64,000 nucleotides of DNA, taken from NCBI RefSeq assembly GCF_004570875.1, contig NZ_SPQK01000003.1, forward strand, positions 62,001 to 126,000. Direction: 5' to 3'. Source of the DNA: Blastococcus sp. CT_GayMR16 (GTDB lineage: Bacteria > Actinomycetota > Actinomycetes > Mycobacteriales > Geodermatophilaceae). Under the pieces are notes generated by a model. That model did not search any database. It was not told where the DNA came from and saw only the letters and a program-made list of their open reading frames with translations. A program made the position numbers and the translations under genes. This document shows, one piece after another, positions 1 through 64,000 of this stretch (its first letter is position 1; each line of letters starts with the position of its first letter).

Positions 1-130
1 TCGCGGAGTGGTCGTGGCCGGCGTCGGCCCCGGGGGTCGCCGTCCCGCAGGCCGACACAGCCAGGCCCGAGGCGAGCAGCAGCGCCGCCAGGGCCTGGCG
101 CCTACGGCGGCTAAGGACGGCGGAGCTCAC
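1..130 (-). CDS. Lipoprotein, 5' part only (gene runs off the window)
   Basis: Only the first 43 codons are in the window. The GTG start at 130-128 overlaps the stop of the YcnI gene as GTGA, so the two are translationally coupled. The protein begins with an Arg-rich n-region (about residues 8-12), then a hydrophobic stretch ending in the lipobox LAVSAC near residue 28, so it is probably lipidated and anchored outside the membrane. The visible mature part starts CGTATPG and then has a His/Asp-containing GHDHS. The copper-linked genes upstream suggest a periplasm-side metal protein such as a SCO1/PCuAC-type chaperone, but no diagnostic domain is visible. The family is therefore left open. Confidence 0.7.
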   Translation of the reverse strand, partial: MSSAVLSRRRRQALAALLLASGLAVSACGTATPGADAGHDHSA

Positions 131-867
131 GAGGACACGGTACGTCGGCCCGCCCGCAACCCGAGGACGACGCCGCCGATCGCCGCGAGCAGCGCGAGGA
201 TCGAGAGGAACAGCGCGAGGCCTGCGGGCGCGTTCGACACGTCGTCCCCGTGCGAGTGCACGGACGCCTCGTCCGTGGCGGCGGCGGTCGGGGTCGCGGC
301 CGCGGGGTCGGCGGCGAGCGAGAGCACGGGGGCCGGGTGCTCCGGCTCCGCCTGGCCGTCGACGGTCGGCTCGATCCAGGCCGACTCGCTACCGTCGCTG
401 TAGCTCTGCACCACGGGGAAGGCGAGCGAGTCGGCGTCCGGGAACGGGCCGCCGGACAGCGAGAACTCCTGGAACTCCCCCGGCCCGACCCCGCCGCCGG
501 CGTCCGCGCTGAACTCCACCACCGAGATCGCCTCGGTGATCCGCTGACCGTCGTCGTCGGTGACCGGTGGGTCGAGCTCGCTGCGGGTGGTGGTGGCCGT
601 CCAGCCGGGCACCGGCTGCGTCCGCAGTGACGCCAGCGGCGTGTCCGTGGGGAACTGGATCCGGATCGTGGTGGTGCTGGCCGTGTCGCTCTCGTTGGGC
701 ACGCGGAAGGTCAGCTTGCCGAAGCCGCCGGCCGCGGCGTCCGGGGACGAGACGCTGACGTGGGCCGAGGCGAGCCCGTTGGAGGCCGCGACGGCCGTGG
801 TTGCAGCGAGGACGACCACGGCGAGACGGGCGAGGGGGCGGGGCAAGGACACGGAACTCCTCTTCAT
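127..867 (-). CDS. YcnI/DUF1775 family exported copper-type protein
   Basis: 246 residues. A signal peptide ends at about residue 35 (SA|HVSV), so the mature protein starts with His36. This matches the YcnI family, where the N-terminal His forms a single-histidine brace for Cu(II). The DUF1775 fold covers roughly residues 36-165, followed by a low-complexity Ala/Thr linker with a short HSHGDD patch and a C-terminal membrane anchor near residues 218-240 ending in GLRAGRR. The ATG at 867 lies 20 bases after the CopCD stop, and the stop overlaps the next gene as GTGA. The longer upstream reading frame is only the shadow of copCD. The role (copper handling at the cell surface) is inferred from family and neighbours. 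Confidence 0.9.
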   Translation of the reverse strand: MKRSSVSLPRPLARLAVVVLAATTAVAASNGLASAHVSVSSPDAAAGGFGKLTFRVPNESDTASTTTIRIQFPTDTPLASLRTQPVPGWTATTTRSELDPPVTDDDGQRITEAISVVEFSADAGGGVGPGEFQEFSLSGGPFPDADSLAFPVVQSYSDGSESAWIEPTVDGQAEPEHPAPVLSLAADPAAATPTAAATDEASVHSHGDDVSNAPAGLALFLSILALLAAIGGVVLGLRAGRRTVSS

Positions 868-887
868 CGGGGTGGGACGTGTACCGG

Positions 888-2660
888 TCAGCGGACCGGG
901 AAGTCGGTGCTGGCCGTGGTGGCGGTGAACTCGTCGAGCCGGACGCTGACGGCGAGGGTCCAGGTGCCGGCGCCGGGGATGTCCATCGCGTCGCTCACGT
1001 AGTGACCGGGCCCGGCCGGTGAGAGCTCGACGTCCAGCGGGCCGATCTGCTGACTCGCCTCGGTCAGGCTCACGGTGATGTCGGCCGGCTGCGTGAGCCG
1101 TCCGGTGTCGTCGAACAGGTAGACGTGCAGCGTGTTGCCGCCGGGCCGGGCGGGGTCCACCGACACCTGCACGCTGCCGGACGGGCCGGTGGCGCTCTGC
1201 AGCGGCAGCAGCGCGTCGACCGGCTGGGCGACGGCCGCCCGCGCCGGTGGAAGGCCGACCAGGGTCGCCGACAGCGCGAGGACGGCAGCGGCGACGGCGA
1301 GCTCCACGAGCACCGAACGGCGCAGCGCCGGCACGTGCTCGGCCGCGCTGTCCGACTGCGTCTGCCCCCGCACGTCCGCGGCAGTCTGCACGCTCCCGTT
1401 CGGGTCGGCCGTGGCGGCGAAGGCGTGGGCGGTGAGGCTGCGGCTCCCGCCACGGCGGGAGCGGCGCACCCCCAGCCGCTGCTGCACCCAGACCCGCGAG
1501 ATCCCGGCTGCCGCGAGCACCACGGCGACCAGGACCAGCTTGGCCACGAGCAACCAGCCGTAGGCGGTGACGAAGAGCGCGGTGGGCGACTCGACCTCCC
1601 GGACCGCCTGCACGGTGCCGCTGACGACGAGCGCCGCCACCGCCCCGAACGCGATCCGCGAGTAGCGGGGCACGACGGCGGCGACCTCGCCGGCCGGGAC
1701 CTCCGGCCGGAGCACGGCGAGGAACAGCCCCGCGAGGCCGCCGAGCCAGACGGCCATCGCCGCGACGTGCACCACGGTGACGGCGACGGCGAGCCAGGGC
1801 CACGGGCCGGCGACCGGATGGCCGATCGCGGCCGTGCTGATCACCAGCCCGGCGGCGAGGGCACCGCCGAGCACGACCCGGCCGGCGGACGGCGCAGTGC
1901 CTCGGCGCCAGACCGACAGCAGCACCCCGGCCAGGGCGAGCGCCAGGACGAAGCGGGCCAGGAGCGCCCAGCCGGCGCCCGCCGCTGCCGTGGCGCGCAG
2001 CAGGGAGGGGTCGAGCAGGGAGCCGGGACCGGTGGCCGCGGCGTAGGGCCCCTGGAACAGGAAACTGCCCAGCGCGCCGACCGCGACCGCGACGGCCCCC
2101 CAGATCGCCGGCCGGCGCAGCCGGTCCGAGGCCCAGCCGCCGGGCCAGCAGAGCAGCGCGAGGACCGGCACGCCGACCGCCAGGGCCACGCCGGCGAAGC
2201 CGAGCCAGCGGAAGAGCGGCAGGGCGACCGCGACGACGGGGTCGGTGGGGTCCTCGGTGCCGGCCGCGGAGGTGGGCACGAGTTCGCCGTCCCCGACGAC
2301 GAAGGAGTAGGCGCCGGAGATCGGGTGCGAGTCGGCGGAGATGACCCGGTAGGTGACGAGGTAGCCGTCGTCCGGCAGCCCGCTGCGCAGCGGGATCGTC
2401 AGGACGCCGCCGCCGACCGACGCCGTCCCGGCGTCGACGCGCTCGCCGTCGGACCCCAGGACCCGGGCGTACCCGGCACCGAGCGAGACGCCCTCGCTGA
2501 ACTCGAGGGTCACCGCCGCCGGCACCTGGTCCACCCGGGCGCTCTCGCCCGGGTCGGTGGAGATCAGCGTCGCGTGCGCCAAGGCCGGCCCGGCCGTGAC
2601 GACGCCGGCGAGCAACCAGCCGGCCAGCAGGGTGAGCAGGAGCAGGGGGGCACGCCTCAC
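888..2660 (-). CDS. CopC-CopD fusion copper resistance/transport protein
   Basis: 590 residues. The signal peptide ends at A28|H29, leaving a mature N-terminal HATLIS. The CopC beta-sandwich covers about residues 29-125 and carries the second copper-site element ADSHPISG. His1 and the Asp/His pair are the known Cu(II) ligands of CopC. A CopD-type membrane domain with about eight helices follows (about 145-390). The C-terminal soluble region (about 470-590) resembles a FixH/YtkA-like beta domain, which would put it outside the membrane. The start overlaps the anti-sigma gene by 4 bases, so it is co-translated with it. The expected role is copper binding and import or tolerance; substrate direction cannot be read from sequence. 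Confidence 0.92.
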   Translation of the reverse strand: MRRAPLLLLTLLAGWLLAGVVTAGPALAHATLISTDPGESARVDQVPAAVTLEFSEGVSLGAGYARVLGSDGERVDAGTASVGGGVLTIPLRSGLPDDGYLVTYRVISADSHPISGAYSFVVGDGELVPTSAAGTEDPTDPVVAVALPLFRWLGFAGVALAVGVPVLALLCWPGGWASDRLRRPAIWGAVAVAVGALGSFLFQGPYAAATGPGSLLDPSLLRATAAAGAGWALLARFVLALALAGVLLSVWRRGTAPSAGRVVLGGALAAGLVISTAAIGHPVAGPWPWLAVAVTVVHVAAMAVWLGGLAGLFLAVLRPEVPAGEVAAVVPRYSRIAFGAVAALVVSGTVQAVREVESPTALFVTAYGWLLVAKLVLVAVVLAAAGISRVWVQQRLGVRRSRRGGSRSLTAHAFAATADPNGSVQTAADVRGQTQSDSAAEHVPALRRSVLVELAVAAAVLALSATLVGLPPARAAVAQPVDALLPLQSATGPSGSVQVSVDPARPGGNTLHVYLFDDTGRLTQPADITVSLTEASQQIGPLDVELSPAGPGHYVSDAMDIPGAGTWTLAVSVRLDEFTATTASTDFPVR

Positions 2661-3298
2661 GCGGGCACCCGCTGCCCGGAGACCGCCCGGGCGCGGTGCC
2701 GGTGCCCGCGCCAGGCGACCGTGGCCACCAGCGCCAGCCCGGCGAGGAGCAGCAGGTGGACGGCGGCGCGGTCGGCGTGGACGTGCCCGGCCCCGAGGTC
2801 GGCGAGGGTCACCGGAACCAGGAGCGCGGTGACCGTGGCCAGGAACGGCAACGCCCCGGCGGCCAGCCGCGGGGACGCGGCGACGGCCAGGAACGCTGCT
2901 GCCACGCCCAGGCTCCAGGCGCCGGTCTCGTGCGCCATGTGCACCGGCGCGCTCATGGCGGCCTGCCCGGAGGCGAGCGCCGGCCAGGCCAGTCCGGCCT
3001 GCGCGACGCCCACGGCCAGCAGGGCGAGCCGCAGCGCGGTGTCGACCAGCCGGACCCGTGCGGCGGCGCCGACGCCCGGCAGCTCACGGGGCAGCGCGGC
3101 CAGGACCGTGGCCGTGAGGTCGGGAACGGGCGGTGCCGCCGACAGCCGGGCACGGCGGGTCACCCGAGCGGCGTCGGCAGCCCAGGCCGAGCAGGCGGCG
3201 CACGTCGAGAGGTGGCTGTCGAGCTCGGATCCGGGCATCCCGAGGGGCTCGGCATCGAGCCGCGCGGAGATCGCCTCCCGGAAGGGCACACAGGTCAT
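2657..3298 (-). CDS. Zinc-finger anti-sigma factor with membrane domain
   Basis: 213 residues. The N-terminal cytoplasmic part (1-80) has the ZAS signature H29-x3-C33-x2-C36, plus an upstream Cys3. This is the family hallmark for binding and holding an ECF sigma factor. After that come about six membrane helices. Loops between them contain His/Met-rich pieces (SAPVHMAHETG, GHVHADRAAVH), unusual for such proteins and compatible with metal sensing (inference). It is divergent from the SigC-like sigma gene and overlaps copCD by 4 bases, so the natural partner is that sigma factor and the natural target is this operon. Mycobacterial SigC is not generally paired with such a gene. Confidence 0.85.
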   Translation of the reverse strand: MTCVPFREAISARLDAEPLGMPGSELDSHLSTCAACSAWAADAARVTRRARLSAAPPVPDLTATVLAALPRELPGVGAAARVRLVDTALRLALLAVGVAQAGLAWPALASGQAAMSAPVHMAHETGAWSLGVAAAFLAVAASPRLAAGALPFLATVTALLVPVTLADLGAGHVHADRAAVHLLLLAGLALVATVAWRGHRHRARAVSGQRVPA

Positions 3299-3307
3299 GG
3301 TTGATTA

Positions 3308-3334
3308 GTCGTCCGCCGAGGCCTCCTGGTTCCC
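3308..3334 (-). promoter_or_regulatory. Candidate ECF-type promoter of the anti-sigma/copCD/ycnI operon
   Basis: On the minus strand GGGAACC (3334-3328) is followed after 16 bases by CGACT (3311-3307). This fits the general ECF pattern GGAAC-N16/17-CG. The predicted transcription start falls a few bases before the ATG at 3298. It suggests that the divergent SigC-like factor drives this operon; that link is inferred. Confidence 0.4.
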
Positions 3335-3367
3335 GGCGGGGTTGCACCAGCCGATGAAGATGGAGAC

Positions 3368-3934
3368 ATGGACGAGCTCGAGCGCATCGCGGCCGGCGCC
3401 GCCGGGGGCGATCCCCTGGCCGCGGCGGCGCTCGTGCGGGCCACCCAGTCCGACGTCTGGCGGCTGTGCGCCGCCCTTGGGGACCGCTCCTCGGCGGACG
3501 ACCTCACGCAGGAGACCTACCTCCGCGCCTTCGGGTCGCTGCACCGCTTCGAGAACCGCTCGTCGGTGCGCACCTGGCTGCTGGCCATCGCCCGCCGCGT
3601 GTGCGCCGATGCCGTCCGCTCGCGCCGCCGCCGGCGGCTCACCCTGGTCCGGGACGACGCCGACCTCGAGCTCTTCCAGCGCGACGGGGCACTCGTCGAC
3701 GCCGTGGCCGAGGGAGCGGCGGCCGCGGATCTGCTGGCCCGGCTCGACCCCGACCGCCGTGAGGCGTTCGTCCTGACCCAGCTGCTGGGCCTCTCCTATG
3801 CCGAGGCGGCGGAGGTGGCGGGCTGCCCGGTCGGCACCATCCGGTCCCGGATCGCGCGGGCCCGGGCGGACCTCGTCGATTCCCTCGGCGGGGTGGCCGA
3901 GGACGATCCCCGGGGCGACACCGCCCACGCCTGA
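3368..3934 (+). CDS. sigC: SigC-like ECF RNA polymerase sigma factor
   Basis: 188 residues with sigma region 2 (about 20-90, with SADDLTQETYLRAFGSL and the helix RSSVRTWLLAIARRV) and region 4 (about 120-175, with FVLTQLLGLSYAEAAEVAG and CPVGTIRSRIARAR). The phrases DLTQET, RTWLLAIAR, LLGLSYA and CPVGTIRSR match mycobacterial SigC closely, and the length is the same. It is divergent from a zinc-finger anti-sigma factor and copper-type genes. The likely job is to direct RNA polymerase to that operon. The ATG at 3368 is the first that keeps the conserved N-terminus; a clear Shine-Dalgarno at normal distance is missing. Confidence 0.88.
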   Translation: MDELERIAAGAAGGDPLAAAALVRATQSDVWRLCAALGDRSSADDLTQETYLRAFGSLHRFENRSSVRTWLLAIARRVCADAVRSRRRRRLTLVRDDADLELFQRDGALVDAVAEGAAAADLLARLDPDRREAFVLTQLLGLSYAEAAEVAGCPVGTIRSRIARARADLVDSLGGVAEDDPRGDTAHA

Positions 3935-4038
3935 CGCTGCCGGGGACATCCGTCCTCCGTGGGGCACCTATGCTGCCCGACGGCCGTGCGTCATCTCCAT
4001 GACGCCGTCCGTTTCCCATCCCGATACGGAGCCGCCGC

Positions 4039-4656
4039 GTGCCCTTCAGCCTGACCCCCAAGGACTCGAGCTTCTACCCGTTGTTCACCGCCTCGGCGGA
4101 GAACCTGGTGGCCGCCACCGACGTCCTGAGCGACTTCGTCCACGACCACGCCCGACGTCCGGAACTGAACGACAAACTGCGCGACCTCGAGCACGCCGGC
4201 GACCAGACGACGCACGCGATCTTCCGGCAGCTCAACACCAGCTTCGTGACGCCGTTCGACCGCGAGGACATCTACAACCTGGCCAGTGACCTCGACGACG
4301 TCATGGACTTCGTCGAGGCGGCCGCGGACCTGGTCATCCTGACCGGTCTCGGCACGCTGCCGGCCGAGATGCACCAGCAGGTCGAGCTCCTGCAGCGCTG
4401 CGCCCACACCACGGCCGAGGCCATGCCCCGGCTGCGCACCCTGAAGGACCTCTCCGACTACTGGATCGAGGTCAACCGGATCGAGAACGAGGCCGACAAG
4501 CTGTACCGCCGGCTGCTCTCGCGTCTCTACAGCGGCGAGTTCGACGCGCTGGAGATCATGAAGCTGAAGGAGGTCGCCGACCAGCTCGAGGAGGCGGCCG
4601 ACGCGTTCGAGCACGTCGCCAACGTGGTCGAGACGATCGCCGTCAAGGAGTCCTGA
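4039..4656 (+). CDS. DUF47/PhoU-like accessory protein of the PiT phosphate transporter
   Basis: 205 residues, all helical, spanning the DUF47 (PhoU-like) domain from about residue 8 to 200. Typical elements are an early DLEHAGDQTTHAIFRQLNTS segment and a late IENEADKLYRRLLSRL segment. The GTG start at 4039 has GGAG seven bases before it. The gene lies six bases upstream of a PiT permease, the usual pairing, in which the DUF47 protein is thought to control the permease from the cytoplasm. A TATGCT box at 3969-3974 could be the promoter of the pair. Confidence 0.9.
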   Translation: MPFSLTPKDSSFYPLFTASAENLVAATDVLSDFVHDHARRPELNDKLRDLEHAGDQTTHAIFRQLNTSFVTPFDREDIYNLASDLDDVMDFVEAAADLVILTGLGTLPAEMHQQVELLQRCAHTTAEAMPRLRTLKDLSDYWIEVNRIENEADKLYRRLLSRLYSGEFDALEIMKLKEVADQLEEAADAFEHVANVVETIAVKES

Positions 4657-4662
4657 CCCCGC

Positions 4663-5664
4663 ATGGATGCGGCCTTCCTCGCGCTGCTGCTGATCGTCGC
4701 GGTAGCGCTGGCCTTCGACTACACCAACGGCTTCCACGACGCCGCCAACGCCATCGCCGTGGCGGTCTCCACCAAGGCACTCACGCCGCGGGTGGCCCTG
4801 GCGCTGGCCGCGGTGATGAACCTCGTGGGCGCCCTCATCTCGACCAAGGTCGCCAAGACCGTCGGCGAGGGCATCATCGACGCTCCCCGGGGCTCCGACG
4901 GGCTGAAGATCGTCTTCGCCGCCCTGATCGGGGCGATCACCTGGAACCTGATCACCTGGTACTTCGGCCTGCCGTCGTCGTCGTCGCACGCCCTCATCGG
5001 CGGCCTGGTCGGCGCGGCACTGGCCGCCGTCCACTCCGTGAAGTGGATGGGCATCTTCGACAAGGTCATCATCCCGATGGTGCTCTCGCCGCTGGTGGGC
5101 TTCGGGCTGGGCTACCTCTTCATGCTCGGCATCCTGTGGACCTTCCGGGGCGCGAACGTGTCGAAGGCCAACCGTGGATTCCGCTACGCGCAGATCGTCA
5201 GCTCCGGGACCATGGCGCTGGGCCACGGCATGCAGGACGCTCAGAAGACGATGGGCATCATCACCCTGGCGCTGTTCACCGCCGGCGAGATCGACACGTT
5301 CGACGTCCCCTTCTGGGTGGTCCTGGCGGCCGCCGCGGCGATCAGCGCGGGTACCTACGCGGGCGGGTTCCGCATCATGCGGACCATGGGACGACGGATC
5401 ATCCAGCTCACCCCGGCCGGGGGCTTCTCCGCCCAGACGGTCGCCTCGGGCGTCATGATCACCACGGCCACCGTGTTCGCCGTCCCCGTGTCGACGACGC
5501 ACATCACGACCACCTCGATCATGGGCGTGGGCGCGACCCGTCGGCTGTCGGCGGTCCGCTGGGGCGTGGCGGGCAACATCGTGCTCGCGTGGATCGTCAC
5601 GCTGCCGGCCGCCGGCGCGGTCGCTGCGGTGGCGTTCTACCTGACCGATCTCGTCATCGGCTGA
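4663..5664 (+). CDS. pit: PiT family inorganic phosphate transporter
   Basis: 333 residues, about ten membrane helices. Both PiT repeats are visible: an N-terminal FDYTNGFHDAANAIA (about 19-33) and a C-terminal HGMQDAQKTMGII (about 187-199), the paired signatures that form the phosphate/cation site. It belongs to the short bacterial type without a large central loop. It follows the DUF47 gene by six bases, with AAGGAG inside that gene's end serving as ribosome site. It should import phosphate with protons or as metal phosphate at low affinity. Confidence 0.93.
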   Translation: MDAAFLALLLIVAVALAFDYTNGFHDAANAIAVAVSTKALTPRVALALAAVMNLVGALISTKVAKTVGEGIIDAPRGSDGLKIVFAALIGAITWNLITWYFGLPSSSSHALIGGLVGAALAAVHSVKWMGIFDKVIIPMVLSPLVGFGLGYLFMLGILWTFRGANVSKANRGFRYAQIVSSGTMALGHGMQDAQKTMGIITLALFTAGEIDTFDVPFWVVLAAAAAISAGTYAGGFRIMRTMGRRIIQLTPAGGFSAQTVASGVMITTATVFAVPVSTTHITTTSIMGVGATRRLSAVRWGVAGNIVLAWIVTLPAAGAVAAVAFYLTDLVIG

Positions 5665-5671
5665 GCGGCTC

Positions 5672-7084
5672 ATGACCGACGCTCCTGCACGGCAGTCGGT
5701 CGCGCTCGGCACCGCACCGGGCCGGTGGCTGGTCGTCGTCACGGTGCTGGCGTCGGGCATGGCGTTCCTCGACGCGACGGCCGTGCAGGTGGCGCTGCCC
5801 TCGATCGGCCGCGAGCTCGACGCCTCGCTGTCGGGCCTGCAGTGGACGGTCACCGGCTACACGCTGACGCTGGCGTCGCTCATCCTGCTCGGCGGCTCGC
5901 TCGGCGACCGCTACGGCCGCCGCCGCGTCTTCGTCATCGGGGTGTGCTGGTTCGCCGCAGCCTCCCTGCTCTGCGGCCTGGCCCAGAACACCGGGCAGCT
6001 CGTCGCGGCCCGCGCCCTCCAGGGGGTCGGCGGCGCGCTGCTGACCCCCGGCAGTCTGGCTCTGATCCAGTCCTCGTTCCGGCCGCAGGACCGCGCCCGG
6101 GCGATCGGCCTGTGGTCGTCCCTGGCCGGCATCTCGGGTCTCATCGGCCCGTTCCTCGGCGGGGTCCTCGTCGACACGGTGAGCTGGCGACTGGTCTTCC
6201 TCATCAACGTGCCGTTCGCCGTCGTCATCGTGGCCGTGGCCGGGCGGCACGTCCCGGAGAGCCACGACGCGGGTGGTCACGGTCGCTTCGACGTGCTCGG
6301 CGCCGCCCTGGGCGCCCTGGCGCTCGGTGGGCTGACCTACGCCCTCATCGCGGGTGGCGAATCGTTCACGCGTGCCGACGTGGTGGTCTCGGTCGCCATC
6401 GGCCTCGCCGCCGGCGTGGCCTTCGTGGTGCGCGAGCAGCGGGCGGCCGACCCCATGCTGCCGCTGGGGTTGTTCGGCGACCGGCAGTTCACCGGCGCCA
6501 ACCTCGCCACGCTCGCCGTCTACGGGGCGCTCGGGGGCAGCGGCCTGTTCCTGGTGCTCCAGCTGCAGACCACGCTCGGGTACGACGCCACGGCTGCCGG
6601 CGCGGCCACGTTGCCGACGATCGCGCTGATCACGCTGCTGTCGCCCCGGGCCGGCGCGCTCGCGACGCGGATCGGCCCGCGGCTGCCGATGACCGTCGGC
6701 CCGCTGATCGTCGCGGTCGGCACACTGTGGCTGGCCTGGGTGGACGGCAGCGCTCCCTACGTGGTCGAGATCCTCCCGGGCTCGGTGCTCCAGGGGCTGG
6801 GCATGGCGATAGTCGTCGCTCCGCTGACCGCCACGGTGCTCGGTGCGGCGCCGGACGCGCAGGCGGGGATCGCGAGCGGGGTCAACAACGCCGTGGCCCG
6901 TGCCGCTCAGCTGCTGGCCGTGGCCGCGCTGCCGGTGGCGGTGGGCCTCTCCGGGGACGACTACGCCGACCCCACCGCCTTCACCAGCGGATTCCGGATC
7001 GCGCTGATCGCGTGCGCCGCCCTGTTCGCCGCGGGTGGCGTGGTCTCGTGGCTGACCATCCGGAACGACGTCCTCGAGGGGTAG
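5672..7084 (+). CDS. MFS drug exporter, DHA2 (14-helix) type
   Basis: 470 residues with about 14 hydrophobic helices. Motif A is GGSLGDRYGRRR (about 73-84) after TM2. The TM1 signature FLDATAVQVALPSIGREL and the motif C-like GPFLGGVL in TM5 place it in the EmrB/QacA family of proton antiporters. Such proteins export toxic hydrophobic or cationic compounds; the substrate cannot be predicted. It starts seven bases after the phosphate transporter and may be read from the same transcript. No regulator of its own is adjacent. Confidence 0.9.
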   Translation: MTDAPARQSVALGTAPGRWLVVVTVLASGMAFLDATAVQVALPSIGRELDASLSGLQWTVTGYTLTLASLILLGGSLGDRYGRRRVFVIGVCWFAAASLLCGLAQNTGQLVAARALQGVGGALLTPGSLALIQSSFRPQDRARAIGLWSSLAGISGLIGPFLGGVLVDTVSWRLVFLINVPFAVVIVAVAGRHVPESHDAGGHGRFDVLGAALGALALGGLTYALIAGGESFTRADVVVSVAIGLAAGVAFVVREQRAADPMLPLGLFGDRQFTGANLATLAVYGALGGSGLFLVLQLQTTLGYDATAAGAATLPTIALITLLSPRAGALATRIGPRLPMTVGPLIVAVGTLWLAWVDGSAPYVVEILPGSVLQGLGMAIVVAPLTATVLGAAPDAQAGIASGVNNAVARAAQLLAVAALPVAVGLSGDDYADPTAFTSGFRIALIACAALFAAGGVVSWLTIRNDVLEG

Positions 7085-7106
7085 TCCCGCGGTGTGGGAC
7101 GCCACG

Positions 7107-7140
7107 TTGCATATGTCGATCGGCCTGGTAGACATATGCA
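7107..7140 (+). promoter_or_regulatory. Perfect inverted repeat over the leader/TSUP promoter
   Basis: TGCATATGTC (7108-7117) and its exact complement GACATATGCA (7131-7140) flank a 13-base spacer. AT-rich dyads are rare here. The repeat overlaps a possible promoter: TTGCAT at 7107-7112, 16 bases, TAGACA at 7129-7134. With that promoter transcription would start near the GTG at 7142. The dyad is a good candidate operator for a repressor or activator of the sulfur-type leader and permease. Confidence 0.5.
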
Positions 7141-7225
7141 CGTGGCGGCGACGGCGGTGCTCCTCGTGGGGCGGATCCACGTCGACCTGCTGCGGGTCTG
7201 CGCGAGTCGCTGTCCGGGCTGCTGA
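7136..7225 (+). CDS. Cysteine-rich leader peptide (putative attenuator) upstream of TSUP permease
   Basis: A small ORF of 29 codons (ATG 7136, TGA 7223-7225). If transcription starts at the GTG at 7142 it has 27 codons and is leaderless. The peptide contains GRIHVDLLRVCASRCPGC directly before the stop. The core (R)xHVDLLR followed by Cys codons is the pattern of actinobacterial putative leader peptides found upstream of sulfur genes, where ribosome stalling at Cys codons senses cysteine. Three Cys codons fall in the last eight. A TSUP anion permease gene starts 90 bases downstream. The similarity is seen directly; the cysteine-responsive mechanism is inferred. Confidence 0.7.
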   Translation: MHVAATAVLLVGRIHVDLLRVCASRCPGC

Positions 7226-7314
7226 CGCCCCGCGTCTCCCCCCGCCCCTGCTGAACCCGCTGTGCTGCGCCGTGTCCGGGCGCCCGCGGTCCCCTGACTC
7301 GGAGTCCACTTCCC

Positions 7315-8304
7315 GTGAAGACCATCGTCCTGCTCGCCCTCGTCGGCCTGGGCGCGCAGCTCGTGGACGGCAGCCTCGGCATGGCCTACGGCGTCACCTC
7401 CACGACGCTGCTGCTCGCGATCGGGACCAGCCCGGCCGCCGCCTCCGCAACGGTCCACTTCGCCGAGATCGGCACCAGCCTGATGTCGGGGCTCGCGCAC
7501 TGGAAGTTCGGCAACGTCGACTGGAAGGTGGTCGCGAAGATCGGCGTCCCGGGCGCCGTCGGTGCCTTTGCCGGCGCCACCTTCCTGTCCCACCTGTCGA
7601 CCGCCCTGGCCGCGCCGGCGATGTCGCTGATCCTCCTGGCGCTCGGTCTCTACCTGCTCATCCGCTTCACCCTGCGCGGGATCGACCGCCGGCACCTGGG
7701 AAAGCCCATGCGCAAGCGCTTCCTCGCCCCGCTCGGCCTGGTCGCCGGCTTCGTGGACGCCACCGGCGGCGGGGGCTGGGGGCCGATCGGCACGCCCGCG
7801 ATCCTGGCCAGCGGGCGCATGGAGCCGCGCAAGGTGATCGGCTCGATCGACACCTCGGAGTTCCTGATCGCCCTGGCCGCGAGCCTGGGCTTCCTGTTCG
7901 CGCTCGGCTCCCAGGGCGTCGACGCGACCTGGGCACTCGGCCTCCTGGCCGGTGGGCTGGTCGCCGCCCCGATCGCCGCCTGGCTCGTCCGCCACGTCCC
8001 GCCGCGCCTGCTCGGCTCGCTGGTCGGCGGCATGATCGTCCAGACCAACACCCGCACGCTGTTGACCAGCGACTGGATCGATGCCGGCGACGCCGTCCGC
8101 TACTCGGTCTACGCCGTCATCTACGTCGTCTGGGCCGCGGCGGTCGTGCACTCCTTCCGCGCGTACCGCAAGGATCGCGTCCTCGAGTCCGCCGAGGCGG
8201 TCGCCGCCCAGGCCGAGATCCAGGCGAACGTCGCGGCCGACGTCGACCCCGAGCCGGCCGAGGCGCGGGTCCCCGCCGGGCGCCCGAGCGCCCCCCGCGA
8301 CTAG
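7315..8304 (+). CDS. TSUP (TauE/SafE) family sulfur-anion permease
   Basis: 329 residues with about eight membrane helices and a hydrophilic, Ala/Glu-rich C-terminal tail (about 285-329). The start SLGMAYGVTSTTLLLAIG and the second half VDATGGGGWGPIGTP show the internal duplication of TSUP proteins, which move sulfite, thiosulfate, sulfonates or related anions. Start is GTG at 7315 with GGAG about ten bases before. The upstream cysteine-rich leader peptide supports a sulfur substrate, and uptake or export would then respond to cysteine supply (inference). It ends facing the epimerase-like gene. Confidence 0.88.
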   Translation: MKTIVLLALVGLGAQLVDGSLGMAYGVTSTTLLLAIGTSPAAASATVHFAEIGTSLMSGLAHWKFGNVDWKVVAKIGVPGAVGAFAGATFLSHLSTALAAPAMSLILLALGLYLLIRFTLRGIDRRHLGKPMRKRFLAPLGLVAGFVDATGGGGWGPIGTPAILASGRMEPRKVIGSIDTSEFLIALAASLGFLFALGSQGVDATWALGLLAGGLVAAPIAAWLVRHVPPRLLGSLVGGMIVQTNTRTLLTSDWIDAGDAVRYSVYAVIYVVWAAAVVHSFRAYRKDRVLESAEAVAAQAEIQANVAADVDPEPAEARVPAGRPSAPRD

Positions 8305-8319
8305 ACCGGCGCCGGAGGC

Positions 8320-9303
8320 CTAGCGGCCCGCGAGCAGCCGCTCCTCCAGCTCGACCGGCAGGCCCGGTTGCGGAGAGCCGAACGGGGAGACGAACGGCCC
8401 CCCGTCCGCTGTCTGCCACGCCCAGGTGTCGGCCACCGACTCGGCCAGCGGCCGGCTGGGCAGCCCGAGGGACCGCGCCCGGGTCGTGTCGATGTCCCAT
8501 CCCGGGCCGGCGTCCGCCGCCCGCAACCACAGCGGCAGGTGCACCCACTCCTCGACGCCGGCGTCGAGCAGGTCCGCCTCCGGCACCGGCACCCACTCGG
8601 CATCGCTGCCGGTGACGTCCCGGCAGAGGTCGAGGAGGCCGCCGAAGGTGGTCATCCCGTTCGGCCCGGTGGCGTTGACCGCTCCGGTCTCGCCGCGCTC
8701 GGCCATGTCGACGAGCCAGCCGGCCAGGTCGCGGGCGTCCACCAAGGCGATCGGCTGGGCGAGCCCCTCGGCCGGCACGACGACGCGACCCCCGCGGGCG
8801 ATCCGGTCCAGCCACCAGCCGAGCCGGTAGACGTAGTCGTGCGGGCCGATGATCAGCCCCGCCCGCGCGGTGAGGAAGCCGGTCCCGACGGCCGACCCGA
8901 TCTCCCGCTCGGCAAAGGCCTTGTTGGGGCCGTAGTCGTCGTCCTCGGTCGACCAGGTTGCTTCGTCCTCCTCCTTGCCCACCGGGCCCGGAGGCCAGTT
9001 CCGGTACGCGTTGAGGCTGCTGACGAACGCGTACCCGGCGACGTCGCCGAGGGCCGCCGCCGCATTCCGGGCAGCGGCGCGGGTCCGGCAGGAGGTGTCA
9101 ACGACGAGTTCGGGCGCCCAACCGTCGAGCGCCGCCGGCAAGGCGTCGGGGTCGTTCCGGTCACCGTGCAGCGCCCGCGCCCCCTCCGGAGGCTCGCCGG
9201 AGACCCCGCGGGTGAACGTCGCGACGTCGTGCCCGCGCTCGAGCGCCGCCGTCGCGACGTGCCTGCCGAGGAAGTGGGTGCCACCGAGAACGAGGAGTCG
9301 CAT
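8320..9303 (-). CDS. NAD-dependent epimerase/reductase-like protein (extended SDR)
   Basis: 327 residues. The N-terminal nucleotide-binding motif is GGTHFLGRH (about 8-16), the GGTxFLG form of atypical extended SDRs. A serine pair VSSLNAY and a YGPNK (YxxxK) near residue 145 supply the usual catalytic residues. The C-terminal half has a substrate-like domain with two aromatic-rich turns. Relatives are annotated as reductases or epimerases of unknown substrate; some act as RNA-binding proteins. No sugar or isoprenoid genes are nearby, so the substrate is unknown. Confidence 0.8.
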   Translation of the reverse strand: MRLLVLGGTHFLGRHVATAALERGHDVATFTRGVSGEPPEGARALHGDRNDPDALPAALDGWAPELVVDTSCRTRAAARNAAAALGDVAGYAFVSSLNAYRNWPPGPVGKEEDEATWSTEDDDYGPNKAFAEREIGSAVGTGFLTARAGLIIGPHDYVYRLGWWLDRIARGGRVVVPAEGLAQPIALVDARDLAGWLVDMAERGETGAVNATGPNGMTTFGGLLDLCRDVTGSDAEWVPVPEADLLDAGVEEWVHLPLWLRAADAGPGWDIDTTRARSLGLPSRPLAESVADTWAWQTADGGPFVSPFGSPQPGLPVELEERLLAGR

Positions 9304-9395
9304 GGCCCCACTCCAGCCGAGTCCCGCCCCCGCCGTCCAGCCGGTTCGCCGGAGGCGTAGAGCCCGGCCCGCAGTCGTCAGGCGGACGTTTCGTC

Positions 9396-9474
9396 GTCCT
9401 GGCTCAGCATGCTGGGTCCTGGCTCACCGTCGACAGTGAGCCAGGACCCCGAATGATCAGGTCTCCTGATCATT
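9396..9474. repeat. Composite palindromic element, two hairpins plus a direct repeat
   Basis: Hairpin A has 14-bp perfect arms, GGGTCCTGGCTCAC at 9414-9427 and its complement at 9436-9449, with an 8-base loop. Hairpin B has 10-bp arms AATGATCAGG at 9452-9461 and its complement at 9465-9474 around TCT. The 11-mer GTCCTGGCTCA also occurs directly at 9396-9406, joined to hairpin A by the palindrome AGCATGCT. It lies between the stop of the DUF5994 gene and the start of the epimerase gene, both on the minus strand, so it can act as a terminator. The layered design also looks like a mobile palindromic repeat. Confidence 0.65.
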
Positions 9475-9485
9475 ACGGGCCGCGT

Positions 9486-9977
9486 TCAGACGGCTCGGCG
9501 GTACTCCGGCACCTGCGGGAGCGGTGTCGACCGGGCGGCGGCCAGCACCATCTGCGGCGAGCGCGGCAGGCCACGGCGGGTGCACAGCCGCAGCGCGCGG
9601 GCGCCGGTCAGCACGTCGGTCTCCGGGGGCACGACGAGCAGGTCGGCCCGCCGCGTGCCGGCGTCCCAGGTCAGGCAGACGATGCCGGGGTCCATGCTGC
9701 GGAAGCCGCCGGTGCGCACGATCCGGTCGCCGACGACCAGCTTGCGGGCCGCCGGTGACCAGGCGTCGAGGGCGTAGGTGAACCGCTCGACCCGGACGCC
9801 GCGCCGGTCGAGTTCGGCGATCAGCTCGGGCACCTCGACCGCCAGCTCACGGGTGCGCGGGAACCACGCCCCGTCGAACGCCGAGTTCCGGTCGCCCGCG
9901 TCGGCTCGGAGACTCACCCGGACGTCGATCCCGCCCCGGAACCCCGCGTCCAGAGCCGTTCGGGTGATCGCCGTCAT
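9486..9977 (-). CDS. DUF5994 family protein
   Basis: 163 residues from the ATG at 9977. That start has GAGAGG at normal distance and keeps the conserved part; the frame is open 36 codons further upstream, but that stretch lacks family character. Recognisable DUF5994 pieces are RNSAFDGAWFPRTRELAVEV, VERFTYALDAWSPAARKL and VRTGGFRSMDPGIVCLTW, followed by LLVVPPETD. No enzyme motif or membrane segment is visible. The family is common in actinobacteria, often in several copies, and its function is unknown. The gene is monocistronic with hairpins on its 3' side. Confidence 0.75.
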   Translation of the reverse strand: MTAITRTALDAGFRGGIDVRVSLRADAGDRNSAFDGAWFPRTRELAVEVPELIAELDRRGVRVERFTYALDAWSPAARKLVVGDRIVRTGGFRSMDPGIVCLTWDAGTRRADLLVVPPETDVLTGARALRLCTRRGLPRSPQMVLAAARSTPLPQVPEYRRAV

Positions 9978-10112
9978 CAGCGCCTCTCTCGTCGTCGCCA
10001 GGGCCGTCCACACGGACCCGAGAGGAACGTACGTCGAGGTCAGCGCGCCGTCCGCGCAAGGGACGACGGGCGGGTCGCCGTCCACCGGCCGGTCGTCACG
10101 ACCCGTGCCCGA

Positions 10113-10156
10113 CTCGCCACGTCAGCCCTCTCGCCACGTCAGCCCTCTCGCCACCC
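10113..10156. repeat. 17-bp tandem repeat, about 2.5 copies
   Basis: CTCGCCACGTCAGCCCT occurs at 10113-10129 and 10130-10146, followed by a partial third copy CTCGCCAC (10147-10154). It lies between the typA end and the DUF5994 start. No function is apparent; replication slippage would explain it. Confidence 0.7.
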
Positions 10157-10162
10157 GAAATA

Positions 10163-10240
10163 TGATCATCGCCTGCGTGCACGCGACACAGGCGAACGCG
10201 GTTGGACGCGCCGACCGGCCGGGCACGCAGGCGATGATCA
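10163..10240. repeat. 18-bp perfect inverted repeat downstream of typA
   Basis: TGATCATCGCCTGCGTGC at 10163-10180 is exactly complementary to 10223-10240, with a 42-base spacer. It begins 23 bases after the typA stop on the minus strand, so a terminator or mRNA 3' stabiliser is plausible. The terminal TGATCA also marks hairpin B of the composite element near 9.46 kb, 0.7 kb away. The long loop is unusual for a simple terminator. Confidence 0.65.
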
Positions 10241-10263
10241 ACTGCGGGCAGGCAGGAGACTGC

Positions 10264-12156
10264 TCAGGCGGGCTTGGGCTTGCGGTTCTTCGCCTTGCCG
10301 CGCTCGGTCTGGTCCAGGACCACCTTGCGGATGCGGACGGTGGCCGGGGTGACCTCTACGCACTCGTCCTCGGCGCAGAACTCCAGCGCCTGCTCCAGGT
10401 TCAGGATGCGCGGCGGGATCAGCCGCTCCAGCTCCTCGGAGGTGGACTTGCGCATGTTAGTGAGCTTCTTCTCCTTGGTGATGTTCACGTCCATGTCGTC
10501 CGGACGGGAGTTCTCACCGATGATCATGCCCTCGTAGACCTCGGTGCCGGGCTGCACCATCATCGAGCCGCGCTCCTGCAGCGAGAACATCGAGTACGTC
10601 GTCGCCACACCCTGCCGGTCGGCGACGAGCGAGCCGGTCGGGCGCGCGCGCATGTCGCCGAGCCACGGCTCGTAGCCCTCGAGGTTGTGGTTGAGGACGC
10701 CGGTACCGCGGGTCTCGGTCAGGAACTCGGTGCGGAACCCGATGAGGCCCCGCGACGGGATGATGTACTCCATCCGCGCCCAGCCGGTGTCGTGGTGCAC
10801 GAGGTTCTCCAGCCGCGCGCGGCGACTGGCCAGCGCCTGGGTCAGCGTGCCCACGTACTCGCCCGGGACGTCGATGGTGACGCGCTCGACCGGCTCGTGC
10901 AGCTTGCCGTCGATCTCCTTGGTGACCACGGTCGGCCGGCCGACGGTGAGCTCGAACTCCTCGCGGCGCAACTGCTCCACCAGGATGGCCAGCGCCAGCT
11001 CGCCGCGGCCCTGCATCTCCCAGGTGTCGGGACGGTCGGTGGGCAGCATCCGCACCGACACGTTGCCGACCAGCTCCTGGTCGAGCCGGTTCTTGATCAG
11101 CCGGGCCGTGAGCTTCTTGCCCGACCGGCCCGCCAGCACCGACGTGTTGATCCCGATGGTGATCGAGATCGACGGCTCGTCGACGGTGAGCGGGGGCAGC
11201 GGCCGCGGGTCGTTCGGGTCGGCGAGGGTGTCGCCGATCATGATGTCCTCGATGCCGGCGATGGCCACGAGCTCACCGGGGCCGGCGCTGTCAGCCGGCG
11301 TGCGGGTGAGGCCCTCGGTGACCAGCAGCTCGGTGATCTTGACGTTCTTGATCGTGCCGTCGACCTTGCACCAGGCGACCTGCTGGCCGTTCTTCATCTC
11401 ACCGGAGTGGATGCGCAGCAGGGCGAGGCGGCCGAGGTAGGGCGAGGCGTCGAGGTTGGTGACCTGCGCGCGCAGCGGCTCCTCGGCGTCGTAGACCGGT
11501 GCCGGGATCGTGTCGAGCAGCGTCTTCACCAGCGGCCCGAGGTCGGGGCTGTCGGGTGAGGTGCCGTCCTCCGGACGCGTGAGCGACGCCTGGCCAGTCT
11601 TGCCGTTGCTGTAGACGATCGGGAAGTCGAGGTTGTCCACGTCCATGCCGGAGTCCTCGAGCAGCTCCATGAACAGCTCGTAGGTCTCGTCGACGACCTC
11701 GCCGATGCGGGCGTCGGAACGATCGGTCTTGTTCACCACGAGGATGACCGGCAGGCCCTTGCCGAGCGCCTTGCGGAGCACGAAGCGGGTCTGCGGCAGC
11801 GGGCCCTCGGAGGCGTCCACGAGCAGGACGACGCCGTCGACCATCGACAGGCCGCGCTCGACCTCGCCACCGAAGTCGGCGTGGCCCGGGGTGTCGACGA
11901 TGTTGATGACCACGGGGTTGCCGTTGTCGTCAGCCAGGTGGATGGCGGTGTTCTTGGCGAGGATGGTGATCCCGCGCTCGCGCTCGAGATCCATCGAGTC
12001 CATGACCCGGTCCTGCGTCGAGTCGTTGTCCGTGCCCTCGCCCTTGGACCGCCCCAGGGCGCCCGCCTGACGGAGAAGGGCATCGACCAGGGTCGTCTTG
12101 CCGTGGTCGACGTGGGCGATGATCGCCACGTTGCGCAGGTCGTCGCGGGTGGGCAT
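10264..12156 (-). CDS. typA: Ribosome-associated GTPase TypA/BipA
   Basis: 630 residues, the normal length. The GTPase domain has G1 AHVDHGKTTL (about 14-23), the switch region RGITILAKNTA, G3 DTPGHADFGGEV (about 87-98) and G4 NKTD (about 141-144). Domain II, the EF-G-like domains III and V, and the BipA-specific C-terminal domain (SRGLIGFRTEFLTETRG, then RPTGSLVADRQG) follow. The protein binds 70S ribosomes and helps assembly and stress adaptation. The Lys-rich tail KAKNRKPKPA is typical of actinobacteria. GAGGTG lies about 11 bases before the ATG. It is transcribed alone, between hairpins at 12212-12250 and 10163-10240. Confidence 0.97.
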   Translation of the reverse strand: MPTRDDLRNVAIIAHVDHGKTTLVDALLRQAGALGRSKGEGTDNDSTQDRVMDSMDLERERGITILAKNTAIHLADDNGNPVVINIVDTPGHADFGGEVERGLSMVDGVVLLVDASEGPLPQTRFVLRKALGKGLPVILVVNKTDRSDARIGEVVDETYELFMELLEDSGMDVDNLDFPIVYSNGKTGQASLTRPEDGTSPDSPDLGPLVKTLLDTIPAPVYDAEEPLRAQVTNLDASPYLGRLALLRIHSGEMKNGQQVAWCKVDGTIKNVKITELLVTEGLTRTPADSAGPGELVAIAGIEDIMIGDTLADPNDPRPLPPLTVDEPSISITIGINTSVLAGRSGKKLTARLIKNRLDQELVGNVSVRMLPTDRPDTWEMQGRGELALAILVEQLRREEFELTVGRPTVVTKEIDGKLHEPVERVTIDVPGEYVGTLTQALASRRARLENLVHHDTGWARMEYIIPSRGLIGFRTEFLTETRGTGVLNHNLEGYEPWLGDMRARPTGSLVADRQGVATTYSMFSLQERGSMMVQPGTEVYEGMIIGENSRPDDMDVNITKEKKLTNMRKSTSEELERLIPPRILNLEQALEFCAEDECVEVTPATVRIRKVVLDQTERGKAKNRKPKPA

Positions 12157-12211
12157 GGAAAAAAAGCACCTCAGAAAGTCATTCGGGGATTCGGCGCTCT
12201 GGTGCGCCCGT

Positions 12212-12250
12212 CATGGGAGTAACGGTCGCCGGCCCGGCGACCTTCCCATG
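12212..12250 (-). terminator. Hairpin terminator between the 12.3-kb membrane gene and typA
   Basis: Inner arms GGTCGCCG (12224-12231) and CGGCGACC (12235-12242) with a 3-base loop are enclosed by outer arms CATGGGA (12212-12218) and TCCCATG (12244-12250). It lies just after the stop of the preceding minus-strand gene and separates it from typA. Confidence 0.55.
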
Positions 12251-12258
12251 GTAGTCGC

Positions 12259-12606
12259 TCAGATGCCTTCGGCGTCCGTCCGCGGGCGATCGGCCACCGC
12301 GAACGTCACTCCTGCGGAGACAAGGGTGACCAGACTCACCGCCAGCCAGGCCGGGAAACCGGCGCCGAGCGCCAGCACGTGGGCCAGGACGAAGGCCGCG
12401 ACGTAGAGGACGCCGAGGCCGAGAGCCACCGCCCAGCCGCGCCGCTGCACCCACAGCCAGGCAGCGCCCAGGCCCCCGAGGGCGAAGACCGCCCCGCCCA
12501 GCGCGCGGATGCCGGTGCCCTGCGCGATGCCGAAGCCCGCCGCCAGGCCGACGGCGACGAGCAGGGCGGAGGGGAACCGGGTGCGGGTCAGGGTCGAGGT
12601 CGACAT
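12259..12606 (-). CDS. Small four-helix membrane protein of unknown function
   Basis: 115 residues, about four hydrophobic helices (roughly 12-30, 33-50, 55-75, 80-103) with short charged ends. I do not recognise the family. It starts 22 bases after the end of the dsbA-like gene on the same strand, with GGAGAC directly before the ATG, so it may be the last gene of the mauE-dsbA transcript. It is followed by a hairpin terminator. Composition and codon use look like its neighbours, which supports a real gene. Confidence 0.65.
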   Translation of the reverse strand: MSTSTLTRTRFPSALLVAVGLAAGFGIAQGTGIRALGGAVFALGGLGAAWLWVQRRGWAVALGLGVLYVAAFVLAHVLALGAGFPAWLAVSLVTLVSAGVTFAVADRPRTDAEGI

Positions 12607-12628
12607 GTCTCCGAGTCTCCCCGAGGGG

Positions 12629-13385
12629 TCAGCCGGCCTGGGCGGCGGTGACCGCGGCGGTCAGTCCGGCCGGCGACAGTTCGGTCAGGTCCTGGCCGTC
12701 GACGAGGACCGTCGGGGTGCCCGTCACGCCCTCCTGACTCGCCTGGTCGGTGGATGTCGCCACCCAGTCCCCGTAGGTCAGGTCCCGGATGTCCTGCTCC
12801 ACCGTGCTGCCCGAGGCACCGGCCTGCGCTGCGTAGGCGATGAGCTGGTCGTCGGTCAGGCCGGAGCCGCCCCTCGTCGGGCTGGTTGGCGTACAGCAGG
12901 TCGTGGAACGTCTGGAACGCCTCGGAGCCGCCGGCTACGACGACCACGGCGGCGGCGTCGAGGGCGCGCGTCGAGTACTGGTCGTTGGCGCTCGTGTCGA
13001 GGAACGCCATGCCGTGGTAGCGCGCCTGCACGGTGCCGTCGGCGACGAGCTGGGCGAGCGTGCTGCCGGTCGCGTCCTCGAAGGCCTTGCAGTTGGGGCA
13101 CTGGAAGTCCTCGTAGAGATCGACGGTCACAGGGGCGTCGGCCGCGCCGACGGAGATGACGGTCCCGTCGACGTTGGCCGGCACCGCCGCGCCGGCGGAC
13201 GGGGACGTCCGCTGCATCTGGACGGCGATCACGACGACCAGCGCGACGAGGACGGCGACCGCCGCGACCACCCCGCCGAGGATGGTGCGCCGGCGGCGCT
13301 CGGCCCGCGCCCGGGCGGCCGCCTCGGCGGCACGGCGGGCCGCGAGCCGATCGCGGTTGGCCTGGCGGGTGGTGTCAGCGGGCAC
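12629..13385 (-). pseudogene. DsbA-like membrane-anchored thiol oxidoreductase, frameshifted
   Basis: The N-terminal part has a cytoplasmic Arg/Ala-rich head, one membrane anchor (about 34-56), and a thioredoxin-fold start with the active site C96-P-N-C99 in YEDFQCPNCKAFE. After YANQPDEG the frame is lost at a run of four C (12870-12873 on the plus strand). Removing one base restores GSGLTDDQLIAYAAQAG, the cis-proline region GTPTVLVDG and a normal TGA at 12629. Unrepaired, the frame runs on to 12588 as nonsense. The GTG start overlaps the mauE-like end by 11 bases. It is either a recent mutation or a base-call error; the protein would oxidise or isomerise disulfides outside the membrane. Confidence 0.8.
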
Positions 13386-13874
13386 GGGAGAACTCCTCGG
13401 ATTCCGTCGGTGCGACGACCGGACGGCCGCCGAGAGCCAGCCGGGAGACCGGCCGGCCGGCGAGCAGCAGCGCTATCAGCAGCAGGCCGACGTCGCGCAG
13501 CACCTCGAGGGGATAGGCCGTCTCCCCCGCGGCCACCTCGCCGCCGTTGCCGAAGCAGCCGCAGTCGATCCGGAGGCCGCGGGCCCAGGCCGAGCCGACG
13601 CCCACCAGGAAGACGACCAGCAGGACGGCCGCGGCGATCGCGGCGGTGCGCACGAAGACCCCGAGCAGCAGGGCCAGTCCCCGGCGATCTCGAGGACCGG
13701 CAGCCCGAAGGCCACGGGCGCCACGAGGGTCTCGGGCAGCAGCCGGTAGGCCCGGACGGCGCGCACCGCCGCGGCCGGGTCCGGGACCTTCAGCGCGCCG
13801 GCGACGACGAACACACCACCGAGAACGAGCCGGGCGACCGTGGCCAGCCACGGCCCGGCCACGTCCCAGCTCAC
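13375..13874 (-). pseudogene. MauE/DoxX-like methylamine utilisation membrane protein, frameshifted
   Basis: The first frame (GTG at 13874) gives a MauE-type start with helix 1 and VAGALKVPDP, up to GLPVLEIAG. At a run of four C (13679-13682, plus strand) the frame shifts. The second frame continues ALLLGVFVRTAAIAAAVLL and the family motif DCGCFG, ending at 13375. One missing base explains it. Four helices are expected. MauE proteins work with a thioredoxin partner in disulfide handling, and the dsbA-like gene overlaps its 3' end, so the pair forms one unit. Both partners carry opposite 1-bp errors in C4 runs. Confidence 0.8.
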
Positions 13875-13949
13875 GTTCTGGAAGGTCGTCCGGAGAGCTG
13901 GAGAAGTTTCCGGGGCTTCCTGTGCATTCGCTGGACGCCGGAAGACGCC

Positions 13950-13984
13950 GCGAGGGCCCCGGGCAGATCGCCCGGGGCCCTCGC
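13950..13984 (-). terminator. Strong hairpin terminator after yceI
   Basis: Perfect 15-bp arms GCGAGGGCCCCGGGC (13950-13964) and its complement (13970-13984) with a 5-base loop AGATC. It lies 20 bases past the yceI stop and before the mauE-like gene. There is no T-run, as is usual in actinobacteria. Confidence 0.75.
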
Positions 13985-14003
13985 CAGAGGTGCTGCTGCT
14001 GGA

Positions 14004-14567
14004 TCAGGCGGCGCGGAGCACGGCCTCGATCTCGAGCTCGACGTTGATCTTGTCGCCGACGACGACGCCGCCGCCATCCATCGGCATGTCGATGTCGACG
14101 CCGTAAGCCTTGCGGGAGATCTCGGTCTTGGCACTGAAGCCGGCGCGGAAGCCGCCGTAGGCGTCGGGACCGAAGCCGTTGAGCTCCAGCTCGAGGGTGA
14201 CGGGCTTGGTGATGCCCTTGATCGTGAGGTCGCCCTCGACGGTCCAGTCGGCACCGTCGGTGCGGACGGCGGTGGAGCGGAACGTCAGCTCGGTGTGGTT
14301 GCCCACGTCGAAGAAGTCGGCGGAGCGGATGTGCGCGTCGCGCTGCTCCTGGCGGGTGTCGATCGAGTCCATGTTGACGGTGGCGGTCACGCTGGACTGC
14401 GTCGGGTCCTCGGCGGTGACGAGCTCACCGGAGAACTCACGGAAGTAGCCGCGGACCTTGCTGACCATCATGTGGCGGACGGAGAAGCCGACGGTCGAGT
14501 GGGCGGCGTCGATGTCCCAGGTGCCGACGGTGTAGCCGGGGATCTGGGTGGTGGTGGAGCTGGTCAT
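14004..14567 (-). CDS. YceI family lipid-binding protein
   Basis: 187 residues from the ATG at 14567 (GGAGG eight bases before). The whole protein is one YceI beta-barrel: start YTVGTWDIDAAHSTVGFSVRHMMVSKVRG, middle DAHIRSADFFDVGNHTELTF, end KAYGVDIDMPMDGGGVVVGD. YceI proteins bind polyprenoid-type lipids in a lipocalin-like barrel. There is no signal peptide, so this version is cytoplasmic, as in many actinobacteria. It is divergent from a MarR gene, a frequent arrangement, and is probably controlled by it through the shared 93-base spacer. Confidence 0.92.
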   Translation of the reverse strand: MTSSTTTQIPGYTVGTWDIDAAHSTVGFSVRHMMVSKVRGYFREFSGELVTAEDPTQSSVTATVNMDSIDTRQEQRDAHIRSADFFDVGNHTELTFRSTAVRTDGADWTVEGDLTIKGITKPVTLELELNGFGPDAYGGFRAGFSAKTEISRKAYGVDIDMPMDGGGVVVGDKINVELEIEAVLRAA

Positions 14568-14584
14568 GAGTGGAGCCTCCGAGT

Positions 14585-14653
14585 TTGGTTGAGCGCTTGA
14601 CCTTCTGCTCGACCGTAGCGTAGTTGAAGACTGAAGTATTCCGCTAGTACTCT
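14585..14653. promoter_or_regulatory. yceI/marR intergenic promoter region
   Basis: For marR, TTGAAG (14624-14629), 18 bases and TACTCT (14648-14653) sit seven bases before the ATG at 14661, indicating a leaderless mRNA. A near-palindrome GGTTGAGCGCTTGACC (14587-14602, 6 of 8 pairs) lies on the yceI side and could bind MarR. Confidence 0.45.
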
Positions 14654-14660
14654 GGGAGAC

Positions 14661-15167
14661 ATGAGCGTGCCGGTGTCGTCCCCTTCCGCGGGTCCGTCCC
14701 AGGTCGCCGAGCCGCGCTGGCTCGACGCCGATGAGCAAAAGGCCTGGCGGGCGTGGCTCTACAGCTCTCTGCTGCTGCAGGACCGGCTCGACCGTGACCT
14801 CACTCATGTGACCGGGATCTCGCACGCCTACTACGAGATCCTCGTGGCGCTGTCGGAGACGCCCGGCCGGATGATGCGCATGAGCGAGCTGGCCGACCGT
14901 TGCCTCTCCTCCCGCAGCCGCCTGTCGCACGCGGTGTCCCGGCTCGAGGAGCGGGGCTGGGTCCGGCGACAGGTGTGCGCCGAGGACGGGCGCGGACAGC
15001 TCGCCGTCCTCACCGACGAGGGGTTCGCCGCACTCGAGGCCGCCGCACCCGTGCACGTGGAGAGCGTGCGGACGCACCTGTTCGACCAGCTCACGCCACA
15101 GCAGGTGGAGAACATGCGCGACATCGGCGAGACCCTCCTCCGCCACCTGGATGCCCCGACACCGTGA
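14661..15167 (+). CDS. MarR family transcriptional regulator
   Basis: 168 residues. The winged helix-turn-helix lies at about 50-120. It includes SHAYYEILVALSETPGRMMRMSELADRC, the recognition helix SSRSRLSHAVSRLEERGWV and the wing RQVCAEDGRGQLAVLTDEG, with dimer helices at both ends. A single Cys in the wing might be redox active, but this is speculative. Divergent from yceI, so probably an autorepressor that also controls yceI. Start ATG 14661 is supported by the leaderless promoter spacing. Confidence 0.9.
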   Translation: MSVPVSSPSAGPSQVAEPRWLDADEQKAWRAWLYSSLLLQDRLDRDLTHVTGISHAYYEILVALSETPGRMMRMSELADRCLSSRSRLSHAVSRLEERGWVRRQVCAEDGRGQLAVLTDEGFAALEAAAPVHVESVRTHLFDQLTPQQVENMRDIGETLLRHLDAPTP

Positions 15168-15237
15168 CGCTCCGCGCCACACCGCGGCCACGTGCCGTCC
15201 CCCGCTGATCTCAGCCCTGCACCCTGGTCACTTCCGG

Positions 15238-17361
15238 TCAGGTGAGACCGAGCTCCCGGAAGTACTTGTCGGGCGTGATCGGGAGGTCCCGGACGCGCAG
15301 GCCGGTGGCGTGCCAGTAGGCGTTGGCGACGGCGGCCGCGGCACCGGTGATGCCGATCTCGCCGATGCCCTTCAGCCCGAGCTCGTTCGCCAGCTCGTCG
15401 GGGTGGTCGAGCCAGGAGATGTCCAGCTCACCGATGTCGGCGTTGGTGGCCACGTGGTACTCGGCCAGGTCGTGGTTCACGTAGTGACCGAGCCGCGGAT
15501 CGGTCAGCGTCTCCTCGTGCAGGGCCATCGAGACGCCCATGCTGAACCCGCCGATGAACTGCGAGCGGCCGGTCTTCGCGTTCACGACCGTCCCGGCGTC
15601 GTACACGCTGGTGGCCCGCGGCACGCGCACCTCGCCGCTGTCCGCGTCCACCCGCACCTCGACGAAGTGGGCGCCGAAGGCGTGCATCGAGTGCGTCTTC
15701 GCGTGTGGCCCCTCACCCTCGATCCCGCCGTCCACGGTGACGCCGTCGGCCGGGACCTGACCGCCGAACTCGTCGTCCAGTCGCCGGCGCAGGTCGCGGG
15801 CGGTGAGCACGATCGCCGACCCCCACGAGGCGAGCCCGGTCGAGCCCCCGGCTCCCCCGGCCCGGGGCAACCGGCTGTCGCCGATGTGCAGCTCCACGGC
15901 GTCCATCGCCACCCCCAGTGCGTCCGCGGCGATCTGCGACAACGCCGTCCAGGCGCCCGTGCCGATGTCGGAGCCGTCGATCTCGACGAGATACCGGACG
16001 GGGGCGGTCCCGCCGCGCCCGTCGACGGAGATGCGGCACTGCGCCTTGCGCCGACGGGTCGGATAGGTGGCCGAGGCGACGCCCGTCCCGATCAGCCAGC
16101 GTCCCTCGGTGCGCATCCGCGGGCGCAGGTCGCGCCCGGCCCAGCCGAACCGCTCGGCCCCGGTGCGCAGGCATTCGACGAGATGCCGGCTGGACCACGG
16201 CACGTGGCGCTCGGGGTCCTCCGTGGGCTCGTTGCGGATGCGCAGCTCGACCGGGTCGATGCCGAGCGCGGACGCCAGTTCGTCCATCGCCGATTCGAGC
16301 GCGAACATCCCGGGGGTCTCCCCCGGCGCCCGCATGATCGTCGGCGGCGGGACGTCGAGCCGCGCCAGCCGGTGCGTCGTCCGCCGGTTCTCCGCCGCGT
16401 ACAGCACCCGGGTCGGGGTGGCCGTCTGCTCGGCGAACTCGCTGATCTTCGAGGTGTGCTCGACGACCTCGTGGCTGATCGCGGTGAGCCGGCCGTCGGC
16501 GTCGGCGCCGAGCCGGACGCGCTGGATGGTGGGCGTCCGGTGCCCCACGAGGGTGAACATCTGCGGCCGGGTCAGCTCGAAGACGACCGTCCGCCCGACC
16601 ACCCGGGCGGCCATCGCGGCCAGCATCTGGTTGGGGTGGGGAAACGCCTTCGACCCGAACGCCCCGCCGACGTACGGCGAGATGATCCGCACCTGCCCGC
16701 GGTCGAGGCCGAAGCCCTTCGCGAGGTCGTTGACGATGTTGTGCGGGCCCTGGTTGGCGTCCCACATCGTGAGCGAGTCGCCGTCCCACCGGGCCATGGA
16801 GGTGTGCATCTCGATGGGGTTGTTGTGCTGTGTCGGCGTCTCGTAGGTGGCATCGATGGTCACCGCGGCGGCGGCCAGGGCGCCGTCGACGTCGCCGATG
16901 ACGGAGTCGGTGTCGAAGCCGGCCATCAGCTGCTCCGGCGCGTACAGGTCCGCGCGGTCGGTGCTGAGGACGACGTCGGGTTCCTCGGCCGCGTACTCCA
17001 CGACGACGGCGCCGATCGCCGCCGCGGCGATCTCCGAGGTCTCCGCGACGACCGCGGCGACCACCTGCCCCTGGTAGTGCACGTCGAGCGACTGCAGGAC
17101 GGGCAGGTCCGAGGAGAGCCCCTCGGCCAGCCGCGGAGCACTCGCCGGGGTGAGGACGGCCAGCACGCCCGGCATGGCCTCCGCACGGGTCGCGTCGAGC
17201 CGGCTGATCCGGCCGCGGTTGACGGTGCTCTGGACGACGGCCAGGTGCGCGATCGGCTCGCCCGGGTCCTGCTCGAACGCGTACGGCGCCGTGCCGCGGA
17301 CCTTGGCCGGCCCGTCGATGCGGTCCACACCGGCCCCGACCAGCCGGTCGATCGTCGTCAT
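15238..17361 (-). CDS. Molybdopterin-binding large subunit of xanthine dehydrogenase-family oxidoreductase
   Basis: 707 residues from the ATG at 17361 (GGAGGG six bases before; ATGA overlap with the FAD gene). Residues 15-125 form the aldehyde oxidase a/b hammerhead, with the Moco-binding domains after that. Visible family motifs are GGAFGSK (about 236), RAPGETPGMFALE (about 342), GGAGGSTGLASWGSA and, near the C-terminus, GLKGIGEIGITGAA, whose Glu is the expected catalytic base. This is the PaoC/YagR type, which oxidises aldehydes or aromatic compounds with water. No Moco-maturation chaperone (XdhC/PaoD) lies next to it. Confidence 0.92.
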   Translation of the reverse strand: MTTIDRLVGAGVDRIDGPAKVRGTAPYAFEQDPGEPIAHLAVVQSTVNRGRISRLDATRAEAMPGVLAVLTPASAPRLAEGLSSDLPVLQSLDVHYQGQVVAAVVAETSEIAAAAIGAVVVEYAAEEPDVVLSTDRADLYAPEQLMAGFDTDSVIGDVDGALAAAAVTIDATYETPTQHNNPIEMHTSMARWDGDSLTMWDANQGPHNIVNDLAKGFGLDRGQVRIISPYVGGAFGSKAFPHPNQMLAAMAARVVGRTVVFELTRPQMFTLVGHRTPTIQRVRLGADADGRLTAISHEVVEHTSKISEFAEQTATPTRVLYAAENRRTTHRLARLDVPPPTIMRAPGETPGMFALESAMDELASALGIDPVELRIRNEPTEDPERHVPWSSRHLVECLRTGAERFGWAGRDLRPRMRTEGRWLIGTGVASATYPTRRRKAQCRISVDGRGGTAPVRYLVEIDGSDIGTGAWTALSQIAADALGVAMDAVELHIGDSRLPRAGGAGGSTGLASWGSAIVLTARDLRRRLDDEFGGQVPADGVTVDGGIEGEGPHAKTHSMHAFGAHFVEVRVDADSGEVRVPRATSVYDAGTVVNAKTGRSQFIGGFSMGVSMALHEETLTDPRLGHYVNHDLAEYHVATNADIGELDISWLDHPDELANELGLKGIGEIGITGAAAAVANAYWHATGLRVRDLPITPDKYFRELGLT

Positions 17362-18353
17362 CGGGAGCCCTCCGTCAGGTCGGCGAGCGTGCGGACGACG
17401 AGGTTGCGCGCCAGCGGCACCTTGAACCCGTTGTCGCGCAACGGGGTGGCCGCTTCGAGCTCCTCGGCGGCCGCGGCGGCGAAGGCGTCCTCCGTGGCCG
17501 GCCCGCCGACCAGCGCCCGCTCGGCGGTGAGCGCCCGCCACGGCGTGTGCGCCACGCCGCCCAGGGCCAGGCGCGCCTCGCGGACGACGCCGTCCTCGAC
17601 CCGCAGGGCCGCGGCCACGCTGACCAGCGCGAAGGCGAAGGAGGCCCGATCGCGGGCCTTGCGGTAGCGGGACGGGAAGCCCAGCGGCGGCAGGTCGATC
17701 GCGGTGATCAGCTCGCCGTGCCGCAGGGTCGTGTCGCGCGAGGGGTCCTCGCCGGGCAGCCGGTGCAGCTCGGCGAGCGGGACGGCGCGCTCGCCGTCCG
17801 GCCCCAGCACCCGGACGACGGCGTCGAGGGCGAGCATCGCCACCGCCATGTCCGAGGGGTGCGTGGCCACGCAGGTGCCCGGCCCGTCGAGGGTCTGGCC
17901 GAGGATCGCGTGGTTGCGGTGCACGCCCTCGAGCGCCCCGCAGCCGCTGCCCGGGAGCCGTTTGTTGCACGGCTTCGTGACGTCGGTGAAGTAGCCGCAG
18001 CGGGTGCGCTGGAGCAGGTTCCCGCCGGTGGTCGCCCGGTTGCGCAGCTGCCCCGAGGCGCCGGCCAGCAGGGCCTGGGCGAGGACCGAAAACCGCTCGC
18101 GGACCCGCCGGTCGGCGGCGAGGTCGGCGTTGGGGACGCCGGCACCGATCCGCACCCCACCGTCGGGCAGGTCGGTGATCTCGCGGGACGTGAGCTCGCG
18201 GACGTCCACCAGGAGGTCGGGGGTGGCGACACCGAGCTTCATCAGGTCGACCAGGTTCGTGCCGCCGCCGAGGAACGCGCCGTCGGGCGCCCCGGCCACG
18301 AGGGCCACCGCGCCCGCGACGTCCGGCGGCTGCTCGTAGCGGAACTCCCTCAT
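17358..18353 (-). CDS. FAD-binding middle subunit of the molybdenum hydroxylase
   Basis: 331 residues. The FAD-binding PCMH-type domain has FLGGGTNLVDLMKLG (about 27-41) and RNRATTGGNLLQRTRCGYF (about 104-122). The C-terminal CO-dehydrogenase flavoprotein domain follows. An insertion with four Cys (RCGYF, KPCNKRL, GSGCGALEG) lies at the place where PaoB carries an extra [4Fe-4S] cluster; many other family members lack it. It overlaps both partner genes by 4 bases, so the three subunits are coupled. It passes electrons from the 2Fe-2S centres to an acceptor. Confidence 0.92.
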   Translation of the reverse strand: MREFRYEQPPDVAGAVALVAGAPDGAFLGGGTNLVDLMKLGVATPDLLVDVRELTSREITDLPDGGVRIGAGVPNADLAADRRVRERFSVLAQALLAGASGQLRNRATTGGNLLQRTRCGYFTDVTKPCNKRLPGSGCGALEGVHRNHAILGQTLDGPGTCVATHPSDMAVAMLALDAVVRVLGPDGERAVPLAELHRLPGEDPSRDTTLRHGELITAIDLPPLGFPSRYRKARDRASFAFALVSVAAALRVEDGVVREARLALGGVAHTPWRALTAERALVGGPATEDAFAAAAAEELEAATPLRDNGFKVPLARNLVVRTLADLTEGSR

Positions 18354-18871
18354 CGCCGCACGCCTTCGGACTGGGCCACCGCGGCGACGGCAGGAACGAT
18401 GTTGGCGTAGGCGGCGCAGCGGCACAGGTTGCCGCTCATCCGCTCCCGGATCTCGGCGTCGGTCAGGTCCGGCTCGTCGGTGACGTCCCCGGTGACGGCG
18501 CTGGGCCAGCCCTGGCGGGCCTCCTCGATCACGCCCGCGGCGGAGCAGACCTGGCCGGGCGTGCAGTAGCCGCACTGGAACGCGTCGTACTCGACGAAGG
18601 ACCGGTGCAGCCGGTGCGGCTGCCCGTCGGCGGCGAGCCCGTCGGAGGTGGTCACCTCGGCGTCCCCGACCGTGACCGCGAGGACCAGGCAACTGTTCAC
18701 CCGGCGGCCGTCGAGCAGCACCGTGCAGGCGCCGCACTGGCCGTGGTCGCAGCCCTTCTTCGGACTGGTGTTGCGCAGTCGCTCCCGGAGCGCGTCGAGC
18801 AACGTCGTCCGGGTGTCGACGGCCAGCGGGTGCGCCGCCCCGTCGACCCGCAGGGTGATCTCGGTGTCCAC
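18350..18871 (-). CDS. 2Fe-2S small subunit of the molybdenum hydroxylase
   Basis: 173 residues from the GTG at 18871, preceded by AGGAGGGC. The longer upstream frame lacks family similarity. A plant-type ferredoxin domain has GCDHGQCGACTVLLDG (about 40-55), and the helical second domain has CGYCTPGQ (about 100) and NLCRCAAY (about 150). These are the eight Cys for two [2Fe-2S] clusters. There is no Tat signal, so the enzyme stays in the cytoplasm, unlike E. coli PaoA. It is the first gene of the operon. Confidence 0.92.
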   Translation of the reverse strand: MDTEITLRVDGAAHPLAVDTRTTLLDALRERLRNTSPKKGCDHGQCGACTVLLDGRRVNSCLVLAVTVGDAEVTTSDGLAADGQPHRLHRSFVEYDAFQCGYCTPGQVCSAAGVIEEARQGWPSAVTGDVTDEPDLTDAEIRERMSGNLCRCAAYANIVPAVAAVAQSEGVRR

Positions 18872-19054
18872 ACCGCCCTCCTGCCCCGGCGGCGGGTGTG
18901 GACAAACGATGTAGCGCGCAACCGGTTTGCGACAACCCCACTCGGTAGCAGCACGGAGAAAGCTCCCAGGCCGTTCGGGATCGCGCACCCTGTCTCCCGG
19001 GAGTGCTCCCGCCCGACCGTGGTCGCACCACACCACCGACCACGGAGAGTTCCG

Positions 19055-19714
19055 ATGACCACCGTCACGACCCCCGCGACCACCCCGTCAACCGTCTCCC
19101 GCCGCGCCCGTGCGGCCACGGTGGGCGCCGTTCTGTGGACGCTGTCCTCCGGGATCTGGGCCATCTCCGAGATGGAGGACCAGGAGTTCGGCAGCCTGCG
19201 CTTCGTCGCCGTCGCGGTCGCGTGGTGGGTGTTCATGGTGCTGCCGGCGGCGCTGCTGATCCTCGGTCATGCGGCGCTCCGGACGGCGCTCGGCCCCGCC
19301 GCCGGGCGGGTAGGGAGCGTGGGCCTCGTCGTCGCCGCGGCCGGGATCGGGGCGCTGGGGCTGGGCATCGGCATCGAGGTCGCCTCGATGAGCGTGGGCG
19401 GTGGAGAGGTCGCACTCGGCCACGTGATCCTGCTCGTCGGCTACCTGGTCAGCGTGGTCGGCGCGCTCCTCCTCGGGATCATGATCATCCGCAGGCGCCG
19501 CGACGGTCTGTCCCGCGCGGCCGGGTGGCTGCTCGTGCTCGCCGTTCCGCTCGGCATCGGCATCGGCCTGCTCGGGAGCGCGGTCGCACCGGAGAACGAC
19601 GCCGTCTTCTGGGCCGCGCTGACCGTTCCGACCGGGATCGCGTGGGTGCTGCTCGGCGCCTCGCTCCGTCCCGTCGTCCGTCCGGCCCCCGCCGAGTTCA
19701 CGACGGCGGACTGA
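19055..19714 (+). CDS. Polytopic membrane protein of unknown function
   Basis: 219 residues with a Thr-rich N-terminus and about six hydrophobic helices starting near residue 22. No family motif is recognised. The ATG at 19055 has GGAG seven bases before. It sits 98 bases upstream of a sensor kinase gene on the same strand, which could make it a co-transcribed partner, but no functional link can be shown. The six-helix layout resembles DUF4386-like proteins such as the one at 22.5 kb, only loosely. Confidence 0.7.
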   Translation: MTTVTTPATTPSTVSRRARAATVGAVLWTLSSGIWAISEMEDQEFGSLRFVAVAVAWWVFMVLPAALLILGHAALRTALGPAAGRVGSVGLVVAAAGIGALGLGIGIEVASMSVGGGEVALGHVILLVGYLVSVVGALLLGIMIIRRRRDGLSRAAGWLLVLAVPLGIGIGLLGSAVAPENDAVFWAALTVPTGIAWVLLGASLRPVVRPAPAEFTTAD

Positions 19715-19812
19715 CCGCGCCTCCGGAGGGTCGCGCCCCACGGTGCGGCCCTCCGTTGACGTCCGGGCGCCCCGGCGCGCATCGTGCCCACGCCGACCGA
19801 AGAGGTGATCCG

Positions 19813-21879
19813 GTGACGACGACACAGGTGGAGGCCGCGCCGGGGACGACGGCTCGCGAGCCCGTCCGCATCGGCCGCTTCTCCCGCGGATTCGCCTGGG
19901 CCGTCGTGCCGGTGTACCTGGCCGCGGTCGCGACGCATCTCGTCCTCGCCGGACGACTGGGGAACCCCGGGCCGGAGCCGCTGGAGGGCACGCTGCTCTG
20001 GCTGGCGTTCGGTCTGTTGGCGGCCGTCGGCGCCCTGCTCGTGGGCAAGCGGCCCGGGAACGCGGTCGGTTGGATCCTCGCCGGCAGCGGCCTGCTGCTC
20101 GGCCTCGCTCCCGCCGGGGACTACTACGCGGCCTGGGTCATGTCGAGCCGCGGCCGGCCGGACGCGATCGCCGTCCTCGGGGCGTGGGTGCAGAGCTGGT
20201 ACTGGATGCTGCTGCTCTTCCTCGTCTTCGCCGTGCTGCCGCTGGTGTTCCCCGACGGCCGGCTGCCGTCGCGGCGGTGGCGGCTGCCCGCGGGCATCGG
20301 GGCCGCGGGCGCCGTCGGGCTCGTGGTGCTCGGCATGCTGACCGGCACGCTCACCGGGCAGGACGTCGACTACCGCATCGACAACCCGATCGGCGTGGAC
20401 GGGCTGGCCGGCGTGGAGGAACAGGCCGCCTTCCCGTTCCTCAGTGCCCTGTTCGCCGTCGGTGTGCTCACCGGCGTCGCAGCCGTCGTCGTCCGCTTCC
20501 GGCGTTCGCGCGGGGCCGAACGCCAGCAGATGAAGTGGTTCCTCTACGCGGTCGCACCCCTGGCCCTCCTGCCCGGGAGCGATCTCCTCCCCGAGTGGGT
20601 CGGGGGCGTGATGTTCGGCTGGGTGATCCTCACGCTGCCGGTGGCGATCGGCATCGCGGTGCTGCGCTACCGCCTCGACGGCATCGACGTCGTCATCAAC
20701 CGGACGCTGGTCTACGGCCTGCTCACCGCGATCGTCGTCGGGATCTACGTGCTCGTCGTCGGCTACCTCGGCGCAGCGCTGCGGCGTGACAACGATCTGC
20801 TGATCTCGCTCGTCGCGACCGGGATCGTCGCGGTGCTTTTCGCGCCGCTGCGGGAACGGCTGCAGCGAGCGGTCAGCCGGCTCCTCTACGGTCAGCGCGC
20901 CGAGCCGTACGCGGCGCTGTCCCGGCTCGGCCAACGGCTGGAGAGCACGCTCGCCCCGGACGCCGTCCTGCCGACCATCGTGTCCGCCGTCCGCGAGGCA
21001 TTGCGGCTCCCCTACGCCGCCATCCGCATCGACGACCGGGTCGCGGCGAGCGCCGGGGAGTCGTCGGGGAGCGCCGTGGAGCTGTCGCTGCTGTACCAGA
21101 ACCAGCCGGTGGGCGAGCTCGTGCTCGGCCTGCGACCGGGCGAGGACGGCTTCTCGGCGGCGGACCGGCGACTGCTCGCCGACCTCGCGAGGCAGGCGGG
21201 CGTCGCCGTCTCCGCCGTCCGGTTGACCGCCGACCTGCAGCGCTCCCGGGAACGGCTGGTCTCCGCGCGCGAGGAGGAGCGCCGCCGGCTGCGCCGCGAC
21301 CTGCACGACGGCCTGGGCGCCCAGCTGGCGGGCCTCACCGTGCAGACCGGCGTCCTGCGCGGGCTGATCGCGCGCGACCCGGCAGCGGCCGACGCCCTGG
21401 TGCTCGAGCTGCGCACCGAGCTGCGCACCGCGATCACCGACATCCGCCGGCTCGTGCACGGCCTCCGCCCCCCTGCCCTCGACGAGCTCGGTCTCATCGG
21501 CGCGCTCCAGCAACTGGCCGAGCGGATCGGCGCCGAGGAGGGCGGGGTCGCGGTCGCCGTCGACGTGCCCGAGGACCTGCCCGCCCTCCCGGCCGCGGTG
21601 GAGGTGGCGGCCTACCGGATCGTGTCGGAGGCCCTCACGAACGTCGTCCGCCATGCGGGGGCCCGGGCCTGCACGGTCCGGCTGAGCGCGACCGACGACG
21701 CGCTGACCGTGGAGGTCACCGACGACGGAGACGGACTGCCGGCGTCGTCCGCGGCGGGTGTGGGGTTGTCGTCGATGCGGGAACGGGCGGCGGAGATGGG
21801 CGGGGACTGCTCCGTGGAGTCGCTGCCGGCGGGCGGTACCCACGTGCTCGCCCGGCTGCCGCTTCCGGGAGGTAGCTGA
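19813..21879 (+). CDS. Membrane sensor histidine kinase, NarL type, with GAF-like domain
   Basis: 688 residues from the GTG at 19813 (GAGG seven bases before). About seven membrane helices fill 25-345. A GAF-like region follows (about 375-475). The HisKA_3 dimerisation motif RRLRRDLHDGLGAQLAGL has the phospho-acceptor near His498. The HATPase has an N-box SEALTNVVRHAGA (about 605) and a late GVGLSSMRERAAEMGG. It should phosphorylate the response regulator whose ATG comes two bases after its stop. The N-terminus with seven helices and the PGNAVGWIL turn is common in actinobacterial kinases; the signal is unknown. Confidence 0.92.
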   Translation: MTTTQVEAAPGTTAREPVRIGRFSRGFAWAVVPVYLAAVATHLVLAGRLGNPGPEPLEGTLLWLAFGLLAAVGALLVGKRPGNAVGWILAGSGLLLGLAPAGDYYAAWVMSSRGRPDAIAVLGAWVQSWYWMLLLFLVFAVLPLVFPDGRLPSRRWRLPAGIGAAGAVGLVVLGMLTGTLTGQDVDYRIDNPIGVDGLAGVEEQAAFPFLSALFAVGVLTGVAAVVVRFRRSRGAERQQMKWFLYAVAPLALLPGSDLLPEWVGGVMFGWVILTLPVAIGIAVLRYRLDGIDVVINRTLVYGLLTAIVVGIYVLVVGYLGAALRRDNDLLISLVATGIVAVLFAPLRERLQRAVSRLLYGQRAEPYAALSRLGQRLESTLAPDAVLPTIVSAVREALRLPYAAIRIDDRVAASAGESSGSAVELSLLYQNQPVGELVLGLRPGEDGFSAADRRLLADLARQAGVAVSAVRLTADLQRSRERLVSAREEERRRLRRDLHDGLGAQLAGLTVQTGVLRGLIARDPAAADALVLELRTELRTAITDIRRLVHGLRPPALDELGLIGALQQLAERIGAEEGGVAVAVDVPEDLPALPAAVEVAAYRIVSEALTNVVRHAGARACTVRLSATDDALTVEVTDDGDGLPASSAAGVGLSSMRERAAEMGGDCSVESLPAGGTHVLARLPLPGGS

Positions 21880-21880
21880 G

Positions 21881-22522
21881 ATGGACCCGCTGCATGTCCT
21901 CGTCGTCGAGGACCACCCGCTCTTCCGCAAGGGGGTGGTCGCCCTCCTGGACGCCCACCCGGACCTCACCGTGGCCGGCGTGTGCGTCTCCGGCGAGGAT
22001 GCCGTGGCGCAGGCGGCGGAGCTGCGGCCGGACGTCGTCCTGATGGATCTGCAGCTTCCCGGGATCAGCGGGATCGAGGCGACCCGGGCGATCGTCGGCG
22101 TCGACCCGGACGTGCGGGTGCTCGTGCTCAGCCTGTTCGAGGACGAGGACTCGGTGTTCCTCGCCCTGCGCGCCGGCGCCCGCGGCTACGTCCTCAAAGA
22201 CGCCGACGAGGACGAGATCATCAGCGCGATCCGGGCGGTGGCGCGGGGCGAGGCGATCTTCAGCCAGGCGGTCGCCGGCCGGGTGCTGGCGTTCTTCGCC
22301 CAGCCGCGGCAGACGCCGAAGGTCTTTCCCGGGCTGACCGACCGCGAGCGCGAGATCCTCGCCCTCATCGCGCAGGGACGGCCCAATCCGGCGATCGCCC
22401 ACAGCCTGTCGCTGAGCCCGAAGACCGTCGCCAACTACGTGTCGGCGATCTTCGCCAAGCTGCAGGTCGCCGATCGTGCCGAGGCGATGATCCGCGCCCG
22501 CGAGGCCGGGCTGGGCAGCTGA
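21881..22522 (+). CDS. LuxR-type DNA-binding response regulator (partner of the 19.8-kb kinase)
   Basis: 213 residues. The receiver domain (1-120) has acidic residues VVEDHP, the phospho-acceptor Asp56 in VVLMDLQLPG, and the conserved Lys in YVLKDA. The LuxR/GerE helix-turn-helix lies at about 148-205 (LTDREREILALIAQGRPNPAIAHSL, then SPKTVANYVSAIFAKLQ). GGGAGG eight bases before the ATG lies inside the kinase end, so the pair is coupled. No other gene in the run is an obvious target. Confidence 0.93.
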   Translation: MDPLHVLVVEDHPLFRKGVVALLDAHPDLTVAGVCVSGEDAVAQAAELRPDVVLMDLQLPGISGIEATRAIVGVDPDVRVLVLSLFEDEDSVFLALRAGARGYVLKDADEDEIISAIRAVARGEAIFSQAVAGRVLAFFAQPRQTPKVFPGLTDREREILALIAQGRPNPAIAHSLSLSPKTVANYVSAIFAKLQVADRAEAMIRAREAGLGS

Positions 22523-22537
22523 CCACGCCGCCGAACG

Positions 22538-23203
22538 TCAGGCAGCGAGTGCCGGCTCCGGCGCCGACGGGACCGTCCGGTTCCCCCGTGCCAGCAGCCA
22601 GCCACTGGTCACCAGCAGCCAGAGCAGGAAGACGGGCTGGAGAGCGTCGAACAGCGATCCACCGGCGAGCCCGACCAGGACGGCGAGACCGGCGACGACG
22701 GCGAACCCGGCGAGCCAGCGGGGCATCGCGGTCCCCGTAAGAGCAGCCAACCCGATCAGCAGCGCGAAGGCTCCGTCGACGGCCCAGGCGACGTCGAAGG
22801 AGGCGTCGTTGAGGCCGAGCAGCGCGGTGACCGTGCCGGCGTCGTACCGGTCGACGTCCAGCGCGGCGATTCCGGCGGCGAACGACCCGATCTTCACCGT
22901 GAAGCCGGCGACGGCCAGGCCCACGACGGCGGCGGGTGTCCAGGCGCTCGGATCGGTGGCGCGGAGCCGGGCGGCCAGCCGGGCGGCGAGCAGGACGAGG
23001 GCAGCCAGGCCGGCTCCCTCCATCCAGACGCCGGCCCAGAACGCCGCTGTGGGCGGGTGCGCCTGCAGGTGGTCGACCACTGCGGTCGGTGACTCGAGCG
23101 ACTCGGGCATGGACGGGCCGACGAGGGCGATGTACCCGACCCCGGTCAGCAGGACGAACAGGATGCCGCCGGCGTCGGCGACGCGGTCGAGGATCTTGGA
23201 CAC
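22538..23203 (-). CDS. Six-helix membrane protein, DUF4386-like
   Basis: 221 residues with about six helices (starting near 12, 60, 95, 130, 155 and 185). The loop after helix 1 is PSMPESLESPTAVVDHLQAHPP. The overall plan and length resemble DUF4386 proteins, but the match is weak. It converges on the response regulator gene (15-base gap) and is divergent from the second sensor kinase. Function unknown. Confidence 0.65.
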   Translation of the reverse strand: MSKILDRVADAGGILFVLLTGVGYIALVGPSMPESLESPTAVVDHLQAHPPTAAFWAGVWMEGAGLAALVLLAARLAARLRATDPSAWTPAAVVGLAVAGFTVKIGSFAAGIAALDVDRYDAGTVTALLGLNDASFDVAWAVDGAFALLIGLAALTGTAMPRWLAGFAVVAGLAVLVGLAGGSLFDALQPVFLLWLLVTSGWLLARGNRTVPSAPEPALAA

Positions 23204-23350
23204 GGGAACCTCCGCAGGTCAGGAGTACGGACCCGTCGAGGGTGCGGCGCACCACCCCCCGCCCGCGTCCACCCCCGGCGTGCTCCGGATCCACCCGGAA
23301 GGGGAGCCGGGTACGCCGCCGAGAGGACGCCGGAGCGCCCGGAACGGCGC

Positions 23351-23356
23351 TAGCGT
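23351..23356 (+). promoter_or_regulatory. -10 box of a leaderless promoter, second sensor kinase
   Basis: TAGCGT ends six bases before the ATG at 23363. No Shine-Dalgarno is present, so transcription probably starts at the A of the ATG. No clear -35 is seen. Confidence 0.45.
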
Positions 23357-23362
23357 CCGGCC

Positions 23363-24532
23363 ATGGGCCGCCGGGCACGCGCGCTGGACGTCTTCTTCGC
23401 CGCAGGCTCCGCCGTGCTGACCCTCGCCGTCGTGTTCGGCGAGGGCATCGCCGCGGCCAGCGACCAGACCGTCGCCGGCAGCCGCTGGTGGGTGGTCCCG
23501 CTCCTGCTGGTCCCCGCCGCTGCCCTGCTGTGGCGGCGCACCCGCCCGCTCGCCACCATCGTCGGGGTCTGGGTTCCCGTCGCGCTGCACGCCCTGTTCA
23601 CCGGTGAGGGCGGCGAGGGTCTCTACCTCGTGTGGCCCGCGTGGGTGAGCCTGTACGCGCTGGCCGCCTACGGCTCGCGCCGTCAACTGGTCACCGGGCT
23701 GTCCCTCGCCGTCGCCGCGCTGGCCGTGCACGACTGGAACGACCCCCTGGCCTGGCGGGCGGGAGCCGAGGCGGCGTGGTCGACCGCCTGGTGGGACCTC
23801 GTCCTCTTCGTCGCTCCTCTCGTCGGTGGCGTGGTCGCCGGCGCCCGCCGCACCCGGGCGCTGGCCACCGAGAAGGCACTCGTCGAGGCGGAGGCGCGGG
23901 CCGCCGTCGCCGAGGAGCGGGCCCGCATCGCCCGGGAACTGCACGACGTCGTCACCCATCACGTGAACCTCGTCGTCCTCCAGGCGATGGCCGCGTCCGG
24001 GATGCTCGACCTCGATCCCGAGCGGGTGCGGGGGCCCCTGCAGGTGATCGAGCGCAGCGGCCGCGAGGCGCTGACCGAGATGCGCCGGCTGCTGGGGGTG
24101 CTGCGCGACGACGACGCCGAGCGGCCGCTGGCCCCCCAGCCCGGGGTCGACGACGTCGACGACCTGGTCGGCTCGGCGCGCTCCGCGGGCCTCTCGGTCG
24201 GGCTCGCGGTGACGGGGACGCCGCGCCGCCTGCCCGCGGGCCTAGGGCTCACCATCTACCGGATCGTCCAGGAGTCGCTGACCAACGCCGCCCGGCACGC
24301 GGCCGGGTCCCGGGTGGGGGTCAGCCTGCGGTACGGGCCGGAGGCGGTGGAGGTCGCCGTCGTCGACGACGGCGGGCAGGACGCCGAGCATCCCCCCGCC
24401 GGTGGCGGACGGGGTCTGCTGGGCATGCGGGAGCGGGTCGCCGTGTACGCCGGCACGCTCGACTGCGGCCCGGTGCCGGACGGCGGCTTCGCGGTGCACG
24501 CCCGCCTGCCGCTGCCCGAGGAGGAGCCGTGA
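23363..24532 (+). CDS. Sensor histidine kinase, NarL/DesK type
   Basis: 389 residues. About five membrane helices (10-165) are followed by a short coiled stretch, HisKA_3 with ARIARELHDVVTHHVNLVVLQ (phospho-acceptor near His194) and a HATPase with SLTNAARHAAGS (about 305) and GRGLLGMRERVAVYAG (about 350). The sensor part is short and has no extracellular domain, so the cue is likely membrane-linked. The stop overlaps the response regulator start as GTGA. Typical of the small actinobacterial kinases that control ABC exporters, but no exporter is adjacent. Confidence 0.92.
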   Translation: MGRRARALDVFFAAGSAVLTLAVVFGEGIAAASDQTVAGSRWWVVPLLLVPAAALLWRRTRPLATIVGVWVPVALHALFTGEGGEGLYLVWPAWVSLYALAAYGSRRQLVTGLSLAVAALAVHDWNDPLAWRAGAEAAWSTAWWDLVLFVAPLVGGVVAGARRTRALATEKALVEAEARAAVAEERARIARELHDVVTHHVNLVVLQAMAASGMLDLDPERVRGPLQVIERSGREALTEMRRLLGVLRDDDAERPLAPQPGVDDVDDLVGSARSAGLSVGLAVTGTPRRLPAGLGLTIYRIVQESLTNAARHAAGSRVGVSLRYGPEAVEVAVVDDGGQDAEHPPAGGGRGLLGMRERVAVYAGTLDCGPVPDGGFAVHARLPLPEEEP

Positions 24533-25185
24533 TCACGGTGCTCGTCGCCGACGACCAGGCGCTGATCCGGGACAGCTTCCGGCTCCTCCTCGACCTCGAG
24601 CCCGACATCGAGGTGGTCGGGGAGGCAGGCAACGGTCAGGAGGCCGTGGCGCAGGTGCGCCGGCTCGGGCCCGACGTCGTCCTGATGGACATCCGGATGC
24701 CGGTGCTCGACGGGCTCGGGGCCACCCTCGCCCTGACCCGTGCGGGCTCACCGTCCCGCGTGCTGATCCTGACCACGTACGACGCCGACGAGTACCTGTA
24801 CGACGCGATGCGCGCCGGCGCCTGTGGCTTCCTGCTGAAGGACGTGCGCCGCGAGCAGCTGGCCGGGGCCGTGCGGACCGTCGCCGCCGGCGATGCGCTG
24901 CTGGACCCCGCTCTGACGCGGCGGCTGGTCGAGCGGTTCGTGGAAGGCCCGCCGCCGGGCGGGCGACCGGCTGGGCTGTCGGCACTCACCGAACGGGAGA
25001 CCGAGGTGCTGACGCTGGTCGGCCGCGGGCTGTCCAACGCCGAGATCGCGAAGGAGCTCTTCCTCGGCGAGGCGACGGTCAAGACGCACCTCGGCCGGGT
25101 GCTGACCAAGCTGGGCCTCCGCGACCGGGTGCAGGCGGTGGTCACCGCGTACGAGTCCGGTCTGGTGCGGCCGGGCGCCCACTGA
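24529..25185 (+). CDS. LuxR-type response regulator (partner of the 23.4-kb kinase)
   Basis: 218 residues from a GTG overlapping the kinase stop. The receiver domain has VADDQ (7-11), the phospho-acceptor Asp54 in VVLMDIRMPV and Lys in FLLKDV. The C-terminal LuxR helix-turn-helix is LTERETEVLTLVGRGLSNAEIAKELF and EATVKTHLGRVLTKLGLRDR. The receiver differs enough from the 21.9-kb regulator that the two systems are not a simple duplication. Confidence 0.93.
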   Translation: MITVLVADDQALIRDSFRLLLDLEPDIEVVGEAGNGQEAVAQVRRLGPDVVLMDIRMPVLDGLGATLALTRAGSPSRVLILTTYDADEYLYDAMRAGACGFLLKDVRREQLAGAVRTVAAGDALLDPALTRRLVERFVEGPPPGGRPAGLSALTERETEVLTLVGRGLSNAEIAKELFLGEATVKTHLGRVLTKLGLRDRVQAVVTAYESGLVRPGAH

Positions 25186-25254
25186 CCGCGGTTGACCGCT
25201 CCGACCGCCCCCGAGAGCATGACGCGTGTCACATCCCGGTCCGGAGGAGTCCCC

Positions 25255-26850
25255 GTGAGCGTTGCCATCCCGAAGCTGCAGGGCCGCGGCATGACGCTGG
25301 GCGACCAGCTCGCGCGGCACGCGCGGAGCATCCCGGACGCGACCGCACTCCGCTTCGACGGCGCCGGGCTGACCTACGCCGCGCTCGACCAGCGGGTCAC
25401 CCGGCTGGCCCGCGCCCTCGGCGAGCGCGGGGTGGGCGCCGGCGACCGGATCGCCGTCCTCGCCCTCAACGGGCTCGAGGTGGTCGAGTCCTTCCTGGCC
25501 GGCGTCCGGCTCGGCGCGATCGTCGTCCCGGTGAACTTCCGGCTGGTCGCCGACGAGGTCGCCTATGTGCTGGCCGACAGTGGCGCGGTCGCCGTCGTCA
25601 CCGACCCCGCGATGGCACCGCTGATGGCCAAGGCCCGCGAGCAGGCACCCGGCGTCACGACCGCCCTGGTGATCGGCGGCGGCAACGCCGGACCGGGCAG
25701 CGAGGACTACGAGGCAGCGATCTCCGCTGCGGACGCCGGGCCGCTCGACGTCGTCGTGGACGAGGACGCCCCAGCCTTCATCATGTACACCTCGGGCACG
25801 ACCGGGCGGCCGAAGGGCGCCGTCCTCACCCACCGGAACCTGCTCATGCACGTCTTCAGCCACGTCACGCACCTGGGCTGGGACCCAGCCGACCGGGTCG
25901 GTAGCTACGCGGCCCCGCTGTTCCACATCGCCGCAGTGGCGGGGCTCCTGCCCAACATGCTGATCGGCGGCTGCCTGGTGATCACGCGGTCCGGCGGGTT
26001 CGACCCGGTCGAGATGCTCGACCTGATGGAGTCCGAGGGGATCACCAGTCTCTTCCTGGTGCCGGCGATGTGGGCCGCGGTCGTCGCCGTCCCCGACGTC
26101 GCGGAGCGGGACCTGTCGCGGCTGAAGCGCATCTCGTGGGGTGCGGCGCCGGCGTCCACCACGCTGCTGCGCACGATGCTCGACACGTTCCCGCAGGCGG
26201 AGATGGTCACCGCGTTCGGTCAGACCGAGTGCAGCCCGGTCACCTGCTTCCTGCGCGGCGAGGACGCCCTGCGCAAGATCGGCTCGGTGGGCACACCGAT
26301 GCTCAACGTCGAGGTGCGCGTGGTCGACGAGGCGATGAACGACGTCCCGCGGGGGGAGGTCGGCGAGATCGTCTACCGCAGCCCGATGGTCATGAAGGAG
26401 TACTGGAACAAACCCGAAGAGACCTCGATCGCATTCGAAGGTGGCTGGTTCCACTCCGGCGACCTGGTCCGCGAGGACGACGACGGCTACTTCTTCGTCG
26501 TCGACCGCAAGAAGGACATGATCATCTCGGGTGGGGAGAACATCTACTGCGCCGAGGTGGAGGACGTGCTCGCCGCGCATCCCAAGGTCGGCGAGGTCGC
26601 GCTCATCGGCGTCCCGGACACGAAGTACGGCGAGGCGCCACTGGCCGTCGTCGCCCCGCGCGACCCGGCCGATCCGCCGACCACCGAGGAGCTGGCGGCC
26701 TGGTGCCGGGAGAAGCTCGCCCGCTACAAGAACCCGCGCGAGTACTCGATCGTCGGTGCCCTCCCCCGCAATCCCAGCGGCAAGGTGCTCAAGACCGCCC
26801 TCCGGCAGGAGCACTCCGCGGGTTCGCTGGTCGCCGCTCCCGTGGTGTGA
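25255..26850 (+). CDS. FadD-type acyl-CoA ligase (AMP-forming)
   Basis: 531 residues from the GTG at 25255 (CCGGAGGAG eight bases before). The frame is open further upstream but lacks family similarity. ANL-superfamily motifs are present: P-loop YTSGTTGRPKGA (about 183), FGQTECSP (about 321), the hinge region HSGDLVREDDDGYFFVVDRKKDMIISGGENIY (about 400-432) and the catalytic Lys in NPSGKVLK near the end. It activates a carboxylic acid, probably medium/long-chain or aromatic, to its CoA thioester. No other beta-oxidation gene is adjacent. It ends 67 bases before lysG, facing it across a hairpin. Confidence 0.9.
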   Translation: MSVAIPKLQGRGMTLGDQLARHARSIPDATALRFDGAGLTYAALDQRVTRLARALGERGVGAGDRIAVLALNGLEVVESFLAGVRLGAIVVPVNFRLVADEVAYVLADSGAVAVVTDPAMAPLMAKAREQAPGVTTALVIGGGNAGPGSEDYEAAISAADAGPLDVVVDEDAPAFIMYTSGTTGRPKGAVLTHRNLLMHVFSHVTHLGWDPADRVGSYAAPLFHIAAVAGLLPNMLIGGCLVITRSGGFDPVEMLDLMESEGITSLFLVPAMWAAVVAVPDVAERDLSRLKRISWGAAPASTTLLRTMLDTFPQAEMVTAFGQTECSPVTCFLRGEDALRKIGSVGTPMLNVEVRVVDEAMNDVPRGEVGEIVYRSPMVMKEYWNKPEETSIAFEGGWFHSGDLVREDDDGYFFVVDRKKDMIISGGENIYCAEVEDVLAAHPKVGEVALIGVPDTKYGEAPLAVVAPRDPADPPTTEELAAWCREKLARYKNPREYSIVGALPRNPSGKVLKTALRQEHSAGSLVAAPVV

Positions 26851-26856
26851 CTCAGG

Positions 26857-26894
26857 GGTCGCCTGGGCGCACGAGCCCGGACTCGTAGGCGACC
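26857..26894. terminator. Two-part hairpin between convergent acyl-CoA ligase and lysG
   Basis: Outer arms GGTCGCCT (26857-26864) and AGGCGACC (26887-26894) enclose inner arms ACGAG (26871-26875) and CTCGT (26882-26886). It lies between two convergent genes and could stop transcription from both sides. Confidence 0.5.
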
Positions 26895-26917
26895 ACCACC
26901 GCCTGCGACGCGGTCCC

Positions 26918-27811
26918 CTACCTGATGGCGGGCTGGTCCAGTTCGCGGCCGGCCGCCGCCAGCACGGCCTCGCGCACCCGGTCGAGGGTGGTCGAGCGCA
27001 GCCGCCACTGCTGCCAGTACAGGACGACGTCGACCGTGGCGGCCGGATCGAGAGCGACCAGCTCCGCCGTCATCCCTCGCGCCTGCAGGTCGGGCACCAT
27101 GCCCCAACCCAGGCCGAGGCCGACAGCGGCGACGTAGTCCGCCGACGCCGGCACGTAGTGCACCGGCGGGGCGACGTCGGAACCGGCCCGCGCGTGCAGA
27201 TAGCGGTGCTGCAGGTCGTCCTTGCGGTCGAAGACGACGACCGGGGCCCGGGCGAGCGCTTCCGGGGTGGGGCCGGCGGGGAACCAGCGCCGCGCGAAGC
27301 CGGGGGTGGCCATCGGGCGGTAGCGCATGCCGCCCAGGCGGGTGGAGGTGCAGCCGGGCACCGGCTCGGCGTCCGCCGTCACCGCCGCCATGACCGTGCC
27401 GGCGCGCAGCAGGGCGCTGGTGTGCTCCTGGTCCTCGCGGTACAGGTCGAAGCAGACGTCGTCGGCCAGCGGCGTCAGCGCGGGCAGCACCCAGGTCGCC
27501 ATCGAGTCGGCGTTGACCGCGATCGGCAGCGTGGGCACGCGGTCGTGCGCGGGGTCACCGCCGAGCAGGCAGGCGACGTCGGCGGTGAGGAGATCGACCT
27601 CCCGGGCCAGGCGCAGCACCGCCTGCCCGGACTCGGTGACCTGCACCGGCTTGGTCCGGACCAGCAGGATCCGTCCGGTCGCGACCTCCAGCGCGCGCAA
27701 CCGCTGGCTGATCGCCGAGGGGGTGACGTGCAGCGCCCTGGCGGCCGCCTCCAGCGTGCCTCCGCGGACGGTGGCGTCGAGCGCCCGCAGCTGCGCCAGG
27801 TCCACGTCCAT
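26918..27811 (-). CDS. lysG: LysR family regulator, LysG/ArgP type
   Basis: 297 residues. The N-terminal winged HTH (LAQLRALDATVRGGTLEAAARAL and VTPSAISQRLRALEVATG) matches the ArgP/LysG subfamily, and the effector domain follows from about residue 90. It is divergent from a LysE exporter, the classic arrangement in which LysG with bound Lys or Arg turns on lysE. Leaderless start: TAGCCT (27818-27823 complement) ends six bases before the ATG. Confidence 0.9.
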   Translation of the reverse strand: MDVDLAQLRALDATVRGGTLEAAARALHVTPSAISQRLRALEVATGRILLVRTKPVQVTESGQAVLRLAREVDLLTADVACLLGGDPAHDRVPTLPIAVNADSMATWVLPALTPLADDVCFDLYREDQEHTSALLRAGTVMAAVTADAEPVPGCTSTRLGGMRYRPMATPGFARRWFPAGPTPEALARAPVVVFDRKDDLQHRYLHARAGSDVAPPVHYVPASADYVAAVGLGLGWGMVPDLQARGMTAELVALDPAATVDVVLYWQQWRLRSTTLDRVREAVLAAAGRELDQPAIR

Positions 27812-27817
27812 GAAGCA

Positions 27818-27874
27818 AGGCTAATGTCGCATCAGAATCATGAGCTGGACCGTGGGCACCTGAGTTCCTAGCGT
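27818..27874. promoter_or_regulatory. lysG/lysE divergent leaderless promoters with LysG box
   Basis: Minus strand: the TAGCCT box (27823-27818) sits six bases before the lysG ATG. Plus strand: TGGACC (27846-27851), 17 bases and TAGCGT (27869-27874) lie seven bases before the lysE GTG. The imperfect dyad GCTAATG-N12-CATGAGC (27820-27845) lies directly upstream of the lysE -35 and covers the lysG -10. A regulator bound there would repress itself and activate lysE. Confidence 0.5.
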
Positions 27875-27881
27875 CGACGGC

Positions 27882-28514
27882 GTGCTCACCACCCCTGCGC
27901 TGCTCGCCGTCGCCTCCGGGCTCGCGCTGGGTCTGGGACTGATCGTCGCCATCGGCGCCCAGAACGCCTTCGTCCTGCGGCAGGGGCTCCGCCTCGAGCA
28001 CGTGGCCGCGGTGGTGGCGGTGTGCGCCCTCTCCGACCTCGCACTGATCGCCGCCGGCGTGCTGGGTGCCGGCGCGGCGCTGTCGCGGGTGCCGTGGCTG
28101 ATTCCGGTGGTGTGCTTCGCCGGGGCGGCGTTCCTGCTCTGCTACGGCGCGCTGGCGGCGCGACGAGCGGTGCGTCCCGGCGTGCTGCTGCCGGACGCCG
28201 CCGGCGCCCGCACCGGTCTCGCGGTGACCGTCGGCACGTGCCTGGCGCTGACCTGGCTCAACCCGCACGTGTACCTGGACACGGTGGTGCTGCTCGGGTC
28301 GATGGCCTCCACGTACGACGAGCACCGGTGGCAGTTCGCCGCCGGGGCCGGCCTCGGCAGCACTCTCTGGTTCGCCGGCCTGGGCTACGGCTCCCGGCTC
28401 CTCCGGCCGGTGTTCGCGCGCCCCGCGGCCTGGCGGATCCTCGACGGCGGCATCGCCGTCGTGATGTCAGCCCTCGCCGTCTCCCTGGTCGTCCGCGGCG
28501 TCATGGGGACGTGA
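27882..28514 (+). CDS. lysE: LysE/ArgO family basic amino acid exporter
   Basis: 210 residues with about six membrane helices. The N-terminal GLGLIVAIGAQNAFVLRQGL (about 15-34) is the LysE/ArgO signature, and TWLNPHVYLDTVVLLGSM (about 125-142) is the conserved central motif. It expels lysine or arginine when intracellular levels are high, for example during growth on peptides. GTG start set by the leaderless promoter. Controlled by the divergent LysG-type regulator. Confidence 0.92.
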   Translation: MLTTPALLAVASGLALGLGLIVAIGAQNAFVLRQGLRLEHVAAVVAVCALSDLALIAAGVLGAGAALSRVPWLIPVVCFAGAAFLLCYGALAARRAVRPGVLLPDAAGARTGLAVTVGTCLALTWLNPHVYLDTVVLLGSMASTYDEHRWQFAAGAGLGSTLWFAGLGYGSRLLRPVFARPAAWRILDGGIAVVMSALAVSLVVRGVMGT

Positions 28515-28539
28515 GGCCGAGCGCCTCCACGACAGCTGA

Positions 28540-29391
28540 TCAGCCGTTCCAGACGTCGGCGATCCGCTGTGCGACCTGCCCCGCCTGGGCGCGCCCGGCC
28601 CGTGCTGACGGCGCCCGGGCGGCGGGGTCGAGGACGTTGCGGCCGATCGCCGTCCGGCTGTCCTTGTCCGGCGAGACGACGGCGACGCGGGAGACCATCC
28701 CGGTCACCTGCGCATCCACGCTGGCCATCGGACCCACGCCACGCGGGATGGGCGCGAGGACGACGAGCCGGTCGTAGTCGTGGGCGAGGTCGGCGTTGGC
28801 CGCAGAGCGCATCCCGCCGTCGACGTACCGGCGGCCGTCGCACGTCACCGGCGGATAGACACCGGGGACCGCGCAGCTCGCGGCCACGGCCTGGACGAGC
28901 GGGACGCCCGAGTCGCGGTCGAAGGTCCGGAACTCGCCGGTCTCCGCGTCGACGGCGCTGATCAGCAGCCGGCGCTCCGGCCACTCGGTACTGACCAGCC
29001 GACCGCCGATCACGTCGAGCCGCTCCTGCTCGGTCGGTGTGACGCCGGCCTTCTCGGCGGCGAGCGCGAGCGCACCGATCCGCCGGCGGAACTCCACGTC
29101 CTTCCCGCGGCTGCGCAGCATCGCCCAGGCGAACTGGGCGAGGGTCGCCCGGTTCAGCCGCGCCGCCTTCTCCGACGTCGCCGGCTCCAGCTGCCGCTCG
29201 TACAGGGTGTCGAGCCCGGCGCCGCAGGTCACCTGCGCGCCCACGACGGAGCCAGCGGAGGTGCCGACGACGAGGTCGGCCCCGCTGAGGTCGGTGCCGG
29301 CGTCGGCCAGTCCGGCGAGGAGGCCGATCTCCCAGGCGATGCCGGTGATGCCACCCCCGCCGAGAACGAGTGCGGTGCGCTGGTCGCTCAT
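28540..29391 (-). CDS. Patatin-like phospholipase
   Basis: 283 residues from the ATG at 29391, preceded by GAGGA; the large upstream frame is the shadow of the acyl-CoA ligase. Patatin features: oxyanion loop GGGGITG (11-17), nucleophile Ser45 in GTSAG, and the dyad Asp in VDGG near residue 195. No signal peptide or membrane segment, so it acts in the cytoplasm or at the inner membrane face on acyl esters. It is divergent from an acyl-CoA ligase, which could re-activate the fatty acids it releases (inference). Confidence 0.88.
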   Translation of the reverse strand: MSDQRTALVLGGGGITGIAWEIGLLAGLADAGTDLSGADLVVGTSAGSVVGAQVTCGAGLDTLYERQLEPATSEKAARLNRATLAQFAWAMLRSRGKDVEFRRRIGALALAAEKAGVTPTEQERLDVIGGRLVSTEWPERRLLISAVDAETGEFRTFDRDSGVPLVQAVAASCAVPGVYPPVTCDGRRYVDGGMRSAANADLAHDYDRLVVLAPIPRGVGPMASVDAQVTGMVSRVAVVSPDKDSRTAIGRNVLDPAARAPSARAGRAQAGQVAQRIADVWNG

Positions 29392-29481
29392 CGCGCCATC
29401 CTCACAGACCCGGCGGATCTCGACAGGGCGTGTGACCTGAGCCACGCTGTGCGTCCACCTTCCGACGACGAGAGGTTCCGC

Positions 29482-31215
29482 ATGACCGCGAGGCAGTCCG
29501 CCCCCACGGCGGCGAGCTGGCCGCCGGGTCTCCCCCGGTCGCTGGACTACCCGGACGTGCCGGTGGGATCGATCCTGCGGGCGGCCGCGCGGCGCTGGGG
29601 TGAACGGACGGCGTTCATCGACCACGACGTCCCGCTGTCCTTCACCGAGCTCGGCCGACGCGCGCACGCGGTCGCCGGCTGGCTGGCCGACCACGGGGTC
29701 GGGCGCGGCGACGTCGTCGCGGTGCACATCCCGAACTGCCGGCAGTACCCGCCGCTCTACTACGGGATCCTGCTGGCCGGGGCCACGTTCTCCCCCACCA
29801 ACCCGCTGCTGCCCGCCGCCGACCTCGCCGCCCAGCTGACCGACGCCGGCGCGACGGTGCTCATCACCTGGGACCAGGTGCTGCCCTTCGTCCGTGGGGC
29901 GCTCGCACCGACGCCCGTGGAGACGGTGATCGTCACCGGGGAGGCGCACATCCTCGACTTCGCGGCGCGCCTGCCGCTCGAGGACGGCGACATCGACGCC
30001 GCCGACCTGCTGGCCGCCGACCCCACCGATCGGCACCTGGACGCCGATATCGACCCGGCCACGGACCTCGCCCACCTCGCCTACACCGGCGGGACGACCG
30101 GCGTCAGCAAGGGCGTGGAGCTCCCCCACCGCAACGTCGTCACCAACGTGCTGCAGTCGGCCTGCTGGACGTCGGGCTCGCTGCCGGTCCTGGACGAGGC
30201 CGGCGACGTGACACTGGACCAGGTCGGCAGCGAGGACGAGTTCACCACCCGCCTGGGCGCCGCCACCGTCGTCAACCTCACGCCCTGGTTCCACGCCATG
30301 GGCGCCATCGGCTACCTCAACGGCATGGTCATGGGCGGCACCACCACGGTCATCCACATGCGGTTCGACCCGGTGAAGTACGTCGAGGACGCCGTCCGCT
30401 ATCAGGTCACCGCGATCGGCGGCGCACCGCCGGTCTTCGTCGCGCTGCTGCAGGTGCCCGGCATCGAGGACGCCGACCTCTCCAGCGTCCGCGGGGTCTC
30501 CAGCGGCGCCGCGCCGCTGCCGGTGTCGCTCATCGAACGGCTCAAGGCGCTGCTGCCGGGGGCCGTCATCGGCGAGGGCTACGGGCTGACCGAAGTCACC
30601 ATGCAGGCGACCGGCAATCCCTCGTTCCAGTCCGGCACCCGCAAGGCAGGCACCGTCGGTGTGCCGGTGTTCGACACCGAGATCACCATCCGGCCGCTCG
30701 GCGGCGGCGACCCGCTGCCGGTGGGCGAGCGCGGCGAGGTCTGCATCCGCGGTCCGCAGGTGATGCGCGGCTACGCCCACCGTCCGGAGGCGACCGCGGA
30801 GTCCATCGACGCCGACGGCTGGTTCCACTCCGGGGACGTGGGGATCCTCGACGAGGACGGCTACCTGTCGATCGTCGACCGCACCAAGGACATGCTGCTC
30901 TACAAGGGCTACAACGTCTTCCCGCGCGAGCTGGAGGAGATCCTGTTCGGCGTGCCCGGGGTGGCCGGCGCCGCGGTGGTCGGCCGGCCGGACGAGGACG
31001 CCGGGGAGCTGCCGGTCGCCTACGTCGTCCGCAAGGCCGACGACGACGGAACCGCGCTCACCGCCGACTCGGTCATGGCCGCGGTCAACGACAAGGTGAC
31101 GCCGTACAAGCGGCTGCGCGACGTCGTCTTCATCGACGCGATCCCGGTCTCCGCCGCCGGGAAGGTGCTCAAGCGCGAGCTCGCCGCCAAGGAACGGGAG
31201 AAGGTCGGCGGCTGA
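29482..31215 (+). CDS. Long-chain acyl-CoA ligase (AMP-forming)
   Basis: 577 residues from the ATG at 29482 (AGAGG seven bases before). ANL motifs: YTGGTTGVSKGVELPHRN (about 194), YGLTEVT (about 370), HSGDVGILDEDGYLSIVDRTKDMLLYKGYNVFP (about 450-482) and the catalytic Lys in SAAGKVLKREL. P-loop Ser is replaced by Gly (TGGTTG rather than TSGTTG), a known variant. Substrate is probably a long-chain fatty acid. Only modest similarity to the 25.3-kb ligase, so the two are not recent duplicates. Confidence 0.9.
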   Translation: MTARQSAPTAASWPPGLPRSLDYPDVPVGSILRAAARRWGERTAFIDHDVPLSFTELGRRAHAVAGWLADHGVGRGDVVAVHIPNCRQYPPLYYGILLAGATFSPTNPLLPAADLAAQLTDAGATVLITWDQVLPFVRGALAPTPVETVIVTGEAHILDFAARLPLEDGDIDAADLLAADPTDRHLDADIDPATDLAHLAYTGGTTGVSKGVELPHRNVVTNVLQSACWTSGSLPVLDEAGDVTLDQVGSEDEFTTRLGAATVVNLTPWFHAMGAIGYLNGMVMGGTTTVIHMRFDPVKYVEDAVRYQVTAIGGAPPVFVALLQVPGIEDADLSSVRGVSSGAAPLPVSLIERLKALLPGAVIGEGYGLTEVTMQATGNPSFQSGTRKAGTVGVPVFDTEITIRPLGGGDPLPVGERGEVCIRGPQVMRGYAHRPEATAESIDADGWFHSGDVGILDEDGYLSIVDRTKDMLLYKGYNVFPRELEEILFGVPGVAGAAVVGRPDEDAGELPVAYVVRKADDDGTALTADSVMAAVNDKVTPYKRLRDVVFIDAIPVSAAGKVLKRELAAKEREKVGG

Positions 31216-31225
31216 CCCGGCCTGC

Positions 31226-31254
31226 CGCGCCCGTTCGTTACCCGAACGGGTGCG
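31226..31254 (+). terminator. Hairpin terminator after the 29.5-kb acyl-CoA ligase
   Basis: Arms CCCGTTCG (31230-31237) and CGAACGGG (31243-31250), extended to 12 pairs with one G-T pair, around a 5-base loop. It starts 11 bases after the stop. Confidence 0.6.
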
Positions 31255-31282
31255 GCGGCGCGCCCTCCGGCTGAGCGCTCCG

Positions 31283-31288
31283 TACTGT
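31283..31288 (+). promoter_or_regulatory. -10 box of a leaderless promoter, potassium channel gene
   Basis: TACTGT ends seven bases before the GTG at 31296. This spacing chooses that GTG over the in-frame GTG at 31287, which would overlap the box. Confidence 0.45.
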
Positions 31289-31295
31289 GCCCGGG

Positions 31296-32324
31296 GTGGA
31301 GAGCGAGCGGGTCGGCGCGGAGACCGAGCACACCGGCGTCCGGCTCGCCCACCAGGAGCAGTCCCCGGTCCGGCAGGTGTGGCGCCGGGTCGTCATCGGT
31401 CTCGCCGTCCTCTTCCTCACGGTCGGGGTGATCTACCTCGACCGCAACGGCTACCGGGACGGCGACGACGTCGGCCTCTCGCTGCTGGACTCCGTCTACT
31501 ACGCGACCGTCACCCTCTCGACCACCGGCTACGGCGACATCACGCCGATCACCCCGGGCGCGCGGCTGGTCAACATCCTGCTGATCACACCGCTGCGCAT
31601 CACGTTCCTGCTCGTCCTCATCGGAACCACCCTCGAGGCGCTCACCGCGCGCTCGCGGGAGGAGTTCCAGATCCGTCGGTGGAGGTCTCGCGTGCGCCAG
31701 CACGTCATCGTGTGCGGCTACGGCACCAAGGGCCGCAGCGCCATTCGTTCCCTGCAGGCCCTCGGCACCCCGCTGGACAAGATCGTCGTCGTCGACCCCG
31801 AGCCACGGGCCATCGACGAGGCCAACTCCCTCGGGCTCACCGGGATCGTCGGCGACGCCGGTCGCACCGAGGTGCTGCGCCGGGCCTCGGTCGAGCGGGC
31901 CCGCGCGGTCATCGTGGCCGCCAACCGGGACGACTCCGCCGTCCTCATCACCCTCACGGTGCGACAGCTCAACCCGAGCGTGCCGATCACGACCAGTGTC
32001 CGCGAGGAGGAGAACGCCAATCTTCTGCGACAGTCGGGCGCCGACACCGTCATCACGACGTCGGCGACGTCCGGCCGGCTGCTCGGCCTCTCCACCGACG
32101 CCCCGCGCGTGGTCGCCGTCGTCGAGGACCTGGTGACCGGTGGTCAGGGCCTCGACCTGCACCAGCGCCGGGTGACGTCCAGCGAGGTCGGCCTGGACTC
32201 GCGGTCGCTGCGGGACATCGTCCTGTCGGTGACCCGCAGCGGCCGCACCCTGCGCTTCGACGACCCGCTGATCGGCACCCTGCAGCCGGAAGACGAACTC
32301 GTCGTCGTCCGCAGCCACCATTAG
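31296..32324 (+). CDS. Two-helix potassium channel with cytosolic RCK/TrkA-N domain
   Basis: 342 residues. TM1 is at about 25-45, the pore helix and selectivity filter are LSTTGYGD (about 74-81), and TM2 is at about 92-112. The RCK domain begins with a Rossmann start HVIVCGYGTKGRSAIRSL (about 136-153), and an RCK C-subdomain follows. This is the MthK/Kch-like plan: a tetrameric K+ channel gated by ligands on the RCK ring. The gene is alone, with its own leaderless promoter and a twin palindrome after the stop. Confidence 0.9.
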   Translation: MESERVGAETEHTGVRLAHQEQSPVRQVWRRVVIGLAVLFLTVGVIYLDRNGYRDGDDVGLSLLDSVYYATVTLSTTGYGDITPITPGARLVNILLITPLRITFLLVLIGTTLEALTARSREEFQIRRWRSRVRQHVIVCGYGTKGRSAIRSLQALGTPLDKIVVVDPEPRAIDEANSLGLTGIVGDAGRTEVLRRASVERARAVIVAANRDDSAVLITLTVRQLNPSVPITTSVREEENANLLRQSGADTVITTSATSGRLLGLSTDAPRVVAVVEDLVTGGQGLDLHQRRVTSSEVGLDSRSLRDIVLSVTRSGRTLRFDDPLIGTLQPEDELVVVRSHH

Positions 32325-32328
32325 TCGA

Positions 32329-32379
32329 GCTTTTGGTACCAAAAGCCTCCTGCACCCAGGGGCTTTTGGTACCAAAAGC
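32329..32379. repeat. Twin 18-bp palindromes between convergent genes
   Basis: The perfect palindrome GCTTTTGGTACCAAAAGC occurs twice, at 32329-32346 and 32362-32379. The copies are 33 bases apart and separated by CTCCTGCACCCAGGG. They fill the 63-base space between the channel gene and the peroxidase gene, whose 3' ends face each other. The A/T-rich arms stand out in this genome. Likely a bidirectional terminator or a repeated palindromic element. Confidence 0.7.
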
Positions 32380-32387
32380 TGGCACGG

Positions 32388-34304
32388 CTACTCGGTGACG
32401 CGCTGCCAGGGGGCGAAGGCGTTGTCGCTGGCGCGGAGGGCCGGGCGCAGTTCGGGGAAGTGCCGCAGCAGGACCGTGCGCATGTCGTTGTCCCGGATCC
32501 AGTTCAGCCCGGTCGGCGAGTAGACCTCCGGCCGGAAGTCCGTCGTGAAGAACCGGTCGCTGTTGAGCCGCCGGGACGCCATCAGGATGAAGATGCGGAA
32601 CGCGGTGTCGCTGAACGCGAAGCCGGTCGGCCGCGACTCGGCGAAGAGCCCGACCATCAGGTCGACCTTCTCGATGTCGCCGTAGAGCTCTTCCATGTCC
32701 GCCGCGAGGCCGGCGTCGTCGGTCAGCTCGGCGAAGGACGCCGGGGCCCTCAGGTGCATCTGCCGGCGGAACTCGCAGTACCGCGGGACGCCGAGCTCGC
32801 GGATGCGGACCAGGTCGGTGGACGCGACGTCGATCGTCGTCCCGTCCGGCCGCTCGTACTCCTGCAGGAACTTCGGGTAGTTGCGCAGCACGATCGCGCC
32901 CGGGTGCGTGGTCCCGAACGAGTAGAAGAGGTCGCCGAGGGAGTACGTCGCGGTGATCTCCTTCGAGTGCGGTCCGGCGAGCGCCCGGAAGTCCAGCTGC
33001 GCCAGCGGGCGGTCGCCGTCGGCCGTCCGGAGGTCGAAGTCGTCGGGCAGCAGCGGGTGCATGCGGTAGACGCTGGTGAACTCCTCGGTGAGGGAGAACG
33101 GGACGCCGTAGTGCTCGGTCGCCGCACCCGGGATGCCGCTGATCACCTCGCTGCCGCTGATCCGGCCGAAGGCGCGCGCGATCCGCTCCCCCGCCACCCC
33201 GAACCAGTTGGCCCGCAGCGCGAACACCGTGGTCGGGTGGCTGATGACCGCCGGCGTCCACTCGACGGTGTGGATCTTCGCCAGCAGCGCCGCGACCACC
33301 AGCCGGGCCCGCTGGAACAGCTCCTCGTCGTCCCAGTTCGGGTACTCCGACGCCAGCCGCGCGCAGACCGCGTTGTGCTCGCGGGCGAACAGGGTCAGGA
33401 GCATCCCCATGCCGGTCCACCAGCCGGGCTTCATCGTGGGGTCGAGCGCGGGGTCGTCGGGGATCGGGATCTGGCCGTCCGCGGTGAGCCGCAGGCGGCC
33501 GCCCTCACCGGCGCGGACCCGCTGCTGCTCCTCCATCGTGGTGCCGTACAGCGACGACCCGTCCCACCAGTGGGTCACGTCGTTGACGCTGGTGATGGGC
33601 CCCTCGGCCCCCGCGGGCCGCGTGGGGTCGGCCTTGATGCGCGGGATCCGCATCGGGTTCTCGTGCCAGGGATCGCCGGGCGGCAGGGGGATGTCGACCA
33701 GGCGAGAGGTGTCGCCCTCCCCGTGGGTGAACCAGTCGTGGATCATGAACTGCAGCCACGACGCGGCGAGGGTGTTCACGCTCGTCGCCGGCAGGAACGG
33801 GTCGCGGGTGAGCAGCCGACGGCTCACCTCGCGCGGGTTGGGCTCCATCAGCTGCTCACGAGTCACCGGCAGCACCTGGTCGAGCGGGATGTTGCGGCCG
33901 AAGCGGGCGCCGGCCCGCCCCATCTCCGGGTGGTCGAGGTCGTTGTAGGTGCCGTCGACGCTGCGGGCGACGAGGTGCTGCGGGGTGCGCTCCGGCACCG
34001 GAGGCGCGTTCACGACCGGCACCTTCGTCGACGGGTCGTGGAGGTTGCTCTGCCGGAGGATCGTCCGCACCCCGATCAGGACGGCGAGACCAGCGGGCAG
34101 CGGCAGCTTGTCCCAGCCGCGCCGGTGGTCGATCGCCTGGGCGACCCGGTCGTAGATGCGCCAGAACGGGGTGTGCCGGTAGTCCGCACCGGGAACGGGT
34201 GGGGGGCCGGCGGCCGGCCGCTTGTTGGGGTGCCCGTCGGAGCCGGCGCGCTGCTGCGGCACGGACGCGGAGACGCTCGTCTGTCCTGGGGTCTCGGTGC
34301 TCAT
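32388..34304 (-). CDS. Alpha-dioxygenase/cyclooxygenase-like heme peroxidase
   Basis: 638 residues, the length of plant fatty acid alpha-dioxygenases. The animal heme peroxidase fold is marked by a distal His189 in LQFMIHDWFTH and by Y413-R-M-H416 in EEFTSVYRMHPLLPDD. The same Tyr-x-x-His spacing in alpha-DOX gives the radical Tyr and the proximal heme ligand. Further family pieces are WWDGSSLYG, AREHNAVCARL, KIHTVEWTPA and a Ser/Arg-rich FAESRPTGFAFSDTAFRIF near the end. It would insert O2 at the alpha carbon of fatty acids, giving 2-hydroperoxides that decay to aldehydes. ATGA overlap with the GMC gene. There is no signal peptide. Confidence 0.85.
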   Translation of the reverse strand: MSTETPGQTSVSASVPQQRAGSDGHPNKRPAAGPPPVPGADYRHTPFWRIYDRVAQAIDHRRGWDKLPLPAGLAVLIGVRTILRQSNLHDPSTKVPVVNAPPVPERTPQHLVARSVDGTYNDLDHPEMGRAGARFGRNIPLDQVLPVTREQLMEPNPREVSRRLLTRDPFLPATSVNTLAASWLQFMIHDWFTHGEGDTSRLVDIPLPPGDPWHENPMRIPRIKADPTRPAGAEGPITSVNDVTHWWDGSSLYGTTMEEQQRVRAGEGGRLRLTADGQIPIPDDPALDPTMKPGWWTGMGMLLTLFAREHNAVCARLASEYPNWDDEELFQRARLVVAALLAKIHTVEWTPAVISHPTTVFALRANWFGVAGERIARAFGRISGSEVISGIPGAATEHYGVPFSLTEEFTSVYRMHPLLPDDFDLRTADGDRPLAQLDFRALAGPHSKEITATYSLGDLFYSFGTTHPGAIVLRNYPKFLQEYERPDGTTIDVASTDLVRIRELGVPRYCEFRRQMHLRAPASFAELTDDAGLAADMEELYGDIEKVDLMVGLFAESRPTGFAFSDTAFRIFILMASRRLNSDRFFTTDFRPEVYSPTGLNWIRDNDMRTVLLRHFPELRPALRASDNAFAPWQRVTE

Positions 34305-36340
34305 CGGATCTCCTGGACTTCACTGGGGCGGATCACAGCCGAGCGGGTGGGCTTGCGCGGGTGGGGCAGCCGGGCGAGGACGTGCCGCAGATCCGGTCGG
34401 GACGGCGCCGCCGCGGGTTCCTGCCTGGCCGCGTCGGCCAGGATCACGGCGCTGGCCTTCTCGGCCGCCATGTAGATCGCGGTGACGATGAAGAAGCCGG
34501 GGATGCGGGGGAACACCGAGGCGTCGACCACCCGCAGCCCCTGGGTGCCGTGCACCCGGAAGTCGCTCCCGACGACCGCCCCCGGATCGGTCGCCGGGCC
34601 CATCGCGGCGGTGCACGAGGCGTGGTGGCCCCAGGCCTGGTCGCGGACGAAGGACCGCAGCTCCTCGCGGCTCTCCACGGTCGGCCCCGGCACCAGCTCG
34701 GCGGCGACGTCGTCCTCGAGGCAGGCCATGATCGACCGGGCGACCTCGATGCCGGTGACCACCGCGTCCAGGTCCTCCCCGGCGGTGTCGGTCCCCTCCT
34801 CGAAGTAGCGGAAGCGGACGTCGGGGGTGTCGCGCGGATCGGCCGACCGAAGCAGGACGCTGCCTCCCCGGTTGACCGTGTGCGCCTTGAGGATCGCCCA
34901 GGTGAAGACGTCGGTGGCCTGCGCCAGACCGCCGGAGTAGCCGGGGAAGTAGCCGGTGAACCTGGCCGGCAGCCCGAAGATGAACAGGTCGGGGCTGGTC
35001 AGCTCCGGGCGGGAGCGGCGGATGATCCCGAGCAGCGCCCCGTTGGTCGTGTAGACACCCTCGCCGTCCTGCCACTGGAGGTAGCCGGCGTCGGGGTCCT
35101 CCCCCGTCCCGGGCGGCTTGAAGGTGAGGCCGTCGAGCAGCGCGAAGTTCCGGCGCATCCGAGTGACCACGCCGACCTCGTAGCGGTCCTGCAGGTTCTC
35201 CCCGACGCCCGGGAGGTCGCGGCGGCAGGGGATGCCGAACCGGTCGAGCTCGGCCCGCGGCCCGATGCCGGAGAGCTTCAGCAGCTGCGGGGTGTTGAAC
35301 GCGCCGGCGGCGAGGACGACCTCGCGGCGGGCCCGCACGCGAACGGTCTCGGCAGCGGCAGGAGCCTCCTCCGGGTCGGCCCCGTAGGCGTGCGGCTGGG
35401 CGAGGTACTCCACCCCGACAGCGACGGGATCGCCGTCGGGGGTCGCAGGCTCGTCGAACAGCACGCGGGTGACCAGGGTGCCGGTGCGCACCTCGAGCCC
35501 GCCGGGCCGCCTGCCCTCGACGTCCCGGATCCGCTCCCGGGACCCGTTGCGCCGGCCCTTGCGCACGGCCAGCGGGATCAGCCAGAGCCCTTCGGGCAGG
35601 GTGCGTCCCCGCCAGTCGTTCGGGTCGACGGCGCTGGCCAGACCCTCGAACGGGGTGAGCGGACGGTGCAGGAAGTCGGCCAGGCTGCGGGCCGCGGCAG
35701 ACTTGATCACCGAGATGACCTGCCGGTCGCCGAGCGCCAGCGCCGGGTCGGCGAGGGTGGTGTGCAGCCAGCCGTCGAAGCCGTGCCGGCTTCGGTTGAC
35801 GTACTTGTCGCTGACGAACGGCAGCCAGGCGAGCAACCGGGCGAGCCACGGGTGCCGGGGCAGCATCCGGGGACGGCGCTTGTACTGGCATGCCTCCAGC
35901 CGCTCGAACCACTGCCGCATCTCCGTGGCGCGCCAGCTCCGGTCGCCGGTGGCCGCGGCGATGGCGTCCCAGTCGGCGTCGTGCGGATAGACGGTGATCA
36001 TCGCGTTGTGGGCGGTGCAGCCGCCGAGGGTGCCCGAGCGCGGGTACAGGACGCCGTCCTGCTCGGGCACGAACTTCTCGTCCCGCTCCTGCTGGGCGCG
36101 GTCGTCGAAGTGGCGGACATAGAACGGCCAGCTCATCCCGGGGTGCTCGCTCGCCCGCCCGTGGAAGGCCGGCACGCGGTAGTCGTCGTCCTCGGGGTCG
36201 AGCCCGGCCTCCAGCAGGAGCACCCGGTGGCCCGCCTCGGCCAGGTTCGCCGCCACCGGCCCGCCGCCGGCTCCCGATCCGACGACGACGTAGTCGAAGG
36301 TCGCCACGTCGGCCGGGAGGGCGTCGGCGGGGACCGTCAC
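34301..36340 (-). CDS. GMC family FAD-dependent oxidoreductase
   Basis: 679 residues from the GTG at 36340 (GGAGGA before; GTGA overlap with the upstream membrane gene). The FAD motif is [19 protein letters not shown] (about 20-38) with LLLEAG, and [14 protein letters not shown] lies at about 100. The mid signature [18 protein letters not shown] is GMC signature 2. The C-terminus has [13 protein letters not shown] and [26 protein letters not shown], with the catalytic His. It is longer than choline or alcohol oxidases and lacks a signal peptide. The substrate is unknown, but a lipid alcohol or aldehyde would fit its coupling to the alpha-dioxygenase-like gene. Confidence 0.88.
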
Positions 36341-36735
36341 GTCCGGCTCCTCCGCGCGGCCAGGTAGGCGGTGATGGCGAGCACGGTGTTCAGCGCCGAC
36401 AGCAGAGCCAGGGGGCGGGCGCGCTCCGGGGAGAGCTGCTTGTGGCGCTGCAGCGTCAGCACCGTCGCGGTGTCGCTGGCGTGGATGATCGGCGCCACCC
36501 GGAGCGCCCGGTCGAGGTCGCGACCCTTCAGCCGGAACAGGTCGGCCCCGATCAGCACCGTCCGGATGCCGAACAGCCGCAGCCCGTAGATCGCGGCCGG
36601 GTTCGCTGCCGGGTTGATGTCGCCGAAGCGGTTGATGATCATCGCGGGGGCCAGCAGACCGGTCGTACCGGCGAGAATGCGCACGCCACCGAGCGCGTAG
36701 CGGGCCGTCGTCCCCAGGGTTCCGGTGACCGACAC
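36337..36735 (-). CDS. Small membrane protein, first gene of the GMC/peroxidase operon
   Basis: 132 residues from a GTG preceded by GGGGGAGG. Two to four moderately hydrophobic helices (about 20-38, 48-65, 80-95, 107-124). There is a GLRLFGIRTVLIGADLF segment in the middle. The plan resembles DUF4267-like proteins, without certainty. It overlaps the GMC gene by 4 bases, so the three products are made together; it may hold the complex at the membrane (inference). Confidence 0.7.
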   Translation of the reverse strand: MSVTGTLGTTARYALGGVRILAGTTGLLAPAMIINRFGDINPAANPAAIYGLRLFGIRTVLIGADLFRLKGRDLDRALRVAPIIHASDTATVLTLQRHKQLSPERARPLALLSALNTVLAITAYLAARRSRT

Positions 36736-37359
36736 GTCGGTCCTCCCCCACCCGGCTCGAGCCGGGCGAACTCAGCGGAGGAGCGCGCACGGAACACATT
36801 CGGCACGGAAGAGAAGTGCAGTTCACCGTCGACGGACGTGCCCTGGTCCCGGTGCCCGACAGGCACCGGTCTGGAGTTCCCCCTGATGGATGGCGCGCCG
36901 GGTTTCCTGTTCCGGCGGCGCACAGATTCCTCCCGCCCCAGCAAGATCACAAGGGGGTCCCTCGCTCATGCGGAGAATTGGCGGCCGGCCGTCAGCTCCG
37001 GCCCGGGCCGCCGCCTCCTGCCTGTTCCCACCGGGGGTACGTCGACCAGCCGATGGTGGCCCGACGGGCAGCGCCTTGGCGAGGCCGCTACGTCTGCCGC
37101 ACCTCGGCCCCCGGGGGCAGCCCCACGACGTCCCGACGGGGAAGGGGCGCTGCCTCGGCGGCGCCACGACAGGACCGCCCAGGTGCCGGGCGAGGTCCCG
37201 GGCATGCCTTGACAGGAAATGACGCTGCGTGGACGCTGCTCGGTCATAACCGGGCGGACTCCCGAATGTGCTGCGTCGGTCGCCCCCGGCAGTTCCTGTA
37301 CCAATTCAGCCGAATTCGGCAGGAGACCACGAGGCGCGATCCGCACGTTGGGGGGGGCC
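36736..37359. other. 624-base gap without a supported gene
   Basis: The only non-coding stretch over 300 bases. Frames crossing it on either strand lack family motifs and normal composition. It holds a perfect 16-bp palindrome CCCGGCTCGAGCCGGG (36751-36766) just upstream of the operon on the minus strand. A short stem with CGGTGCC/GGCACCG arms lies near 36850-36868. A consensus-like TTGACA at 37209-37214 has no matching -10 at normal distance. No known RNA motif was recognised. Confidence 0.5.
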
Positions 37360-37818
37360 ATGGGCCGGGTCCACGTCCGCGCCCACGGCGCGGTTCCTCC
37401 GGAACGATTCGTGGCAGCGCTCACCGACTTCGGTGCCGGCCGCGAGGAGATCTGGGGCAACAGCGACCCGCGCCACCTCGCCGTTCACGACCGCGGGGAG
37501 ACATGGGCGGAGGTCACCGAGGGCTCCGCCGCGGGGGGTGTCTGGCAGCGACTCCGCTACGACTGGTCGGTGCCCGACGAGGTCACCCTGGAGGTGCTGG
37601 ACAGCAACGCCTTCGGCGCGGGGAGCCGGTGGACCTACCGGGTGGAGTCCGACGGTGCGGGCGGCTGCCACGTCGATCTGACGATCGAGCGGGTGCCGAC
37701 GACGACCAGGGGGCGGGTGCTCGACACCCTGCTCGGCCTCGGTGGCGGCGCGTGGTTCGCCCGCGACCTGCGGCGGTCGCTGCGCCGACTGGAGAGCGCG
37801 TCGCGGACGCCGGCCTAG
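37360..37818 (+). CDS. SRPBCC-fold protein
   Basis: 152 residues from the ATG at 37360, preceded by a long G-run; the frame is open upstream but without family similarity. The pattern MGRVHVRAHGAVPPERFVAALTDFG with later WAEVTEGSAAGGVWQRLRYDW and WTYRVESDGAGGCHVDLTIERV fits a START/polyketide-cyclase-like (SRPBCC) barrel that binds a hydrophobic ligand. The C-terminus has a helix ending RDLRRSLRRLES. It lies 53 bases before the TPR gene. Ligand unknown. Confidence 0.75.
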   Translation: MGRVHVRAHGAVPPERFVAALTDFGAGREEIWGNSDPRHLAVHDRGETWAEVTEGSAAGGVWQRLRYDWSVPDEVTLEVLDSNAFGAGSRWTYRVESDGAGGCHVDLTIERVPTTTRGRVLDTLLGLGGGAWFARDLRRSLRRLESASRTPA

Positions 37819-37871
37819 ACCGGCGGCGTCCTTGACGGGACACATCCGACCACCACCGATGGGGGGACAGC

Positions 37872-39059
37872 GTGGCGGACCAGAACCATCCGAACTCGGG
37901 CATCCGTGTGCTGTTCCGACCAAAGGTCGACCCGCACGCGCCCTCCGCCCGCCCGGAGCCGGAGCTGAGTGCTGCAGGTTTCACCGCTGACCTGGCGGCG
38001 GTCCGGCGCCGGCGAGCGGAGTGGGAGGCCACCGCCGACCCGGCCGGCCCCGTGGCGGCCGCCGAGGTGCTGATCCTGCGCCACCGGGAGGTGCTGCTCA
38101 GCGGGGCCCGCCCGGAGGACCTGCTCGTCCTCGGCACCGCAGTGGACGAGGCGGTGGAGCGCTTCCCGGCAGAGCCGGACCTGCGCCTCCTGCGGGCCAG
38201 GATCGCACTGGAGGTGCACCGCCCGGATGTGGCCACCGAGGCGCTGGCTGCGGTGCCGGGACTCGTCGATCAGCCGCCCGGCCGCGTGCTGGCTGCCGAC
38301 ATCGCCCAGTTCAGCGGCGACTACCGGGCGGCGCGCGCCGGCTATCGGACGGCCGCCAGGGAGGACCCCCGCTGGGAGACCACGGCACGGCTGGCGGCGC
38401 TGGCGGTCACGACCGGGGCGTTCGACGAGGCCGACGAGCTGTACACCGCCGCGGAGGACGACCTCGCCACGCAGCGGCGCTCGTTCGCCTGGCTGCGCGT
38501 CCAACGGGCCGATCTCGCCGTCGCGAAGGGCAACCACTCCCGGGGTCGCCGACTGCTCACCGACGCCGAACGGGCCTATCCGGGCTGGTGGTACGTCGCC
38601 GCCCACCGCGCCGCGCTGGAGGCCGCCGCGGGACGGCACGAGCGGGCGGCGACCGGGTACCGGAGCGTGCTGGCCGTGGTCGACCGGCCGGAGTTCCGGG
38701 AGGCCCTGGGCGCCGTGCTGGACGCGGCCGGCGACGCCGACGGCGCGGCCGCGTGCCATGCCGCGGCGCTCTCGGCGTACCTCGCGTCGGTCGCCCGGGG
38801 CGAGGTGCACCACCTCCACCATCTGGCCGCCTTCCACGCCGACATCCACCTCCACCCCGGGGCCGCCCTGGCCTGGGCCCGGCAGGACGCCGACCTGCAC
38901 CGCACCGGGACGACGCTGTCGCTCCTGGCCTGGTGCCTGCACCGCGCCGGACGCCGGGACGAGGCACTGGCCGTGGTCGAGGAGGCGTTCGCCCTCGGCG
39001 CCGCCGATCCGCTCCTGCAGGCGCGGGCCCGCGCGATCCGGCAGGGCGGGCGGCCGTGA
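37872..39059 (+). CDS. TPR-like repeat protein coupled to a patatin
   Basis: 395 residues, GTG start preceded by a G-rich site. From about residue 60 to the end it is a ladder of degenerate TPR helices (for example DYRAARAGYRTAAREDPRW, GAFDEADELYTAAEDD, GRRDEALAVVEEAFALGA). A His-rich stretch (GEVHHLHHLAAFHADIHLH) lies near residue 312-330. No signal peptide or membrane segment. The stop overlaps the patatin start as GTGA, so the two proteins are probably made in fixed ratio and may bind each other; TPRs usually mediate protein contacts. I do not recognise a named family. Confidence 0.72.
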   Translation: MADQNHPNSGIRVLFRPKVDPHAPSARPEPELSAAGFTADLAAVRRRRAEWEATADPAGPVAAAEVLILRHREVLLSGARPEDLLVLGTAVDEAVERFPAEPDLRLLRARIALEVHRPDVATEALAAVPGLVDQPPGRVLAADIAQFSGDYRAARAGYRTAAREDPRWETTARLAALAVTTGAFDEADELYTAAEDDLATQRRSFAWLRVQRADLAVAKGNHSRGRRLLTDAERAYPGWWYVAAHRAALEAAAGRHERAATGYRSVLAVVDRPEFREALGAVLDAAGDADGAAACHAAALSAYLASVARGEVHHLHHLAAFHADIHLHPGAALAWARQDADLHRTGTTLSLLAWCLHRAGRRDEALAVVEEAFALGAADPLLQARARAIRQGGRP

Positions 39060-40027
39060 ACCGCCGGGCCGACCTCGTCCTCGAGGGCGGGGGCGTGAAG
39101 GGCCTGGGCACCGCCGGCGCCGTCATGGGGCTCCTGGACGCGGGGTGGACCTTTCCACGCGTCGCCGGCACCTCGGTGGGCGCGCTGGCCGCCGCCTTCG
39201 CCGCGGCCGGCGCCGACTCCGCCGTCTTCGCAGACGTGCTCGCCCGCCTGGACCTCCGGCGGATCCCCGATCGCCGGGTCCCGCTGCCGCTGATCAGCGA
39301 GGGCGTGTCACTGCTCAGAGGACGGGGCGCGTACGCCGGGGACTGGATCCACCGGTGGCTCACCCGCGAGCTGGAGGGTCTCGGCGTCCGGACGTTCGCC
39401 GACCTGCGCCGCGACGACCCCGACGACGACCCCGCGCTGACCACCCCCGACCACCGCTACGGGCTGGTCGTCATGGCCACCGACATCACCAACGGCCGGT
39501 TGCTGCGGCTGCCGTGGGACTACCCGAAGTTCGGCCTCGACCCCGACGAGCAACTCGTCGCCGACGCGGTGCGGATGTCGCTGTCCATCCCGTTCTACTT
39601 CGAGCCCCGCACCCTGCGGAACCCGGTCACCGGCGAGGAGGCGACGATCGTCGACGGCGGGGTGCTGTCCAACTTCGCCATCGAGATCTTCGACCGCACC
39701 GACGGCCGCGAGGCGCGCTGGCCGACGTTCGGCGTCCGGCTGCTGCCCGACCTGCCCGCCGGGCTCGGCGACCTGGTGCCGTTCTTCGGCCTGCCCATGT
39801 TCCCCGCGGTGCGACTGCTCGAGCAGGTGGTGGCCACGGCCCTGGTGGGGCGGGACCAGACGCACCTGGAGCGGCCGGGCGTGCGCGATCGCACCATGAC
39901 CGTCGACACCCGGGGGACGGCGATCACCGAGTTCGGCATCGGCATCGTGGAACGCCGGGTGCTCATCGACCGGGGCGGGCAGGCGGCCCGGGGGTTCCTC
40001 CGCAGCAGGGAGCCCGCCCGCACCTGA
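39056..40027 (+). CDS. Patatin-like phospholipase coupled to the TPR protein
   Basis: 323 residues from the GTG at 39056. Motifs: GGGVKG (11-16) as oxyanion loop, nucleophile Ser40 in GTSVG, and the dyad Asp in IVDGGVLSNF (about 200). SLSIPFYFEP precedes the dyad, as in the bacterial RssA-like branch. There is no signal peptide. It differs from the 28.5-kb patatin in length and motifs. The fixed pairing with a TPR protein suggests regulation of the lipase by a partner (inference). It converges on the cyclase gene with five bases between stops. Confidence 0.85.
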   Translation: MNRRADLVLEGGGVKGLGTAGAVMGLLDAGWTFPRVAGTSVGALAAAFAAAGADSAVFADVLARLDLRRIPDRRVPLPLISEGVSLLRGRGAYAGDWIHRWLTRELEGLGVRTFADLRRDDPDDDPALTTPDHRYGLVVMATDITNGRLLRLPWDYPKFGLDPDEQLVADAVRMSLSIPFYFEPRTLRNPVTGEEATIVDGGVLSNFAIEIFDRTDGREARWPTFGVRLLPDLPAGLGDLVPFFGLPMFPAVRLLEQVVATALVGRDQTHLERPGVRDRTMTVDTRGTAITEFGIGIVERRVLIDRGGQAARGFLRSREPART

Positions 40028-40032
40028 GCGGG

Positions 40033-41559
40033 TCAGCCCTCGCGGCGCACCCAGGTGCGGGTCGCGACGTCCCGGCCGCGCAGCTCCACCTCGCCGTCGC
40101 GTTCCCAGTGCGCGCGCTCCTCCGGATCGGCCGCGAGCACGGTCGCCTCGCTGGCCACCGTCCGGCCGGGGTGCTCCTTGGCCAGCTCGGTCAGCCGGGC
40201 GGCCTCGTTCACCGGGTCGCCGATCACCGTGTACTCCAGCCGGCTGGCCGCACCGACCTGGCCTGCCCAGACGGGGCCGCACGCCACGCCGACCCCGACG
40301 TCCACCTCGCCGGCGGCCCGGACCTCGTCGCAGATGCGGCGGGCCGCGCGGAGTGCGGCGCCGGCCGGGTCCTCGTGGTCGGCCGGAGCACCGAAGACGC
40401 AGAGCGCCGCGTCGCCCTCGAACTTGTTCACCAGGCCGCCGCCGGCCTCCATGGTCTCGACCACGATCTGGAAGAAGCGGTTGAGCAGACCCACCATCTC
40501 CTCCGGGCCGGTGCGCCGGACGAGCGAGGTCGACCCGGCGATGTCGACGAACAGCGCGGCGACGGTGCGCTCCTCGCCGCCCAGGGAGACGCCGGTGGCC
40601 AGCGCCCGGTCGGCGACCGTCGTCCCGACGTGGCGACCGAACAGGTCGCGCATCCGTTCCCGCTCGGCGAGGCCCGCCGCCATGGTGTTGACGCCCTCCT
40701 GGAGGAGCCCGATCTCGCCGGCGTCGTCCACGACGACGCTGACGTCGTAGTCGCCGCGCCCGACCCGGCCGACGGCCTGCCGCAGATCGCGCAGCGGCTG
40801 CCCGACGGCGCGGGCGATGAGCAGCGTGGCCAGGCCGCCGACCAGCAGGGCGACGACGACCAGGAAGACGACGGCCGCCTCGCCCGGTCCGCCGGGATTG
40901 CTCGGGTCCACGAACAGGAGGACGACGCCCAGCATCGGGACTGCGCTGGTGAGGCCCCAGGTGAGCAGCAGGCGGGGCCGGACGCCGAGGGTGAGCGTGC
41001 CCGCGGGCGGGTGAGCCGCGAGGGCCGTGGCCGTGACGCTGCGCGCGGCGCGGGCGACCAGCAGGTAGGTGACCCCGGCGGTCGCGATGCCGCCGAGCAG
41101 GGTGGCGATCCCGGTGCGCAGGCCCACCCGGGCGTCCGGGAAGGCCACCGCGGAGACGATCCCGATGAGGACGGCGCCGATCAGCCAGACGACGCCGGCG
41201 ACCAGGGCGGTGTCGACGGGGAGCCGCAACGCATGGCCGGCCTCGGCGCTGGTCGGTGCGCGGCCGGCCATGAGCCACCGGTTGGTCACGCGCTGGCGGC
41301 GCAGCCCGGCGATCGTGGCCGCGGGCAGGGCCACCACGAGGTAGCCGGCGACGGCCAGGAGAACGGTGTTGCGGGCGTCGTCGCCACCGCCGTCGGACAC
41401 GCCGACGAGGAGCATCGTGACGGTCGCGACCCCCACCAGGTTGGCGACGAGCACGAGCAGGACGATCGCCGGGACGGCGCCGCGCCCGCTCGGCGCCCAG
41501 GACGCCCAGGCGCCGTCGCGGCGGACCGTGTCCGGTCCGCCCGTCCGGTCGGCGGTCAT
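40033..41559 (-). CDS. Class III adenylate/guanylate cyclase with six-helix membrane domain and HAMP
   Basis: 508 residues. Six membrane helices (about 25-255), a HAMP domain (about 255-310) and a class III cyclase domain (about 335-500). The catalytic set is complete: metal Asp in LFVDIAGST, substrate Lys and second metal Asp in VNKFEGDAA, Asp in VIGDPVN, and the Asn/Arg pair in VNEAARL. This is the plan of mycobacterial Rv1318c-Rv1320c. The Lys/Asp pair favours ATP. The membrane part is a sensor of unknown input; the HAMP relays it. Confidence 0.9.
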   Translation of the reverse strand: MTADRTGGPDTVRRDGAWASWAPSGRGAVPAIVLLVLVANLVGVATVTMLLVGVSDGGGDDARNTVLLAVAGYLVVALPAATIAGLRRQRVTNRWLMAGRAPTSAEAGHALRLPVDTALVAGVVWLIGAVLIGIVSAVAFPDARVGLRTGIATLLGGIATAGVTYLLVARAARSVTATALAAHPPAGTLTLGVRPRLLLTWGLTSAVPMLGVVLLFVDPSNPGGPGEAAVVFLVVVALLVGGLATLLIARAVGQPLRDLRQAVGRVGRGDYDVSVVVDDAGEIGLLQEGVNTMAAGLAERERMRDLFGRHVGTTVADRALATGVSLGGEERTVAALFVDIAGSTSLVRRTGPEEMVGLLNRFFQIVVETMEAGGGLVNKFEGDAALCVFGAPADHEDPAGAALRAARRICDEVRAAGEVDVGVGVACGPVWAGQVGAASRLEYTVIGDPVNEAARLTELAKEHPGRTVASEATVLAADPEERAHWERDGEVELRGRDVATRTWVRREG

Positions 41560-41685
41560 GCGCGGCGCAACGACGGACGGGACCGGCCGGACACGGCGGG
41601 GCGTGCCATCGGGGTCACTGCGTCATGATCGCGGAGCGACGGCACCCGCGCACCGCACGGGGTGTCGGTGTCGCCCGGTCGTGTG

Positions 41686-41714
41686 TTCGCAGAGCGCACG
41701 CCCGGGCCTAGGGT
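41686..41714 (+). promoter_or_regulatory. Leaderless promoter of the IclR gene
   Basis: TTCGCA (41686-41691), 17 bases and TAGGGT (41709-41714) end seven bases before the ATG at 41722. This chooses that ATG over in-frame starts further upstream. Confidence 0.5.
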
Positions 41715-41721
41715 GGCCGGC

Positions 41722-42504
41722 ATGCCGGACCGCCCGACTCGAACCGACTACCTCCAGTCGCTGGAGCGAGGTCTCGCCGTCCTCCAGGTGTTCTCCAAGG
41801 ACCATGCGCGGCTGACCCTGAGCGACGTCGCACGGCTGGCCGGGATCACCCGGGCCACCGCCCGGCGGATCCTGCTCACCCTCGAGCACCTCGGGCACGT
41901 GCGCGCCGAGGGCCGCCTGTTCTCCCTCACGCCGCGTGTCCTGTCCCTCGGGTTCGGCTACCTGTCCTCGCTGAACCTCTGGGAGGTCGCGCAGCCGTAC
42001 ATGGAGCAACTGGTCGAGCAGACCCACGAGTCGTGCTCGGCGGCGACCCTGGACCTGCCCGACATCGTCTACGTCGCGCGCGTGCCCACCCGCCGGATCA
42101 TGACCATCGCGCTGGGCATCGGGTCGCGGCTCCCCGCGCACTCGACGTCGATGGGCCGGGTGCTGCTGGCCGACCTCCCGGACGCCGAGCTGGATGCCTT
42201 CCTCGCGACGGGTCCCTTCGCGGCCGCCACGGAGCGCACCACCACCGACCCCGAGGAACTGCGGACGGCGGTCCGGCAGGTTCGCGAGCAGGGCTGGTCG
42301 ATGGTCGACCAGGAACTTGAGACGGGGCTGCGCTCGATCTCCGCACCGATCCGCGGCGCCGACGGGCGGACGATCGCGGCGCTCAACCTGGCCGCCGCCG
42401 CGCCGCGGATCGGGCTGGACGAGCTGCGCGGGCAGTTCCTCCCGCCGCTGCTGACGACGGCCGACCAGATCTCCTTGGCCTTCCGGCACAGCGGCCGGCG
42501 GTAG
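41722..42504 (+). CDS. IclR family regulator, PcaR/PobR-like
   Basis: 260 residues. The winged HTH (LQSLERGLAVLQVFSKD, TLSDVARLAGITRATARRILLTLEHLGHV) is followed by the IclR effector domain (about 85-255) with SSLNLWEVAQPYMEQLVEQTHES and STSMGRVLLADLP. The N-terminal phrase and SLGFGYLSSL resemble PcaR/PobR/CatR-type activators of aromatic catabolism. No beta-ketoadipate genes are nearby, so the target is unknown. It converges on the LysM gene with a 7-base gap. Confidence 0.88.
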   Translation: MPDRPTRTDYLQSLERGLAVLQVFSKDHARLTLSDVARLAGITRATARRILLTLEHLGHVRAEGRLFSLTPRVLSLGFGYLSSLNLWEVAQPYMEQLVEQTHESCSAATLDLPDIVYVARVPTRRIMTIALGIGSRLPAHSTSMGRVLLADLPDAELDAFLATGPFAAATERTTTDPEELRTAVRQVREQGWSMVDQELETGLRSISAPIRGADGRTIAALNLAAAAPRIGLDELRGQFLPPLLTTADQISLAFRHSGRR

Positions 42505-42511
42505 CCCCCCG

Positions 42512-42982
42512 TCAGAGCGGGACGCGGAGGACCTGTCCGACCTGGATCTTGTTCGGGTCACGCAGCCGGCTGGCTGCCGCGATCTTGGCGACCGTCGACC
42601 CGGTCGCCCGGGCGATCGCGCTGACGGTGTCGCCACGGACGACCTGGTGCAGCTGATAGCCCTGCATCCCGCCGATCACGATGATCGACACCGACTGGGT
42701 GTCCAGGCCCTGGTCGCGCATCCCGGACGGGTCGTCGCCGAAGAGCTCGAACGTCGCGTGGCCGATGTAGTCGGTGCCGACCGCCGCCTGGTGGACGAAG
42801 GACTCCAGCAGGCCCATCGACCCGGCGGTGAACGACCCCTCGGCGAGCACACCGTCGGGCGCGCGGATCACCCAGCCGTACGTCGCCTCGAAGGCCGTCC
42901 CGAGCGCGGCGATCGCGAGCGTCCGGCCGACGAGGTCCCACGGCTGCGGCTGCCTGAGCGAGATCCCGTAGAGGTCGGTCAC
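42512..42982 (-). CDS. Small protein with Gmad2-like and LysM domains
   Basis: 156 residues. Residues 1-100 have an Ig-like Gmad2 pattern (ISLRQPQPWDLVGRTLAIAALG, then GWVIRAPDGVLAEGSFTAG). Residues 110-156 form a LysM domain (YQLHQVVRGDTVSAIARAT ... PNKIQVGQVLRVP). LysM binds peptidoglycan or chitin, but no signal peptide is visible, so location is unclear. The GTG start overlaps the flavoprotein stop as GTGA, an odd pairing of an oxidase with a glycan-binding protein. Confidence 0.82.
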   Translation of the reverse strand: MTDLYGISLRQPQPWDLVGRTLAIAALGTAFEATYGWVIRAPDGVLAEGSFTAGSMGLLESFVHQAAVGTDYIGHATFELFGDDPSGMRDQGLDTQSVSIIVIGGMQGYQLHQVVRGDTVSAIARATGSTVAKIAAASRLRDPNKIQVGQVLRVPL

Positions 42983-44379
42983 GCAGTGCTCCCCCGCGGC
43001 GAGGGCACCGGCACCGGCCGGATGTTCTGGTTCAGGTGGAACAGGTTGTCGGGGTCGTAGCGCCGCTTGACCTCGCTCAGCCGGCGGTAGTTGGCCCCGT
43101 AGTTGTCGGCCACCTTGTCCTGGTCGTCAGGGGAGGCGAAGTTGACGTAACCCCCGGCCTCGGAGTGCGGCGCGATCGCGGCGTAGTACTCGCGCACCCA
43201 CCGGATGTTCTTCTCGTTGTCGGCGGGGTCGGGCCACATGCCGGCGATGACGGGAGCGAAGTTCGCATCGCGGTGCCCGAACGCCGTGGCATCGGCAGAC
43301 ACGTCGTGCACCGCGCCGTCGATCGGGTACAGGTGCACCGTCGAGTTCACGGTCGGCACCTTGGGCCCGTGCTCCATGTGCACCGCGATGGCCTCGTCGG
43401 TCATCTCGCGCACGTACGCGGCCTTCCAGTAGTGCTGCAGTCCCGGCGGCACGAGGCCGTCGAACGCACTGTTCAGCGCGGCGTACGGCATCTCGCCGAT
43501 GTGCTCGGCGACCGGCATGGCGACGTCCCGGAAGCCCTGGAGCAGCCGCTCGCCCTCCTCGGCCGGTCCGTTGAAGCACGAGACGAGGGCGACGAACGGC
43601 TGGCCGGCGCGGTCCGCCGGTACGAACGGCAGCGGAGGGGCGATCTGGAAGGCCGGGAAGCCGCCGAACTCGCGCGGCGCGGTCGTGATGAAGTCCCGGA
43701 AGTAGCGCAGCAGGGCGACCCCGTCGGACAGCTCGAAGAACATCGGACCGCCGTAGATCGTGGTCACCGGGTGCACCCGGAAGGTGAACTCGGTGACGAC
43801 GCCGAAGTTGCCTCCGCCGCCGCGGAGCGCCCAGAAGAGGTCGGGGTTCTCGTCGGCGTTCGCGGTGACCAGGGAGCCGTCGGCGGTGACCACGCGGGCG
43901 GAGACCAGGTTGTCGCAGGACAACCCGAAGCCGCGGGAGAGGTAGCCGATGCCGCCGCCGAGGGTGAGGCCGCCGACCCCGGTGGTGGAGATGATGCCGC
44001 CGGTCGTGGCCAGGCCGTGCGCCGCGGTCACGTCGTTGAAGCGCCCCCAGGTGGTGCCGCCACCGGCCGTCGCCGTGCGGGCCGCGTCGTCGACGTGCAC
44101 CGACTGCATCGGCGACAGGTCGGCGACGATGGCGCCCTCGGCGGTGCCGAAGCCCGGCACGCTGTGCCCACCCCCGCGGACGGCGAGATCCAGCCGGCGT
44201 TCGGCTGCCGCCCGCACGACCTCGACGACGTCCTCGTCATTGGCGCAGCGGACGATCGCGGCGGGGCGCACGTCGACCATCGCGTTGTAGACCCGCCGGG
44301 CTTCCTCATAGCCCTCGTCGCCGGGACGGATCACGGTGCCGGCCACGCGGTCCTTCAACGCTGCCAATGCCTGTGTCAT
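42979..44379 (-). CDS. Berberine-bridge-enzyme-like FAD oxidoreductase
   Basis: 466 residues from the ATG at 44379 (GAGGAG six bases before). The PCMH-type FAD domain carries His72 in RGGGHSVPGFG and Cys155 in GFGLSCDNLVSARVV, the two residues that hold FAD covalently in BBE-type enzymes. The C-terminal BBE motif YGANYRRLSEVKRRYDPDNLFHLNQN ends the protein. No Tat signal, so cytoplasmic. Such enzymes oxidise sugars, alkaloids or polyketide alcohols; substrate unknown. Confidence 0.9.
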   Translation of the reverse strand: MTQALAALKDRVAGTVIRPGDEGYEEARRVYNAMVDVRPAAIVRCANDEDVVEVVRAAAERRLDLAVRGGGHSVPGFGTAEGAIVADLSPMQSVHVDDAARTATAGGGTTWGRFNDVTAAHGLATTGGIISTTGVGGLTLGGGIGYLSRGFGLSCDNLVSARVVTADGSLVTANADENPDLFWALRGGGGNFGVVTEFTFRVHPVTTIYGGPMFFELSDGVALLRYFRDFITTAPREFGGFPAFQIAPPLPFVPADRAGQPFVALVSCFNGPAEEGERLLQGFRDVAMPVAEHIGEMPYAALNSAFDGLVPPGLQHYWKAAYVREMTDEAIAVHMEHGPKVPTVNSTVHLYPIDGAVHDVSADATAFGHRDANFAPVIAGMWPDPADNEKNIRWVREYYAAIAPHSEAGGYVNFASPDDQDKVADNYGANYRRLSEVKRRYDPDNLFHLNQNIRPVPVPSPRGSTA

Positions 44380-44524
44380 AGCTGCTCCTCGCTCGGAGCG
44401 CACGCACCCGCGGTTCGAGCACGCACGCAGATGGCGGCGCCGAACGTAGGGCGACGGCCATCGACCGGACACGGTCCTAGGTCCCTGTCACGGGAGCGTC
44501 ACAGGCGACGGCCCGGGAGCCGGC

Positions 44525-44908
44525 TCAGCGGGCGCCGAACTCCTCATCGGTGACGTGGTCGCCCCACGTCGCGTCGTCGTCCTCCCAGATGGCGGTGTGC
44601 ACCATGAAGTTGTCCGGGGCGGCGCCGTGCCAGTGCTCCTCGCCCGGCGGCGTGTGGATCACGTCGCCGGGCCGGATGACGACGACCTCGCCGCCGCGGG
44701 ACTGGACCAGGCCGACGCCGTCCGTCACGTGCAGGGTCTGGCCCAGCGAGTGCGAGTGCCACGCCGTGCGGGCGCAGGGTGCGAAGCGGACCGTGTTGAC
44801 CCGCACCCGCGAGGGCGCCTCGCCCCGGGCGATGACGTCGAACCACACGTCACCGGTGAACCACTGGGCCGGTCCCTTGGCGCTGGCCTGCTTGGGGAGC
44901 AGTTCCAC
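44525..44908 (-). CDS. Cupin-fold protein
   Basis: 127 residues from a GTG with AAGGAG seven bases before. Cupin motif 1 is TAWHSHSLGQTLHVTDGVGLVQ with metal-binding His pair and Gln/His. Motif 2 is PGDVIHTPPGEEHWHGAAP. This is the small single-domain type often annotated as carboxymuconolactone-associated or quercetinase-like cupin. It begins 15 bases after the alcohol dehydrogenase stop, so they are co-transcribed. Metal likely Fe, Mn or Zn; reaction unknown. Confidence 0.85.
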   Translation of the reverse strand: MELLPKQASAKGPAQWFTGDVWFDVIARGEAPSRVRVNTVRFAPCARTAWHSHSLGQTLHVTDGVGLVQSRGGEVVVIRPGDVIHTPPGEEHWHGAAPDNFMVHTAIWEDDDATWGDHVTDEEFGAR

Positions 44909-44923
44909 GTCGTTCTCCTTCGA

Positions 44924-45946
44924 TCAGGGCTGGACGAGGACCTTGAGGGCGTCGCGGGCGTCCATGGCGCGGTACCCGTCGGGGACGCCGTCGAGGTCGA
45001 CGGTGCGGTCGAACACCTTGCCCGGCTCGATCCGGCCCTCGAGGACGTCGGGGAGCTGCTCCTCGATGTACGGGCGCTGCGCGCCGGGCCCGCCGGTCAG
45101 GGTGATGTTGCGGCCGAACAGGCTGCCGAAGCCGACCGGCGCCGCCTCGTACTGCGGCACGCCGACCCGGCTGATGACGCCGCCGGCGCGGACGACGCCG
45201 TACGCCTGCTGGTAGGCCGGCATGTGGCCGACGCATTCGAGAACCGTGTGGGTGCCGTGTCCGCCGGTGAGCTCGCGCACCGTGGCGATGCCCTCCTCGC
45301 CGCGCTCGGCGACGACGTCGGTGGCACCGAACTCCCGGCCGAGGTCGGTGCGGTCCTTGTGCCGGCCCATGAGGACGATCCGCTCGGCGCCGAGCCGCTT
45401 GGCGGCGAGCACCGCCAGCAGCCCGACCGCGCCGTCACCGATCACCGTGACCGTCGTCCGGGCGTTGACACCCGCCGTCACGGCGGCGTGGTGACCGGTG
45501 ATCAGGACGTCGGACAGCGTCAGCAGCGAGGGCAGCAGCGCCGAGTCCTCACCCACCGGCGCCGGAACGAGGGTGCCGTCGGCCTGCGGCACGCGGACGG
45601 CCTCGGCCTGGGCGGTGGAGAAGAAGCCACCGTGCTCGCACGAGGTGGTCAGACCCTCGCGGCAGAACGCGCAGGTGTTGTCGAACCAGGCGAACGGGGC
45701 GATCACGAGGTCGCCGGCCTTCACGGTGCTGACCGCGGAACCGGTCTCCTCGACCACGCCGATGAACTCGTGGCCCATCGGAGAGCCCTCGGCGGAGGCC
45801 GGCATCGAGTGGTAGGGGTGCAGGTCGCTGCCGCAGACGCAGGTGCGGACGACGCGCACCAGCGCGTCCGTGGGCTGCTGCAGCGCCGGGTCGGGCACGT
45901 TCTCCACGCGCACGTCGCCGGGGCCGTACATCAGGGTTGCTCGCAC
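44924..45946 (-). CDS. Zinc-dependent alcohol dehydrogenase (MDR family)
   Basis: 340 residues from the GTG at 45946 (a later ATG at 45931 is possible). Catalytic zinc elements: CVCGSDLHPYH (about 37) and GHEFIGVVEE (about 61). The structural-zinc loop reads DNTCAFCREGLTTSC, with three Cys and Asp in place of the first. The NAD(P) fold has TVIGDGAVGLLAVLAAK (about 165). It belongs to a group often found with a cupin and an SDR gene, as here. Probably oxidises or reduces an aldehyde or alcohol. Confidence 0.88.
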   Translation of the reverse strand: MRATLMYGPGDVRVENVPDPALQQPTDALVRVVRTCVCGSDLHPYHSMPASAEGSPMGHEFIGVVEETGSAVSTVKAGDLVIAPFAWFDNTCAFCREGLTTSCEHGGFFSTAQAEAVRVPQADGTLVPAPVGEDSALLPSLLTLSDVLITGHHAAVTAGVNARTTVTVIGDGAVGLLAVLAAKRLGAERIVLMGRHKDRTDLGREFGATDVVAERGEEGIATVRELTGGHGTHTVLECVGHMPAYQQAYGVVRAGGVISRVGVPQYEAAPVGFGSLFGRNITLTGGPGAQRPYIEEQLPDVLEGRIEPGKVFDRTVDLDGVPDGYRAMDARDALKVLVQP

Positions 45947-45989
45947 GAAGATCTTTTTCCATTCCGTAGGGGTACTGACAGGGCCACCC

Positions 45990-46844
45990 TCAGGCGTTCG
46001 CCGGGGCATCGTCGTGAGCCAGGGAGGAGGAGAGCTCCCGGTGGGCGGCCACCTGGGCGAGCAGGTCGTTCGCTTTCTGCTCGACACCCTGGACGGCGTC
46101 GGCGCCGGCGACCCAGCGCAGCGGCGGGTTCTCCTGAGTGGCGACCTGGACGAGGCTGACGGCGAGCTTGGCCGGGTCGCCGCCCTGCCGGCCGTTCATG
46201 TCGTTCCAGGCGGCGACGGTCTGCCGGGTGCGCTCGGCGTAGTCGTCGATCGAGGGCTCGGCGTAGTTCGTGGACCCCGCCGTGAGCAGGTCGGTGCGGA
46301 AGAACCCGGGCTCGACCACCGTGGTGCGGATGCCGAACGGCGCGACCTCGGGCGTCAGCGACTCCATCCAGCCCTCGAGGGCGAACTTCGACGCGGCGTA
46401 GGCGCTGGTGAACTCCCCGCCGATGAGTCCGGCGGTCGAGCTGATCGTGACGACGTGACCGGCCCGCTGAGCCCGCATGACCGGCAGCACCGCGCGGGTG
46501 ACGTTCAGCGGGCCGAACAGGTTGGTCTCGATCTGGGCCCGGAAGTCCTCCGGGGTGATCTCCTCGAAGAATCCGGCGTAGAAGTTGCCGGCGTTGTTGA
46601 CCAGGACGTCGATCCGGCCGAAGCGCTCGACGGCGGCGTCGACAGCCGCCCGGGCACTGGCCGGATCGGTGATGTCCAGGGCGACCGTCAGCAGGTCGTC
46701 GTGCGGGCCGACGGCGGCGCCGACCCGCTCGGGGTCGCGACCGGTGGCCACGACCGCGTGGCCCGCGGCCAGGGCGGCCAAGGCGATGTCCACGCCCATC
46801 CCGCGGCCTGCGCCCGTGACGAACCAGACCTTCTTGTCACTCAT
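45990..46844 (-). CDS. Short-chain dehydrogenase/reductase
   Basis: 284 residues from the ATG at 46844 (GAAGG eight bases before). Classical SDR: TGAGRGMG (10-17), NNAG (about 84), the catalytic Ser in ISSTAGLIGG and YAASK (about 150). The loop after the active site GFFRTDLLTAGST is typical of bacterial oxidoreductases of this branch. It is the first gene of the SDR-ADH-cupin run. An XRE-type regulator is divergent and shares a 157-base promoter space with a 9-bp inverted repeat. Confidence 0.92.
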   Translation of the reverse strand: MSDKKVWFVTGAGRGMGVDIALAALAAGHAVVATGRDPERVGAAVGPHDDLLTVALDITDPASARAAVDAAVERFGRIDVLVNNAGNFYAGFFEEITPEDFRAQIETNLFGPLNVTRAVLPVMRAQRAGHVVTISSTAGLIGGEFTSAYAASKFALEGWMESLTPEVAPFGIRTTVVEPGFFRTDLLTAGSTNYAEPSIDDYAERTRQTVAAWNDMNGRQGGDPAKLAVSLVQVATQENPPLRWVAGADAVQGVEQKANDLLAQVAAHRELSSSLAHDDAPANA

Positions 46845-46944
46845 GAGTTGCCTTCCATGCGGAGTCGTCGGGACGAGGGGTGCGTTCGCGACCTCGTCGG
46901 AACCCAGGGAACGCGCGTCGGCGGGGATGTGGGAGAGCCTGGGC

Positions 46945-46972
46945 TGAGGGGGTACCGCCAGGGACCCCCTCA
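46945..46972. promoter_or_regulatory. Inverted repeat, candidate operator of the XRE regulator
   Basis: TGAGGGGGT (46945-46953) and its exact complement ACCCCCTCA (46964-46972) with a 10-base spacer. It lies in the space between the SDR operon and the divergent XRE gene, ending 16 bases before the XRE -10. Position and symmetry fit a dimeric regulator site. Confidence 0.55.
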
Positions 46973-46988
46973 TGGCCGGACGACGACC

Positions 46989-46994
46989 TAGCCT
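46989..46994 (+). promoter_or_regulatory. -10 box of a leaderless promoter, XRE regulator
   Basis: TAGCCT ends seven bases before the GTG at 47002, and so selects that start over the ATG at 46972, which lies inside the inverted repeat. Confidence 0.45.
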
Positions 46995-47001
46995 GGTCGT
47001 C

Positions 47002-47907
47002 GTGGACAACCGCAAGGAGCTGCGCGAGTTCCTGATCTCCCGGCGCGCGAAGGTCACCCCGGAGCAGGCGGGTCTGCCGACCTTCGGCGGGCACCGGCGC
47101 GTGCCCGGGCTGCGCCGGGAGGAGGTCTCGCTCCTCACCGGCGTCAGCGTCGAGTACTACACGCGCCTCGAGCGGGGCAACGCGCAGGGCGTCTCGGAGT
47201 CCGTGCTCGAGTCGCTCGTCCGCGCACTGCAGTTGGACGAGGCCGAGCGCGCCCACCTGTTCGATCTCGCCCGGCGGTCGACCTCCGCGAGTCCGGCCCG
47301 CCGACGTCCCGCGCACCGGGTGCGCCCTGGACTCCAGCAGCTTCTCGACGCGATGACCGACGTCCCCGCGTTCGTCCAGAACGGGCGCCTGGACGTCCTG
47401 GCCACCAACGAGCTCGGGCGGGCGCTGTACTGCGACCTGTACGACGGCGACGTCGTCCGCGGTGCTGCGGGCCGCCCGCCGAACCACGCCCGCTACACGT
47501 TCCTCGACGCCCGTTCGACGGACTTCTACCCGGACTGGAACCTCGCGGCGCGGACCGGGGTCGCACTGCTGCGCGCCGAGGCGGGACGGCGCCCGGACGA
47601 CCGGATGCTCACCGAGCTCATCGGTGAGCTGACCACCCGCAGCGACCGGTTCAGCGCCCTGTGGGCCGCGCACGACGTCCGGCGGCACACCGCCGGCACC
47701 AAGCACTTCCACCACCGCGTCGTCGGTGACCTCACGCTCGACTACGAGACGATGGAACTCCCGGGCGACGAAGCCCTGGCGCTGATCAGCTATACGGCTG
47801 CACCGGGGTCGACGTCGCACCAGGCGCTGCGCTTCCTCGCCAGCTGGGCCACGTCACCCGTCCAGGAGCCGGCCTCCGATCAGGTTCCCGAGGACCGCCC
47901 CGCCTGA
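47002..47907 (+). CDS. XRE family regulator with MmyB-like ligand-binding domain
   Basis: 301 residues from the GTG at 47002. The N-terminal HTH (LREFLISRRAKVTPEQAGL, RVPGLRREEVSLLTGVSVEYYTRLERG) is the classic actinobacterial type. The MmyB-like PAS domain follows (about 110-275; VPAFVQNGRLDVLATNELGRALY, YTFLDARSTDFYPDW). The family is often divergent from SDR or oxidoreductase genes that it represses, as here. The last 28 bases overlap the end of the convergent flavoprotein gene. Confidence 0.9.
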   Translation: MDNRKELREFLISRRAKVTPEQAGLPTFGGHRRVPGLRREEVSLLTGVSVEYYTRLERGNAQGVSESVLESLVRALQLDEAERAHLFDLARRSTSASPARRRPAHRVRPGLQQLLDAMTDVPAFVQNGRLDVLATNELGRALYCDLYDGDVVRGAAGRPPNHARYTFLDARSTDFYPDWNLAARTGVALLRAEAGRRPDDRMLTELIGELTTRSDRFSALWAAHDVRRHTAGTKHFHHRVVGDLTLDYETMELPGDEALALISYTAAPGSTSHQALRFLASWATSPVQEPASDQVPEDRPA

Positions 47908-49244
47908 GCCGGCTCGGGCGACTCCCTCAGAGCGCCGGCGACGATCTCCCGCAGTTCGGCGCGCGTGGGGCCGGAAGTGAACGCGGGCCGCCAGCCGGAC
48001 TCGTAGACGCGGCGGGCAAGAGGTTCCACGGGGTCCAGACACGAGGGCAGTTGCAGCATGGAGATGTATCCCCCGAGCGCCGGCCCGATGGCGGGGTCCC
48101 GCTCGGCCGCGGCCATGATCAGGTCCGAGGGCAACCGACGGGTGAGGTCGACGTCCCCGCCCTCCCACCGACGGACGGAGTCCCCGTCCATGTCCACGTG
48201 GTCGACGACCCACGGGCGCATGGTGGCCTCGCACCAGTCGCCGAACGGCTCCCCCACGAGTCCCGGATCCGTCACACTGCCGAGCAGCGCCACCAGCTGC
48301 TGGACCTGGAGGAACGTCGTCGCCACGCCGCGGCCGAAGATCGGGGTGGTCGTGGCCACCGCGTCACCGACGCTGACGAGCCCGGGGATGCACGGCCGTC
48401 CGTCGCGCCCTCGCTGTCCGCGGTAGGTGTTGTACAGCGGGCCGCCGGGAAGGACGTCGGTCACCGGGGCCGCGCGCTCCGGGTCGGTCCACGCGGCGAG
48501 GCCGGGGATGGCTCGGCAGACGGCCTCGAAGGCCGTCTGGTGCCGCAGGTCCTTCAGCGCCGGATCGGCGGTCGGCCGCACCAGCACCACCGAGAAGTGG
48601 CCCTGCTCGTGCAGGAACACCAGGACCTGATAGCCGTCGAAGTCTCCCTGCCAGGCGAGCTGATTCGACATCGGCCCGGGCTCCGCGCCGTCGTGCAGGC
48701 GGTACTGCCGGTCGACGTACGCCATGCCGCACGGGCCCCCCGCCGAGGCGGGCGCGCGCAGCGCGTCGACGCTCCGGCCGGACCGTCCGGATGCGTCCAC
48801 CACCAGATCCGCCTCCACCGGAGAGCCGTCGACGACGATGCCGCGCACCCGCCCGGCCGAGGAGATCACGCCGTCCACGTGCCCCTGCGCGACCGTCAGG
48901 CCCGGCACCGTGTCCGCCGTCGCCCGCAGGGCTCGCTCGAAGGTGTCGCGGCGCGACCGGTGCCCGGCGGGCACGACGCCCATCCCGGGGACGTCGAAGG
49001 TGATGGGCTCGGCGCCGCGAGCGAGCCACGCGTCCAGCGCCGCCGGCCACTCGCGCCCGAGTGCCCTCCCTACCTGCGGCCGGAAAGCGTGCGCGTGGTG
49101 GAACTGCATCACCCCGGGCCGCGGCCAGTGGCCGGCCGGCGGCCGGGTGTCGCGGTCCACCGCGATGACGTCGTGGCCCCGGCCGGCCAGCGCACCACCG
49201 AGGAACAAGCCGGCCGGGCCGGCTCCGATGATCGCGACCCGCAT
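47880..49244 (-). CDS. FAD-dependent monooxygenase/halogenase-like oxidoreductase
   Basis: 454 residues from the ATG at 49244 (GAGG eight bases before). GAGPAGLFLGGALAGRGHDVIAVDRD (about 7-32) binds FAD, and LVSVGDAVATTTPIFGRGVATTF (about 300) is the second FAD motif with the GD pair. The plan resembles PHBH-fold monooxygenases or tryptophan-halogenase relatives without the WxWxIP motif. Substrate unknown. Its 3' end overlaps the XRE gene by 28 bases in opposite orientation. Confidence 0.82.
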   Translation of the reverse strand: MRVAIIGAGPAGLFLGGALAGRGHDVIAVDRDTRPPAGHWPRPGVMQFHHAHAFRPQVGRALGREWPAALDAWLARGAEPITFDVPGMGVVPAGHRSRRDTFERALRATADTVPGLTVAQGHVDGVISSAGRVRGIVVDGSPVEADLVVDASGRSGRSVDALRAPASAGGPCGMAYVDRQYRLHDGAEPGPMSNQLAWQGDFDGYQVLVFLHEQGHFSVVLVRPTADPALKDLRHQTAFEAVCRAIPGLAAWTDPERAAPVTDVLPGGPLYNTYRGQRGRDGRPCIPGLVSVGDAVATTTPIFGRGVATTFLQVQQLVALLGSVTDPGLVGEPFGDWCEATMRPWVVDHVDMDGDSVRRWEGGDVDLTRRLPSDLIMAAAERDPAIGPALGGYISMLQLPSCLDPVEPLARRVYESGWRPAFTSGPTRAELREIVAGALRESPEPAQAGRSSGT

Positions 49245-49328
49245 CAGAACGCCTCGTCCCGCGCCCAGGGCGCCTCGACTGGAGGGAGCGTGTTCTCGTG
49301 CGGGTCGCCGCGTCAACGGGATTGGGTG

Positions 49329-50909
49329 TCAGTCGGCGACCTCGCGCCGGGACAGGCGGACCTCCTCGATGTCCAGCCGGGCCTGGTACTGGCGCAGCAC
49401 GATGTCGTCGATGCGCTGTTCGTCGCGGAGCGCGAGCACCGTGGTCCGCTTGCGGGCGAGCAGGGCGAGCCGCAGGGCGGCGTACTGCTCCTCGTGACGG
49501 GCCACCGGCTCGTCCTCGTCGTCCTCACCGACATGCGTGACGTGCAGGTGCTCCTCGTACTCGCGCCGGGTCCGCTCGATCACGTCCGGGTCGGTGCCCA
49601 GCTCCGCGGCAACCCCGGGCAGCGCCGCCAGGGCCGCGCCGGTGGCCTCGCTCTGGGCGAGCCGCTGCTCCTCCTCGACGGAGGTGTCGCGAGGCAGCCG
49701 GGCCCAGCGGACCACCGCCGGCAGGATCAGCGCCTGCAGCAGGGTCACCGCGATGACGCCCGCGGTCACGAAGACGATCAGGTCGCGCCCCGGGAACGAC
49801 TCACCGGACGCCACGGTCTGGGGCACGGCGAGCGCCGCGGCGAGCGACACGGCGCCCCGGAAGCCGGCCACACCGTTGACCACGCGCCCTCGGGGTCCGA
49901 CTCGACGGAGGCGCTGCTGCGGCCGTCGGTCCAGCGCGCGGATCACGTAGGGCATGGTGAACAACCAGGCGAAGCGCACGCCGATCACCACGGCCGAGAC
50001 GGCGGCCACGGCGAACAGCCCGCGTGCCAGGTCGGTGCTGGTCAGCCCGCGGACCGACGCCTGGACCTCCAGCCCGACGAGCACGAAGAGGGCGCCGTTG
50101 AGCAGGTAGGTCGACAGCGTCCAGAACGCCGTCGTCATCTGGCGGGTGTCTGCCCGGCTCAGGCGCGGGCCGACCTGGCTCATGATCAGTCCGCACACGA
50201 CGACGGCCAGGACCCCCGAGGCCTCCACGACCTCCGCCAGCAAAAAGGCACTGAACGGCGTCAGCAGGATGAGCACGTTCTCCAGCAGCAGGTCGTCCAG
50301 GCGCCTCCTGGCCTGGGTCGCCAGCCAGGCGACCAGCACCCCCACCAGCGCGCCGCCGCCGTAGGAGACCAGGAACAGACCCGCCACGTGCAGCGTCCCC
50401 ACGCTCTCCTCGCCGACCGTGACGCCGACGGCGAGGCCGTACACGACCAGCGCGGTGCCGTCGTTGACCAGGCTTTCAGCACGCAGCGTGGTGACGGTCC
50501 GGCGTGGCAGCGCCCGGGCCAGGACGCCGACGGCCGTGGCGTCGGTCGGCGCCAGTGCGGCTCCCAGCACCCACGCGGGCCCCCACGGCAGCCCCAGGGC
50601 GTGCCCGACCGCCGCGACCGCCGCGGCCGTGGCGATCACGAGCAGGGTGCTCGCGAGGACGATCACGCGCAGGTTGCTGCGGATCTCCCGCAGCGAGGTG
50701 GTCAGGCTCTCCCAGTACAGGAGTGCCGGCAGGAAGATCAGCAGCATCGCCTCGGGCGGCAGGTGCACCTCACGCAGCGCGGGGACGAACCCGAGGAGCA
50801 CGCCGCAGAGGAGCAGGAGGAGCGGCGGGGCCAACCGCAGCCGGCGGGCCAGGACCCCGGCGATCAGCAAGGTCGCGCCGAGGACGACGACCAGTTCGAG
50901 TCCGAGCAT
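49329..50909 (-). CDS. CPA1 family Na+/H+ antiporter
   Basis: 526 residues. About 12 membrane helices fill 1-410, then a cytosolic Glu/Arg-rich tail with coiled-coil character (about 420-526). The ion-site elements of CPA1 are AALAPTDATAVGVL (about 112-125), AESLVNDGTALVVYG (about 143-157) and FRGAVSLAAALAVP (about 350). It exchanges Na+ (or K+) for H+. GGAGG eight bases before the ATG. It starts 21 bases after the DUF1905 gene on the same strand and is followed by the flavoprotein. Confidence 0.92.
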   Translation of the reverse strand: MLGLELVVVLGATLLIAGVLARRLRLAPPLLLLLCGVLLGFVPALREVHLPPEAMLLIFLPALLYWESLTTSLREIRSNLRVIVLASTLLVIATAAAVAAVGHALGLPWGPAWVLGAALAPTDATAVGVLARALPRRTVTTLRAESLVNDGTALVVYGLAVGVTVGEESVGTLHVAGLFLVSYGGGALVGVLVAWLATQARRRLDDLLLENVLILLTPFSAFLLAEVVEASGVLAVVVCGLIMSQVGPRLSRADTRQMTTAFWTLSTYLLNGALFVLVGLEVQASVRGLTSTDLARGLFAVAAVSAVVIGVRFAWLFTMPYVIRALDRRPQQRLRRVGPRGRVVNGVAGFRGAVSLAAALAVPQTVASGESFPGRDLIVFVTAGVIAVTLLQALILPAVVRWARLPRDTSVEEEQRLAQSEATGAALAALPGVAAELGTDPDVIERTRREYEEHLHVTHVGEDDEDEPVARHEEQYAALRLALLARKRTTVLALRDEQRIDDIVLRQYQARLDIEEVRLSRREVAD

Positions 50910-50930
50910 GTGTCCCCCTCCGGCGGACGG

Positions 50931-51218
50931 TCAGACGTCGACGGCGACGCTGATCGTCACGGTGTCACCCACGGTGATCCGCTCGGCGTTCCGGACCTTG
51001 TCCTTCAGCGGCACCACGTAACCGCCGTCCTTGGGGAACAGCGACGTCGTCCACCGGGTGGACCCGATCCTGAGCTCGGCGGGGATCATCCCCCAGCCGT
51101 AGGTCACGAGTGCTGACGCTGCGCGCAACTCCTCGCACTCGGGGTCGGGCACGGTGACGAAGTGGTACGGCGACGGCCCCCGCCAGGACCACACCTCGCC
51201 GGTGAACTCCAACTCCAC
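50931..51218 (-). CDS. DUF1905 domain protein
   Basis: 95 residues covering one DUF1905 beta-barrel: FTGEVWSWRGPSPYHFVTVP at the start and RIGSTRWTTSLFPKDGGYVVPLKDKVRNAE in the middle. GTG start, without Shine-Dalgarno, six bases from a TAGGCT box. Function of the family is unknown; some members are fused to YdeI-type domains. Lies between the hydrolase and the antiporter. Confidence 0.85.
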   Translation of the reverse strand: MELEFTGEVWSWRGPSPYHFVTVPDPECEELRAASALVTYGWGMIPAELRIGSTRWTTSLFPKDGGYVVPLKDKVRNAERITVGDTVTISVAVDV

Positions 51219-51224
51219 GTGGTC

Positions 51225-51230
51225 AGCCTA
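51225..51230 (-). promoter_or_regulatory. -10 box of a leaderless promoter overlapping the hydrolase stop codon
   Basis: On the minus strand TAGGCT lies six bases before the GTG at 51218. Its first three bases are the TAG stop of the alpha/beta hydrolase gene (51230-51228). Confidence 0.4.
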
Positions 51231-52115
51231 GGAAACGGAGTCCTGCGACACGCTCCGGACGATCGTCCGGGCGGCCGCGCGCCCCTCCGGCGCAGGCACC
51301 AGCGGGTAGACGTGCACGGCGCCCTCGCACACCGTGACCTGCGGCGTGACCCCCTCCGTGGCGCAGCGGTCCTTCAGGAGCAGGACGTCGGGGAGGCAGA
51401 GTTCACGGGTGCCGACGTAGACGTCCATGGGGGCCAGACCGGAGAGCGGCCCGTTCAGCGGGCTGAGCCGGGGGTCGGTGGGGTCGTCGCCGCCGGCCCA
51501 CGCCGCTGCGGCCTCGGCCAGTCCGACCCTGTTCAGCCAGGGATCGCGGATGGCGTCGAGGTCGGGATTGCTCAGCGTCAGGTCCAGCCACGGGGAGATC
51601 AGCACCAGCCGGCCCGGCTGCGGGAGGCCCACTCCGGCCAGGGTCTGGGCGAACCCCAGTGCCAGACCCCCACCGGCGGAGTCACCGACGAACGTGATCG
51701 CGGAGGCGTCGACGTCGGCGAGCAGCCGGCGGTAGACGGATCCGAGGAACGGATACGCCTCCCGGTAGGTGTGCTGCGGAGCGAGCCCGTAGCTGGGCAC
51801 CTCCACGCGGACGCCGGCGTCGGCCAGCGCGGAGATCAACGTCCAGTGCTGCGGGGAGATCTCGCTGATGTAGGCACCGCCGTGGAGGTAGATCGCCGCG
51901 CGCGTGGACCGGCCGTCCCGGGGGGCGACCGTGGTGCACGGGAAGCCCTCGACCTCCCGGCTGCGTACGTCGTGCCGCTTGCGCAGTGCCGCGGGTGGTG
52001 CGTAGGACGCCTTCGGCGCCGCGATCCGCTTCCGGGCACGTTCGACGGTGGCCATCCCGCGTTTGCGGGTCAGCCGCAGTACCGCCCGCACAGCTCTCAT
52101 CCGCAGGCTGGCCAT
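51228..52115 (-). CDS. Alpha/beta hydrolase, hormone-sensitive-lipase family
   Basis: 295 residues from the ATG at 52115 (GGGGGAG five bases before). Oxyanion motif YLHGGAYIS (about 92), nucleophile in GDSAGGGLALG (about 160), the acid Asp near DVYVGTRELCLPD (about 245) and His in GAVHVYPL (about 275). The N-terminal cap has an Arg-rich helix (RAVRAVLRLTRKRG), without signal peptide. Likely esterase on short or medium acyl esters. Divergent from the serpin gene. Confidence 0.9.
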   Translation of the reverse strand: MASLRMRAVRAVLRLTRKRGMATVERARKRIAAPKASYAPPAALRKRHDVRSREVEGFPCTTVAPRDGRSTRAAIYLHGGAYISEISPQHWTLISALADAGVRVEVPSYGLAPQHTYREAYPFLGSVYRRLLADVDASAITFVGDSAGGGLALGFAQTLAGVGLPQPGRLVLISPWLDLTLSNPDLDAIRDPWLNRVGLAEAAAAWAGGDDPTDPRLSPLNGPLSGLAPMDVYVGTRELCLPDVLLLKDRCATEGVTPQVTVCEGAVHVYPLVPAPEGRAAARTIVRSVSQDSVS

Positions 52116-52228
52116 CTGCTCCCCCGTTCGCCGGCGTTCGTGCCGCGGAGACCCTATGCGTCCGCCTCGGCAGGCAACCCCGGGCCATCGGTGCGCGTCC
52201 AGGAGGCAGACGACCGAAAGGAGATGCG

Positions 52229-53467
52229 ATGTCGGGGCACGCACGACTGGCCGTTGCTGCCTGCGCGGCCGCGGGGCTCGCCGCATGCGGCACGGCGGGC
52301 GCCTCGCCGTCGGTGCACCGGGGAGCGGTGGTCCCGGTGCAGACCGGGACCATGACCTCGGCCGAGGTCCCCGAGCGTCAGACCGCCTTCGGTCTCGACC
52401 TGCTGCACGCGGTGTGCGGAGGGACCGCGGGCGAGAACCTGCTGCTCTCACCGACCTCGGCGGCGGAGGCACTGAGCCTGCTGTTCCCCGCCGCCGACGG
52501 ACGGACCGCGGACGCCGTGGGTGCCCTGCTCCACCTGCCGCCGTGGTCACCGGACCTCGTCGCCGCGATGCGCGAACACACGCAGGCGCTCGACGGCCTG
52601 CGCTACGACGGCGACCTGGACGCCGACGACGCACCCGACGCGCTGCAGATGAGCAACCGGCTCTGGACGGCGACCGGCCTGGAACCCGACCCGCGCTACC
52701 TCGACGACCTCGCGACCGCCTTCGACGCGGACGTGCGCGCGCTCGACTTCGCCGGCGATCCGGACGGCGCCACGGACCGGATCAACACCACGGTCGCCGA
52801 CGACACCCGCGGGATCATCGAGGAGCTCTTCGACGAGCCCCTCCAGCCCAGCACGGTGGCCGTCCTGACCAATGCCCTGCACCTCAGGGCCCGGTGGGCG
52901 GACGCCTTCGACGACACCGAGCCGGCTCCGTTCGCGACGCCGTCCGGCGAGGTGGACGTCGACATGATGAGCGGCGCGACCGGTGCCGGCCGCGCCGTCG
53001 ACGGGTGGCAGTCGGTCGAGCTGCCCTACCGGGACGGCACCCTGAGCGCGGTCGCCGTCCTGCCGCCCGAGGGCACCGATCCCTGCACGGTCGACGGCAC
53101 GACGCTGGCCGGACTGCAGGACGCCGAATCGGAGGAGACGGGTGTCCGACTGCCGCGGATGACGATCGCGCAGTCACACCAGCTGCTCGACGTGCTGGCC
53201 GGTATGGGACTGCCGGCCGAGGGCGACTACTCGGGGCTCGGCGCGGACGGTCTGCGGATCTCGCAGGTGGTGCAGAAGACGTTCCTCGAGGTCGACGAGG
53301 AGGGCTCGGAGGCGGCGGCCGCGACCGGGGTGGCGATGGACGTGTCCGCGGCAGCCCCCGGGCAGTCGGAGACCGTCACCTTCGATCGTCCCTTCCTCGT
53401 CCTGCTCACCGACACGGCGACGCGGTCACCGTTGTTCGTCGCCGTCGTCGACGACCCGTCCACCTGA
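52229..53467 (+). CDS. Serpin-family lipoprotein (serine protease inhibitor)
   Basis: 412 residues from the ATG at 52229 (AAAGGAG five bases before). A lipobox LAAC ends at Cys20, so the protein is lipid-anchored outside the cell membrane. The serpin fold begins FGLDLLHAV and NLLLSPTSAAEALSLLFPAA. The reactive-loop hinge EEGSEAAAATGVAMD keeps the Gly and small residues needed for loop insertion, so it should be inhibitory. FDRPFLVLLTDTATRSPLF is the C-terminal serpin signature. The target protease is unknown; host or own secreted proteases are both possible. Confidence 0.92.
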   Translation: MSGHARLAVAACAAAGLAACGTAGASPSVHRGAVVPVQTGTMTSAEVPERQTAFGLDLLHAVCGGTAGENLLLSPTSAAEALSLLFPAADGRTADAVGALLHLPPWSPDLVAAMREHTQALDGLRYDGDLDADDAPDALQMSNRLWTATGLEPDPRYLDDLATAFDADVRALDFAGDPDGATDRINTTVADDTRGIIEELFDEPLQPSTVAVLTNALHLRARWADAFDDTEPAPFATPSGEVDVDMMSGATGAGRAVDGWQSVELPYRDGTLSAVAVLPPEGTDPCTVDGTTLAGLQDAESEETGVRLPRMTIAQSHQLLDVLAGMGLPAEGDYSGLGADGLRISQVVQKTFLEVDEEGSEAAAATGVAMDVSAAAPGQSETVTFDRPFLVLLTDTATRSPLFVAVVDDPST

Positions 53468-53512
53468 CCGGCCACCGCGCGACGGTCGTCCCGCCCCCGC
53501 CAGGATGGGTCC

Positions 53513-54547
53513 ATGCCCTCCGCGCTCCCGCCGTTGCCCACCTCCGTCGTCGGCAGCCTCCCCCAGCCCGACTGGCTCATCGACCGGGACCGGCTCGGGC
53601 ACCAGTTCCCGCCGCGGGTCCGGGCGGCAGAGCTCTGGCGGATACCGGCGCAGCACCTCGTCGAGGCCCAGGACGACGCCACCCTGGTCACCATCCGGGC
53701 TCAGGAGGAGGCCGGGCTGGACATCCTCACCGACGGCGAGATCCGCCGGGAGTCCTACTCCAACCACTTCGCCACGGCGCTCGAGGGCATCGACGTCGGC
53801 AACCCGGGAACCGTCCGGAACCGGTCGGGCATCGACATCCCGGTGCCCCGGGTGACCGGCGAGATCCGGCGGCCCCGGCCGGTCCAGGTCGAGGACGTCC
53901 GCTTCCTCCGGACCCACACCGACCGCACGATCAAGATGACGGTCCCAGGCCCGTTCACCATGGCGCAGCAGGCGCAGGACGATCACTACGGCGACGACCG
54001 CGCGCTGGCGCTCGCCTATGCCGACGTCGTCCGTGCCGAGATCGCCGACCTGTTCGCGGCCGGCGCCGACATCGTGCAGATCGACGAGCCGTGGCTGCAG
54101 GCGCGCCCGGAGGTGGCCCGCCGCTACGGCGTCGAGGTGGTCACCCGCGCCGTGGCCGATGCCGCGGGACCGGTGCACGTGCACCTGTGTTTCGGGTACG
54201 CGGCGATGGTCGCCGAGCGGCCGGAGGGCTACTCGTTCCTGCCCGAGCTCGCGGACGTGCCGGCCGACACGATCTCGGTCGAGACGGCGCAGTCGCATCT
54301 GGACCCCACCAGCCTGCGGCCGCTGCGCGGGAAGGGGATCGCGCTCGGCGTCCTCGACCTCTCGACGCCCGACGTGGAGACCCCGGAGACGATCGTCATC
54401 CGCGTGCGACGCGCGCTCGACCACGTGGACGTCGACAAGCTCGTCCTCTCCAGCGACTGCGGCCTGAAGTACCTCCCGCGGGCGTCGGCGGTCGGCAAGA
54501 TGCGCGCACTGGCCCAGGCAGCCGCGATGCTGCGGTCCGAGCTGTAG
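53513..54547 (+). CDS. MetE-like cobalamin-independent methionine synthase family protein
   Basis: 344 residues, only the C-terminal catalytic barrel of MetE (LPTSVVGSLPQPDWL at the start). Zinc ligands are present: His and Cys in VHLCFGY (about 226), a Glu in SVETAQSH and Cys in SSDCGLKYLPR (about 322). Without the N-terminal folate-binding half it may use another methyl donor or substrate, as in short archaeal or UROD-like members. A strong hairpin follows 13 bases after the stop. Confidence 0.85.
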   Translation: MPSALPPLPTSVVGSLPQPDWLIDRDRLGHQFPPRVRAAELWRIPAQHLVEAQDDATLVTIRAQEEAGLDILTDGEIRRESYSNHFATALEGIDVGNPGTVRNRSGIDIPVPRVTGEIRRPRPVQVEDVRFLRTHTDRTIKMTVPGPFTMAQQAQDDHYGDDRALALAYADVVRAEIADLFAAGADIVQIDEPWLQARPEVARRYGVEVVTRAVADAAGPVHVHLCFGYAAMVAERPEGYSFLPELADVPADTISVETAQSHLDPTSLRPLRGKGIALGVLDLSTPDVETPETIVIRVRRALDHVDVDKLVLSSDCGLKYLPRASAVGKMRALAQAAAMLRSEL

Positions 54548-54559
54548 GCAGGGGACGTA

Positions 54560-54595
54560 CGAGAGCCCCGGTCGGTGACCCGACCGGGGCTCTCG
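54560..54595. terminator. Bidirectional hairpin terminator between MetE-like gene and ssrA
   Basis: Perfect 16-bp arms CGAGAGCCCCGGTCGG (54560-54575) and its complement (54580-54595) around TGAC. It lies 13 bases after the MetE-like stop and 14 bases beyond the 3' end of ssrA on the other strand. Confidence 0.85.
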
Positions 54596-54608
54596 TGCAC
54601 AACAGGGG

Positions 54609-54984
54609 TGGTGGAGGTGGCGGGAATCGAACCCGCGTCCTTCGGCGCATTACCAGGGCTTCTCCGAGCGCAGTCCGCACTGCCTCTACTCGACCCCACC
54701 GATCCTGCAGACAAGTCGGTGTGACGGGCCCAGTCGCTGTGTGGTGTCCTACGCGCGTCCGCGACCGGCGCGCGCAGTGAGTCATCTAGCTGATGCCAGG
54801 ATCCGGGCCGATGACGAACCCGGGCTGACAGACTCGCCTAGCTACCGTCAGGCAGCGAGAGCGAAGTCGCGCTGATTGGAATCGGCGCTTGTGTTTTTTG
54901 CAACGGATGGTTAACGAGCTCATCGTTGCCTTCCTCGGCTCGCTTCCCCTGGTCACACGACCGAAGTCGAGACCATTCACCCCC
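54609..54984 (-). ncRNA. ssrA: Transfer-messenger RNA (tmRNA)
   Basis: The 5' end GGGGGTG (54984-54978) pairs with CACCTCC before ACCA at the 3' end (54609), the alanine-tRNA-like acceptor. The T-arm is the GGTTCGATTCC-type segment CGGGTTCGATTCCCG near 54620-54634. The tag reading frame starts at GCC (54886-54884) and reads ADSNQRDFALAA then TGA (54850-54848), nearly the mycobacterial tag ADSHQRDYALAA. The sequence before it, GTTGC..AAGCGCCGATTC, also matches mycobacteria. With SmpB (6 kb away) it frees stalled ribosomes and tags the product for Clp proteases. Confidence 0.97.
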
Positions 54985-55050
54985 TGTGTAGTTGTACGGA
55001 GAGGGTAACGGTCCCGGGCCCGGCCGTGTTCCCCCGGACGGGGGTGTCCC

Positions 55051-55461
55051 TCACCGGACCCGCCGCAGCCACCACCGCTGCCACGGCGTCTCGACCGCCC
55101 GCCGGGAGTATGCCGAACGCACCCAGTGGACGGCGGCAGCCGGGTCCAGCCCGTCGAGGACGGCGAGCGCGGCGAGCGCCGTCCCGGTCCGCCCCACTCC
55201 CCCGCGGCAGGCGACCTCGACCCGCTCGCCGGCGGCCGCCCGGCGACGCAGCTCCCGCAGGGCATCGAGCGCGTCGGCGGTGCTGGTCGGGACCCAGTAG
55301 TCGGGCCAGCGGACGCGCCGGTGCGGCCACGGCGGCCGTGGCCCCTCGGCCAGGACGAGAGCGAAGTCGGCCGAACTCGTTGCCTGGCCCAGTCGTCGTC
55401 CGCGGACGAGCGCACCGCCGGGCAGCCGGACGACGCCCCGCTCCTGCGCCCAGTCCGCCAT
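55051..55461 (-). CDS. Protein tyrosine/dual-specificity phosphatase-like protein
   Basis: 136 residues. The P-loop C85-R-G-G-V-G-R91-T matches CX5R(S/T), and Asp54 in WPDYWVP is the expected general acid. The small size and the WVP before the helix place it with short bacterial cysteine-dependent phosphatases. It starts three bases after the CorA stop, so it is co-transcribed with corA. Substrate unknown. Confidence 0.85.
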   Translation of the reverse strand: MADWAQERGVVRLPGGALVRGRRLGQATSSADFALVLAEGPRPPWPHRRVRWPDYWVPTSTADALDALRELRRRAAAGERVEVACRGGVGRTGTALAALAVLDGLDPAAAVHWVRSAYSRRAVETPWQRWWLRRVR

Positions 55462-55464
55462 CGC

Positions 55465-56604
55465 TCAGATCCAGTCGCGCCGCTTGAACACCAGGTAGAG
55501 CGTCAGGCTGACTCCGAGCATCAGCAGCAGTGCCAGCGGATAGCCGAACTGCCAGCTCAGCTCGGGCATCTCGTCGAAGTTCATCCCGTAGACGGTGCCG
55601 ACGAGGGTGGGCGCAAAGAGGATGGCCGCCCAGGCGGAGATCTTCTTGACCTCCTCGCCCTGCGCGATCGAGGCCTCGGTGAGCTCGCGGATCTCCTCGT
55701 TCTGCCGCTGGGCGACCAGGGTCGCGTTGACGGTGAGGATGTCGCGCAGTTGCAGCCGGAAGCCCTCCGCCCGCTCGTTGACCTGGGTGACGTGGTCGGC
55801 GACGTCCCGGAGGTAGCTGCGCAGCTCCTCGTCGACGCCGTACTTGTCGAAGCCGGCGGTGATCGCGGCGAGGATCGCGGTCAGGGGCACCGACGCCCGC
55901 TGGAACTCCAGGACCTCCTGCGACAGCTCGTAGATGCGCCGCGAGACCCCCGGGTCCCCGCGGAAGACCTCGGTCTCGATCTCGTCGATGTCGTTGGCCA
56001 GCCCGTCGACGACCGGCCGGTACCCGTCGACGACGGCGTCCAGCGTCGCGTACAGCACGGCCTCGCTGCCCTTGGCCAGCAGCGCCGGCTCGCTCTCCAG
56101 CCGCCGGCGCACCCGGGAGAGATCGGGCGACTCGCTGTGCCGCACGGTGATAGCGAAGTCGGCCCCCAGGAACAGGTGCAGCTCCCCGAACTCGACCTCC
56201 TCCGCCTCGTCCAGGTACCGCGCCGACTTGAGGACGACGAACAGCGTGTTCCCGTAGCGCTCGAACTTGGGCCGCTGGTGGGCCTTGATCGCGTCCTCGA
56301 CGGCGAGCTCGGGCAGGTCGAAGAGCTCCGCGAGGGCGCCCAGCTCCTGCGGCTCGGGACGGTAGAGGCCCAGCCACGCCAGCCGGTCCTCCCCCGCGAG
56401 CAGCTCGTCGCGGCTCTCCTCGGCGGTCGGGGGCGTGGCGACCCGGCGTCCGTCGGAGTAGACGGCGTTGTCGACCACTCGGGAGCGTGCGGCGGGCGCC
56501 GCGGGTGCGGGTGCCCCGGCGAGCGGAGGACGCAGCTCGCCCCGCGCGGGCCGGCGGGTGAGCGTGGTGAGGGCGGTGAGCGGCGCGAGGCGACGGTCGG
56601 TCAT
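55465..56604 (-). CDS. corA: CorA-type magnesium/cobalt channel
   Basis: 379 residues from the ATG at 56604 (GGGAG seven bases before). A large cytoplasmic alpha/beta and helical funnel (1-315) is followed by two C-terminal helices. The signature YGMNF after helix 1 (about 335) is the GMN filter of CorA, and the tail ends in FKRRDWI. The N-terminus has an Ala/Pro-rich extension of about 40 residues. Pentameric Mg2+ uptake is expected. Confidence 0.93.
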   Translation of the reverse strand: MTDRRLAPLTALTTLTRRPARGELRPPLAGAPAPAAPAARSRVVDNAVYSDGRRVATPPTAEESRDELLAGEDRLAWLGLYRPEPQELGALAELFDLPELAVEDAIKAHQRPKFERYGNTLFVVLKSARYLDEAEEVEFGELHLFLGADFAITVRHSESPDLSRVRRRLESEPALLAKGSEAVLYATLDAVVDGYRPVVDGLANDIDEIETEVFRGDPGVSRRIYELSQEVLEFQRASVPLTAILAAITAGFDKYGVDEELRSYLRDVADHVTQVNERAEGFRLQLRDILTVNATLVAQRQNEEIRELTEASIAQGEEVKKISAWAAILFAPTLVGTVYGMNFDEMPELSWQFGYPLALLLMLGVSLTLYLVFKRRDWI

Positions 56605-56841
56605 GACGGGCTCCCGGACGGGCGGAGGGCGGTGGGCACCGGGAGGTTCTCCGCACACGCCGTCCGGCCGCGCACTGCCGCGGCGATCAGGTGGGGAGGA
56701 CCTCGGGCCCGGTACTGGGGGGCTCGGTACGCGAATCGCTGCGCATCGGCTCACCTCTCTCCCGCAGAAGGCCGCCGTCCCGTGCGGAGGCCGTCGTCCA
56801 TCGTGTCATGTGCTGTCCAGTCGCCCGGACGGGTGACAGGC

Positions 56842-57726
56842 TCAGCGTCCGCCGGCGAAGACCTCGGCCGAGAACGCGCCGCCGGCGACCAGTTGTCGCG
56901 CGAAGCCCTTGCCGATGTCGATCACCCGCGCCGTCCGCTCCGGACCGAGGAGCAGCCACGGGTCGGCCGACAGCACGTCGGTCTCGGCCTCGATGCGGGC
57001 GCGCAGGTCCTGCCCCTCGGCGGTGAGTCCGTCGTCGGACAGCAGACCCCGCTCGACCAGCGCGGCCGACTCGGCCGCCCACTCGTCCTCGCTCCAGCCG
57101 CGGGTCGCCTTGGCCGCGGGCAGGGTGAAGCCGCGGCCGGTGGCGGTGTGGGTGATCAGCGCCTCCAGACCGTTGAGGTCGGCGTGCAGCAGGGCGGCGA
57201 TGTGGCCGTCGCCGCGGTGCTCGCGCAGCAGCGTCGCGGCGTGCCAGAGGTCGAGCAGCGGCTCGCCGGGCCAGCCGAGGTCGGCGTGCCCGGCGTAGAG
57301 GGGGCGCCCCTCGGGGGTCAGCGCATCGCACGCCTCGCGCAGCAGACCCGCGAGTTCCGCGAACTCGGCGGAATCGATGACGTCGGCGCCGAGCAGTCTG
57401 GTGAGCGACGCCCGCGCGACCTCCCACCGGGCGTCGACCACCTGGTCGGGGGACGCCAGGGTCCAGGCGCGCGGGATCATGTGCGCGACCAGCGAGGGCG
57501 AGAAGTTGTAGAAGGTCGCCGTCACGACGCCGGCTCCGACCGCCCCCATCGGCGCGGCCCGGCCGGCGAAGTAGGACATCCGGCCCGGGCGCAGCCCGAG
57601 GGCGCTGAACTTCTCGTCGTGCTCGGGCGCGAAGTACATGTGCGCGTGCAGGGGTTCGATCGCGCGGTGGGCGCGGGCCACGACCGCGGGATCGAGACCG
57701 GACGGGTGCTGATCGGCGCTGACCAT
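56842..57726 (-). CDS. SCO6745-like conserved actinobacterial protein
   Basis: 294 residues from the ATG at 57726. TAGGGT seven bases before it indicates a leaderless mRNA and excludes the GTG three codons upstream. It is helical, with a winged-helix-like C-terminal half (WSEDEWAAESAALVERGLLSDDGLTAEG), and an N-terminal PLHAHMYFAPEHDEKFSALGLRPGRMSYFAGRAAPMG pattern typical of SCO6745-type proteins. These are conserved in actinobacteria and of unknown function; DNA binding is possible. Lies between corA and a double-GNAT gene. Confidence 0.8.
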   Translation of the reverse strand: MVSADQHPSGLDPAVVARAHRAIEPLHAHMYFAPEHDEKFSALGLRPGRMSYFAGRAAPMGAVGAGVVTATFYNFSPSLVAHMIPRAWTLASPDQVVDARWEVARASLTRLLGADVIDSAEFAELAGLLREACDALTPEGRPLYAGHADLGWPGEPLLDLWHAATLLREHRGDGHIAALLHADLNGLEALITHTATGRGFTLPAAKATRGWSEDEWAAESAALVERGLLSDDGLTAEGQDLRARIEAETDVLSADPWLLLGPERTARVIDIGKGFARQLVAGGAFSAEVFAGGR

Positions 57727-57733
57727 GCGCCGC

Positions 57734-57739
57734 ACCCTA
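57734..57739 (-). promoter_or_regulatory. -10 box overlapping the stop codon of the upstream GNAT gene
   Basis: TAGGGT on the minus strand, seven bases before the ATG at 57726. Its TAG is the stop codon of the double-GNAT gene (57739-57737), the same arrangement as at 51225-51230. Confidence 0.45.
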
Positions 57740-58738
57740 CTGAGCGACCGACTCCGCCACCGGGGGCAGGTCCAGCGACCAGGAGACCCGGGTCCGGACG
57801 GTCCGGAAGCCCAGCCCCTCGTAGAGCCGGAGGGCTCCGGTCACGTTGTCGGTGTCGACGCCGAGCCCCGCGCTCGCGCAGTCGTTGCCGGCCGCCGTCC
57901 GCAGCACCTCGGCGATGAGCGCGCTGGCCACCCCCCGGCCCCGGGCGGCGGGGAGCACGCCGATCTGGCCCAGCACGACCTCGCGCGTGCCCCGCGCCGC
58001 GGTGTCGGCCTCGTAGACGTAGGACAGCACGTACCCGACGACCGCCCCGTCCTCGACGGCCAGGCGGGAGAGATCGGGCCGGAAGCCGCGCTGCCCGGTG
58101 AACAGCGCGCGCCACGCCTCCGGGTCCCGCTCGGAGGACCCGTGATGCCGGGTGAAGGCGGCGTTGTGCGCCCGGCGGATCTCGTCGTCCCGGTCCCAGG
58201 TGAACGGCACGAGTTCGACGCCGGCGACGGGCCGTGTCTCCGGGACGTCGGTGAGCGGGCGCTGCATCTCGCGGTACCAGCGCTCCGCCGCGAGACCGGC
58301 CCGGCGCACCAGCGACTCGAGTGCCGGCATGCCCCCGGGGACCTCGACGGTCAGCGCGCCCGGCGCCTCCGGGTGCCGCTCGGCGTGCAGCGCCGTCCCG
58401 CGGTCGAGCTGCCAGGCCAGCAGCGCCCGGCCGATGCCGCGTCCCCGGACGTCGGGACGCACCCGGCCCTCGAGGTAGACCGCGAACGCGTCCCGGAAGG
58501 TCGGGGACGCCATCACCGTCACGTACGCCACGACGATGCCCGCTGCGTCGCGGACGGCCAGACCATCGTGCCCGGGGTCCAGGCCCCACCCCTGCCACCA
58601 CTCGGCGACGTCCTCGGCGTCGGGGTACTCGCCCGTGGAGTCGACCTGCTCGGCCGCGGCGAGCAGGGCGGCGACGGCGGCCACGTCGTCGTCGGACAGG
58701 GCGACGGCGCTGAAACCGTCGGGCAGCGGAGGGCTCAC
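57737..58738 (-). CDS. Double-GNAT acetyltransferase, MshD-like plan
   Basis: 333 residues with two tandem GNAT domains. Both have the acetyl-CoA motif: RPDVRGRGIGRALLAWQ (about 93-109) and LPAARGRGVASALIAEV (about 258-274). Length and duplication recall mycothiol synthase MshD, but the key MshD signature cannot be confirmed by eye; other double GNATs of unknown substrate are common. GTG start at 58738, with TAGCCT eight bases before, so probably leaderless. Confidence 0.78.
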   Translation of the reverse strand: MSPPLPDGFSAVALSDDDVAAVAALLAAAEQVDSTGEYPDAEDVAEWWQGWGLDPGHDGLAVRDAAGIVVAYVTVMASPTFRDAFAVYLEGRVRPDVRGRGIGRALLAWQLDRGTALHAERHPEAPGALTVEVPGGMPALESLVRRAGLAAERWYREMQRPLTDVPETRPVAGVELVPFTWDRDDEIRRAHNAAFTRHHGSSERDPEAWRALFTGQRGFRPDLSRLAVEDGAVVGYVLSYVYEADTAARGTREVVLGQIGVLPAARGRGVASALIAEVLRTAAGNDCASAGLGVDTDNVTGALRLYEGLGFRTVRTRVSWSLDLPPVAESVAQ

Positions 58739-58746
58739 GCCGTCCG

Positions 58747-58752
58747 AGGCTA
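58747..58752 (-). promoter_or_regulatory. -10 box of a leaderless promoter, double-GNAT gene
   Basis: TAGCCT on the minus strand, eight bases before the GTG at 58738. No Shine-Dalgarno is seen. Confidence 0.4.
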
Positions 58753-58814
58753 GGGAGCGAACGGCCGCCGGGCGACCGGATTTGCAGACGCCGCTCCGGC
58801 CGTCGCGCTGCGGG

Positions 58815-59192
58815 TCACTTCCGGACGAAGAGGCAGAACGGATGGCCTGCCGGGTCGCGGTAGACGCGCACGACCTCGCCGTCGTCCTCGTGGCCGCCCG
58901 CGAGCTCGGCGCCGGCCTGCACGGCGAGGGCGCCGGCCGCCTCGAGGTCGTCGACCAGGATGTCCAGGTGCTGCTGCATCTGCTGGGTGCCCGGCTCGGG
59001 CGGCCACACCGGCGGCACGTGGTCGGTCTCCAGCTGGAAGGACAGCCCGGTGCTCCCGTCCGCCGGCCGCAGGGTCGCCCACTCCTCCTCGTCGTCGCGG
59101 ATCGGCCAGCCGAGCAGCCGCTGGTAGAAGCGGGCCAGGCCGCGCGGGTCGGGGGTGCCCAGTACGGCGGCGGTGAGGGTGAAGCTCGGCAT
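58815..59192 (-). CDS. VOC family (glyoxalase/bleomycin-resistance fold) protein
   Basis: 125 residues, two beta-alpha-beta-beta-beta modules: FTLTAAVLGTPDPRGLARFYQRLLGW and HLDILVDDLEAAGALAVQAG, ending VRVYRDPAGHPFCLFV. The Glu/His metal set is only partly conserved. GGAGG lies four bases before the second of two adjacent ATGs; the first overlaps the amidohydrolase stop. Last gene of the oxidoreductase-amidohydrolase-VOC run. Confidence 0.85.
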   Translation of the reverse strand: MPSFTLTAAVLGTPDPRGLARFYQRLLGWPIRDDEEEWATLRPADGSTGLSFQLETDHVPPVWPPEPGTQQMQQHLDILVDDLEAAGALAVQAGAELAGGHEDDGEVVRVYRDPAGHPFCLFVRK

Positions 59193-60091
59193 CATGCCTC
59201 CAGTCCGAACAGACGGGCACCGTTCTCCCAGAGGACGGCGCGCAGCCACTCCTCCCCCAGGTCCAGCCGGTGCAGTGCCGCCAGCTGGTGGGCGTAGGGG
59301 TACGGGATCGAGGGGAAGTCGCTGCCGAGCAACACCTTGCCCCGCAGGGCCGACAGCCGGGGCCGGTCCGCCAGGTCGAAGGGCATCAGCCGCTCGGTGA
59401 AGTCGGTGGCGAACATCGTGGTGTCCAGGTGCACCCGCTCGTAGCGCTCGGCCAGGTCCATGAACTCGCGGTACTCCGGCATGCCCAGGTGCGCGATCAC
59501 CAGCTGCAGCCGGGGATAGCGCTCCAGCAGACCGGTCACCGGCCGCGGCCCGGTGTGCTCGCCGGACAGCGGGCCGGACCCGCAGTGGATGACGACGGGG
59601 GTGCCGGTCTGCTCGAGCCGCGCCCACACGGCGTCGAGCTGGGGGTGCCGCGGGTCGAAGGCGCCGACCTGCACGTGCACCTTGAAGATCCGGGTGCCGC
59701 GGTCCAGCGCCTCGGCGACGTAGAAGGGCGCCTCCGGCTCGGGGAAGAACGTCGCCGACGGGAGAACGTGCGGATGCGCGGCGGCGAACTCGGCCGACCA
59801 GTCGTTCAGCCAGGCCGCCATCCCGGCCCGGTGCGGGTAGGGCAGCGTCGGGAACGCGCGGACGCCGAGCTGTTCGAGGACGGCCAGGCGCTCGTCCTCG
59901 GGCAGCGGGTAGGTGATCGGCCAGGCGGCGCCGTAGTGCGCCTCGGCCGAGGCGAAGTAGCGCCAGACCTTGGCCTGCACCCGCTCCGGCAGGAAGTGCA
60001 CGTGGACGTCGACCAGCCCGGGCAGGCCGAGCTCGCGCCAGTACCGCGGGACGTCGGCGTCGTCGGCCGGCGGCTGCACCGGACTCATCAT
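59192..60091 (-). CDS. Amidohydrolase family (amidohydro-rel) metal-dependent hydrolase
   Basis: 299 residues from the ATG at 60091 (an adjacent second ATG at 60088 is also possible). TIM-barrel with metal motif VDVHVHFLP (about 27), a central KVHVQVGAFDP, IHCGSG, IAHLGMPEY and the last metal Asp in LLGSDFPSIPYPY (about 250). This is the ACMSD-like branch, decarboxylases or hydrolases. The larger frame upstream is the shadow of the quinone oxidoreductase gene. ATGA overlap with it. Confidence 0.87.
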   Translation of the reverse strand: MMSPVQPPADDADVPRYWRELGLPGLVDVHVHFLPERVQAKVWRYFASAEAHYGAAWPITYPLPEDERLAVLEQLGVRAFPTLPYPHRAGMAAWLNDWSAEFAAAHPHVLPSATFFPEPEAPFYVAEALDRGTRIFKVHVQVGAFDPRHPQLDAVWARLEQTGTPVVIHCGSGPLSGEHTGPRPVTGLLERYPRLQLVIAHLGMPEYREFMDLAERYERVHLDTTMFATDFTERLMPFDLADRPRLSALRGKVLLGSDFPSIPYPYAHQLAALHRLDLGEEWLRAVLWENGARLFGLEA

Positions 60092-61011
60092 CGGAGGGTG
60101 ACGACGACCTTGCCTCGGACGTGCCCGCCGGCGACCAGGCGGTGCGCGTCGGCGATCTGTTCCAGCGGGAACGCCTTCGCGATCGACACCCGCAGCTGGC
60201 CCGCGTCGGCCATCCGCCCGAGCTCCTCCAGGTCGTGCTGGTCGGGCCGGACGAAGACGTAACGCCCACCCAGGTCGAGGACGGCGGTGTCGATGATCGA
60301 GGCGATCCGCCCCCCGTCGCGCACCTGCTGGGGCGCGTCGGCGAGCGTCTCCCCGCCGACCAGGTCGAGGACGGCATCGACCGGCTTGCTCAGCTGCCCG
60401 CTGATCGGGCCGGCCGCGTAGTCGAGCATCTCCGCCGCGCCGGCGTCCCGGAGGAAGCCGTGGTTCTTCGGGCTCGCCGTCCCGATGACGTGCGCACCGA
60501 GTGCGGCCGCGATCTGGACGGCGAAGAAGCCGACCCCGCCGGATGCCCGGTGCACCAGCACCCGGTCGCCCTCGCCGACGTCGAGCACCTCGGCGAGCGC
60601 CTGGTAGGCGGTCAGCCCGGCCAGCGGCAGTGCCCCGGCCTCGGCGAAGGACAGCGACTCCGGCTTGTGCGCGAGGCAGCGCTGCGGCACGGGCACGAGG
60701 TCGGCAGCCGTGCCCCACTGGACGTCGTCCCGGCGGACGTAGCCGAACACCTCGTCGCCGACCGCGAAGTCGACCACCGCCGGGCCCACCTGCTCCACGA
60801 CGCCGCTGAGGTCCCAGCCGGGGGTGATGGGGAAGTGGTGGGGATAGGCGCCGACGAGGTAGCCCTCGCGGATCGCCACGTCGACCGGGTTGACGCCCGC
60901 GGCGTGCGCACGGACGAGGACGACGTCCGGACCGACCGGCGGCTCCGGGTGGTCGGCAACGATCCGCAGGACCGACTCGTCGCCGAACCCGTCGTAGACG
61001 GCGGCTCTCAA
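60088..61011 (-). CDS. NADP-dependent quinone oxidoreductase-like (zinc-free MDR)
   Basis: 307 residues from a TTG overlapping the smpB stop as TTGA. The N-terminal GroES-like part has [18 protein letters not shown] (about 33-50); the Rossmann part has [30 protein letters not shown] (about 150-179). No zinc Cys ligands. Family members reduce quinones or enones with NADPH. It is coupled to the smpB gene upstream and to the amidohydrolase downstream. Confidence 0.88.
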
Positions 61012-61484
61012 CGGCGGCCCTTCACATAGCGCCCGAAGGCCTTCTGGATCTCCCGGCGCGAGTCGCGCTCGGCGAGATCGTGCCGCTTGTCGTAGGACTT
61101 CTTGCCCTTCGCCAGCGCCAGCGTGGCCTTGACCTTGCCGTCCTTGAAGTACAGGTCCAGCGGGACGAGCGTGAGCCCGCCCTCCTTGATCTTGCTGACC
61201 AGCTTGTCGATCTCGGCGCGGTGCATCAGCACCTTGCGCTTGCGGCGCGGCGCGTGATTCGTCCAGGTGCCCTGCATGTACTCGGGGATGTGCACGTGCT
61301 GCAGCCAGACCTCGCCGTCGTCGATCGAGGCGAACCCGTCGACGAGGGAGGCGCGGCCGGCACGCAGGCTCTTCACCTCGGTACCGGTCAGCGCGAGGCC
61401 GACCTCGTAGGTGTCGAGGATCGAGTAGTCGTGCCGCGCCTTCTTGTTCTGGGCGATCAGCTTTCGCCCTGTCTCCCGCGGCAT
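61008..61484 (-). CDS. smpB: SsrA-binding protein SmpB
   Basis: 158 residues, the normal length. The beta-barrel start [34 protein letters not shown] and the conserved CxGH-type region [17 protein letters not shown] are present, as is the basic C-terminal tail [26 protein letters not shown] that enters the ribosome mRNA channel. Works with ssrA in trans-translation. Its gene is 6 kb from ssrA with unrelated genes between; often they are adjacent. Confidence 0.96.
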
Positions 61485-61795
61485 GACCCCAGGTTACCGT
61501 CGGGGCGGAGAACGATCATGGCGCCGGCCCGGGTCGACCGCCGCCGGGCACTCTCGCGCCCGGGGCGGGCGGCGTCCTCCGGATCGCGGGGCGTCGGCAC
61601 CAGGTCGGCCGTCACCCGGAGGAGCTCGGCCCGGACGCCCTGCCGGGCGACGCGCCGTGCCGCCTCCGAGCCGGACAGTCCGCTCGCCAGGGCCGTCATC
61701 GCCGTGGCCATGGCGCCCGCACCGAGCGCGAAGTCGACCACCTCGGGCAGGCCGAGGTCGGGAACCGGTCCGTGTCGATGCGGGTCGCCGTGCAT
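61457..61795 (-). CDS. Possible small protein between ftsX and smpB
   Basis: 112 codons from the ATG at 61795 (or a GTG at 61810). The composition is plausible ([27 protein letters not shown] and [21 protein letters not shown] look helical), but the C-terminal third is Arg/Gly-rich and could be non-coding. It overlaps the smpB start by 28 bases. No known family. The region is 364 bases long and holds no other candidate gene. It may be a real short protein or chance. Confidence 0.4.
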
Positions 61796-61848
61796 GCCCT
61801 CAGCGGCCACCCGGACGGGGGCCGTGCAGTCACCCGTCGAGCATGGTC

Positions 61849-62733
61849 CTACAGGCGGACGTAGAGCCGCAGCGTCACGTAGGAGGCGAAGCCGGCGAGG
61901 GCGACGCCGCCCACGGTGATGATCGCGCCCGTCGAGACGATGGCGCTCCAGTCGATCCCGGTGATGATGCCGGCCTTGATCGGGCCGGCGAGCGTGCGGT
62001 CGACGAACAGGACCTTGGTGAGGACCAGCCCGCCGACGGCGAGCAGCCCACCGATGAGCCCGGCGAACGCGGCCTCGAGGATGAACGGCAGCTGGGTGTA
62101 CCAGCGCGAGGCCCCGACCAGCCGCATGATGTTCGTTTCGTTGCGCCGGTTGAACGCCGCGAGCTGGATGGTGTTGGAGATCAGGAGCAGCGCCGCCAGC
62201 GCCTGGATCACCGCCACGGCGATCGTCGCGTTGCGGGCGCCGTTGAGCAGGCTGAACAACCGGTCCAGGAAGTCACCCTCGTCGCGGACCTGGTCGACGC
62301 CGTTCTCCCCGTTCGGGAACTCCTCGGCGATGACCGGGTAGCGCTCGGGGTTGACCAGCTCGACGCGGAAGCTCTCCGGCAGCGCGTCGGCAGGCGTGTT
62401 CTGCACCAGCTCGGGCTGCTGGCTGAACTGCTGCTGGAAGCGCTCGTACGCCTCGTCCTTGGACTCGTAGATGTAGCTCTTGACCTCGGGCGAGTCCTTC
62501 AGCTCCGTCTCGATGGCCGAGCGCTGCTCGTCGGTGACGCCGTCGGCCAGGAAGATCGAGACCTGCACCTTGTCGTAGTAGATCTCCTTCATGTCGGAGA
62601 TCATTCGAGCGATCAGGATGCCGGTGCCCATGAGACCGAGCGAGATGGCGGTCGTCAGGATCATCGCGACCGTCATGGTCAGGTTGCGACGCAGCCCGGT
62701 GGCCACCTCGGAGAGGACGAAATTGACGCGCAT
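61849..62733 (-). CDS. ftsX: Cell-division protein FtsX
   Basis: 294 residues. TM1 at about 20-45 is followed by an extracytoplasmic domain (about 46-165) with KDSPEVKSYIYESKDEAYERFQ, then TM2-TM4 (about 170-290). FNRRNETNIMRLVGAS before TM3 is the family motif. It forms the membrane part of FtsEX, which controls peptidoglycan hydrolases (RipC in mycobacteria) at the septum. It lies 84 bases after ftsE. Confidence 0.96.
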   Translation of the reverse strand: MRVNFVLSEVATGLRRNLTMTVAMILTTAISLGLMGTGILIARMISDMKEIYYDKVQVSIFLADGVTDEQRSAIETELKDSPEVKSYIYESKDEAYERFQQQFSQQPELVQNTPADALPESFRVELVNPERYPVIAEEFPNGENGVDQVRDEGDFLDRLFSLLNGARNATIAVAVIQALAALLLISNTIQLAAFNRRNETNIMRLVGASRWYTQLPFILEAAFAGLIGGLLAVGGLVLTKVLFVDRTLAGPIKAGIITGIDWSAIVSTGAIITVGGVALAGFASYVTLRLYVRL

Positions 62734-62817
62734 GGATTCCCTATCTGGATTCGTGCACGGGGCGAGTCGATCGCCGCGACGTCAGCTGCACGTGGGCCTG
62801 ATGACTTGTCAGCGGCT

Positions 62818-63507
62818 CTAGCGCCCGACCCCGTAGACGCCGCGCGTCTGGTCGCGGGTGATGACGCCCCCGTTGAGCTCGATGACGCGACGGCGCATGG
62901 AGTCGACGATGTGGTAGTCGTGCGTCGCCATGATCACCGTGGTGCCCGTGCGGTTGATCCGCTCGAGCAGCAGCATGATGCCCTCGCTGGTCTCGGGGTC
63001 GAGGTTGCCGGTGGGCTCGTCGGCCAGCAGGACCAGCGGCCGGTTGACGAACGCGCGGGCGATCGCCACCCGCTGCTGCTCACCACCGGAGAGCTCGTTG
63101 GGCAGCCGGTGGGCCTTGCCCTCCAGGCCGACCATCTCCAGCACCTCGGGCACGACCCGCTTGATCGTCCGCGTCGGCTTGTTGATCACCTCGAGCGCGA
63201 AGGCCACGTTCTGGGCCACCGTGCGGTCACGCAGCAGGCGGAAGTCCTGGAAGACGCAGCCCATGGTCCGGCGCAGCTTCGGCACCTGCCACTTGCTCAT
63301 CGTGTTGAGGACCTTGCCGTTGACGACGACGTTGCCCGAGGTGGGGGTGTCCTCCTTCAGCAGCAGCCGGAGGAACGTCGACTTCCCCGAACCGGAGGAC
63401 CCGATGAGGAAGACGAACTCGCCCTTGTCGATCTCGGTGGACACGTCGTCGAGAGCCGGGCGGCCGCTGGCCGGATAGAGCTTGGTGACGTGTTGCAGTT
63501 CGATCAC
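62818..63507 (-). CDS. ftsE: Cell-division ATP-binding protein FtsE
   Basis: 229 residues from the GTG at 63507, the usual length. Walker [10 protein letters not shown] (36-44), Q-loop VFQDFRLL (about 82), signature [14 protein letters not shown] (about 138) and Walker [17 protein letters not shown] (about 158-173) are complete. The ORF could start further upstream, but only the GTG gives a normal N-terminus. TAGCGT eight bases before it indicates a leaderless start. Confidence 0.96.
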
Positions 63508-63515
63508 GAGGTGCC

Positions 63516-63521
63516 ACGCTA
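63516..63521 (-). promoter_or_regulatory. -10 box of a leaderless promoter for ftsE
   Basis: TAGCGT on the minus strand (63521-63516), eight bases before the GTG at 63507. ftsE-ftsX can thus be read without prfB. Confidence 0.4.
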
Positions 63522-63665
63522 CCTGCCCCCGGCCCCACGACGGCGCGTTCGCGGAGGAACCGCCGGGAGTCGTATGCGCACAGCGTGACGGACGTGGCGG
63601 AACTGCCAGGTGGGTCGTCACGGACGGTTGTGTCCGGCCCGTGCGGTGTCCCGATGTGACCTTCG

Positions 63666-64000
63666 TCAGGTCGCGTCGACGGTCTCCTGCTGACGGCGCC
63701 AGCGGATGCCCGCCTCGATGAAGGCGTCGATGTCGCCGTCCAGGACCGCGGCGGTGTTGCCGGTCTCCTGCTCGGTCCGCAGGTCCTTGACCATCTGGTA
63801 CGGGTGCAGGACGTAGGACCGCATCTGGTTGCCCCAGCTGCTGCCCTCGCCCTTGAGCGCGTCCATCTCGGCCCGCTGCTCGGCCTGCCGGACGACGAGC
63901 AGCCTCGCCTGCAGCACCCGCAGTGCGGCCGCGCGGTTCTGGATCTGGCTCTTCTCGTTCTGGCAGGACACCACGATGCCGGTCGGGATGTGCGTCATCC
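63666..64000 (-). CDS. prfB: Peptide chain release factor 2, 3' part
   Basis: The last 110 codons of RF2; the gene continues beyond the window. [32 protein letters not shown] is the segment after the GGQ loop. [33 protein letters not shown] and [13 protein letters not shown] are the conserved C-terminal helices. The GGQ motif and any programmed frameshift site lie outside the window. It is upstream of ftsE in the standard actinobacterial order prfB-ftsE-ftsX-smpB. Confidence 0.95.

Follow-up and report, generated by a model that had tools for sequence, protein, structure and literature searches.

The window analysed here, the whole 64,000-nucleotide stretch of Blastococcus sp. CT_GayMR16 DNA, carries on its plus strand a gene for a TSUP (TauE/SafE) permease of 329 aa with a GTG start (7315..8304; Pfam PF01925, E 1.7e-42). 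An unannotated short ORF is located 89 bp upstream of it. The gene that follows the permease (8320-9303) lies on the opposite strand, and therefore the permease mRNA is probably monocistronic. Farther upstream, two adjacent ORFs at 4039-5664 resemble by eye a PhoU-like regulator and a PiT-type phosphate permease, and an EmrB-type efflux gene (5672-7084) lies downstream of this pair.

The short ORF had been described in the first-pass annotation of the same DNA as a cysteine-rich leader peptide of 27-29 codons. It is present exactly as written: both the ORF list and a check of the sequence place it on the plus strand at 7136-7225, with ATG at 7136, TGA at 7223-7225, and the terminal sequence GRIHVDLLRVCASRCPGC. 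The peptide contains an HVDLLR core (7178..7195, plus strand). When all six frames of the window are read, the more general motif H[VI]DLxR has a single match, as against none in 20 dinucleotide-Markov random copies of the 64 kb. A degenerate DNA pattern of the HVDLLR core also has a single match in the 4.52 Mb genome; the reversed control pattern has two, and hence the DNA-pattern search taken alone is weak evidence.

Reading the ORF as a leader of the permease gene implies that it should recur before TSUP orthologues, and it does so throughout the family. The TSUP protein was searched in 98 related genomes, the Blastococcus genome itself included, and 57 of them had a match. The family of the window is represented by 58 genomes, of which 46 have a close TSUP match, giving 47 loci, each oriented by tblastn. 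A leader with the signature HVDLxR[VI] precedes the permease gene in 45 of the 47 orthologous family loci, window included, and ends 67-121 nt before it. This 45-locus set excludes L058 and L061, which belong to another family, L065, for which local tblastn gave no TSUP, and L069 and L001, which duplicate the window. Outside the family, the leader was found in two of 14 further loci (L058 and L061, from one other family of the order), and two distant in-family TSUP paralogues, L063 and L064 (28-31% identity), have no leader. In L058 and L061 the TSUP protein is of 45-46% identity and the leader ends in HIDLLRVSSALCRHR, with the codon TGC at the Cys numbered +11 below.

A scan of named genomes, restricted to the best 80 of 193 confirmed stretches and overlapping the family set with shared strains, gave a similar picture. 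Here, the leader is carried by 63 of 66 Geodermatophilaceae loci, which come from Blastococcus, Geodermatophilus, Modestobacter, Klenkia, and Trujillonella, one record being labelled as an unverified Bacillus, although its contig is that of a genome belonging to the genus of the window. Three loci lack it: L178, and the pair L152 and L206, which coincide with L007 and L032 of the family set. Among the same best 80 of 193, the leader is found in none of the 14 other loci, from Actinoplanes/Paractinoplanes, Plantactinospora, Rhodococcus, Rhodococcoides, Cellulomonas, and Quadrisphaera.

Comparison of the orthologous loci modifies the start of the ORF. The ORF stands, and so does the lower of the lengths given for it earlier, whereas its start is more likely GTG at 7142 (27 codons) than ATG at 7136. 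An ATG occurs at the latter place in only four of 43 loci, window included, and this start is disfavoured. The leader ORF would then occupy 7142..7225 on the plus strand, encoding MAATAVLLVGRIHVDLLRVCASRCPGC. Immediately upstream is an extended -10-like element, TGGTAGACAT (7126..7135, plus strand), with the -10 hexamer TAGACA at 7129-7134; TTGCAT at 7107-7112 on the same strand is a possible weak -35. The TGGTAGACAT box lies 13 nt upstream of GTG 7142, and this arrangement is conserved. The promoter pattern, defined as TGGTAGACA or a near variant, was matched in 43 loci, and in 41 of these, window included, a GTG or ATG is found at a fixed distance of 12-14 nt past the T of the -10 hexamer. 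In the two failures, L024 and L045, the pattern matches at another site, and L008 and L029 fall outside the pattern. A spacing of 12-14 nt between the -10 box and the start codon is as expected for a leaderless transcript, so the leader mRNA is probably leaderless, with its 5' end at or next to the GTG. A strict sigma-70 scanner found no promoter at the -10-like element.

Natural controls for the promoter assignment appear to be provided by the two family loci that lack the leader. In L007, from a fragmented genome, the leader and the spacer are lost and TGGTACACAT is kept immediately before the permease's own GTG. In L032, which is a second copy in one genome, TGGTAGGAAT is kept and the leader is absent. 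The Blastococcus TSUP orthologue L178 has neither the leader nor a promoter-like box in the 330 bp upstream of it.

The peptide itself is well conserved. Leu -5, Val -4, Arg -2, His, Val, Asp, Leu +3, Arg +5, and Cys +11, numbered from the His, are identical in all 45 loci; thus, within the HVDLLR core only the second Leu varies. In codons -5 to 11 around the His, the pooled pairwise pN/pS over the 45 loci is 0.47 in the leader frame versus 1.06 and 3.40 in the shifted frames, the counts being drawn from related sequences and hence not independent. The changes between orthologues therefore lean synonymous, as the leader-peptide reading would predict, and since pN/pS is low in the leader frame only, purifying selection acts on the leader peptide.

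The first-pass annotation also pointed to terminal Cys codons, and this holds for one of the three. The middle codon, TGT at 7211..7213 (+11), encodes Cys in 45 of 45 loci and is TGT in 42 of them; it is the proposed sensor and stall codon. The first, TGC at 7199..7201 (+7), is a Cys codon in only 33 of the 45 loci, and the last, TGC at 7220..7222, is variable among orthologues (all three are on the plus strand). What is conserved is thus one Cys codon rather than the number of Cys codons, and because only this one Cys is invariant, the leader is not of the polycysteine type.

The resemblance to an actinobacterial leader-peptide pattern, noticed in the first reading of the sequence, proved to be real. 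The window peptide aligns to the NCBIfam model NF042934, "putative leader peptide" (cis_reg_atten), over the whole profile (positions 1-19 of 19) with a score of 22.2 bits, below the curated cut-off of 27; its match to NF042936 (Ms4527A leader) is weak, with 18.8 bits. When 20 peptides were chosen from the 45, window included, all 20 matched NF042934 at E<=0.01. Of eight orthologue peptides scored singly against this model, scores of 27.8, 31.2, 30.6, and 27 (as printed) place four at or above the cut-off, and the remaining four are under it (25.3, 25.4, 26.9, and 24). Judged by these scores, the window leader is a divergent relative of NF042934, and some of its orthologues pass as members.

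Other leaders of this type precede sulfur genes. The genome of the window contains three more, one of which scores above the NF042934 cut-off. The first stands before a NirA/sulfite-reductase-like gene, for which no model exceeded its own cut-off and behind which lies cysH; the second before a cysteine dioxygenase gene (L067, contig C44, about 71,165-71,215, minus strand); and the third before a DUF4395 gene, with a sulfurtransferase gene downstream and a thioredoxin-like gene just upstream. A search across the phylum matched 19 of 296 genomes; in most of the genomes searched, no more than 29 candidates were scored in the first round, and absences therefore mean little. From 71 of the 89 listed places that were read we obtained 70 leaders, all at distinct places and including the three non-TSUP leaders of the Blastococcus genome; the off-pattern place is L099. 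For 10 loci chosen from the 70, the following genes encode NIR_SIR, PALP, CDO_I, NMT1_2, FMN_red, two luciferase-like proteins, an SDF symporter, a rhodanese, and a flavin reductase. A TSUP gene was found behind none of the 70 leaders by tblastn up to E 1. Symporter-like genes follow the leaders L143, L147, and L149, the first being SDF by Pfam and the other two alike by eye; possibly, these are cystine importers.

Strong conservation at the peptide level could also mean that the product of the short ORF is a stable small protein with a function in trans, for instance as a partner of the permease. However, the same core stands before several unrelated kinds of sulfur genes, and the Cys is followed by only a few more residues before the stop codon. 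Moreover, the constraint on the TGT codon described below is not one expected of protein function, and we consider a small protein of this kind very unlikely.

In the phylum set, Arg -2, Asp +2, and Arg +5 are identical in all 70 leaders and are encoded by mixed synonymous codons; thus, Arg -2 is encoded by 20 CGC, 21 CGG, 12 CGA, 8 CGT, and 9 AGG. The codon at +11 behaves differently. Cys is found at this position in 66 of the 70 leaders and is encoded by TGT in 62 of the 66, or in 56 of 60 when distinct leader DNAs are counted, the 70 leaders coming from few genomes and the codon counts ignoring relatedness. The other Cys codons of the same leaders are 20 TGT versus 69 TGC, and the genes that follow them contain 18 TGT versus 139 TGC (TGT making up about 11% of Cys codons). 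The same bias is observed in the other samples. In the 45 TSUP loci, where TGT was counted at +11 as given above, all 33 Cys at +7 are TGC; in the named set (best 80 of 193), +11 is TGT in 62 of 63 leaders; and in the genome of the window all four leaders have TGT, compared with 10 TGT versus 110 TGC in 46 ORFs of the window. The exceptions with TGC at +11 are L096, L098, L123, and L148, the two loci of the other family, and three of the 45 TSUP loci. Of the leaders that lack Cys +11, L136 and L137 have the stop codon TGA at that position, as though the constraint were on the site and not on the residue, and L133 and L140 have GGG.

Because TGT is fixed while the invariant Asp and Arg vary synonymously, selection appears to act at the amino-acid level in the core and at the codon level at +11. 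This combination suggests one fixed stall codon together with a conserved nascent peptide. The codon of Ser +8 is biased as well (AGC in 37 of 45 loci versus a 22% background), and for this reason an RNA-level contribution to the conservation of the leader may exist and is kept in view. Taken further, TGT kept as three bases, the biased Ser +8 codon, and the conserved promoter region could be ascribed to a DNA or RNA element, such as a regulator site or a pairing element, in which the reading frame is incidental. We regard this as very unlikely, given that pN/pS is low in the leader frame only, that synonymous codons are mixed at the invariant Arg and Asp (five for Arg -2), and that the bases flanking TGT are less conserved than TGT itself. 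A universal anti-Shine-Dalgarno pairing of the TGT codon through the bases UCCGG was also considered and rejected, as TGT is kept before unrelated genes and the next codon differs. No mention of the +11 TGT bias was found in the open-licence literature searched, which is not proof of its being unpublished.

Based on these observations, the leader is quite likely a cis-acting, cysteine-responsive, ribosome-stalling attenuator of the actinobacterial HxDLxR type. Cysteine control of the TSUP permease, proposed in the first-pass annotation, we infer by analogy with the other members of this leader family. When charged tRNA-Cys is scarce, the ribosome would stall with the invariant Cys codon (UGU) in its A site, and the upper exit tunnel would at that moment hold the conserved VxRxHVDLxRV segment. 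A ribosome stalled in this way would cover the stop codon of the leader and roughly the beginning of the spacer, preventing repression of the downstream gene and allowing synthesis of the permease. With ample cysteine, the ribosome would terminate at the stop codon and leave, so that the C-rich spacer would be exposed to Rho, the Shine-Dalgarno site would fold away, or both. The cysteine dioxygenase behind one of the leaders fits poorly with a simple rule by which the controlled gene is on when cysteine is short.

A more general scenario can be formulated for the whole group. A single tRNA-Cys reads UGU by wobble. The HxDLxR leaders might form a large class of arrest peptides that sense cysteine by stalling at one dedicated UGU, located 11 codons downstream of the His; the nascent R-x-H-V-D-L-x-R would help the pause, and a single Cys codon would be sufficient. 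UGU would have been selected over UGC for a sharper wobble pause, and the TSUP permease would have been placed under this control in Geodermatophilaceae. We put this scenario forward tentatively and consider it rather doubtful as a whole.

Two output steps can be envisaged for the attenuator. The first is a TnaC-like switch in which release of the ribosome at the stop codon exposes a Rho-entry site and transcription ends before the permease gene, whereas a stalled ribosome blocks Rho loading. The candidate Rho-entry region is the C-rich, G-poor spacer at 7226..7314 (plus strand), identified by its base composition. Over the first 60 nt downstream of the leader stop codon, the mean C minus G is 0.258 for the 45 TSUP loci versus 0.021 after the 46 window ORFs, some of these control stretches lying inside neighbouring genes; in the phylum set it is 0.192, with positive values in 68 of the 70 loci. 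No terminator-like site was found at the leader or spacer, which is in line with a Rho-dependent output, and Rfam gave no match for this region up to E 1. For the cys leaders of mycobacteria, a Rho mechanism was put forward earlier (PMC1262725) and described there as "rather weak". On the other hand, C-richness is not a Rho assay, and a ribosome stalled at the Cys codon would cover only the first bases of the spacer. We give termination by Rho slightly less than an even chance.

The second possible output is at the level of translation: the spacer or the leader would hide the Shine-Dalgarno site of the permease gene and a stalled ribosome would free it, as published for the mycobacterial polycysteine leaders. 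The site, GGAG at 7301..7304 (plus strand), has a counterpart no more than 24 nt from the start codon in 45 of 45 loci. We folded the leader, the spacer, and the start of the gene, and simulated stalling by masking the ribosome footprint. The Shine-Dalgarno site is predicted to be paired with a probability of 0.5 or more in 46 of 47 loci, with differing partners. In many loci of the Blastococcus/Geodermatophilus group, the predicted partner comprises bases at or just after the leader stop codon, which pair with GGAGUCA; in four loci of the Modestobacter group it is the codons for LLR; and other partners lie elsewhere. With Cys +11 in the A site, masking changes the mean cost of opening the site from 6.80 to 5.21 kcal/mol (-1.59), the largest drop among the eight single codons tested. 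In 20 spacer shuffles the mean change was -0.30 to -1.17, with a mean unmasked cost of 5.75 to 6.44, and none of the 20 reached a drop of 1.59.

These averages conceal considerable differences between loci. The drop exceeds 1 kcal/mol in 20 of the 45 loci versus 9-19 in the shuffles, a small margin, and in none of seven loci of the Klenkia group. For the window's own sequence, simulated stalling leaves the cost practically as it was (4.9 to 4.8 kcal/mol). A duplex scan ranked the stop-region window at offset -6 best in only five of 45 loci and among the top three in 12. A conserved RNA fold of the leader and spacer was sought across the 45 sequences and rejected, local folds differing by genus. 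In these models, occlusion of the Shine-Dalgarno site depends on the genus, and the window sequence gives no evident sign of it. This step is a real possibility, though one that we would expect to fail somewhat more readily than to hold. Because the Shine-Dalgarno effect is absent in the window, exceeds the shuffles by a small margin, and has no shared fold behind it, both output steps are retained for the attenuator, and the step used may differ between genera.

From the putative cysteine control it had been argued that the cargo of the permease is a sulfur anion. An inorganic or organic sulfur anion is indeed most likely; the argument is circumstantial, because the genes controlled by such leaders include cysteine dioxygenase and because the TSUP protein has no solved relative by sequence up to E 1. 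The idea that the TSUP permease is the only sulfate importer is not supported, as the genome contains one SulP match besides; no CysT/W-type permease was found in it above the cut-off. The genome G022, 99% complete, has TSUP and no SulP match, and G023 and G024 have neither, so the presence pattern over these three genomes is not informative. One point of reference is CysZ of C. glutamicum, which we take to be a TSUP protein. As stated in the part of PMC1266029 that deals with it, CysZ is needed for growth on both sulfate and sulfite.

With the attenuator reading, the sulfur genes that are probably run by the ribosome come to include a transporter of the TauE/SafE superfamily, which is poorly understood, and a handle on the cargo of this transporter is gained. 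It also makes testable whether such leaders do no more than count Cys codons or, with UGU as a dedicated sensor, are genuine arrest peptides. What we find most interesting is that a core conserved at the peptide level is combined with a UGU conserved at the codon level, and in the phylum sample the TGT bias spans several unrelated kinds of genes.

Several known systems can be compared with the leader described here. In TnaC and other regulatory arrest peptides, a fixed stall codon is read together with conserved upstream residues. The HxDLxR leaders likewise show conserved residues upstream of a fixed codon, the likeness being one of conservation and the arrest putative; in contrast to TnaC, Cys charging rather than a free ligand is the assumed signal. 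Closest by sequence is NF042934, with which the window leader shares the alignment over all 19 positions, the place of the short ORF directly before a gene, and the sulfur context of the sampled members; it differs in its score of 22.2 versus 27 bits and in its TSUP target, absent behind the 70 phylum-set leaders. Beyond the papers cited here, nothing on an HxDLxR leader family was found in the open-licence literature searched.

A precedent is provided by the leaderless polycysteine short ORFs of mycobacteria (Canestrari 2020, as cited in PMC9031893, PMC13236596, and PMC9094748), of which PMC4633059 is a forerunner. Like them, the window leader is probably leaderless, has Cys codons near its stop codon, stands in a family found before sulfur genes, and weakly matches the Ms4527A leader model. 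Unlike theirs, its Cys residues are not consecutive, being separated by three and two residues, and it has one invariant Cys plus a conserved non-Cys core; a structure hiding the ribosome-binding site is predicted in some genera, while in the window such occlusion is not evident. Short ORFs with Cys codons near the stop have also been described before cys and cbs genes in Mycobacterium, P. acnes, and B. longum (PMC1262725). As far as that description goes, these share with the window leader the lack of a conserved terminator hairpin, the polyY stretches, and a possible role of Rho, and differ in having runs of Cys codons; the likeness is to the description and not to the leader sequences. Eight leader peptides are named for S. 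lividans, with no cysteine one among those listed in the relevant part of PMC8079986. In Rhodobacterales, the uORFC-8-2 motif before cysS (PMC8632094) is likewise a cysteine-codon attenuator in a short uORF; as described there, it has two tandem Cys codons, UGC dominates, and an intrinsic terminator follows, as opposed to the one invariant UGU and no terminator of the window leader. Compared with these systems, the type of leader is known, and its use on a TSUP permease and the fixed Cys codon appear to be new.
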